A model generated the notes under the pieces. The model saw nothing but the letters and a program-made list of their open reading frames with translations. It had not been told where the DNA came from and made no database searches. Both the position numbers and the translations under genes were made by a program. DNA of 64,000 bases from Hirudinaria manillensis (Eukaryota > Annelida > Clitellata > Hirudinida > Hirudinidae), in NCBI GenBank assembly GCA_034509925.1, contig CM067531.1, forward strand, positions 10,696,319-10,760,318, read 5' to 3'. Shown in pieces: positions 1 to 64,000 of this stretch. How positions within the stretch are numbered: position 1 is the stretch's first letter; every line of letters starts with the position of its first letter.

Positions 1-625
1 TCAAGAAAAATCACTTTTCAAAGGAATGACAGCAAAAGTTAAAACGTCTTTGTTTTTAAATGTTTTTAGAAATTTTCAAAGACCCTTGTTTGACAAATTT
101 TTCGAACTCGGACTACAAAATGTTTTAGAATATATTTATTGTTTATTTCGTAATTTATCTCCAATATTTCTTAATAACTAAATAATTTTTAATTAATTGT
201 CACAAACAGACGGGAATTAATTTTTAATTTAAAATTTAATTTTAAATCTTCGTTTTTTTGCAATAAAATAATAAAATAATAATAAAATAATAAAATATTG
301 AAACACCTGTGCTTCGAAATGCTTGTGAATACAGACACAAATATGTAAATAAAGCAATTATAATTTGAAAAATTAGGTACAATCTCCCACTTTTGTTAAC
401 AGCATTGCAACTCGATATAAATAATTTATTATTTATAATTTATAATTTATTATTTATCGGATATAAGTAATTTATATTTTTTATAATTTATATATAAATA
501 ATTTATATCCGATAAATACTTTATCAACCTTTAATGATTCATTTATTTTATTTATTTATTTATTGAAAGGAGATTGAAGTAAATGTTCCATCCTTCCTCC
601 ACCCATCCATCCATCGAAGGAAACC
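1..625. other. AT-rich non-coding sequence upstream of the anoctamin gene
   Basis: This stretch is very AT-rich, with short TTTA/ATAA runs at about 260-300 and 420-570. I see no convincing exon, RNA gene or transposon in it. If the exon at 626 is the real first coding exon, the final 60 bases would be its 5' UTR and the rest could hold the promoter, but I recognise no core motif. Confidence 0.4.
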
Positions 626-721
626 ATGTCTGACAGGGACGACATCAACCTGCTTCCAGGTACTACAGGTGACTACGGATCCACGAAAACACCTGACGTT
701 GAACCAGGAGATGAAATCAAG
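626..721 (+). CDS. Probable first coding exon of the anoctamin gene
   Basis: An ATG in good context (aaaccATGt) opens 32 codons beginning MSDRDDINLLPG and ending ...PGDEIK at a possible donor (ATCAAG|gttgtt). The exon ends in phase 0. The next recognisable anoctamin exon, at 12254, starts in phase 0, so the two join in frame and give a predicted protein of 888 residues. The acidic, low-complexity peptide suits the variable cytosolic N-terminus of anoctamins. Weak points are the poor donor (gttgtt) and the 11.5-kb intron it implies. Further small exons in between, or a different first exon, cannot be excluded. Confidence 0.5.
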
Positions 722-3159
722 GTTGTTGTTGATTGATATTTTTAGAAAACCTGGATTTTTTTCGTGCTTTAAATAGATCGCCTCTTTATCGATTGGCTCG
801 CTTTGTAAATTATGTAAATTATGAATACGTTTTTGTATCGATTTTGAATTCAGTGCGAGGTTACGAGAGAACAAAACACGTTTTTGAGTCTTTATATCTT
901 TATATCTTTGCATGTTTATATGTCTTTTATGTTCAGTTACAAAGAATTACTAATGAAAGTATTAATTACATTAATTATAATAATAATTAATAAATAATAA
1001 TAATAATTAATCATGAATAATAATAATTAATAATTAATAGTAATAATTAATAAATAATTATAATAATTAATAATTAACAATAATAATTAATGAGTAATAA
1101 TTAATAATAATTAATAATTAATAATAATTGATAATTAATAATAATTAATTATAATAATAAAATAAATTATTTATGAATTTTACTTTAAAGCGAAAGCAAT
1201 TCATTTATTTTCACAACAACTGCAAGGATTTTTTCAGCCATTTTTTTTCCCAGCATTTTTCGAGTTCTTACAAACACAGCATTTCTAAAATGTCAAATAA
1301 TTCTGCACTTTTGTTGCATACAAAGCAAAGCAATGTTTGCACAGAAAAAACGTAAAGGCATATTTATTTCTCTTAATGAATAATTATATTTATTCATTTA
1401 TAATTTATTTAAATAATTATATTATATCATATTCATTTATTTAAATAATTATAATATATTATATTCCTTTATATAAATAATTATATTATATTATATTCAT
1501 TTATTTATTTAAATGATTTTATTATATTTATTTATTTAAATAATTATATTATGTTTATTTATTTAAATTATTATATTATATTATATCATATTTATTTATT
1601 TAAATAATTATATTATATTATATTTATTTATTTATAAATATATTAAATGGATGCCAACAGCAGCAGAAGTGCAAAGAATGAAAACACTATTGAGCACACT
1701 GGATGACACAGCATTTGTTCATCTCCAGGGAAATGTTTGGTGACCATAATTACTTTTGTACTCAGGCGGAAGTAATAAAAACTATATTTACCACAATTAT
1801 TTGCCTTTTAGACCTTCAATAACTTTATTATTATGATTATTATTATTATTATTATTGTTGTTATTATTATTATTATTATTATTAAATTTCAAGTAATTTC
1901 TATTTATTAACACCAACCCTTACCTTTACATGTCTTTAATGACTGCTTTTGAAACAAAATTATGGAAATCTTTCGAAATAATTTCTAGTAAACCTAATAA
2001 ATTCTAATAGTTGTAATAATAATAATTTATTATTTATTGAGGTTGATGACTTTATATTACGTAAAGTAGTTACAATTCAACATTTGTCGTACAACATTTG
2101 TTGAGCAGCATTTGTTGAGCAACATTTGTTGAGCTAATGTACCTCGACATCAAAGCTCTGTCCTATTGCACCGACGATCATAAACAGAAATATTAATGAC
2201 ATTATTATTATTATTATTGTTATTTCTATTTTTTATATTTTCACCAAATTATTTTAAAAATACAATAATAACAACAGCAATAAAAATAATTTTATTTGCC
2301 TCTTTATTCTATATTTTCATTCGGGAAATGAAAAATAAAACATTTTAATTTTAAAAAACCCAAGGGAAAAACCCACCACTGAATTTTCAGCCAATTAAAA
2401 TTCAAGTCTTTCGTGGTAGCAACTCCGCATAAATTTGCATATTTAATCAAGGCCGTCTAATTTGAATACTTAACCAAAGTCCTCATCAACATAAGTAACA
2501 ATTATTTCTCTCGTCTCTCCGTTGTTGCTATGCAAGAAGTTCCATGCATTTTAATCGGAGTTTTATTGTAAATATTCTCTTTCATTTTTTTTTTCTGGCT
2601 TCCGCAGTTGTCTTTGTCATCATCATCATCATCATCATCATCACCATCATCGTCATCATCATCATCGTCATCGTCATCATCATGAACATCGCCGTCATGA
2701 TGGTGATCACCATCAATATTGATGTATTATTAAATGAGAATTTGGTGAATGGTGAATTGTATTTACTTCAACAATTCTCTCGCATTGATACATTAAAATT
2801 AAAAATTATTAATTATGGTAACCAAATAAGTTAATTATTCAGTAATTAATTACCAAATAATATAATATTAATCGAATCAAAGAAAGATGATTTGTCTCAC
2901 GTCACGTGACGTGACGTCCACAGTGAGCTTTTCAATATTCCTGTTGCGATGGAACATACACACTGACGAATTCAAAATCACTTTCAAAATCACGTGACCA
3001 AACAAGCCACGCCCAACGAGGAGTCATGTTTATGACTTGACCTTTTGACCTCTGAACTTCTATCGCGGATAGTTACTTTCAGTTCATCACAATTCAGTTA
3101 CTCACGCCACTGACGTCATCGTCGTCATCCTCATATTAAAATAAATAATAATATTTTAT
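722..3159. other. Intron 1 (first part): AT-rich with simple repeats
   Basis: This is non-coding AT-rich sequence with AAT/TAAT runs (about 950-1160), ATTT/TTATA runs (1380-1640), an ATT run at 1830-1885 and a CAT run at 2620-2690. A 30-codon open stretch at 1651-1743 (MPTAAEVQRM...) stands out from its surroundings but has no clear splice sites. I see no other gene. Confidence 0.5.
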
Positions 3160-3173
3160 CGTTATTATTGTCC

Positions 3174-3227
<54 letters not shown>
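3160..3227. repeat. 3'-side target duplication of the R4/Dong-like element, with (ATT)n
   Basis: The sequence cgttattattgtcccatt followed by an ATT array lies at 3160-3227. The same 18 bases followed by ATT repeats recur at 6483-6576, on the other side of the retrotransposon. The 18-bp match is unique-looking and cannot be explained by the microsatellite alone, so I read the pair as a target-site duplication that includes part of a TAA/ATT tract. Its full length cannot be fixed because it runs into the repeat. Confidence 0.75.
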
Positions 3228-3266
<39 letters not shown>

Positions 3267-6200
3267 TTTCTCGGCCAAAAAAATCATCCAACAGCAAACG
3301 CGATCATCAAACACCTCAACTAACATCCACTGTCCCCCATCCGGGCCCGAGATCACCCCGGGACATACAACCGCATTCCCCAGCGCCAACAACACCGCGC
3401 TATAAACAAGCGACATCAACCATAATCAATCACTATAGTCCAATTCGCCGGCGCCAACGTTTATGAGTTCTGCGCTTATGGAATTTCCACATAAGGTAGG
3501 TGTCCAGCAAAACCGATGTTGCCAGGTACATCATGCCGTTTCTGGACAGACCGATGCCCCGCCATGACAAGTAAGATCTGGAGGATATTACACCTCTGAA
3601 GTTGCATACAAAGGCGGTTACTAAGATCTTCGGAGAGAGAGCACCCCCAGGGTTATTGTTAGACATCCAGATGTGGATGTCTTTGGAGTTATATTTCCCT
3701 GTCTTGGATGAGTAGACCTCGTCCAGTGAGGCGGTATCAGAGACAATGGTGACGTCGCATACGATTGAATCGTCCTTACTCCACGCGACTAGGTCAGGGA
3801 CTCTGATGCCTTCCTCAACTGGTATCCTCGGCTCGATTTTGGTGAAGTACCCTTTCTCGGCCAACTTCGTTTCCAGCCGATGGACGAGGTTGTTGTGCCT
3901 CTCTCGTCTCGATACATCCATTCCTGGACAAACCTGGAAAATGTGATCCAGGCTCTCGGTGACTCTGCAACCGGCGTCACACTTGGTGTTTACCTCTGGA
4001 TGATATCTGGAAACCCGGAGATTGCATGGGAGGACGCCTGCTCTGACCTTTAAGCACTTTAAGTAGTCACTCGGGAACAATCTTGAACGCCCATCCGCGA
4101 TCCATTCACTGATACCGACACCCTGGAAAAAGGACTGGAGTCCAAATCCGTCTACCGAGCTGTAAAGGCTCTCGAGAGTCTCTTCCTTAAGTCGTTTTTT
4201 GGCTGACGACTCCGAATTTAATTGCCCGAACTTCCTGTGTTCTCCAAGGACGATGCTGTTGTCCTTTAGAGTGTCGAGCAAGAATTCGTCTTCATTGCTT
4301 TTCGAGCGAGCCATCATAGATCTCATTCTGCTGGTTCTGATGAGTGGAACCCACTTTCTGAGCTGCAGTAGTCCCAATCCACCAAACTTCAGCCCCGCAT
4401 GGAAGAAGGCGGTCGGCGTGTCTTTTGGGAGGCGCAGCCATTGCCTGACGGCGGATCTTACTTTCGTGTCTGCAGCCTTTAGAGATTTCAAAGAGATTTT
4501 ATTGAAGGTAAGATAGTGCACGAGGCTTGGAATAAGGTTCGATCTTAGGGTGTAGAGTTTTTGATTTGGCTTTAAAGGAGCTGTAGATATTGCATGCAAG
4601 GATTTATGCATTCTGTCGCCTAGTGACGCGTATTTCATTTTTGGGCCAATGTCAATTCCAAGATATCGGTAGGTGTCGAGAATGTTCATTGCCTTGATTG
4701 GCAGCTGGCTGACACTGAGGTAAGAATCCGGGTCAACAATCCAAGGACTGTTTTTCTTTTGCACTTTCGCTCTCAGTGAAGAACATTTTTGGGCATTCAT
4801 AATTAGTCCAACTTTTGCCAGAGATTCCTCGACTTGTTTCAACAACATCGTCATTCCAATATCAGTAGAGGATAGCAGGATCAAATCATCTGCGAACGCC
4901 AAATAATTGCATTTGACTGATGAACTAACATCGCCAGTCACACCGATGGATTGGTCTACCTCTGACATCACCATGTCGATAACCGCGTTGAAAAGTAGAG
5001 GAGACATTGGATCTCCTTGCCTGACTCCTCTATTAACTGGTATGTCCCGACTCAATTTGCCTCCAATCTTCATTTGAACTGAACAATCGCGGTAGGCCTC
5101 TGAAATGTATCTCAACAAAAAAGGAGGAGTTCCCAATCTGTGAGCCGCTCTTACAATGGACTGGTGTGAAACCGAATCGAAGGCTTTGGTCACATCAATG
5201 AACGTGAGATTGAGATTCTGTTTCTGTTCCTTCTTTTTCTGTATGATTGCTTTCACGAGCCATATATTATCCGCCAGGCCATCACCGTGTCTGAAAGCCT
5301 TCTGACGATTTGAGATGGACCAGTGTGCGAGCATTCTCTTGCTCAGCAATCGGTGAAATAAACGACCGATGATTGATCCCACCGTAATTGGTCTAAAATC
5401 CTCTGGCTTCAGACTTTCTTGTTTCTTTGGAATGCAGGTGACAATTCCTTTCCTGAGTGCATCGGGAGGGCATCCAGTAAATAACCAAAGCGTCATGTGA
5501 GTCGCCAGGTCCTCCGGTGCAATTTTGTTCAGATCAATTTTTTTCATGCCGTCAAAGCCGGGGGCAGAATCTTTCAATCCTTTTGCCGCGTGAATGATTT
5601 CATCGACCGTGATTGGAATGTCCATTTCATCGATAGGCTCAATCGTTTCATCCAATGGCCGGGAGTCGGTTTTGGAAGCTTGAGTGAAAACCTTCTCCCA
5701 ATACTCCACCAATGTTTCATCGGAAGGACATACTGCATTTTTCTCGTAGTCACCTTTCATTACCGTTTGTGCCCCAAGACTTGGACTTTTCCTAAACAGC
5801 TGCTGGATCCTCGCATACTGCTCCTTCCGACGCCTCTCTTTTATCGCACGCTTTGAGTTGCGATTGATCCATTTGACGAATTTGCGGCCACTTGTTTGCA
5901 CCTTGTCTTGCTTCTTCGTCTGATGTTTCTTTGCCACTTTTTGAGTCCTCTTCTTTGACACTGTTATGCCAGCAATCCATCTCTGATATTCTATGTTGAT
6001 AAGTGACCTTTTAATCTCGTATACCTCAGTGGAATCAATGAGCGAACTGAACTCTTCATCAGACAATCGAAGAAAAAATCTTCTTCTTTCAATGAATTGC
6101 AAGGGACCAATAATATTTTCTGGGTCTAATGCTTTGCAACAGGCTGAGATACCAGCATCGGCCTTAATGTCTGCCATTATAATATTTGAGAGAAGATGAC

Positions 6201-6482
6201 GATATTGAGGCTTATTTCTAATCACTTTTATAGCATCCACACTGAGGGAGGGAAATTGCTGCTGAAGTGAGAGGTTGATTCTGTTTTTGTGTGTTCCCCC
6301 AAGACTAAGTTCAGCCTTGGCCAGTACATTCCATGACTCAGTGTTATGCAAATTGGGAACAAAACACTCACTATCCTCTGATGGATTAGAATCCTGACAA
6401 AAATTGGTTCCTTGATGCATCAACTCCTCATTTGCTATTGTTGAGTGATTGAGATATTTTTCTAGAGTTGTCTTGTATTTCT
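3228..6482 (-). mobile_element. R4/Dong-like non-LTR retrotransposon, apparently complete, in a TAA/ATT repeat
   Basis: Read on the - strand, the element runs from about 6482 (5' junction) through a 996-codon ORF to a 3' UTR and a poly(A) tail (T run at 3228-3264). It is embedded in an (ATT)n array, and the same 18-bp sequence plus ATT repeats lies on both sides. The single ORF, with a reverse transcriptase and a C-terminal restriction-like endonuclease, places it in the R2/R4/NeSL group. Bombyx Dong, of the R4 clade, is known to insert in TAA repeats, which is why I favour R4/Dong. Clade assignment is inference. It lies in the first intron of the anoctamin gene, in the opposite orientation. 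Confidence 0.85.
3433..6423 (-). CDS. Retrotransposon ORF: reverse transcriptase plus restriction-like endonuclease
   Basis: This uninterrupted 996-codon ORF would nick target DNA and prime reverse transcription of its own RNA (target-primed reverse transcription). The N-terminal third is basic and shows no clear C2H2 finger, unlike R2. The reverse transcriptase follows, with FIDVTKAFDS near residue 405, GVRQGDPMSPLLF near 460 and the catalytic YLAFADDL near 508. Near the C-terminus, at about 814-831, is a C-x3-C-x7-H-x4-C knuckle (CDAGCRVTESLDHIFQVC). It is followed by VPDLVAW (about 873) and CDVTIVSD (about 885), the PD...D core of the restriction-like endonuclease seen in R2/R4-type elements. 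No stop, frameshift or missing core motif is visible, so the copy may be recent. The start could be the first or second Met. Confidence 0.9.
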   Translation of the reverse strand: MMHQGTNFCQDSNPSEDSECFVPNLHNTESWNVLAKAELSLGGTHKNRINLSLQQQFPSLSVDAIKVIRNKPQYRHLLSNIIMADIKADAGISACCKALDPENIIGPLQFIERRRFFLRLSDEEFSSLIDSTEVYEIKRSLINIEYQRWIAGITVSKKRTQKVAKKHQTKKQDKVQTSGRKFVKWINRNSKRAIKERRRKEQYARIQQLFRKSPSLGAQTVMKGDYEKNAVCPSDETLVEYWEKVFTQASKTDSRPLDETIEPIDEMDIPITVDEIIHAAKGLKDSAPGFDGMKKIDLNKIAPEDLATHMTLWLFTGCPPDALRKGIVTCIPKKQESLKPEDFRPITVGSIIGRLFHRLLSKRMLAHWSISNRQKAFRHGDGLADNIWLVKAIIQKKKEQKQNLNLTFIDVTKAFDSVSHQSIVRAAHRLGTPPFLLRYISEAYRDCSVQMKIGGKLSRDIPVNRGVRQGDPMSPLLFNAVIDMVMSEVDQSIGVTGDVSSSVKCNYLAFADDLILLSSTDIGMTMLLKQVEESLAKVGLIMNAQKCSSLRAKVQKKNSPWIVDPDSYLSVSQLPIKAMNILDTYRYLGIDIGPKMKYASLGDRMHKSLHAISTAPLKPNQKLYTLRSNLIPSLVHYLTFNKISLKSLKAADTKVRSAVRQWLRLPKDTPTAFFHAGLKFGGLGLLQLRKWVPLIRTSRMRSMMARSKSNEDEFLLDTLKDNSIVLGEHRKFGQLNSESSAKKRLKEETLESLYSSVDGFGLQSFFQGVGISEWIADGRSRLFPSDYLKCLKVRAGVLPCNLRVSRYHPEVNTKCDAGCRVTESLDHIFQVCPGMDVSRRERHNNLVHRLETKLAEKGYFTKIEPRIPVEEGIRVPDLVAWSKDDSIVCDVTIVSDTASLDEVYSSKTGKYNSKDIHIWMSNNNPGGALSPKILVTAFVCNFRGVISSRSYLSWRGIGLSRNGMMYLATSVLLDTYLMWKFHKRRTHKRWRRRIGL

Positions 6483-6496
6483 CGTTATTATTGTCC

Positions 6497-6576
<80 letters not shown>
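6483..6576. repeat. 5'-side target duplication and (ATT)n array
   Basis: This is the second copy of cgttattattgtcccatt, followed by about 25 ATT repeats and then atattataatcattatg. It marks the 5' end of the retrotransposon, which reads on the - strand. See the matching copy at 3160. Confidence 0.75.
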
Positions 6577-6579
<3 letters not shown>

Positions 6580-7450
6580 TATAATCATTATGTATTAATA
6601 TTATTGATATTACGTTCTTTAATATTAAACATAAACAACTCCTTGAACTAGGACGATGACCTACTTTCACATAAACAAAATAACACAAAATTAATATTTA
6701 TGACAAAGTTAATGGTTGGGCCAAAAATGTGGTCCCCTTATGGACGTGTTGACCTCGTTATTTGATTTATTGGTGACATTTGATGAATAAAAAAGTCAAT
6801 TTTAAAATTGGAAAATTTAAAATTTCCTGAAAAGTTTGAAATTCGAGATTTAAGATTTAAAAATAAAACGTTTTGTAAAATTGAGACTCAATTTTCGAGT
6901 TCAATAATTCGATATTTTTACGATTAAATCTCGAATATTTTAAAAAGTTTTAAAATTATTCTTTTAAAATGTAGTCCAACGATTTGTGATATCGAAACTT
7001 GAGACATTTTAACGAGGTCTTAAAACTGAGCGGAAGCAGTTTATAAGAAGAGGTTTAAGTCAAATACGTTCAATTTATGCTTTTAATGGATCCTATCGTC
7101 TGTTGAAAATTATTCGACGATTCTGTTATTTTCTTTGAAATAAGTTCAAATTATATAAATTTTATTTAAAATTGTATTTGAAAGTTAAACGTTTTTGATA
7201 ATAATATTATTTATTTATTTATTTAATTAATTTTATTAATTGTATTTATTTATTTATTTATTTTCAAGTACTCCCTGCTATTTGCCTCTTAAATAGCCGA
7301 ATGCAGGTGATGTGAAAGTCAGAAATTAAAAACCATAACCATCCTTACCAACAATTATAAACAAAACATGCACCCAATAACCTCAACCAGTCATTGTTAC
7401 GTTTAAGTATATATCTCTATTTTCGTTACAAAAATAAAACGTAAATATAA

Positions 7451-7614
7451 TTCAAATATTATCCGAAATTTAAAACAATTTATTTTAAAATGTGTCAAAT
7501 ATTATAATTCAAATATTATCCGAAATTTAAAACAATTTATTTTAAAATGTGTCAAATATCATAATTCAAATATTATCCGAAATTTAAAACAATTTATTTT
7601 AAAATGTATCAAAT
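7451..7614. repeat. 57-bp tandem repeat, three copies
   Basis: The unit beginning ttcaaatattatccgaaa starts at 7451, 7508 and 7565. The copies are nearly identical, differing at only a few bases where compared. No coding potential is visible. Confidence 0.85.
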
Positions 7615-7769
7615 GATGTTAGAAATGTTATTTAGGTCAACAGTACGTTGTTGTTGTTGTTGCTGTCGACGAGAGAAACTCTTAATGAGGCATAAATTAT
7701 TCAAAGTTGACTCCTAAGTCAACCTCTCAGATACTCTCCCTGATGCTTGTTTATGTTTATTAAATATTA

Positions 7770-7838
7770 ATAATTAATATAATATAATATAATATAATAT
7801 AATATAATATAATATAATATAATATAATATAATATAAT
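7770..7838. repeat. (TATAA)n pentanucleotide microsatellite
   Basis: About 14 uninterrupted copies of a TATAA-type pentamer. A similar array occurs at 50411-50456 in the SRCR gene region. Confidence 0.85.
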
Positions 7839-8383
7839 AACACTAGTCATTAATGTAATACATTATAATTATAATACGAATGATTCAGTATATATTTAAT
7901 TCTTGTACTATTAATATCATTATTATTATTACATTAAATATATATCAATATAATTTAATATATAATAAATCTTATTTTAAGTAATAATTATTTGCTTGTC
8001 AAAACAATTAAAAATCTGAAATTTTTGTAGACATGCGAAACAATATTTACAAAGAATTTATATAAAAATGTTGATAAAATATCCGCAATATGTCAAAATA
8101 TATCAAAATTGATGAAATATTTGTGAATTACATTCCTAAAGAATATTATGAAATATTTATGATTCCATACTTTGGAGCATTGTGTGCCTTTACTTATTAA
8201 TTATTTATTAATTATTATTTATTATTTATATTTATTATTTACATTTATTATTTATATTTATTATTTATATTTATTATTTTGGTTTATATTTATTATTTAG
8301 AAATCATGTAATTTATTATTCACCATTACAAGACTATTGATTGGTGACATCTCAAAGTTTTTTAATTCATTTAAATGGTCGAC

Positions 8384-8445
8384 TGATGACGATGACGACG
8401 ACGATGATGATGATGATGATGACAATGACGACGACGACGACGATG

Positions 8446-8476
<31 letters not shown>
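8384..8476. repeat. (GAT/GAC)n array
   Basis: A trinucleotide tract with mixed GAT and GAC units. Similar tracts recur at 9637-9765, 10577-10680, 12133-12205, 12348-12420 and 14194-14245, all in or just before the anoctamin gene. Confidence 0.85.
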
Positions 8477-8917
8477 GAGTTGGAGTTGGAGGTGATGATA
8501 ATGGCTACGATCATGATGGTCGCCTTTAAAGATTATCTTCGAAGTTCATGAATAATTATGAAGTCCTAATAAATATTAAGTACCTCCATAAAACTTCTCA
8601 GACGATCTCTCTCCTAATATTCGACTCGACGCACGATATTAACGTTATAAATTATTATTTTACATTAATTATTAAATAAACGATGCGTGGGTTAGTTTTT
8701 TTAATTTTGTTTAAAATCTTAAATAGCATTTAAATTAATAAATGAATTAATAAATAAATTAATAAATAATTAATAAATGAATTAAGAAATAAATTGAGAA
8801 ATAATTTTGAAAAACATTTATGGCTCAAAAGATTCAAGAAAAACTACACTGGAACACAAATCCACTTCAACTTGACAAACATTAAAATCATCTTCTTCCT
8901 TCAAAAATATTATTATT

Positions 8918-8925
8918 ATTATCAA

Positions 8926-9006
<81 letters not shown>

Positions 9007-9015
9007 TACTATTAT
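8918..9015. repeat. (ATT)n microsatellite
   Basis: About 30 nearly pure ATT units, of the same composition as the target of the R4/Dong-like element. No insertion is seen here. Confidence 0.9.
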
Positions 9016-9636
9016 TAAATTAATAAATGTTATTGAATTGAAATATTATATTTAAATATTTACGCCATTAAGTTGAAATAATATAATAAAATTCAGGATA
9101 TAATTATTAAGTTAATAAACATTATTAAACATTATTAATTGTTCTCCAAAAGAATTCCATTTTAGACCTTTTTCATAATAAATACTTCAATATTCAAAGC
9201 CAATAATGAGGACAATATGATGCTTTCATGGCTTCAAAATGGCTGCTTAAGAATAACTTAGGAATAAGTTGCGGATTAAAATTAATTAAATTACATTTTT
9301 AAGTTGAAATTTGATTCTTAAGTTATTTTTAAAACTTTTTAAAACTTTTATATTAAATTTAAAAAGCGATTATTAACATTTTAAATAAATTAAATTATTT
9401 TAGGAATAATTGAGTATAATTTTCATAAACCGTTTCATCATTTTATAATAAAGGAATAATTATTCTTTTATAATAATTATTTAATATTAAATTTAAATTT
9501 AATTTTATAACAATAATATAATAATTAATAATTAATAATAATTATTATAAAATAATTACAACGCAAAATATCAACGGCGTTTAGCATTCCATGTGGTTGA
9601 ATCAACTCTTCATGTCGTAGCGTTTATCAATCAGGC

Positions 9637-9730
9637 GATGACGACGACGACGACGATGATGATGATGATGATGATGAGGAGGACGATGGCGATTGTAACG
9701 ATGATGACGATGGCTATGGCGACAGGATGG

Positions 9731-9765
<35 letters not shown>
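9637..9765. repeat. (GAT/GAC)n arrays
   Basis: Two GAT-rich tracts are separated by a short interrupted stretch (ggaggacgatggcgattgta...). Confidence 0.8.
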
Positions 9766-9767
<2 letters not shown>

Positions 9768-10132
9768 AATTAAAACATCTGGTATCTGACTTCACATTTT
9801 ATACATCAATAAAGTGTCGAAAATGTTTGTTCAACCAACTACAATATCGACAACAACAACAACAACAGCAACAATCTCTCGTTGGTTGCACAACACGTGC
9901 TCCAAATGGCCGTTGTTCTTCGCTATTTGGAAACTGAGACTCTCACTGTTTTCATAAACGCAACAAAAATAATAATAACAATAGTATAAAAAAAAAAAAT
10001 AATAATAATAATAACATGATAATAACGATGGTCATTGAGTTAACGATGTTGATGATGACGACGACGTTAGAGCAACAAGAAGCGGGCGACGGATGTTTAA
10101 TAAAAATCGATCCACACGAACAACGGAGTGCA

Positions 10133-10133
<1 letters not shown>

Positions 10134-10165
<32 letters not shown>

Positions 10166-10203
10166 AAACAAGAACAACAACAACGACGACGACAACAACA
10201 ACT
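10134..10203. repeat. (CAA)n with CGA interruptions
   Basis: This tract would read as poly-Q on the + strand, in an open frame from 10016. No splice or homology evidence makes it coding. Confidence 0.8.
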
Positions 10204-10576
10204 TTTTTGTTGTGAACAGAAAATGCTTGAAACCTGTTTTTAAAGGGGACCAGAAATTGGTCCATTTGCGATAATTTCAGAAAAAATTAATTTTAATTTT
10301 TAATAATTCAATGATAAATGAATAAATTTCAATTTTAAGAATAAATTCATAATTAATTAAATTAATTTATATATTTGTAATTGTCGGAAAAATGCCTTTC
10401 GTGTTATTTATAAATAATAAATAATAAATAATATTATATTTGTTTTTGTGTTTAATACAAATAATTGTGCGTTTTCAGTGCAAGGTTTTGATAAGTAAAT
10501 GTGTAATAATATTGATCATGATAATGGCTTTACAACTGATTATAGAGGTCGAATGATTATTACATAATAGTAATAA

Positions 10577-10690
10577 AGATGATGATGATGATGATGATGA
10601 CGACGACGACGATGATGATGATGACAATGATGGTGGTAGTGGTGATGATGACGATGATGATGGTGGTGGTGGTGCTGATGATGATGTCGT
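10577..10690. repeat. (GAT/GAC/GGT)n array
   Basis: A mixed trinucleotide array in the first anoctamin intron. No coding evidence beyond the repeat itself. Confidence 0.8.
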
Positions 10691-11279
10691 CAACGTCAAC
10701 AACAACATGATTTTCTTGTTAATGCTTTTCTGAAACATCTGTCTCACCTGTTCAATTGAACGTTTACCTGGAGTGCACAACAAAACTGCAAAGATGAATA
10801 CATCGATGTTTGTCGGGAACAATAAAAACATAAGTTACAATGTGTTTGTTACTAATATTAATATTATTAATAATAATAATATTATCAGTTTAATAATAAT
10901 CATTTTGATATTAATAATAATATTAGCATTTTAATTCTAATAATAATGTTGTTATTGTTATTAAGATTATTATTATTATTATTATTATTATTTTTTTTTT
11001 TTTTACAATAAATTGCTTTCAGAGTTTAACAAACTTTCATCAACTTTCGTCTAATCGTGTAGCAGGACTAATTACAAGAATTAAAAAATAAATTTATTAC
11101 AAAATAAATGTTTCAAATTTTCAAAAAATAATTACAAAATTAAAATTAATTTGAAAATATTTTAAAATGCTGACTTTAAAATGATGGACAGTTGTTGGAT
11201 GATGTCGCGTGCAGCATCATCCAACACGTGCTAACATCTTTGGTTGATAAATTAACTATTTATAAAATACTAATTATTA

Positions 11280-11280
<1 letters not shown>

Positions 11281-11335
<55 letters not shown>

Positions 11336-11354
11336 TAATAATAATAATAATAAT
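11281..11354. repeat. (AAT)n microsatellite
   Basis: About 24 AAT units with one AAC interruption. Confidence 0.85.
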
Positions 11355-11785
11355 TTATGACTATAAATTAATTAATACTATTTTCTACAACACAATATTA
11401 ATAATTATGGCTATTATATTTAATATTATTATCCAATAATTATAATAATCAACTTATTATTCTTGTTTAATAATATCAAGGATATCATTTCTTTGTTGAA
11501 ATAAATATTTGAAATTATTAAATATTTGAATTTCTGAAATTTTTCAAAATTAATTTTTAATCGAAAAATTCCTAATATTCATAATATCCAATCGACATTG
11601 TCATGGCAACCACTGCTAAGACATCAGTCATTCTATCCATCAATCAATCAATCAATCAGTCAGCTGGCTATTTTTTTTTACCAAGGTCCAGCTTGCAATT
11701 AATAGCTTTTTGGTAGGCCTTCAATATTAATGCCATAATTATCATTAAATGTTTTTTAAAAAAATATTATTTATAATATTAATAT

Positions 11786-11855
11786 GTCAATCAATCAATC
11801 AATCAATCAATCATTCATTCATTCAATCAATCAATTAGTCAATCAATCAATCAAC
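11786..11855. repeat. (AATC)n microsatellite
   Basis: AATC tetramers with ATTC interruptions. A shorter run of the same motif lies at about 11636-11660. Confidence 0.8.
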
Positions 11856-11931
11856 CACTGATAGTTATTTTAATTCATTTATTTTTTTTTTGTCTTTATA
11901 CTCTCATCGTCATCGCCATCATTATCACAAT

Positions 11932-12038
11932 CGTCCTCCTCCTCCTTCTCCTCCTCTTCCTCCTCCTTCTCCTACACTTCCTCCTCCTCCTCCTCCTCAT
12001 CATCATCATCATCATCATCATCATCACCATCATCACAA
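11932..12038. repeat. (CCT)n / (CAT)n compound array
   Basis: A pyrimidine-rich CCT/CTC tract is followed by CAT units, about 215 bases upstream of the anoctamin exon at 12254. Confidence 0.8.
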
Positions 12039-12253
12039 TCGATTTCTGTTCTCGACCGGAACAACGGCTATATTGAATCACCTACAATCAAGCAATGTCG
12101 TTGCAGATGAGAGCGACTTTCATGATTGTTGATGGTGATGACGACGACGACGACGTTGATGATGCTGATGATGATGACGATGATGGAGATGATGATGATG
12201 ATGACTAAGTAATTAATAATTAAAAGGTATTTAATTTTGAAATTTAATTTCAG

Positions 12254-27752
<15,499 letters not shown>

Positions 27753-29019
27753 TGTGCTCGTTGTCATCATTTCAAATCACAAATCATTACGTTCATTGTT
27801 TTATTGTCACCTTTTACGATTGACATACATGTATGTTTGATTAGGATTGCTAGGAATGACGTGCCACTGCCACGCTCGTACTATTGTTCCTGTTCCTATT
27901 GTATCGTGATAACGTACCTCTCAGATGTTGTTTTAAGCTATTCGTTTCACCAAATGTGCAAGGACCAATCTCCTGATGATCAAGCAATTCTTTCTCGAAT
28001 TGAGCCAATTACCTCTAAATGGACTGCGAAGTGGTGCTAAGTGGTGCACTGACCCCTCTCAGAGAAATTTATTTTATTTGTGGACATTAATTTACAATAG
28101 GAGCTGCTAATAATCGCACTCGCTGCATGAGCTACTTTTTTGACGTTTCAATTACGAATCTTGTTTTATTCCAGGCGGGTCTTGTGATATCGTGTTTCGT
28201 GATGCCATCAGCTTTAACGTTTTCCAAATTTAAATTATCATTCCATGATTACTGACCCCAGTTATGAGAATTAGGCAAGGGGAAAGGATTATTTCAGTTG
28301 AACTGACAAATAAACTTCTTCAAAAAGCAACATTTCAGCTATGGCTTAAATGGTCTCCAAAAATTACTCTAATGAAATTTTTCGGATTCCGTTTTGTGGT
28401 TTTCAGCCCGATCATTTGTAATAAGAGTTTTTAGTCGCCGTCAGATCAGTGGCGCACAAAGTGCTTTTGCTGTCCCCTTCTTGTTTATATCACGATCTGG
28501 ATAATATGACTTTCAAAATTTCAGAAAGCCATACAAATTTTTATTTTCCACATTATACCAAAGATATAATCTTAGATAAGGGCTATTAGCCTTAGACTTT
28601 CATCTTATGACAATGCTTCTATACATGCAAGATTCAAGCAAGTATTACGTAGTGCGTGTTCTCTCTCTCTCTCTCTTTCCCAAATACCCGAATAAAACCA
28701 ACCAACCAAATAAATAAATAAATAAATACGTAAGTGAATGAAATAAAGGGAACTAAATAAATAGAATAAAAATTATAATAGCATTAAAGAAACAGGTGCA
28801 GTTTATATTATAAAATAAGAAATTAATTACAGAATTCGTTATAAAGAAGTGTTTTTAGTTTTTTTTTTCCAAAGAACTCGCATGTGTTTTCTGTTTTAAT
28901 ATGGCGAAGAAGTTGATTCACAGCTTTTATGTTTGCTCCAAAGTCGACAATTTCGTGCCTTATTGATCCGAAGAAACAACGGTTTTTTTGATTTATCACT
29001 AATAATAATATAAATATAT
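27753..29019. other. 3' UTR and intergenic sequence after the anoctamin gene
   Basis: The first few hundred bases are the likely 3' UTR. I see no further coding exon. A (CT)n run lies at 28661-28677 and an AAAT run at 28708-28728. Bases 28880-28990 resemble, on the - strand, a short stretch near 34580-34640 (FF.SI.H.IV pattern), possibly an old dispersed repeat. Confidence 0.45.
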
Positions 29020-29315
29020 TGTTGGATCCCTAGATCCAATAAATTGAAGAATAATTAAAATTATATTGCCGATTAATTAATTTAATAATTAATTAAATTT
29101 AGTGGCAATATAATTTGAGAATTAATTGGTGCTATTCAGACTCTTTGGTTATGTACCTTGACAAATGGATTTATCTCGGAAAGTAGAGCGAGAATTAGAG
29201 GAACAGCAGATTTCAAGGCTTAATCAATTAAGCATTTTACATCTTCCAAGGCATCTGAAAAACCTTCAATAAACCTGACCTTCTATAATTAGTTTGAGGA
29301 CCCCGGGTTATTACA
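29020..29315 (+). repeat. Left LTR of the SAP-domain element
   Basis: A 296-bp LTR, starting tgttggatccc and ending gggttattaca. It contains an AT-rich inverted stretch (gattaattaatttaataattaatt). The right copy has the same length. Confidence 0.93.
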
Positions 29316-29396
29316 TTGGTGTCAGGAGTTGGATTTAGAGTTAAAGGGTGTCCAAAAATAACTAAGGTAGAAGCTTATTTAATTGAAAAGTGAAGG

Positions 29397-30833
29397 ATGC
29401 CGAAGTACTTGGATGAATTGTACGTGCCTCGATTGAGACAAGAATTGAGAGATCGTGGCCTGGATTGGAAAGGCACGAAAGCTGAGATACGAGAGCGACT
29501 TGGGACATGGCTGACAGAGAATGGCCATGACCCAGAGGAATACGAATTCGAGAATCCATCCCATAAAAAAATGGAAGAATTTCTTGATTTTATGAAAAAG
29601 TCCGTAGATGAGTTGAGGAGGAGTATTAGGGGCGATTTGAAAAACACAGCGATTCCATGTCAGGATGTCTCGCTGGTTTCGGGTGAAAACTCTACCGAGA
29701 AGAGTCCTGTTGGTTCTTTTGAATTCGAGTCCGAATATAGTAAGTGGCGGAGAAAGTTTGCAGAGAACTCTAGGAGAATTATTAGGGGCGATTTGGAAAA
29801 CACAGCGATTCCATGTCAGGATGTCTCGCTGGTTTCGGGTGAAAACTCTACCGAGAAGAGTCCTGTTGGTTCTTTTGAATTCGAGTCCGAATATAGTAAG
29901 TGGCGGAGAAAGTTTGCAGAGAACTCTAGGAGGACTATTAGGGGCGATTTGGAAAACACAGCGATTCCGCGTCAGGATGCCTCTTTGGTTTCTGGTGGAA
30001 ACTCTACTGAGAAGAGTTCTGATGTTCCAAGTACCGTTTCTGGCAGCATTGGGATGGAGTCATTAGAAGGCACATCCAACCACAGTGCGTGCGTGTCTCC
30101 AGAAACTCTGTGCGTGATGGCAGACTTAGAGAACTCGACATTGGCGCCCATAGAGTTATCAGATCAGGTGGAGTCGTCAGCAGGGCCCAGAGAGCTCACG
30201 GTGGTTTTAGTGGAGCAAGTGAAACTTTCGGAGGAGCCCGTGGGTTTGCCGGTGGATCATGTGGAGTTGTTGGTGCAGCCGGAGGAGTTGCTGATGAGTC
30301 ACGTGGAGTTGCCGGTGGAGCGCACGGATTTGATGGTGGAACAAGTAGAGTCTACAGAACAGCCAATGGATTTCCCGACAGAGTCTGCGAAGTTATTAGT
30401 ACCGCCCGAGGAGTCACCGATGAAGGACATTGAGTTACCAGTGAAGCACACGAAGTTGATGGTGGAACAAGTAGAGTCTACAGAACAGCCCATGGATTTA
30501 CCAGCTGATGTTTTGGCTCCATTGGAAATAGCAGAAGGGAGTGCTCGGGATTTCGGGGGAGTGCCTAGCAAGGAAAATGGAGCAGGTGATCCTGTAGAGA
30601 GTCTGAGATCTGGCGGCATGGTGGAGCAGGAGGTTGAGCATAGAAATGGCGATGTTACGCGACTGAAACTTGCGGGACAGAGAAGCAAAAGGGAGGAAAC
30701 AGAAATCCCAGAAGATGGCAAAGCAAATGGATCTGGGATTTGCAGCCATGAGATTGTTGGAAGTTCGGGACGAACAGATTTAAGGAGGGGGCAGTGTTGG
30801 ATCCCTAGATCCAATAAATTGAAGAATAATTAA
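29397..30833 (+). CDS. SAP-domain protein with 52-residue repeats carried by the LTR element
   Basis: This 478-codon ORF starts 81 bases after the left LTR and runs about 36 bases into the right LTR, where it stops. Residues 1-40 (LYVPRLRQELRDRGLDWKGT..) match the SAP motif, a helix-turn-helix that binds DNA in nuclear proteins. From about residue 77 a 52-residue unit (156 bp, starting at 29625, 29781 and 29937) occurs about two and a half times, containing NTAIPCQDVSLVSG and SKWRRKFAENSRR. The rest is acidic and rich in imperfect E-L-P-V repeats. No CCHC knuckle or other Gag signature is visible. It could be a highly modified Gag or a captured host gene. A structural role in packaging or chromatin targeting is speculation. 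Confidence 0.8.
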   Translation: MPKYLDELYVPRLRQELRDRGLDWKGTKAEIRERLGTWLTENGHDPEEYEFENPSHKKMEEFLDFMKKSVDELRRSIRGDLKNTAIPCQDVSLVSGENSTEKSPVGSFEFESEYSKWRRKFAENSRRIIRGDLENTAIPCQDVSLVSGENSTEKSPVGSFEFESEYSKWRRKFAENSRRTIRGDLENTAIPRQDASLVSGGNSTEKSSDVPSTVSGSIGMESLEGTSNHSACVSPETLCVMADLENSTLAPIELSDQVESSAGPRELTVVLVEQVKLSEEPVGLPVDHVELLVQPEELLMSHVELPVERTDLMVEQVESTEQPMDFPTESAKLLVPPEESPMKDIELPVKHTKLMVEQVESTEQPMDLPADVLAPLEIAEGSARDFGGVPSKENGAGDPVESLRSGGMVEQEVEHRNGDVTRLKLAGQRSKREETEIPEDGKANGSGICSHEIVGSSGRTDLRRGQCWIPRSNKLKNN

Positions 30834-31090
30834 AATTATATTGCCGATTAATTAATTTAATAATTAATTAAATTTAGTGGCAAAATAATTTGAGAATTAA
30901 TTTGTGCTATTCAGACTCTTTGGTTATGTACCTTGACAAATGGATTTATCTCGGAAAGTAGAGCGAGAATTAGAGGAACAGCAGATTTCAAGGCTTAATC
31001 AATTAAGCATTTTACATCTTCCAAGGCATCTGAAAAACCTTCAATAAACCTGACCTTCTATAATTAGTTTGAGGACCCCGGGTTATTACA
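30795..31090 (+). repeat. Right LTR of the SAP-domain element
   Basis: A 296-bp LTR, directly preceded by the polypurine tract and followed by the ATAT target duplication. It supplies the stop codon of the internal ORF. Confidence 0.93.
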
Positions 31091-31452
31091 ATATCAATTT
31101 GGCTGCGGTGTATACAAATATCAATATAAGATGTTATAAAATATTAAAAATAAATTTGTAAAAAGGCGATTTTTGTCTAATTCAGCATCTTCGACACAGG
31201 ATTCGAGACCAGCTACTTATATGGATTTCAAATAGCGATTTTACATCGAGATATTGTGTCATTGCTTACTAAATAATATTTCGATATATATACCAACATT
31301 GCTTTCAAGATGCCAACAAGTTAGTTTTGTGCTCGATGTAGGATCAATAAATTGACTTAAATAGCACTTAGGGTGTGATTCAGTCCATTTAGTCAGAGCC
31401 TTCAATGTATTTGTTAAGAACAAAACTAATCAAAATTGGTTCTTTGCAACAG
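31091..31452. other. Sequence between the LTR element and the unknown 13-exon gene
   Basis: This stretch should hold the missing 5' end of the next gene. Two open stretches are candidate exons: about 31187-31272 (acceptor aattcag, reading IFDTGFETSYLYGFQIA) and an extension of the first assigned exon upstream to about 31365. Neither has an ATG that I trust. Confidence 0.35.
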
Positions 31453-34286
31453 ATTCGGAGATTTTGGAAATTTTGAAAAATCTCTCCCGTGAAATCATTA
31501 GACAACAGGTTAAACAACTTTGTAAAAAATAATATGCTTGGTTACTTAATAACATTGAAAATTGTCGACAGCGAAGAAATTTCTCGGAAGAAATCTTGGA
31601 GCAGTTTATGCAAATAGCGTCGATTATGGGGTGAGATGATCTAATTTAATTTTTTAGTTTAATGTCTAATTAAGCATAAACTCTTAAATTAAAACCAAAT
31701 ATTACAGCAATTCCTTGCCTAAAGTATCAGATTCAACTCTCTTTGAAATTGACGATATTTTATATCAAGATGCTAACATAGACCATGTAAAAACAATTGG
31801 TTGGTTGAATTAATTAAAAAAATGATATGTATCATTAAATTGATTGAAATTATTAATTTCAGCTGTAGACACAAAAGACGAAAACACTGTTTTAAACGCT
31901 GAAAGCATACATGAGTACATCTTAACGTATAAAAACTTCGTACGTTTATACTCATATATGTGTCTTTTACTCTCGCGTTGAAAGTTTAACCAGTTTTGAA
32001 GAAATTTTGTTCCTGCAATTATATTTTTGGTTATGTACTCTTTCAGATCATCCTTACGCATGCTCCATCAAACAGTATTTTAGAAACGACATTCCTTCAG
32101 TTATTGGAACATTCACCAGATGAACTTTATGATGACGAGTATTTTGTTCGTAAAGTATTAAAGTAAGACATTTGCTTTAAATTTATTATTTATGTTGGCT
32201 GCATTCAAATCTTTTTTGACAGCTGTATTAACCGATTAATGGAGGTGAAAAATATAAACAAACTATGTCTCGCGTTGAAGATGTTCAAGGTTGCTGTCAA
32301 CAGGAACAAAAACAAAATAATAGAAATGATTTATCCACCTGAACCCTACGCATACGATTGTAAGTTTAGTTATTTTATTTAAGGTGAATTTTATCAACTT
32401 CATAGAACTTTTAATCTGATCTGATATTTCTTTAATAGATTCACGTTTCTTCTTGTGGATTTTAAAACTACAAAACATTCCGGAACCCAGACTCACACCG
32501 AAAAAGCGAATCTCGTCCTGGTTGAGAAAACAATGTAATTTTAAAACATAATAAGATAACAAATAATGGTTTATAAATAATATTGAATTACAATTTAACA
32601 CAATTAATGAACAAATTAACAGCCACGATTATAGTAAAGGCAGTAGACTACAAAACGCTCAAATCGAGGAAAGCACGTTTTCAAAAATACATGGATAGAT
32701 TCACTATTGAACAGGATGATAATTATGTCTTGATTCAAGAGAAGGTTTCGATTTTTACAAAAATAATTGCCCATGTTAATTAAAGAATTTTAATTTTTAA
32801 CGAAATAATATAAGGATTAAAATTAATTGTTCTCAAATTAAGGTTAAATTAAATAAAACTACATTTAATTTAGACCAATTTTTCGCTTTAATAAATAATT
32901 CATTTAATTCACCGTCAGAATTTCGACGTAACATTCGTGAGAGAATGGAAACATTCAATTTCCTATGTTCCTTTTGCTATCGACCTTATCCATTCATACT
33001 TTATGTCTGCAAAGAATGAAGAAGAAAAAGTTCAAAGATTGAAAGATTTCCTCATTGGGATTTCAATTGATGTAAATTTTTAAAAATATCACATATGTAT
33101 AAAAGTTTTACAGTAATTTTCAAATCTAATTTTGATCTAACGACTCTTAATAGGACTGAATAGTAGTTTTTGTAAATATAAAAATTAAATTCATAAACAA
33201 TATAACATTAATAATTATCCGATTTATTTATTAAAATATTTCCTCAGCATTATTCAAAATTAGAAATGTCTGAGGATGGCCATTATCTCGTTCGCTATCC
33301 AAATGGTCTCGATATTAAATTTCGATCTGAGATCGTACTTGAGCGCTGCTGCCAATATCATTATGAATTGAATTTTAATATATTTCTAAAGGTATGTCAT
33401 TCGATTGCATCTTTTGAATGTTTGATAATTATTTTATTTATTATTAATTTAAAATCTTAGAACAAGACGTATTCAGATGATATTTTGAGAGATATGGAAG
33501 AAAGATATGGCTGTGAGGTCAAACCTTATTTGACAGGAAGCAATAATTTAGCCTTCGATGTCGTTGTTGAAGAATCAAAATTAAAAGATGAAGAAGGCAT
33601 CAATTCAAAATTAAAATTTAAAGAGGAACAAGATTACACGCTAGAAAAATTTATTTTTTATGACGATTTCGTGAAGATTCTCCAGGTGATAAATATAATG
33701 CATACCGCTTGTATGATGTGTCAAGAACTTGTTAAGGTAATATTTGATTATGCAATTTCGTAAAAGTTGACAATTTATTTTTAATTTAATTTTCTATATA
33801 TATATATATAAAGACGGAAGGTAGCGTTGTTGGATACGATTCTTACACATTCAGACATCATCGAGGTCTACGATATTATCTCAATGATGTACTGTTAGAT
33901 CATTCAAAGAGAGGACACATACCGTGGATAATAGATGTTGTTCTGAGAAAATGGTTAAATAATTTGTTTTACATTAAAGTCCTATCGATTGAAATAACCA
34001 TTCGTCATGTTTGCAGCCCTTTTTTGATTTTGCCGAAACGACACGAATACATTCTGCACGATTTAATAAAAATGTTGAAAGGAGAACATGTTGACGAGGT
34101 AATTCCTGCTGTTATTTAATTTATTAAATTCTCAAAGTTTTATGAAATAATCAAAGTTTTAGATGAAGAATTTTGACTTTTAGTACCTTAATTCATTTTA
34201 TTACGTTTTAGTTAATGCAAGAGGATCTTTATTTCCTTATTAACTATACGCCAGAAATAGGCTGGATAGGTTATCAAGATGAATAA
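31453..34286 (+). CDS. Unrecognised gene of at least 13 exons, 5' end uncertain
   Basis: Exons: 31453-31508, 31572-31630, 31708-31786, 32047-32162, 32223-32359, 32439-32534, 32623-32744, 32919-33071, 33248-33391, 33461-33736, 33814-33953, 34017-34098, 34212-34286 (TAA). Every junction is GT-AG and in phase, giving about 510 residues ending GYQDE. The protein looks largely alpha-helical and soluble, with no signal peptide or membrane segment. Typical stretches are RNFSEEILEQFMQIASIMG, THAPSNSILETTFLQLLEH, KAVDYKTLKSRKARFQKYM and RHHRGLRYYLNDVLLDH. I do not recognise the family and propose no function. No in-frame ATG is seen at the start, so upstream exons are missing from this model. The LTR element ends 362 bases upstream. 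Intron sizes are small (63-260 bases), unlike the neighbouring anoctamin. Confidence 0.8.
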
Positions 34287-34940
34287 ATTGTATAGAATTA
34301 AATTTTTTCCATTCTTAATTTTCTTGCTTAACTTTAGAAGAAGGTGTTTCCAACCGTTTCAATAAAATGATATTTGGCTGTTTAAATTTAATTTATTATT
34401 TTCGCACGATGTTACTTTGCTTGCGAATGATTAATAAATAATAATTTAAGGGAACTTGATTATTATATTGTCTGTTCATAAGGATTAGTCACGTAAGACA
34501 TATCTGGATAAGTGACATTCAAAAGGTACGAATCTCAGATGCAAGTTTTCCTAGTTAAGGTATAGCCAAACCAGAATAGTTAACAATGTCATGTTTTATT
34601 GATCTGAAGAATAATGGCTTGATGAATTCACAATTAAAATAAACTGACACTGCCTAATTCAACAAAAATTGTGATGATAGCAAACAAAATGGAAAACTAA
34701 AATTGTACAAACCGCAGGACATAAACAAGCAGACACGTGTCGTTCGAAACACTGTATTTAATCTTAAAACATCTGATTAAATGTTATTGTGAAAAATGAC
34801 TTGTGTGTCAATCATAATTATCAAATTGTATTCATTTTTTATTATGGTAAATAAGCCAACATTATTATAAGATAATAATGAGGAAAATGTAACTTTAAAA
34901 AGTAAGTAGGATGCCATTCTGAAAAAAATATTAATCAATC
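34287..34940. other. Intergenic, AT-rich
   Basis: This is the probable 3' UTR of the gene ending at 34286, followed by non-coding sequence. Bases 34575-34640 weakly resemble 28895-28990. Nothing else is recognised. Confidence 0.4.
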
Positions 34941-34949
34941 CGTATCCAA

Positions 34950-36300
34950 GCAATTAAAAAAAAACTGCTGCAACTCCAATTTGGAGTTAATACCTCAGAG
35001 AATGATATCCGGGCTGGCTACAGGATTCCAAGAGAGGTCGGCCATCGCCCCATAGTTGTTACATTTGCTTCAAAGAGGGTGAAAGACGGGATCTATGCTA
35101 TGAGAAAATCTCTAAACGAAGATAAAAAAAAATAATAAATCTTCATCAACGAACACTTAATGACCAATGCGTATGACTCGAAAGCGTATGCCCGGTCCAT
35201 AAAGTTTGTGAAAGAAAAAAGTCTTCTCAGCTGAGACGTGAAATGGTCATGTTTATTTCAGGAGATGTGAAAAGAATTAACTCGACCTTATAGTCTTTTT
35301 GACCTTGAGAAATTCTGATTTTGGCATATCAGTTCATTATAGTTTTCCCTCTGAACGAATATTTAGTTTTTGTTCTCTAAGAAGAAAAATTGTTTGTTTC
35401 AATTAATCCCGAAATTGACCCTGATAATTTGAACACCTCATTCATGGAAGTTACTGATGCTGACAGCAAAATATATGTTACTCCTGAAGAACTAGGTGAA
35501 TCACTGAAGGATCCGAGTGGCTTCTCGATTATGCATGTTAATTGCCTCAGCCTTCAACACAAATTATCCGATCTGCAGATTTTTTTAAAAAGTTGTGAAC
35601 CGAAGTGTCGCGTTCATCACTCTGAATTGAGAGAGCGTAACTTTTGAGAAGTTGAATAAGTTCAAACTTAGTACTTTCCAGAGAAATGTAAATTATTTTA
35701 TTAATGAAATATAGCCTTAACTAAAATACAGTTCTAGAGAAACTACATGGAATAGATATCTACATGAAATTTCTAATAATATCCCCACATCTCTATAACA
35801 TACATTCGTTCTTTTTCAACTCCAATACTCTTCAGGAATTATCATTCACAAACTCTCTCTCAGACTCCCAACTCCGACTCCTCGACATTCATTCATAAAA
35901 TTCTTTGAAAAAGTAGAGCACTCGATACTAAAGCTACCTCAACAGATTCTCTATGATTTCCGATGGTCGATTTGGAAAAGATTTCAGAAAAGATCACGAA
36001 ACTTCTTCGGCACTAACTTAGCTTGTACAACTATGTAGGTACATACTAAAATCGCTGAGGCAACTGACCGTAAATAGACTCTGTAGACATCTTCCTGGAT
36101 TTGGCCAAAGCCTTCACAGGGTGAACCATGCCATATTTTTAAAATACTGAAATACTACGGAGTGAGAGGAAGTACTGTATCTTGAGATGGTCTGAAAGTT
36201 ACTTATGCCATAGAATACAGCAAGTTTTGTTTATGTCCAGAACATCACAATTTATACTCGAGGGCTCCATTTTGGGTCTACTTCTTTTCATTATTTATAT
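34950..36300 (+). mobile_element. Dead CR1/Jockey-type LINE fragment
   Basis: Several broken pieces occur in the order of a non-LTR retrotransposon. At about 34970-35150 is an ORF1-like C-terminus (ENDIRAGYRIPREVGHRP, then IFINEHLMTNAYDSKAYARS after a stop). At 35390-35647 is the ORF2 start with the beginning of the endonuclease (GFSIMHVNCLSLQHKL). At about 36080-36120 is an RT motif (VDIFLDLAKAF, with the catalytic region degraded), then HAIFLKILKYYGVRG and EGSILGLLLFIIYM near 36140-36300. Frameshifts, stops and internal deletions show that the copy is inactive. Confidence 0.75.
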
Positions 36301-36304
36301 GCAG

Positions 36305-36385
36305 TCAAATCTCGCTACTACGCCACCCTCGCTTTTATGTCATTTTTGCTCGGTCCCCAGCGGGTGGCATAGTAGCGAGATTTGA
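36305..36385. mobile_element. Tiny hairpin element (MITE-like), 24-bp inverted repeats
   Basis: Bases 36305-36328 (tcaaatctcgctactacgcc...) pair with 36362-36385 with one mismatch across a 33-base loop. The terminal sequence resembles pogo/Tigger-type inverted repeats (CAGT..AA.CTCGCTA), and TA dinucleotides flank it. It sits at the end of the LINE relic. Confidence 0.6.
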
Positions 36386-37437
36386 CCATAAATGATTTAT
36401 GCTAAACTTCAGACTTTTTTTAAAATTTTATTTTGCTTTCAGATGACTTCGATAAAAATCCACAAGTTATGGCTATTAACGTCAATATTCATTTGAACAC
36501 CTTGTTTCATTGGTTTTATGCGATATAACAGAGAACCTCGCATAGTCGAACTTTGCAGTGCGTGCGACAAGAAGAAGACATTGAGAAGAAGCCAGACACC
36601 AGTGACCGGCATAGCAAGGCCAACGAGTGCCTCTCATAGACGGCGGTAAAGGCTGGTTCCAAAAAGACAAAAACAGATAGAGACATCCGGAAGCGGTCAG
36701 CCTCCGAAAACAAATTCAAAGGGCCGAAACGTCTGAAACTCCCCTGACTCCCTGTCGGAGCTCCAAGGCGGGGTAATAAGAAACTCTGATGATCCGTTGT
36801 TCTTAAATGTTACTATTATTAATCGTCTAACAAAATGTCTTGGACGTGAGGCTGAATGAAAATATTCACCCCACCCCACCCCCCCAGATCAAAAAATTTT
36901 GATTATGATATTCATTCCTATTTTACATTCCCCGGACAAGTTCAGACCAGATACATCACGCGCCACACTAAAACAATTTTCTTTGAAATGTCCGGGCCCT
37001 GGGAATTTTCCTGCAATCCCTAATCTATGACCAATTGCAAATCTAGTTCCCCATTTAAATGCCTATACATATTACGAGTTTTAAATTGCTAAGACATCAA
37101 CTCTTGCAGGTTTTTTGATTGGATACCACATCGAAATTAAGCACTAGTATTTCACTAGTGTGGCTTTTATAACAATCGTTGTTCCACACGAATTACAACC
37201 ATAATTTGTATATGTGATTCCATAGCGAGAGTACTCCTTCGGGAGCCACCCTTTGGTTCATGAATCTTGATTTTGATTAATTTAATGAATAACCCGATGA
37301 TATCAAGTTTGCTTCCTTTTATTGTAGAAATCAATTCGCAATTGTTGTGACTGGTTCAATCAGACAGTACATGAATTATTAATAAACCACGACCTTCTGA
37401 ATTCTCGCTCACCTCCAGAAACATTTCATTCATTTAC
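36386..37437. other. Intergenic sequence with possible old repeat
   Basis: No gene is supported. The block at 36500-36780 is more GC-rich than its surroundings (gggccgaaacgtctgaaact...) and looks like part of an old dispersed element, but I cannot name it. The rest is unremarkable. Confidence 0.35.
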
Positions 37438-40400
37438 TCACCAGACCATGAATTCAAATCTTAGCAATAAAAACTCAACAAAACAGCACAAATATAAAAT
37501 GAATTTAGAGCAGAAAACAACAAAACAGCTAGAATCTTGGTCGGGATCTTTCTTGGGATCCTCTTTGGGGTCTTCTTTGGGATCTTGGTTGGAAACTTCA
37601 CAGGTACATCCGATATCGTTAAGGTGGTTGCAGCTTCCTAAACCCCATCCCGCATGATTACATTTGGCAAGTTTAAGTTCGGATCCATCGCACTTTGCTG
37701 AGTGCATCCAAATCTTACCCTCGCCATTGTCAAAGTCTCCTTAACAGTTGAATGTCATCATTTGCAAAAAATTATTATGACACTTTGATTTTCTGTTCAT
37801 TCAAAAGTTTGTATTTCTTAATTTATACTATTTCATTCGAAATAAATCGGTAACAGCCTGCGTTCGTTCTCGGAATAACCGATTATCCGAAATTATTCTA
37901 CTTTTTTTGATCCTTCGAAAAATTAAACGAAGCATTTCATCCACAGTAAATGGCAATTATTATTTTGCAACTTTGTTTTTTCGACCAGGACATTACGTCC
38001 TATTAGTAAATTCAATTGTTTAGCATAGCTGCTAAAAAATGTATTTCGCTTTGGTGCAAATGAACTCCAAAGTTTTAGCAGTATGTAAACATAAAACATT
38101 GGCATAAACTTCCTTTTTAGTTTAGTTATGGGTATAGGAAAACTGCATGAGAATGAGAAGTAGCAGGTTAAAGCCACCAGGAAGTCGAATTAGTTATGCC
38201 AAATGATACCTCAATAGGTACCTGTACATGTCATTAGTTATTTGAATGCTCCTAAAACAAGAAATCCCCTGGAAGAAATTATCCGCCAAGATTGAGGGAG
38301 GAATCATTTCTCGACAAACAACAACTAACAGTTAAATCTACTATCTCTGAGAGCTCAATATTAAATTACTTAAATTGCACTTTAAAATATTTAATATTAA
38401 AATGTAATAACAAAAGATTAAAGGTTCCAGCTCTGCAAGAATATCACAAGGTTACCAGAGTTCAGTGGGCAAAAACAATGTTATCAAAGGAGGTTACATC
38501 AACATACGTTATGGTCATCAGTTTTTTTCTGTCACAACCTTAAAGATAACAAGAGACATTTTTTTACAGAAATCACGGGACTGGAAAAGTCATGGTTTGG
38601 ACAGAAATTTAACAAGGTAACAGATGTGAAGTTTCTCAAGGAAAGGCAAACAGAAAATATTATCCAAACGTTGGCAAATATTCTCCTGATCTTCGAGAGG
38701 AAATGCGGTTTTTATTCCATCAAAACAAAGTTCCCATCCATATTTCGAAACTGACAAGAAACTTCTTCAAGAAGAAAAGCATTAATGATTTGAGTTGGCC
38801 AGCTTTTTCACTTCAATTGGGTTGAAACTGCTTTTAGACCACCCAATAATCTTATAAAATTTATTTTTAAAGGTTCATATGAACTTCAAAGTAAGTATAT
38901 AAACATGAAACAATGACAAAAAATTCCATTTTAGTGTATTAAAAAGAAAAAAATTATAGATTAATGACAGAGGTAGAAGTAAAACATTGTCTGAAAATGA
39001 GAGGGGACATGTAGCAGCCTTCCAGAAAGCTAATTATTCCAGCCAGATGACTGCCAAAGAGCTCAATAGATATATGTTATTTCGAATTATTTGAATGTTC
39101 CTGAAGCTTATGGAAGCAAGAAATCTCCCCGAAGAAAGAAGCTGTCCACCGACCAAGAGTGACTGTTATGAGGAAAGTATCATCAGGTAGATTTTCTGCA
39201 AACCAGCTGAGAACAGAATTAAATTTAATTTCATGTAAAAGCGCAGAATTAAATTACTTGATGGCCGCAGCATTTTAAAGTATGAAAAGAGATTAAAAGT
39301 TCCAGACCTGCAAGAGCATCTTCTGCGACAAATTTTTTATTTACAACTGTTAATATTTGTGGTTCTAATCTGATTTTTATAAATAACTGGAAAAAGTTGA
39401 AATTTTAATAAATTTTATGGTATATTTTTTTAAAATGAAAATGTTATATTTTGCAGGTGAAATGCCTCTGTAATTTGTATTGAGTGAACTAGAAGTTAAC
39501 GGATTCTGAACATATTTATCAAGGACAAGTTATGCAGGGAAAAAACATATTGGAGACATGACAAATATCAACATTTTAAATGTCACATACGTGTTCATGC
39601 AACGAATGATGAGGTCTTTAAGAGAAATGGAGAACACAACCATGCCATTATCAGTGCCAAGGTGGAAGCAATGAAGGTGGCGAATTTCATGAAAGATAAG
39701 GTGAAGTCAAGTTAAATAGCCCATAAAGGATCTTCAGTGATGCCTTTGTCAGACTTTCACAAGTGGCAACTGGTAAAATGCCTTTTGTGGAAATAATAAA
39801 AAGGAATATCAGCAAAGCAAGATGGCAAGCTGAATGACCCTGCTGAATCTCGTCATTAACTGAATTTGTTATTCCTAAAGATTTTCAGAGCTCAAAGGAA
39901 ATGAATTTTTGATTTCCAACATAAGCTAAGGTGCAAATTATTTTCTCTTTTAAAAATTACAAAGTAATGAATTTTCCGTAAAACTATATTGGGCAGAATT
40001 TATTAAAGGGTTGAATTCTAAGCACTAAAAACAGCACCAAATTATGAAATTAAAAACTCATTTTGGAATAAAATTTCAGGTGTATTTAAATTCGTCTGCA
40101 TTGGTCTTTCAAAATGCCAGCCCTTAAACGGGACGGGTTGCCATTCGTTATGCTACTGAACATGTGCCCCCTAGGCTCCTGCCGCCTTTACCAGCGTTTC
40201 TGTTAGCTGTCCGACAACACCTTATGATCACAAATATCATACCAGTGTACAGTTCGGACGACAAGAAGTTGTCGCCACTTAGATCCAGAAAGAAGTTCCG
40301 AGCGCAGAAAGAGATTGACGAGTTACTAATTGCATGCCAGAAAGCCATAGTTGACTCACGAGCAATGTGGCAAAATAATGGATGAGTGAAACATTCACTG

Positions 40401-43400
40401 AAACTCATTGGCAGCTAATTAACTTTTGCCAGTCACTTATCCAACATTAGTAAAAACAGTCCATGTCTTAATTTCTGGAAACACGGTCATTGGCGGTTGT
40501 CATCTCATAAAAACAGTTTGCATTAGAATCTCTAAAATTTTAAAATATTATACCTTCCTGTCTTGGCAAACATATCTTTAAATTACTGCTTATGCAACTG
40601 CCATTCCTGAAATTAAAAAAACATATATTGGAAACTGGAAGTGAAAAAATGTAAATGTATACTTAGAAAAAGTGGAAATAATATGTACAAATAACATAAG
40701 CGACCATCAGTAAAAGGAAACATCGATGGAGGTTATACTAGAACCAAAATAAAGCATAGTATTAAGATTTTATAATTCCAACATCTCCACTTGGTGGAAC
40801 TCATGCAGTTCTACAGGTAGGCAATTTCTGTCCCCAATGTCATTCTCTAATGCTTTGGTTTTAGTCGAAAACCAGGATTCTTGCTAAGATCTGCTTCTTT
40901 CTCTTTGTCGCAATAAAGTTTTAGTGTTATTGGATCACCGACTGAGCACGGAGCTGCCTGACAAATCACAAACAAATCATTAAAGATCTTTCTATTCAGT
41001 GTTCGATTTCTTCAAGGTCTTTCTTCTACCTTTGGATGTGTTTCTTGAGCAGCATCAGAATCAAACTCAGATTCATCATGTGAAACACTGTGCCGGCATA
41101 TTCTCCCCATTTCAATGGGATTTTCAAGAACTTATTTTCATTTTTAATCAATGACTCCATTGCTCTTCAGATTCTCAGAAAGATGATTATTGACAAATTC
41201 TAAATCATTGTCCTAAACACTTTTATTTTCACGTTTGTCTGATTTTCAACTGGAAACTTAAATTCCTCGAATCTCTCAATGACTAATGACTTTGAACCCA
41301 CAAAACATACAAAGCAGAACCTACTCTAGTCGCAATACTGGGTCACTCTTGAAAAATCTTGAGGTGAATAAATTCGAATACAGCTTAATCATTTACACTA
41401 AGATGTTGCTTTCAAATTTATTTTGAAGGCAGATGATGCAGTTTCGCATTTCTTTGTTACTTTGGCAACCGAAGGTTTCAGGCCAAGATTAATCACGGCA
41501 AGCGTTCTCTTGTCAAGATCCGGATCTACGTTTTGGCCCTCTCACGGTTCTATGACGACGGTGAAGTTGGCAAACTTTCGGCAAACTTTTTGAACGCCAA
41601 TATCTCCGGAACGGAAAGAGCTAGAACCAAAATTCTTTTTTTAACTGATAGATAATGTTCACGGAAATTATGTGGACATAATAAAAAAAATTTATCTTTA
41701 ACGGGAAATTTAGTACAAGTGGCCGATGCTCAAAGCCGATTTCCAGGAAAACGGAGCTTTGTGCGAAAAATCGACAAACGAATTCAGAATCTGCATTGAA
41801 TTATCTTTCTAAAAAAATACGTTTCGACATTTCGCCATCGGTCAGAGTACCTCAAAATTAATTCTGAAAGCTCCCTAAAATTTGTTTACATTGCGAACCG
41901 AAGACAACGAATGCGCTAAATTTAACAAATATTTCCAATTTTAACAAAAGATATATAGCAGAAATAGTTCATATCACTACAATATGACATAATTTGGTTA
42001 GAAAATTTTTTTAAATTATCGTTAAGCATCTTTTGCTTGAGCAGGCTGATGTCGTGCATGTCACCAAAGTCACAAAATGAGGCAGCGCAGTCAAATCCGA
42101 CTTTGTGCGAAAAATTCATCAATACATTTTAAAAGAACGCAGAAAGACCTTTCAGAAAATATACGATACAATTATGTGGCATCGGTTTAAGACGCTCTAT
42201 GACCTTATTATAAACGTTTCCCAGCAACCCACATGAGGTCATTCCATCGTTAGGCAAGCTGTCCTCTTCTCACTATGATTTGTGCCAAAAATCTTTTTAT
42301 GCATTCTTATAGCACGTTAAAATATCTTCCAGAAAATGTAAAATACAATGCTGGCGCTCCGGTATAAGGCGCTCTATAACCTTATTATAAATGCACCATA
42401 AATTCTAAGATCTTTTCTTTTCATCGTTTGGGGCTCTTCTCACTCGTCACACTGGTTTGTGCGAAAAATTGACTCTACTATTTCGATAGCATTTTCAAAG
42501 ACCTTTCAAAAAATCTACAACACAACTATAGCGGACCGGTACAAGGCGCTCTACAATTTTTTTTAATACTGCTCCTTAACTGCTCACACCTTTTCTTTCC
42601 ATCGTTTGACGCGCTTTCCTCACGTCACTCTGATTTGTGCCAAAATTCTATTTACACATTTCAATAGCTACTTCAATGGGCTTTCAGAAAATCTACAAAC
42701 AAGTAACAGCACCCCTGTGTAACACTTTCTGTAACCTTATTAAGCCTCTCACATCTCTCTATCTTCGCTTTCAATCGTTCGTCGTGTTGTTCTCTCGCTA
42801 CTCTGTTTTGTGCGAAAATTTGAGTCTAATATTTCAATAGAGCTTTCAAAGACCTTTCAGAAAATCTATAACACAACTATAGCGGACCGGTACAATGCGC
42901 TCTGTAATCGTTTTAAAACTGTCTCCAACTGCTCAAATCTTCTCTTTCCATCGATTTGCGCGCTTTCCTCACTTCCTATAATTTGTGCTAACATTCTATT
43001 TACACATTTCAATAGTTGCTTTAATGGGCTTTCAGCAAATCTACAAAAAAATTACAGCACCTCTGTGTAAGATTGTCTATAACATTATTATACGAGCCTC
43101 TCAGAACTCTTCTCTTTCAATCTTTCGTCGCTCTGTTCTCTCGCTACTCGGCTTTGTGCGACAATTTGATTCTAATATTTCAATAGAGTTTTCAAAGACC
43201 TTTCAGACCTATATTATGGTATATATAAGGTATTGTATAGGCAATTCGCCTACATAAAGCTTTCACATATAAAAGCTTGCCTAAATTCTACTGCCAAATG
43301 TCGAAAGGTCTAAAACTACCACCGATCTCCACACTTTATCTATCTAATTTGACTGAGAAAAAGAAATGCTTTGTTATAGAGGACATATCTTTTGTTCGTT

Positions 43401-46400
43401 GTCATTAATTGGGTATCATTTATATGATTCGGATAAGTAAAGATTAATAGAAGAATTAAGAATTTTGCCATCAAAAATACTAACATTAAAATAATTTTCA
43501 TGCTTTGCTTGGTGAAATCCAGACTTAAGCAATTGCTTTGTTTTACTTAGCTGATAATTGACGTTTAAATGTTCAGATATATGAAACTTGCATAAAGCTA
43601 GCCGGGCGAAAATTACCATTGTTAAAAAGCCTAGATATTACGCAGCTGGGCAATAATCGAAGCAGCAACTCAAAATCTAAAACTCAACTATATTTAACAA
43701 TTTACGTCTCATTCGATTCACAATAACCTAAACTTTAACAAAAATTAACTGTCACTCATATTAAACTTTAATCAATACCTCAAATACCACGAACATTAAG
43801 AGTTTACATCTTTAAACCCTTTGAAATGCATTAATAACGGAGTTATCAAACAAACTTTAAATTACAGCAACAATAACTTTGAAATTCATTTATGTCATAG
43901 ATTTCGGCCTAACTAAGCTTTTGATACATTTCCAGTAAATGTAGCAGGCATTAAGTAAGAGTTTTTGAAGAAAAATAATATCGAGTTATTTGAATTTCAA
44001 TGAAGGGACGCGATCCATTTTAAGTCTCAAATTAATATATTGAGACGGTTTTCTGGGCCCATTTTTAGATATGTTGTGTATTAATCATATATCTCTCCAA
44101 TACCAAACTTTCGGCTCCAAATTTGTTGTGGTTTTAAAGTAAATTGGAAATAACAAATCATCGCAACTTTTGAGAATCGAGTTCGGCGATCAAGTCCATT
44201 GACTCGGATCTGCGCCCTATAGGCTCTTTTTCTCAATTACGAAAATTATAAAAAAATTAAATTCAAAATAATTTTGGCAATAGGTTAATAATAAGAAATA
44301 TGAATGACAAAGCCGAAGTTGGGACTTCTAAAGTGAATAGTTTTTCTTATAATCTCGTAAATATAAAATGGACGCGAAACTCTAAAAATTCAAAAACCTA
44401 AAGTTTGATAAAATATATGATAAACTATCTTCAAAAAGTTCATTTTGCTATCAATAGCAAACTTTTGTGGTAAAAATGAGCAATTTTGCATATGTTCTTT
44501 ATAGACGACCCCTGACATGTTTTGAAAACAATTCGTCGGGAACCGGCCTGATAAATTTAAAATATGAAGTTTATTCAAAACTAATATTATATAACTCAAA
44601 ATAAAGATTTAATTGTCAGTAATGTTTTTCTAAAATTAATTTTACTTGAAATTTATTATTAACGAAATTAGGAAACATAAACCTTTATTTTCATTCTCAT
44701 AATTTTGAAATGTAGGTATATCATTCATCTTAGTACAAATAAGCTTTTGAAATACTTTTCAAAGCACTTAACAAACATTAAATGGGAGTTTTTGGCCGAA
44801 AAGACTAAAATAATAGCGAGTTTTCTGAATTAAATTAAGCGACGCGATTCGTTTTAAGTATCGAATTAATGTATTAAGACGGTTTTCTGACCCAATTTTC
44901 AGACATGTTGTGTCTTAATAATGTATCTGTTCATTACCAAATTTTCGGCTCCAAATATGCTGTGGTTTTAGAGTAAATTGGAAATAACAGATCATCGCAA
45001 CTTTTGAGAATCGAGTTCGGCGATCATGTCGAGATTACAGAGCGCCTTGTACCGGTCCGCTATAGTTGTGTTGTAGATTTTTTGAAAGGCCTTTGAAAAT
45101 GCTATCGAAATAGTAGAATCAATTTTTCGCACAAACCAGTGTGACGAGTGAGAAGAGCGCCAAACGATGAAAAGAAAAGATCTTAGAATTTATGGTGCAT
45201 TTATAATAAGGTTATAGAGCGCCTTGCACAGGGGCGCTAGCATTGTGTTTTACATTTTTTTGAAAGGTCTTTGAATGTTCTATTGAAATATTGGAATCAA
45301 AATATGGCACATATCAGAGCGCCATGAAGAAAGCGCTTCAAACGATGAAAAAAGAAGATGTGAGCAGCTGGAGACAGTTTTAAAACGATTACAGAGCGCA
45401 TTGTACCGGTCCGCTATAGTTGTGTTGTAGATTTTTTGAAAGGTCTTTGAAAGCTCTATTGAAATATTAGACTCAAATTTTCGCACAAAACAGAGTAGCG
45501 AGAGAACAGCACGACGAACGATTGAAAGCGAAGATAGAGAGATGTGAGAGGCTTAATAAGGTTACAGAAAGTGTTACACAGGGGTGCTGTTACTTGTTTG
45601 TAGATTTTCTGAAAGCCCATTGAAGTAGCTATTGAAATGTGTAAATAGAATTTTGGCACAAATCAGAGTGACGTGAGGAAAGCGCGTCAAACGATGGAAA
45701 GAAAAGGTGTGAGCAGTTAAGGAGCAGTATTAAAAAAAATTGTAGAGCGCCTTGTACCGGTCCGCTATAGTTGTGTTGTAGATTTTTTGAAAGGTCTTTG
45801 AAAATGCTATCGAAATAGTAGAGTCAATTTTTCGCACAAACCAGTGTGACGAGTGAGAAGAGCTCCAAACGATGAAAAGAAAAGATCTTAGAATTTATGG
45901 TGCATTTATAATAAGGTTATAGAGCGCCTTATACCGGAGCGCCAGCATTGTATTTTACATTTTCTGGAAGATATTTTAACGTGCTATAAGAATGCATAAA
46001 AAGATTTTTGGCACAAATCATAGTGAGAAGAGGACAGCTTGCCTAACGATGGAATGACCTCATGTGGGTTGCTGGGAAACGTTTATAATAAGGTCATAGA
46101 GCGTCTTAAGCCGATGCCACATAATTGTATCGTATATTTTCTGAAAGGTCTTTCTGCGTTCTTTTAAAATGTATTGATGAATTTTTCGCACAAAGTCGGA
46201 TTTGACTGCGCTGCCTCATTTTGTGACTTTGGTGACATGCACGACATCAGCCTGCTCAAGCAAAAGATGCTTAACGATAATTTAAAAAAATTTTCTAACC
46301 AAATTATGTCATATTGTAGTGATATGAACTATTTCTGCTATATATCTTTTGTTAAAATTGGAAATATTTGTTAAATTTAGCGCATTCGTTGTCTTCGGTT

Positions 46401-49400
46401 CGCAATGTAAACAAATTTTAGGGAGCTTTCAGAATTAATTTTGAGGTACTCTGACCGATGGCGAAATGTCGAAACGTATTTTTTTAGAAAGATAATTCAA
46501 TGCAGATTCTGAATTCGTTTGTCGATTTTTCGCACAAAGCTCCGTTTTCCTGGAAATCGGCTTTGAGCATCGGCCACTTGTACTAAATTTCCCGTTAAAG
46601 ATAAATTTTTTTTATTATGTCCACATAATTTCCGTGAACATTATCTATCAGTTAAAAAAAGAATTTTGGTTCTAGCTCTTTCCGTTCCGGAGATATTGGC
46701 GTTCAAAAAGTTTGCCGAAAGTTTGCCAACTTCACCGTCGTGCTGCTGCTGAAGCTTCAACGACTGAAGCTGTAACGCTTCTAATGAGATGAGTGGCACT
46801 TTCAATCAACCCAAAACAAAAATATACGTCAATCGAATGCGGAACCTTACAAATGTAGTTTATTGGCGCTGAGCCCATAACCTATTCTATATTTTCATCA
46901 ACGCAGCTGCGCAGACCGAATTTTCTATCGCCCCGCCTCTCGGCTGATGAATTAGCCCGCCGCCACGGTGGATTAACGAGACCGGAGATCACCTTCTTTT
47001 GACATGGCCTCATTGTTACTCGTGTCCGTCCTCCCGTGGAACCATAAGGTATAACGATTCCTTCAAGGTGATGACTTATGTCGACGTTGAAATAAGTACC
47101 AAATCCCGTCTCTTACCACTTTCAATTAACACATGGGAGTGGCACTTCATCCCTTCTATGAAGAGCAGAGATGGTCCGGCCTACGAAAGGATGTCCCTTC
47201 TCGGCATTTGACATCGCTTTTTACAGAGTGTGCAAAAAACTAAATCTTCCTGTGCTTAGTAATTGTGAGTTTGCTTTGGATACTGGCGCTTTGTGGCCTC
47301 TCACACTTCTCAGAGGAGCCGATTGCGGCCACGTGTACCGACCTTTGGCAAGGGCGTATGCACAAAAGCTAAGCACATGGTGCAATGTCTCGGTTCCATC
47401 GAAGAGTTCGCACTTTTGAATTTTCCATCTTTTTGCGATCGAACCTTCCTTCTTAATCTAAGAAGTGATTTCGCGCATTCTAACGTTAGCAGAGTTATTG
47501 AGCACTGCGTTTGCAGTTTTAAGAGTTTGTACTCTTCTGAACTATAAACCTTGTTAGCAGTCTCCAAAATCGAGACTCACACTCCTGACATAGAGGACAT
47601 CCGAATATGGCCATGTCCTGATGTGCCGATTGATTTTGCTCTCGAGATCCTCGAACTGATCGCTGCTAGACCAATCTCATGGATGGTTAACGGCCAAAGA
47701 ATTCTCGAAATGAGCACAAACTGCAACAACCAAACCTTAAAAAAGTGAGGACTTATATTTAAAGTAACAACTAATTTATTTTGGGCATGGCATTATCGTA
47801 AAATTAGAAAAGAGTTAATGAAGCTTAAATTATTGAAAATGATTTCTAAAGCAAGTGTTCAATATAAAATGAAACGTACCTGAAACCTAGTTCAATGCAG
47901 ACAATTCTACAGCCATGGATAGTAAAATGGTTTTGACAGACTGTGCCCCATTCTCCTTCATGATAAATCTCTAATCGACCTTTACTTGAAGTTAGGCCCA
48001 CAAGACGAACTTGGGACTCTTCTGTTGGATCGTAATAAGTATTATTTGTTAGAAAACTTTAACAAATGTATCACAGAATCGGCACCTTGCGATGAAGAAA
48101 GAGTTACAAACGAAATAAAAACAACAACGAGAAAGTTCAAGAAAATATGTTTCATAACTTTTCACGTTAAAGTTAAATCATGCAACTGTCAAAATATAAA
48201 GTTTCGGTAACCAACGTAACCAGACTTTAATTTTACTGCGGAATTTATTTCGTAAATTTTTAGGAACAATTTCTCAGTTAAAAGAGTATGACAATAAAAT
48301 TGTCAAATAAATAAATTAATTAATTAGGAAAGATTATTACCTATTACTAAACCAAGGTGAATATTATATCTCCTTTGGATCCGGATATCTTTTTACGTCA
48401 CATTAAATAATGTGCTAATGAATGTAGCTGCTGTAGATACTGGTTGTAATGTGAAAACAGTTTCAGGATATGAGTTTCGGTGAGAATAGGTCACGGTAGG
48501 TTCGAGTCTGATGAGACTCTGTCGTTGAAAGCCTTACGAAGGATGGTGTCGAAAATGTTTGCTCAGTCCGTTGGCTATGGGGCGATGAGCCCAGATTGGA
48601 GGTCCTGCTAGCTTCGTCATCCGGATGAAGGTGCTTGTTGCTTGAATAGTTCACATGAAGGCTGATGCAGCTCTGTACTCAGTTGACGGAAAACGTCGTT
48701 GAGGAGCTGATGATGATTTTGATATGTCGTGATGTTGTAATGATCGTTGATGAGAACAATTGGATGGATGTCAATCAGGAATGCCTGACCCAGATTGTTT
48801 CTAATTTATTTTATTTTAACATTTTGATTTGTGGACAACGCAGTTAAACTTGCGAGCTCTTCCCCTCATAAAAACGAATCGCTGGGCTGAGCAAACCCCT
48901 TCGCGCGGACCACTTAGGTCAACGCGATCAACAACCTATTGAATTTTTTCTAGTTGGTGCACTTACTAACGAACTTTTCCCGAAGTATACACTTCGAATC
49001 GCCAAGCTTTTCTCCCTATGAAAACAGTTTTAGTATTAGTGGCTTAAGAAATAATTAAACAATCAAGTAATAATTGATAGTTTTCACCTGATTACCGTTA
49101 AGGAATAAATTTGTCATATGGCCAAAACCTCGATTACCTAATCGTTAAGTAATCGATTCGACAGTACAAGTGATAGTACCATGTACTAACCATCAATAAA
49201 AATAATTAATGGAGCACCAGCAAAATATTTCTTCAACCAAACGTTTTCCAAAAGGGCCTTAAAGTTTATAATAAGTTTCTTCCAAGAGTGCAAGAGAATT
49301 ACTGGGCACTCACTAATATTTCGACCAGGTTTTTAATGAACAAGCTACTTGAAAATTTCACCAAAAAAAAAATCTTTAAACAATTTCCGATTACCCGAGA

Positions 49401-52400
49401 TTTGTACTGATTGTTTAGAAAAAAATATTTAGCAAACACAGCCTTAAATATCCATTTTGAACAGCTTAACACATTTACGAGCCAAATAAAAAAAACGAAC
49501 ACCGATCCAATCACAAATGAAAGAATACAAAAAATAAAAGTAGGCTTGCTGAATAGAGGAAGAGATCTTGGAAATCAGCTTCGAACAAGGAAACAGTCCC
49601 ACTGGAAATAGCTAAGAATTAAAATAACAAAATGTACGAACATATTCTCCTAAATGAAATCAACCAATAATAAAGGCTATATTTTGATTCCCTAGCAGAA
49701 GAGCTAAGGCAGGGCGTGCGTTAAGTACAAGATCATATGTTACGATCACGTTAGACTTATTATTATTTAAATAAAAAAAATAAATAACTGATATAACTAA
49801 ATTAACATCAATCACCTTGGATAGAATGGCACGAGCACCCAACGTCCATCTCGTGAGTGCAGTTAACCTGACCCCACTGCGAATGTGGACAATCACCGAA
49901 TGCCTTTTCTGTGCCATCGCAGCTCACGTTGGTCAACCACTGACGACCAGGGCCGGGTTCATAGTCGCCTGCATATGACTTAATTTATTACTTAATTTAT
50001 GAATTAACTCATGAATTAATTTATAAATTAACTTGTGAATTAATTTATAGCTTAATCGTTCAATCAACATCCTATTTATATCGAACTCTTCAGAGTTCAA
50101 GTCCTGCTTGAGTTCCAAAAGCTCGAGTCAAACATCTGTACCAACGTGCCAAGACACGTTTTTTAAAGAAATTAGCATTAAAAACATTTAAAATATAAAT
50201 AAAGTCGCTTATATGATTTGGAAACAAAAAGCATAAAAAATGGAAATTATTGTAATTTATAAATGCTTTTATTTTGTGAATTTTTATTTAAAATAAATTA
50301 AATTAAATTAATTAAATATTTTTTTAATTTAACACCTTCGATGAGTTTTTCTCACTTGTCTTTCAGCTGTCCACACCATTGCATGGTGCTCCCTTAATTC
50401 TTGACTTAAGTATTATTATATTATATTATATTATATTATATTATATTATATTATATAAGCCTAAAATAAAACACCCAACCATCGCCTTTCTTGGAACAAT
50501 CTGGGTTGTTGGAAGCCAAGCAGTCTCCTTGCCTTGAACAAACAAAAACAATTGTCCATTACAAATTATACAATCGCTAGTGTAAGTAAAACTTAAACTA
50601 AGATCGAACAAGTTAAATATCAACGAGTAAATTAAAAGTAAAAAAAAAGAATAGAAAAAATATAAATATAATAATTAAAATATATTTATATAAAATATAA
50701 ATATATTATAATAATATATGCCTTGTTGAGGCAGTAGTAACACCAAGAGCGTCTAGTTAATTTCCCTGCTAATAAATTATGTACGAAGGGAAGGGTCCCA
50801 TTGAAGCACCACATTAAGTCTTGTTGCAATATAGGCAGAACTCAAAACAATTATTTAATTGATTAAATTTAATTTACCTATTTTAATTAAAAATTCACAA
50901 AACAAAAACATTTATAAATTACAATTTTAATTTCCAATTTTATCGAAATCTTCCAAGATGGTTTCCAAGATGGCTACAATGAATGTTAGTAACCTGAAAC
51001 CCAAATAGATGCAGACCAAGGTACATCCGTGCCTATTGAAGCCATTTTCACAAACTGTTCCCCACTCTTTACTATGATAAACTTCCAATCGGCCTCGATA
51101 AGGCGTCTTGCCAACAAGACGAAGTGTGTATTTCAAGCGTCCATAAAAATCTTTTATCAAAAATGATTCTTAGAAAATGGTTGATAAACAATGCTCGATA
51201 ATATGCCTGTTAACATTTTGAATGGCTTTAAGTAGTTTATACTTTTTACTGGACTGTTTATCATTTCAAGCTATACATTCCTGCATCTCCCAGCGGATTA
51301 ACTTAAGTATCTAATTAATTATCATCTCATTAATGGATATTCATTGATTCAATTACCCTGATGAGGCGCACACACGCATCCGACACCCTGGGATTGTGAA
51401 CATTTTACTTCACCAAATGGAAGATGCTTGCACTCGGAAAATTTCGATTCCACTCCACTGCAATTGACTCCGTCAATCCACATGGAAGCAGTTCCAACGT
51501 CGAAGTCTTCTGCAATTTCGAATATACACGTAATCTCGACAAATAAAATTTCATATTATTTCTTATCGTTTTACAGAATATAGATTTTAAACATTCTGCT
51601 GTATATTGTTCCATAATTACCTTCGCTATGCTAATTGTTCTACAATCGAAAGACAATGAAACAGAGAAAATTTTCTCAGCGAAATTCGTGGAAATTGCAT
51701 TTAAATATTGAAATTATAAATTACGTCATAAGCAATGGAGCATTCTGTCTAGAAGAAATAAATCATACCATCTTGTTTTTTCAAGCATTTGGAAGGCAAA
51801 GTGCTTATGCAGGTACCGTTCCTTAAAACGGATTGAAAATTTTATAAATATTATTCTATATAAAAAAAATGGCACCCATTTGTGGTTAACCAAGTTTCGC
51901 GAGATGCAAGTTCAAGACATTCAAAATGTCGACTGCGATCAAACATTTTCCCAAAGAATTGTTATAATTCCGGCGTAGTATTTCAATGTCATATGATTGA
52001 GAAATCAACCCGAATGCTTCAGCCATTATGAAAACTCGGTTTATATTTATTTAATTATTTATTTTAATCAATTGCATGATTTTTAAACGGTATAAAATGG
52101 CAAGACGATAAAGTTATCAGATTAAATTCTCACGGATGACCAAGCTGTTTGCAGATAAGGAAGCATACGAAGGGCGTAACACCGTCGGCACAAACACCTC
52201 CCCATCCATTTTTGTGATCAACCTCGAGGCGACCTTTGAATGGACTGTGGCCGACAAGACGGAATTTGTATTGTCCAGAGTAGAAATCTTTTAGGGGAAC
52301 ATAAAATTAAATATTAAAATATTATATAATAAATAAAATATTAAATATTAAAACAAAGCAACAAGAAAATCCTAGACAGAAAAAGGGAAGAGAAGAAATT

Positions 52401-54312
52401 GTATCGAAGTTATGTTAAAGCCACTTTGCCTTTAAAAATGAGGACGTTATTATATCTGGACGATATGGACATTTCTAAGATTGATTTATTAGAGCCATAT
52501 CAAAGTGTGTTTCTATTGATTTATTAAATGAATATAATTATAAATGAATTAAAATACTTTTATTACGGATTTATCATGATTAATCGCAACAAACTTCCAA
52601 TAAAACTAAGTCACCTTGGTGAGGAGCGCAAACGCAACCGACATCCTCTTCGTTGTTACAGTCGATCTCACCCCAAGGAGCATGCTGACACTGATCCAAT
52701 TGTTCTTCCTTCCCAGTACAGTGTACTTCATCGAGCCACACAGTATCAGAGACAACATCAAAGTCATCTTAAGATTCAATATTAAAACATTTTTATTGTA
52801 TATGACCTTAGAATATGACATGAAAATCTATTATGTTGCTTTAGTAAAATATTCCTCTACATAAATTCCTACTCTTCAGCCGTGACAATCCAAGGATGTC
52901 GAGTTTATTAGTAGGGAGAAAAGACCTTCCTAACGCATCAGAAATTGCGAATGTCGGATAAATAGCGGGCAAAAGCCAACTCAGATGATCTGTTTCCCAA
53001 CCAGACACTCAGACCCTACTCTAAATCCAACCTACCTCCTAACCACCTATTTTTTATGTTTAATTAATTATTTTATTTTTTTCGAGAGAAAGGAACAAAC
53101 TATAAGAAAATAATAAGCACATTATTATGCATTAATCGAACGTGAGAAGTGATTATAGGTTGATTGATTTGGCATATCGTACGGCTAAGAGATCCACACT
53201 GACAAAAACTATTAAAAAGGAATACGGTTGTTATAAGTTAGACTTGGAAGATTGCATCAAGATAGGTGGAATCAACTTGGTTGACAGCTTAAGTCAGTTA
53301 TTATACGACATCCTTTGAAAGAATTTGAGCCAAAAAACTTGAGAAGTCTTGATATTCGGCGCACATTTTGTCTTGAACTACAATTACAATTATAAATCTT
53401 CTAATTTGGTAGTGTTTGTTACGCAAAATATCAGTTAAATAAATAGCAAGACAAGTTCTTCTGCAGTTCTGAAAAGTTCAAGTAAGAGTATTTTACCAAA
53501 AAAAAAGCACTGAAGTTGTTTTTATACCTGAACATGTAAATTACCCATTTCTAATAACTTTCTTTTCGTTTCAATTAAATGAACTTTAAGGGTTTCATTA
53601 GTTAACTTTCGATTCTTGTATGCTCCTGTAAATAATTGCATTCGCACAAATACACTCTGATAAAACAACATACCATCTAGTTTTTCCAAACATGTAGGGC
53701 CCATGACACTAATGCAGGTCCCGTTTCTGAGATTGTAATACATCATTAAATAACTTGAATTATAAAGATCCAAAACAGGCAAGTTCAGATAAAAATTTTC
53801 AGAAAATAAAAAAAGAAAATTATTACTACTACGTTCCCGAACATGATCAGCACAAGTTAAATTAGATTTTCAGCTGACAGAGTATACCATCATCGAGGCA
53901 CAACATATTAATAAATGATTTGTGTGATCATTAAAATTAATTATGGATTGAAATTAACGAAATATAACAAATCATCAAGTAATAAAATAATCGGCAATTA
54001 AAGATTTAAAACAGACGTACTCATGTCCCAATTGTTTGCAGGCAAGGAAACAACCGTGAGGTGTGAAATTGTCGCTACATATCGATCCCCATTTACCCTC
54101 ATGAGAAACTTCTAATTTGCCCTTAATGGGACTAATGCCGACAAGGCGAATTTCGTATTTTTCGCCTCAAATCGAAAACAATTTTCAGTAAATGATGGCA
54201 TCATTTAAAATGCAGTAAATTGAAAATAACCAGAAGCAGCGTTGATCGTCAGCATTAGAATCATAATTTGTATAAGAAAGCAATTGGAAAAGCTCCAATA
54301 AATGTCATTCAT
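37438..54312 (-). CDS. SRCR-domain protein: signal peptide, four SRCR domains, C-terminal membrane anchor
   Basis: Exons, read leftward: 54312-54231 (signal peptide, MNDIYWSFSNCFLIQIMILM..); SRCR1 54165-54021, 53726-53674, 52767-52615; SRCR2 52287-52134, 51821-51769, 51509-51357; SRCR3 51150-50994, 50532-50480, 49968-49816; SRCR4 48021-47880 and 37739-37438 (stop). Each domain has a first-half exon (VRLVG..GRLEV..WGTVC..C..LGF), a 53-base middle exon with two Cys (NGTCISVMGPTCLEK) and a last exon (DFDV..MWIDGV.C.G.E..F..C..). Phases repeat as 1-2-1, and all joins found are in frame. The middle exon of SRCR4 was not found, and without it the last join is out of frame. After SRCR4 come DPKEDPKEDPKKDP and a hydrophobic tail (CSKFILYLCCFVEFLLL), probably a membrane anchor. 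SRCR proteins often serve in recognition or adhesion; the ligand is unknown. An upstream in-frame Met (54396) is possible, but the Met at 54312 gives the signal peptide. Confidence 0.88.
38200..38860 (+). pseudogene. Tc1/mariner-type transposase relic
   Basis: Broken frames follow the order of a Tc1-like transposase. A degraded helix-turn-helix start (near 38260-38380) is followed by VPALQEYHKVTRVQWAKTML (38423-38483). Then come a scrambled catalytic middle and DNxPIHISKLTRNFFKKKSI...DLSWPAFSLQLG (about 38720-38825), matching the DNA-HT...LxWPAxSPDLNPIENLW region. Stops and frameshifts are frequent, so the copy is dead. Confidence 0.7.
38985..39320 (+). pseudogene. Second Tc1-like transposase relic (N-terminal part)
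   Basis: The stretch around 39060-39310 repeats the start of the relic at 38200. It reads ..YLNVPE.YGSKKSPRKKKLSTDQE, then VSSGRFSANQLRTELNLISC, and ends near LKVPDLQEH. This is the paired helix-turn-helix region of Tc1-like transposases. The copy is truncated, and the two copies differ enough to be separate old insertions or an old duplication. Confidence 0.6.
39510..39713 (+). pseudogene. FLYWCH-type zinc-finger relic
   Basis: The frame FIKDKLCREKTYWRHDKY...FKCHIRVHAT...GEHNHAIISAKVEAMK fits the FLYWCH pattern (YWRC...C.AR..T...GEHNH). This domain is common in transposase-derived proteins, for example of Mutator-like elements. It ends at a stop and has no neighbouring transposase domain that I can recognise, so I call it a relic, not a gene. 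Confidence 0.6.
39714..41555. other. Unassigned sequence left of the foldback element
   Basis: A 73-codon frame at 40164-40385 (MPPRLLPPLPAFLLAV..) and - strand fragments around 41000-41350 (EFVNNHLSENL..) look like broken coding sequence, probably transposon-derived. I cannot identify either. Confidence 0.35.
41556..43210 (+). repeat. Left inverted-repeat arm of the foldback element
   Basis: The outer end is cgacggtgaagttggcaaac. The first ~590 bases are single-copy within the arm, and the rest is the ~175-bp array (ctttcagaaaatctac...aactatagcggaccgg...). The small frames in it are repeat translations. Confidence 0.85.
43860..45040. repeat. Diverged direct repeat in the centre of the foldback element
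   Basis: The segment around 44030-44195 (gacggttttctgggcc...agttcggcgatca) recurs at about 44875-45032 with scattered differences. Weaker similarity extends upstream (43890-44030 against 44720-44870). The spacing is about 835 bases. Confidence 0.75.
45045..46740 (-). repeat. Right inverted-repeat arm of the foldback element
   Basis: This is the reverse complement of the left arm, ending gttgccaacttcaccgtcg-type sequence at 46740. Its outer ~1285 bases match the left arm almost perfectly. The inner units have a different order or variant content. Confidence 0.85.
46741..47760 (+). pseudogene. Unidentified broken coding-like sequence
   Basis: Overlapping + strand frames at 46999-47211, 47171-47419, 47293-47547 and 47551-47748 look like one reading interrupted by frameshifts (FDIAFYRVCKKLNLPVLSN.., then FCDRTFLLNLRSDFAHSN.., then IEDIRIWPCPDVPIDFALEI). 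The base composition is more balanced than the surroundings. I recognise no domain. It may be a degraded transposon gene or a host pseudogene. It lies in the SRCR intron, next to the foldback element. Confidence 0.35.
48022..49815. other. SRCR gene intron between SRCR3 and SRCR4
   Basis: No exon was found. A more GC-rich block at 48450-48720 and a 66-codon frame at 49411-49611 (MFRKKYLANTALNIHF..) look like old transposon sequence but are not identified. Confidence 0.4.
50411..50456. repeat. (TTATA)n microsatellite
   Basis: About nine TTATA units in the SRCR gene, just downstream (on the - strand) of the SRCR3 middle exon at 50532-50480. Confidence 0.85.
52768..53673. other. SRCR gene intron within SRCR1
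   Basis: About 0.9 kb between the middle and last exons of SRCR1. I see nothing coding or repetitive in it. Confidence 0.45.
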
Positions 54313-54682
54313 GTCTTTAAAATCAAGATCGCAAAGCTCTACTCTGGCTAATTCCTCAGCTCGGAACCACAGCCAACTCGGTACATGACAGCACAAACAA
54401 ACGATTTCATTTGAAAATCTAGGCGGAAAATTTCAAAATACTGCTATAACAATACAATTTTACAAATATTTTTTAATGTCACTTAAATAAATTATATAAT
54501 TACATTTTAATAATTTCTGATTTTTTTTCGACATTTGTCAGAGTCGCTACCATGGTTGCTCGAGAATAGTGAGCCTGTCAACTACTACAACATACAACCG
54601 AATCGCATTCAATTTCACTGACTCTGAAGTTTACTGACTTATAAAGTTCAATTTTATTATGCCAAAACGCTTTTGAATTTGA
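54313..54682. promoter_or_regulatory. Shared upstream region between SRCR gene (-) and TMEM216 (+)
   Basis: The two start codons are 370 bases apart and point away from each other, so this stretch must hold both 5' UTRs and probably both promoters. An imperfect palindrome, gctaccatggttgc (54546-54559), resembles the RFX X-box core (pattern GTHNYYATRRNAAC, 11 of 14 positions) and includes a GTTGCT half-site. It lies about 125 bases upstream of the TMEM216 ATG, where X-boxes of ciliary genes are often found. The match is partial. Confidence 0.4.
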
Positions 54683-55720
54683 ATGGTAAGTATTTTAAGT
54701 TTATTTGGATGTTATATTTTTTTAATTATTTCATGTATTTCAGTCGTCAATTCCTTTTCAAATATATCTCTACTTTAACTCATGGTATCTCGCGTTATTT
54801 TTTTGTCTGGAAATTGGTTGCATGATATACAAAGGTAAGTTCAAAGTTGTATGATCTATGATAGGTACATGATCATATTTCTAAAACTGTTCTTTTTCTA
54901 GGTATATTGCTGCCTTATCCTGAAGGAGTCTTTGCCTCAGACATTACTCTCCTGGTCATTCTGTTTTGCTTGTCTTCTATACAAACACATTTTGGTAAAG
55001 TTTTTAAATATTTTTTACTTAAACGAAATTGTTTACTCATCTTCAATTCGGTCATAAATGATTCACAGGTTACAAAGGAAATCAGCTGGAAAATGCCATG
55101 ATGACAACTCTTTTTGTGCTTATGTCCCTCCCAATATTGGGGGGTTTACTATACTTTTTGTTATGGCAAACGTATGTGCTATGGCTCGAAGCAATCTCAG
55201 CTTTAATTGAAATTGGCATTATAGCCACTGAAATGCTCTTTGCTGTCATCTCTTTGATCACATATGCAAGGTAAGCCACTCTTAACAAAACTTATAATTA
55301 AAATTGCAGTAACTAAAATTTGTTATCGGCCAAATTTGCAACCCTTTTTGCAAATTATGATTTTGCACTCTTTGGCTTGTCCTTCAAGATTGTTAACCTA
55401 CGATTATTTTTTCACTTTGTGGTTGTATATCAGGGTGCCAATAAAATTTAAAAATAAAAATATTTTCACTGCCCAACTCTTGAAAATGTTCCATTTGATT
55501 AGAAAATACCATAGAAAAATTTAGTATTTTCAAATCTTCTGGTGACCTGAAATAGCCACAGTCATTTTGCAGCAATTTGATTCAGTACTTGTACCCAAAA
55601 AACTCATAAAACTGTTTTCAATACATTAGCAACACAGTTTCTCATACAAAGAAACAGATTTTAAGTTTGACAAATTCACCTCACTCTGAATTTTATTTTT
55701 TCAGAGTCAAGAAATCCTAG
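54683..55720 (+). CDS. TMEM216: TMEM216-like ciliary transition-zone membrane protein
   Basis: Exons: 54683-54685 (the ATG alone, at the end of exon 1), 54744-54834, 54902-54994, 55069-55270 and 55705-55720 (TAG). They give 134 residues, close to vertebrate TMEM216 (about 145). The protein starts MSSIPFQIYLYFNSWYLA and has four hydrophobic segments, at about residues 8-29, 41-60, 70-93 and 97-120. Family landmarks are YKGILLPYP (residues 30-38) and LLWQTYVLWLEA in the third helix region. TMEM216 is part of the tetraspan MKS/transition-zone module that gates the base of the cilium; its loss in humans causes Joubert and Meckel syndromes. The related TMEM17/TMEM80 proteins are alternatives, but the LPYP motif and length fit TMEM216 better. 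All phases match. It is convergent with the gene at 56034. Confidence 0.85.
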
Positions 55721-56033
55721 AACTATTGCTGGAAGAACAAGGAAAAGGGGGCAAAAAAAACTTTATTTATTATTTATTTATTTATTAGCACCTCCAGAAG
55801 ACTGGAAGACTGATCAAAAATGAAATCCAAAAGTAAGAACTTAGTCATGGATAGTCAATTTTTATCCTCTTGACTTCAGTGGTGACATTTCCCAATGTAT
55901 GATTTCAATCACATCAGGTTTTCTATTGTGCAACATTCTGCAGTAATTGCACAACAAGTCAATGCACAACAAATATCAATAATCACAACAATATGTAATA
56001 TATATTTACAAGAAACAAAACTTAGGTCACGCG
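55721..56033. other. Intergenic region between convergent genes
   Basis: This is the likely 3' UTR of TMEM216, with an (ATTT)n stretch near 55764-55787, then the 3' UTR of the - strand ORF. No gene is seen. Confidence 0.45.
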
Positions 56034-56363
56034 TCAAACGAAACTGTCGATAAACTCTGGATGGTGCATCGGGGACAACGATAACTGATCAGAAATTCTT
56101 AGAAAACACCCCTTCAAGTAGTCCATAAAAGCTTTTAGAAATATATGATTGCTGGATCTATTCATTGTCCACAAAACTGCAACAAGATAATCTTGAACAA
56201 ATGCTATTAAGCTAATGGTAGCAGAGGCTCTTTGGTACTTAGCTATTTTATCTTGGATTGCATGCAGCAGGTGAAACAAAAGTAAAGTAATTGCTATACC
56301 TGCAAGCAACGTCAATGTACAAACGTGATATGTACAAGCAAGTGTCTGAACCACAGGTGTCAT
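56034..56363 (-). CDS. Small putative membrane protein, not recognised
   Basis: This single-exon ORF of 109 residues begins MTPVVQTLACTYHVCTLTLL. It has one strong hydrophobic segment at about residues 11-33 (LTLLAGIAITLLLFHLLHAI) and a second moderately hydrophobic stretch (ISLIAFVQDYLVAVLW), then a soluble C-terminal tail ending HPEFIDSFV. An alternative is that only the part after ttgcttgcag (near 56302) is coding, as the last exon of a longer gene with upstream exons unseen. It lies 517 bases downstream of the zinc-finger gene on the same strand. I do not recognise the family. Confidence 0.5.
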   Translation of the reverse strand: MTPVVQTLACTYHVCTLTLLAGIAITLLLFHLLHAIQDKIAKYQRASATISLIAFVQDYLVAVLWTMNRSSNHIFLKAFMDYLKGCFLRISDQLSLSPMHHPEFIDSFV

Positions 56364-56879
56364 GACCACGACGTGAAAATTACATTATTAAAATGAAATC
56401 GAATAATTTGGAAGAGTTCAAAATTGCAATCACATTGTGGTCACGATAACAGAGCTGACTCGACATACTGGAATACCTCATCATCCATAAAAATGCAAAT
56501 CGGATTTCAAATCGATGAATATAAAAACCGTGCCAATTTTTTCCCCCGACATCCAGAAAAATCTAGACCCCGATAACGGTCTCATAAGTTACGGCAAAAA
56601 AAAAACACCTTTGAACGAATGCCAAAAGTTTTAACTGTTTATGTAAACTTAGATGTTGAATAAAACTCTCAAATTCATTGGTTATAAATTCCCTTTTGGG
56701 GGTCTTTATGCATCAAATCCAAGTTAGAGCTAGAGAGGAAGTAGATGTTTAATTGACCACCTGCTGAGATGGATATCAACCAGAGTTTCAGTCTGCATCT
56801 GCTGCAATTCTATCCAAACACGCCTGCAGCAAGCAGACCACAAACGCTATTGTAAAAGTCTCGTGAACAGTTTTACTGG
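56364..56879. other. Intergenic region downstream of the zinc-finger gene
   Basis: This is the probable 3' UTR of the zinc-finger gene, which reads leftward and stops at 56880. A possible leftward poly(A) signal (ATTTTATTCAAC-type, aataaaa reversed) is not clear. No other feature is seen. Confidence 0.4.
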
Positions 56880-59800
56880 CTAATGCTGCAATTCCACCTT
56901 CTTGGCCGGAGGTTCGTCGTCGTTAGTTTCCTTGACGTTGATCTTGCCAGCAGGAGCGACGTTCGGATCGTCAAAATTCGTTTCCTGACAGTCTGCGTCC
57001 TCGGGATGGCTTCTTTTACCGAGAACGCTCTGCATAGGCGACGTCCTGTCTCTCTTCGGGGCAGACTTGCTGGTGGAGTCGGCAGCCGGATCGTTCTCGC
57101 CGGGCACTTTCACGTCGACCGTCGGAGAAGCGGATCGTTTGGTCGCCTCTGGACTTCCGGTCGGCTTCTTCGAGTCTGCGGTGGCGCTCGACGGAGACGC
57201 GACGCCTGCCTTGTCACTGGAATCGACGAGCGACTGATGAGTCGGGTCCGATTCGGATTTGCGTTCGACCGACGCGTTGGAGTCCGTAGATGTTCTGGAA
57301 GATGCACTGACTTTGTTTTTGGAGCTCGTGGGACTGTCTATTTTAGCTGGAATCGGATCAAAAGCTATCGAATCAAAGATTTTCAATCTCTCTGTGGGTC
57401 CAACAGGGCTGCTCTCTCTGAAAGAATGAGTTATTATTTCATCACAAATGTCTCTGACACACTTCGATCTCGGTTGGTTAGAGTTCAACTTTGACTCCGT
57501 GGCTAGGGTAATGTGAGATTTTGGATTGATTTGAAGAAGCATGTCTTTGAGAAGAGGTTGCTTTTGGGGATGCTCGGAAGACGAGTTGGACAGAAGGTAA
57601 TCGGGAGATTGCCCGCCCTCCGAACGTTTTGTTGGATCGACGAACGGGGAGATTTTGGAAACTCCTGCAAATCCTGTGTTTTTCATGAGGCTCTCTGTTA
57701 CCAAACTGTCTATGATACTTCTAGCAGTAACAATTTTTGGATGTGATATGGGTGATGTTTTATCACTTGATTTGCTATGCTCAGAGTTGATCTTATCTGT
57801 ACAAAAAAAAATGACACATCAAGTGTGATGCTCTCCTTGATTCATTTAATATTCCAACATAAACACGACTAAAACTTTGCAACGACAACCAATGACGATT
57901 CAGCACATGACTGCTGTTTTACCGTAATACGTGCATTTACAAAAATTTATAAATTCTGACTTGCAAACTTTTATAATCCTTAAAATATACAACATTCCTG
58001 TGAAATATTAACAAAGAAACTTGATCCTAGTTTTGGTTAACAGGTAGAGACAATTAATTGAACATTATGTACTATTTATAGTTTATTAAATTTAGAGGGA
58101 ATGAAATCGTAAGCCATGATAAATGACGGGCTTCAGCAAATTATAATCAACTCGCTTCAATTTAAAAATGAACATCAAAAACTTACTTTTAACGACTTCA
58201 GTATTAGTTGTCAAGCTCATTTCTTCGAGCTGAAATTTTTTTAGAAAGAAACTTTTCTTCGAAGATGGAGTCTTTTCAAGGTCTCCTTCGGACGGTACTT
58301 TCAGAATCTCAAGTGATTTTAATTCCTCTCCTTTCGAGGGTTTTTCCTGATCGGAATCCGAAGTCGGACTGATTGTCGACGCTACGTCGCAAGCGTCGTT
58401 CGTCGTTTTCTGATCGGATTCCGGACAAGTCGTATCAGGCACTGCTTTCTGAATTTCTATCTCTCCTTTTGACATCAACTTAGTTTCAGACCTTGAGATG
58501 GAAAGAGTTCTTTCATGCTCTCTGGTGTGTATGTAAAGAACTTCTTCATCTGTGAAGGCCTTCCTGCAATATAGACATTTGTATTCGACATCCACCTGCC
58601 TTTGCTCGTGATGATTAGCCTGGATGTGCTTGTTTAGTTCCTCAGCATTGGCAAACCACTTGTTGCATTCCCTGCAAGCACACGACCTGACCATGTGCAT
58701 GGAAGATATGTGAGCCCTCCAGTCTGTAATATCCTGGAAACCTTCCATGCAAGTGGTGCAATTCATTTCAGAATCTATAATGACCTGATGTCTACAGTCC
58801 CAAGGAAGAGCTTGTTTTGCATCATCAAATCCTTCTCTGTTCATTCCTACCTTGACTTCGCATTTACTTTTCTCTGGAATCTTGTTCTTGACATCTCCCT
58901 GATCGATTCCAGATATTCCACTCTGAGCTGTATAGGAGGAAGGTACCTTGGAAATCATGGGATAGACTTCGGCAACTTGTTTCTGAACGGAATGGAAACC
59001 ATCGCCGTCCATTCTCGACTTGTGAGTCTGAAAAGACCGATCTTGGGCATAGTTTGCAGTTTTCGCGTCGGCCACGGAGAGCAAACAATGTTCTGGATGA
59101 GGTTCCAAGTTATGGTCTTTGACGAAGTGCATTCTAAAGCTTCGATAACTGCTATGAACTGAATTACATAGTTTACATTGAAAACTTTGAGTGTCGTGAG
59201 ATGGAAAATAATTGACGGCTTGGTTATTGCGCGAGTGACTCATCGGAGAAATCGGAAGGAGTTGGGGAATGAGACGTGGACTCGAAGCTTTTGGATCTTG
59301 ATTTCTGTTGACTTCAAAATATTTAAGATAATGACTTCCCATCGCGTCGTGCTCGTATCCCTCGTGCTGTCTTCGAGAAGCGGATCGAGATTGATCGTTA
59401 CTTCTTGGAATACCTCTATCCCATTTCTCGAGCATTTGGGTCTTGCTTAAATTCTCTTCCGGAACCTTGGAAGCACCGTAGCTCTCCCGACACGGGTAAA
59501 CGTCCGACCTAACTTGCTTTGGCTTGGATGTTGCTACCTCAGAATTTCTCGAACCAAATGAATGGCTATACTGGTCAGTCAGGTAATTTTTGAGAGTTTC
59601 AGCTTCCCCGGTTTTCAGGAATGCCGGACTGAATGACGACAACGGACCGTGAACAATGGACGATGCCGTCGGACCTTGAAGACCTTTGTCTGAGTCTGCA
59701 GGCAAATAGTAATACTGGCCGCTGGTTTTGATCGACTGGTCTTGAGAAAAGCCATGAAACTTTAGTCTTTTGCCATCTGGTGGATCATATGAAATGACAC

Positions 59801-61088
59801 CACCATAACCCAAAGGCTTTTCTTTTTTCTTTATGCGCAAGTCAATCGGAGTTTCTTCGTGAGCTATTTTCATCTGAGGAGAGGATTGTGAAGAAGCTTG
59901 CGTGTATTTCTCGACAGACAGATTCTGATAAAGACGAGGATCAATCCCCCTCACATATCCTTGAATGTCATCTCTACTGTAACATAAACTTGGCAAATTA
60001 TCATTGGGCATCATTTCCCTGTGTGACTGATGTTTCGAATACTTTGGAGAAAACTGCATGTCCATTCTTCTGAAATTTGGATCACCTGGTGTTTTAAAGT
60101 GAATGTTGCTTTGAGATTTTGCATCCTTTGAGAATTTGAGGTCGTGATATTTCATTCCATAAGGTAAATTATGTTGGGAATAACTGCTTTTCTCAGAACT
60201 GGGCAAATTCCTCCATTCATCCAGACATTGATTGACTTGAGGGAGGTTGGTTGTTGGTAATGAATTTTGCTGGGTATTCATTGGTGAGGCTCTATAAGAT
60301 TTTGGGGAGCAAGATTTGCCCACAGCTTCATATGGAGTTGGTTCTCTTGATTTTGATGAAAATCTGGCTCTCTCTGATTCTGTTAGTTTGACTTTGTCAA
60401 GCCTTTGTAGATTTGGAATTTCAGGAGAACATGCAATTATTTCGACGTCGCATTTTGCACTACTCGGTGAATCAGAGCTTTTCCTCGAATTTCTCACAAA
60501 AAATTTATCTTTGGTCAGGGTAGGCATTGGCTGACTCCTTTGATTACATTTGTCGTCCAAAGTATCAGATGTTTGATCGGAATAAGGAGTGAAAAGAAGA
60601 GGTAGCACGGACTTTTCGTTATGTCGAGGGTTATCTGAATTCTCTTTGCACATTTCATATTTTGTTAGTTCAGATTCGACAATGACACCTATACAACTTG
60701 AAATATTTAATGTCTCTAAGGATGACTTGACAACATTGGCACTGTTTACATCTTGCCTTGAGACAACACTGGATAATGAACTAACCTTGTCATTTGTAGC
60801 TGATCTTTTTGCATCACTGCATGACAAGGATCCCTCGGTTTGATAATCTTTCAAAAATCTTTTTTTTGGAGCACATGCAGTAGATGCTGCTTTATCTGGC
60901 GCTTTATCTATTTCACTGGCTTCTGTAGTGCCACCATCAATTTTGTTTGATGACATCTTTTCCATATGGGCTCTTTGGAATGTGGCTAGGTCTGAAGCTG
61001 ATGGAAGTATGGCTGACCGAACACCTGTGCCGTCGTCCGTGGTACTTGCTTGATCTCCACTGACTAGGAGATCATTTAAGTTTCCCAT
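56880..61088 (-). CDS. C2H2 zinc-finger nuclear protein with CtBP-type motif, two exons
   Basis: Exons 61088-58187 and 57796-56880 join in phase (AAA A|AT) to give 1272 residues. The Met at 61088 (MGNLNDLLVSG) is used; the frame opens slightly upstream without another ATG. Four C2H2 fingers lie in the second half of exon 1: about 636-660 (CKLCNSVHSSYRSFRMHFVK), 774-795 (CTTCMEGFQDITDWRAHIS), 803-825 (CRECNKWFANAEELNKHIQ) and 836-856 (CLYCRKAFTDEEVLYIH). A PIDLRIKKK motif near 411 matches the PxDLx docking site for the CtBP co-repressor. The rest is Ser/Pro-rich and disordered. Exon 2 has a conserved-looking block (VRDICDEIITHSFRES) and a basic, Ser-rich tail ending PPAKKVELQH, possibly with a nuclear signal (KKV, KRSH). 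A role as DNA-binding repressor is inferred from the motifs. I cannot assign an ortholog. Confidence 0.85.
57797..58186 (-). other. Single intron of the zinc-finger gene
   Basis: A 390-base intron with donor AAA A|gtaagt (at 58186-58181) and acceptor ttttttttgtacag (ending at 57797). Both match consensus well. Confidence 0.85.
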
Positions 61089-64000
61089 TTCTCTCAAGCT
61101 CAGTTACAAGTTTTACAACTAAGAACATTCTACAAAGTTCAACTGAGTCCTGCAAACATCAAACGAATTTATCTTATTGTCGATTTCATTTAATCTTCAA
61201 ATCCAATCGCAAAGTCGATAATAATCCGAAGACGAACGATCACCGATTTATTTTGTCGTACGAAACAAAAGTGAGCGCGTTAAACAAAATGTTATCCACC
61301 CTGTTTTCTTCGACTGAAGTTTTTGTTAGTCTGTGTGCGAGAGGCTAACATCTGCCTTTCAATCCAAAACACGGCAATCTCCAATCTCAACATACACCAA
61401 CGTTTGAATAATTAATTACAACAGTCTGCCATTTCGAGCAAAAAATTCCGGACCAAGACTGAAACATTATAATAACTGACCTAAGTGAAGGTCGTATGGC
61501 TTGGCTGTTGCAAGAGAGCGTGCGCTCGACGGTGTATACGGCTTGATTTATTGTCTCTAAATAAAAACTATCAAATACCTTCGTTTGATTTCATCAAGAG
61601 TGTTTGTTAGAACTCCGCAGGACTCACACTTACAAATTCTGGTTCGTCTTTAGGCTCGTCAATTTAGATTGTCGATTTAACGCGCCTTTTAACACCCTAA
61701 ACAGACGAATCTATTTTGCAGCAACTGCCAATAAAGGAATCGAGGATAAAAACTCAGCTATTTATCTGACATGGACTCTTTTCGGGTCAATGTGAATGTC
61801 GAGATGCTACATAAATAGTAGACGTCCTTTAATGTTTGCCGCAGTTTCGCAGCTGATATGTCTTATTTAGCAGCACTATGAATTCTCCAAAATTACACCC
61901 TTGGTGAAAATGCATTTACACTCTTAATGCAAATCTTACAACTCAGCTCCATTCCGGAATCTTACCTCGATAAGGTGTCAAAATGTGCTAGCTTTAAAGG
62001 TGAATTAATGGATTTTATTTCTAATGGTGACAACAATCCGAGATTGATGAGCGGTGCCTTAGTAAGGAACCATTCTTTAACGTTGACATTTGCTTTACTT
62101 TGACCGACCTCATATAGTTTGCCACACTTTAAATGCAAACAAAATGTGTTGCAGGCGTTCTTTTACGTTTGTGAAACTATTTTTTGTTCCAACACTCACT
62201 TAAATCTTGCATGTTTTGATGAACAGAGTTATTTTGAAACATGGGCGTCATTCTTCGCATAGGAAGGAGAGGTAAACCTCGTACAATTTGATGACCAGAC
62301 TCGAAACTTTTTCTTGCTTCTCATCAAACGGCCCTGAGACCCCAGTTTGGTAAATAATAATACCTATCCAGTATATCTCATGCCTAATGTATATCATGTC
62401 TAGAATCACCAATTCCTCAATCCTTGTAAAACTCTAATAATAAATTAATACGCTTCATCTCAACTTTTGCAATAAAAGTCGTAAAATTGCGTTATTTTTT
62501 GGAAAATCCTTTCGCTTGAGGTCAGGCGTCTTGGTAAACATCAAATGAACTCGAGACCCATACATGGTACATCTATAAGATGAATGAATTAAAAGTAAAT
62601 GAAAAGAATACTTAACAGAACTTCGAGAGCAGCGCACAAGCGTCATAGTGTAAAATGCAATTTAAGAAAGTATTTGTAACCGCCAAAGGATGTTATCAAT
62701 TCTTTGGTTATTCCTATACAGGGAAAATAGAGCAGAGATACTACCGCTGATAATTTCTTCTGTCGTGAATTTTCTAAATTAAACTCAGATCAGTTAAATT
62801 GTTATCCATAATTATTATACTATTGAGCTTTTTAATTCCGGACTCGTGCTAAAAACTAAAAACAGAAGAGAATGTTTGCAAAAACTCTTATTACGCCGAA
62901 TGCACTAGCGAGAAGAAAATGAAAATAAAAGATAAATATGAAGATTAAAAAAAAAAGAAAATGAACCCGAGCGGTCACCCAGAAATATCGGGAAATTCAG
63001 CACAGTGAGTAGTTTGAAAGCGTATCGTGAGAAAGAAAACATTCTCGACAAACAATGGCCGGGGTTGAGAGACTTGCAAGGGCGTTGCTCGGACTTGAGA
63101 CTGCAAATCAGCAACATTCCTCATTAGCATGCAATCCAGAGACGCCAAAGAATTAGAATTGGTTTTCATTTCGTAGCATTTTATTATTTTTAGTTCGTTG
63201 GAGGTGTTCCAGCGTGTCTTGGTGAAAGAAGGGACGTACGTGATAATCGGCATGTCCTCTATCGTCTTAAAATGGGATAATGTTATCGATAACGATGATG
63301 AAGATGGCGAAGATGAGCCAAAGCACCGACGGAAGCTGTTTAGTCCTATTTTTCAATTCAATTTATTCACAGACTCGATTTTGGAAAAGAGTCCGTCGAA
63401 TTTGAGGGCAATTCGATAATGTTAACAACTTCGAGTTGAGTTTTCCGAGGGACATGTCAATTTTCTTTCCTCATTTATGGAAACTTCAAAGAACGTGATG
63501 ATCTTAATTTGTTTGTGAAAGAATCGGATTAATTAAAAAACTCTATTTATTTTATGTTTCCTTTTCAACGTCCTCGTCTCAAAATGTAAACAATTTGATA
63601 CAAGCTCTTAAGAGACGAAATTTTTGCAAAAATGAATAAGACTAAATTTATCTTCAATCTTATTCTTACCTTTTTTACTAAAGTTCGTTCACAAAATGTT
63701 TGAATCCATTGAACGATTATAACTTTAGATCTGACGGGTGGTTTGTGAAAGTTTTGTTTTATTTCATGAGATTCTCATAACAACAATCAAGCGAAGAAAA
63801 ACTCGGAAGAGAATCAGAGATGTTTGTTGAATTCTCTTCAAAGGAAAAAAGATCCCATCTAGGTCAGGTTAAAAAATCGGTTAAAGTTTAATCGCAGTTT
63901 CTTTGTACTGATAAGTGTCATCATCATCATCGCCGGCGCCGATGCCATCATCACCACCATCATCAAATTTAACCTAGACAAGCAAACGAGACATCGAAAC
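61089..64000. other. Upstream region of the zinc-finger gene and unassigned sequence
   Basis: The first ~500 bases are the likely 5' UTR and promoter of the - strand zinc-finger gene. Beyond that I see only short frames without homology or convincing splice sites: 62455-62646 on - (..SRVHLMFTKTPDLKRKDF..) and 63198-63419 on + (..DNDDEDGEDEPKHRRK..). A (CAT)n run lies at 63919-63965. A gene edge may lie here, but I cannot support one. Confidence 0.4.

What the first reader, a model, noticed from the sequence alone, without database searches (positions are those of the whole stretch)
29020..31090. Non-autonomous LTR retrotransposon whose only gene is a SAP-domain protein
The structure is complete (LTRs, 4-bp duplication, tRNA-Leu-type primer site, polypurine tract), and the LTRs look nearly identical, so it is young. 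Instead of gag-pol it carries an ORF with an N-terminal SAP DNA-binding motif. I know of no standard LTR element family with this content. It could be a captured host gene or a new type of Gag with chromatin targeting.
Basis: partly seen in the sequence, partly recalled or inferred. Interest (0 to 1): 0.8.

Follow-up and report, generated by a model that had tools for sequence, protein, structure and literature searches.

The report
Jumping element with cut-down Gag
A short, recently active retrotransposon, present in hundreds of copies in its genome, keeps only the front, DNA-binding-type end of the coat protein of a complete retrotransposon in the same genome, and probably relies on that relative for everything else.

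Summary
The anatomy is confirmed. Window 29020-31090 is a complete, young LTR element: two 296-bp LTRs (2 differences), ATAT target duplication, tRNA-Leu primer site, polypurine tract, and a 478-aa ORF with a real SAP domain (Pfam E 1.6e-6). The assembly holds 523 LTR-primer-site junctions of this type.

"Captured host gene" is not supported. The same genome holds an autonomous Ty3/gypsy family with matching LTR ends, primer site and 3' end; its Gag starts with a homologous SAP module (48-56% identity over about 75 residues), followed by coiled coil, zinc knuckle and Pol. The window ORF is a SAP-type Gag N-terminus on a different, repetitive body.

Constraint is uneven and modestly supported. 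In 30 open copies dN/dS is 0.23 for SAP and 0.39 for the 7-aa repeats (permutation 22 and 4 of 1000), about 0.9 elsewhere. In 19 copies not chosen by protein SAP gives 0.37 (88 of 2000).

Best reading: a non-autonomous, TR-GAG-like element mobilised by the SAP-Gag family, keeping only Gag's nucleic-acid-binding-type head. Gag-only partner elements are known in plants; a SAP-head-only version was not found in my searches.

The parts
29016..29019 (.). target-site duplication ATAT, left copy
29020..29315 (+). 5' LTR, 296 bp
29058..29116 (+). palindrome in the 5' LTR (folds as RNA, z -5.35); repeated at 30833-30891
29317..29336 (+). primer binding site, 19 of 20 bases fit tRNA-Leu(CAG)
29397..30833 (+). 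ORF of 478 aa: SAP-type Gag N-terminus on a repetitive body
29397..29549 (+). codons 1-51: SAP domain (Pfam residues 7-35) and the motif HDPEEYEF behind it, shared with the Gag of the autonomous family
29594..30061 (+). three 156-nt (52-aa) repeats, number variable between copies
30218..30477 (+). 21-nt (7-aa) acidic repeats, low dN/dS
30763..30806 (+). 44-bp block over the 3' end, polypurine tract and LTR start, 95% identical to a fragment of the autonomous family in L069
30782..30794 (+). polypurine tract
30795..31090 (+). 3' LTR, 296 bp
31091..31094 (.). target-site duplication ATAT, right copy

Best explanation
A non-autonomous Ty3/gypsy derivative. Shown: a family with several hundred junctions in the assembly carries LTR ends, primer site and 3' end like those of an autonomous SAP-Gag Ty3/gypsy family of the same genome, and encodes a SAP-type Gag N-terminus on a different, repetitive, acidic body. 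Inferred: the autonomous family supplies the particle-forming part of Gag, zinc knuckle, protease, reverse transcriptase and integrase in trans. Inferred: the small protein keeps the one Gag module of nucleic-acid-binding type, and works as an accessory that ties the element's own RNA or cDNA to particles or integration complexes built by the partner. The long middle is kept in frame but is mostly free in sequence.
For: Homology to the partner Gag found only over residues 2-74/80. SAP in both proteins by Pfam; zinc knuckle, RT and integrase domain in the partner pieces and no such match in the window ORF. LTR start TGTTGGATCCCT in all three partner copies read; LTR end GACCCCGGGTTA..ACA in two of them; primer site; 44-bp 3' block. 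Partner common (177 junctions, control 0), one copy with identical 243-bp LTRs. 77 of 78 pairs of exact junctions listed on C1-C3 are 1047-1527 bp apart. 58 of these 77 lengths are multiples of three; each length counted once, 21 of 36, p 0.0018. dN/dS of SAP 0.23 (22 of 1000 permutations as low) and of the 7-aa repeats 0.39 (4 of 1000) in 30 open copies; SAP 0.366 against 1.157 and 0.871 in shifted frames in 19 copies not chosen by protein (88 of 2000 permutations).
Against: Mobilisation, expression and binding were not tested. Selection support for SAP is modest, and weaker in the 13 LTR-chosen copies alone (0.434 against 0.918 and 0.589). Mid and C regions look neutral (598 and 545 of 1000). 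Of six elements at five junction-chosen loci three are broken. The primer site has one mismatch to tRNA-Leu where the partner's has none. 22 of 100 listed 5' junctions found no exact 3' junction within 15 kb, so a rare longer member is not excluded.
Confidence: 0.7

Rival explanations
1. A truncated-Gag interference protein: the ORF product joins full Gag of the autonomous family through the shared N-terminus and blocks or skews its particles, as Ty1 p22 does in yeast.
For: It is a Gag fragment in a family with more junctions (523) than its partner (177; the two patterns differ in length, so the ratio is rough). Ty1 p22 is a Gag fragment that inhibits Ty1 (PMC4599808, abstract and passages).
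Against: [quoted passage not shown] The element should need its partner active, and many copies are young (15 of 32 LTR pairs identical).
Confidence: 0.13
2. The protein does nothing; the frame is kept open because the RNA needs an ORF along its length (translation, or escape from nonsense-mediated decay).
For: Mid and C regions: dN/dS about 0.9, lengths in multiples of three, and the ORF runs through the polypurine tract into the LTR.
Against: SAP and the 7-aa repeats have low dN/dS, and 33 of the first 51 positions are identical in seven family members and the Gag of L066.
Confidence: 0.13
3. The ORF is open only because the copies are young; there is no selection.
For: 28 of 32 LTR pairs differ by 0-3 sites (most loci were chosen for similarity to the window copy). 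Permutation support for SAP in the set not chosen by protein is only 88 of 2000.
Against: True-frame dN/dS 0.366 against 1.157 and 0.871 in the shifted frames of the same 19 copies; internal lengths favour multiples of three, though the repeat units of 156 and 21 nt are themselves such multiples.
Confidence: 0.1
4. A captured host SAP gene.
For: The SAP segment matches solved cellular SAP domains (1zrj, E 2.1e-4).
Against: A Gag N-terminus of a Ty3/gypsy family of the same genome, with the same cis signals, matches far better (tblastn E 5e-17 to 1e-15). Host genes of this genome were not searched apart.
Confidence: 0.03

Closest known systems
RLG_Quinta with RLG_Cereba of wheat (PMC11302176; abstract and passages seen)
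   Same: Non-autonomous LTR element with a Gag ORF and an extra domain, sharing LTR ends, primer site and polypurine tract with an autonomous partner in the same genome
   Different: Plant pair; Quinta is described as encoding a GAG domain thought to serve particles. Here only the SAP head matches the partner Gag, and no zinc knuckle is found
TR-GAG elements (PMC6022998 and PMC8704663; abstract or passages seen; the founding paper was not held)
   Same: LTRs, no pol domains, one Gag-type ORF, thought to be moved by a related autonomous family
   Different: Defined there by a GAG domain; here the one Pfam domain over cut-off is SAP. The papers listed are on plants
Autonomous SAP-Gag Ty3/gypsy family of this genome (L066, L072, L073)
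   Same: LTR ends, primer site, 3' end, N-terminal SAP module, variable in-frame repeats behind SAP
   Different: Full Gag with zinc knuckle plus RT and integrase; the LTR interior largely and the Gag body wholly fail to match
Ty1 p22 (PMC4599808; abstract and passages seen)
   Same: A partial Gag protein
   Different: The C-terminal half, made from an internal transcript of the same element

Membership tests
LTR retrotransposon | Paired LTRs, target duplication, primer site, polypurine tract | tested here: met
Ty3/gypsy, autonomous | Own RT and integrase | tested here: not met
   No such domain in the ORF; no other ORF over 171 aa in the element
Ty3/gypsy derivative | Cis signals shared with an autonomous Ty3/gypsy family | tested here: met
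   LTR ends, primer site, 44-bp 3' block
TR-GAG | No RT, RNase H or integrase domain | tested here: met
TR-GAG | A recognised Gag domain | tested here: not met
   SAP is the only Pfam family over cut-off; homology to the partner Gag limited to residues 2-74
TRIM | Short and without coding domains (under 2000 bases and no domain, as in PMC6022998) | tested here: not met
   2,071 bp and a 478-aa ORF with SAP
SAP domain | Profile score over the curated cut-off | tested here: met
   28.1 bits against 23.9; phmmer matches to solved SAP proteins
SAP domain | Nucleic-acid binding | not testable with these tools
   Needs a binding assay; the fold prediction did not finish
Ty1 p22-like restriction | Inhibits the parent element through Gag | not testable with these tools
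   Needs an assembly assay

The most novel reading that the evidence does not exclude
A new life-style of LTR parasite: an element that has dropped the particle-forming part of Gag and keeps only a SAP nucleic-acid- or chromatin-binding head on a freely stretching repeat arm, using it to draw the partner's particles or integration complexes to its own RNA or cDNA, and so outnumbering its autonomous partner, roughly three to one by junction count.
Probability: 0.22. Interest if true: 0.7.

Novelty: new variant of a known kind. Interest (0 to 1): 0.45.

Why it matters
It is a natural dissection of a Gag protein: it shows which piece a non-autonomous element keeps when a partner supplies the rest. 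That makes the role of the SAP head in this Gag family testable. It also adds what looks like an animal case to a literature on Gag-only elements that in my listings is on plants. The SAP-domain Gag of the autonomous family is itself something that four open full-text searches (listings only) did not show as described.

Tried and rejected
Captured host gene: set aside because a Ty3/gypsy Gag of the same genome starts with the homologous module.

Autonomous member with the same LTR: looked for by pairing exact 5' and 3' junctions listed on C1-C3 (searches list only the first 100 places each). 78 pairs, 22 unpaired. 77 pairs are 1047-1527 bp. The one 7770-bp pair was dropped, because its 3' junction already pairs with a nearer 5' junction at 1095 bp. 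L067, L068 and L069, fetched as possible autonomous relatives, proved to hold diverged or broken relatives of the same short family; in L069 a fragment of the autonomous family interrupts it.

Regional AT-rich or matrix-attachment targeting by SAP: GC is 24.6% in the first 50 bp of the flanks and 32-38% beyond, against 33.2% for the window, so no regional effect was seen.

The one site that fits the element's primer site exactly, C7:10350201, is not a tRNA gene by ARAGORN.

Relatives of the partner Gag in viral contigs: 6 stretches matched a pattern, none was confirmed.

No fold evidence is used.

Rows dropped: 5 of 35 open frames of 300 aa or more had no recognisable start and were left out of the 30-copy set. 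In the SAP set 4 of 23 elements had indels and were left out, leaving 19; one of the 19 (in L063) has a stop and one (in L069) covers 142 of 153 bases. One search had counted one element twice and was redone.

Full report
What is there. The window lies in a 148.4-Mb, 23-contig assembly. At 29020-31090 sits a complete LTR element: two 296-bp LTRs with 2 differences and an ATAT target duplication. One base after the 5' LTR comes a 20-base primer site that fits 19 of 20 bases of tRNA-Leu(CAG), a gene that ARAGORN finds in this genome. A polypurine tract stands at 30782-30794. By far the longest ORF in it is 29397-30833 (478 aa), with a SAP domain at residues 7-35 (Pfam E 1.6e-6).

Family. The LTR-primer-site junction occurs 523 times with up to 3 mismatches (control 0) and the polypurine-LTR junction 474 times (control 0). 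A protein search scored 89 of 930 candidates; of its listed rows eight carry one stop and the others none. That search ranks by similarity and so favours intact copies. Without that bias the picture is mixed: at five junction-chosen loci (L061-L065), holding six elements, three ORFs run unbroken and three do not. Among 37 loci, 32 elements had both LTRs whole; 29 of 32 have a 4-bp target duplication (18 of them ATAT), 15 have identical LTRs, and 28 differ by 0-3 sites. Most of these loci were chosen for similarity to the window copy.

Partner. A search for the same primer site behind other LTR ends gave 29 places, 24 of them with the end AGGTTACAACA. 19 of those 24 lie 3.9-4.2 kb upstream of an integrase zinc-domain match in the same direction, of the 150 scored. 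One natural copy, L066, has identical 243-bp LTRs, a 458-aa Gag and a Pol frame. Pfam finds SAP (5.7e-10) and a zinc knuckle (2.9e-6) in its Gag, and RVT_1 and the integrase zinc domain in two pieces of its Pol. The junction of this family occurs 177 times with up to 3 mismatches (control 0). In the three copies read, the LTR begins TGTTGGATCCCT like that of the window element; in L072 and L073 it ends GACCCCGGGTTACAACA against GACCCCGGGTTATTACA. The partner's primer site fits the tRNA in 20 of 20 bases. A 44-bp block over the 3' end, polypurine tract and LTR start is 95% identical between the window element and a partner fragment in L069. In the partner, pol stops inside that block, just before the tract; in the window element the block is read in another frame and the ORF goes on into the LTR.

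What the ORF is. Translated search and profile comparison find homology to the partner's Gag only over residues 2-74/80: 48% to L066, 51% to L073, 56% to L072; profile probability 98.1%, 58% identity over 67 columns. In an alignment of seven family members with the L066 Gag, 33 of the first 51 positions are invariant, including a motif HDPxEYEF just behind SAP. One further match is at the other end: residues 434-475 resemble the partner's 3' end read in another frame, with a stop (47%, E 8e-5, 3e-5). So the element looks like a partner that kept the two ends. Between them, the 52-aa repeats, the 7-aa repeats and most of the C region match nothing in the partner copies compared and no Pfam family over cut-off (DUF167 is below its cut-off). 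The partner's Gag also varies in its in-frame repeats behind SAP.

Constraint. In 30 open copies, chosen by protein score or by junction and so biased to low dN, dN/dS is 0.23 for SAP, 0.93 for the mid part, 0.39 for the 7-aa repeats and 0.89 for the C part. Moving each variable site to a random site with the same base gave values as low in 22, 598, 4 and 545 of 1000 trials (earlier estimates, where the 52-aa repeats gave 0.94). Bootstrap intervals are wide (SAP 0.07-0.68). In 19 copies chosen by LTR or junction and without indels in SAP (4 of 23 had indels), SAP dN/dS is 0.366 in the true frame and 1.157 and 0.871 in the shifted frames; in the 13 LTR-chosen copies alone it is 0.434 against 0.918 and 0.589, in the other six 0.332 against 2.016 and 1.175. 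88 of 2000 permutations were as low, with a null median of 0.71. Among 77 junction pairs 58 lengths are multiples of three; each length counted once, 21 of 36, p 0.0018; part of this follows from repeat units of 156 and 21 nt. I read this as moderate evidence for selection on SAP and the 7-aa repeats, and for little more than an open frame elsewhere.

How it most likely works. Shown: the cis signals of the partner and a Gag N-terminus. Inferred: the partner's proteins copy and insert the element, and the small protein uses its SAP head on RNA, cDNA or chromatin, or pairs with the partner's Gag. Against targeting on the scale of chromatin domains, AT richness at insertion sites is confined to about 50 bp.

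Compared with what is known. Gag-only non-autonomous elements are known from plants: TR-GAG (passages of PMC6022998 and PMC8704663) and Quinta with Cereba in wheat (abstract and passages of PMC11302176), where shared primer site, LTR ends and polypurine tract are the criteria for a pair. Those criteria are nearly met here (one primer-site base and two of the last bases of the LTR differ). Ty1 p22 is a partial Gag that restricts its parent (PMC4599808). The present element fails the TR-GAG definition as used in PMC6022998, because its only recognised domain is SAP. Four full-text searches (listings only, open-licence papers only) showed no paper on a SAP-domain Gag in an LTR element.

Verdict. 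A real, young, non-autonomous Ty3/gypsy derivative; a new variant of a known kind.

Noticed in passing
G000:C1:5586096-5629428 (L071 holds 801 bases of it): 75 matches to the tRNA-Leu 3' end about 585 bp apart on one strand; the sampled stretch holds two tRNA-Leu(CAG) and one tRNA-Thr(AGT) gene on opposite strands. A large tandem tRNA array, and the likely source of these elements' primer.
   Followed up: partly
window 3433-6423 (-): 996-aa open reverse-transcriptase ORF (RVT_1 E 1.6e-34), by its make-up probably a non-LTR element; a similar-looking 776-aa ORF lies in L064:321-2651 (-).
   Followed up: partly
window 29058-29116 and 30833-30891: Palindrome in each LTR; as RNA the stretch 29050-29125 folds better than all 200 shuffles (z -5.35).
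   Followed up: partly
G000:C1:9071653-9074893: Two like ORF copies 1747 bp apart in the same direction, as expected of a tandem element sharing its middle LTR.
   Followed up: no
G000:C7:10350201-10350222 (L070): A tRNA-Leu 3'-end-like sequence with the one base that fits this element's primer site exactly, but no tRNA gene by ARAGORN.
   Followed up: partly
L066, L072, L073: The Gag of the autonomous family differs between copies in the in-frame coiled-coil repeats behind SAP.
   Followed up: no
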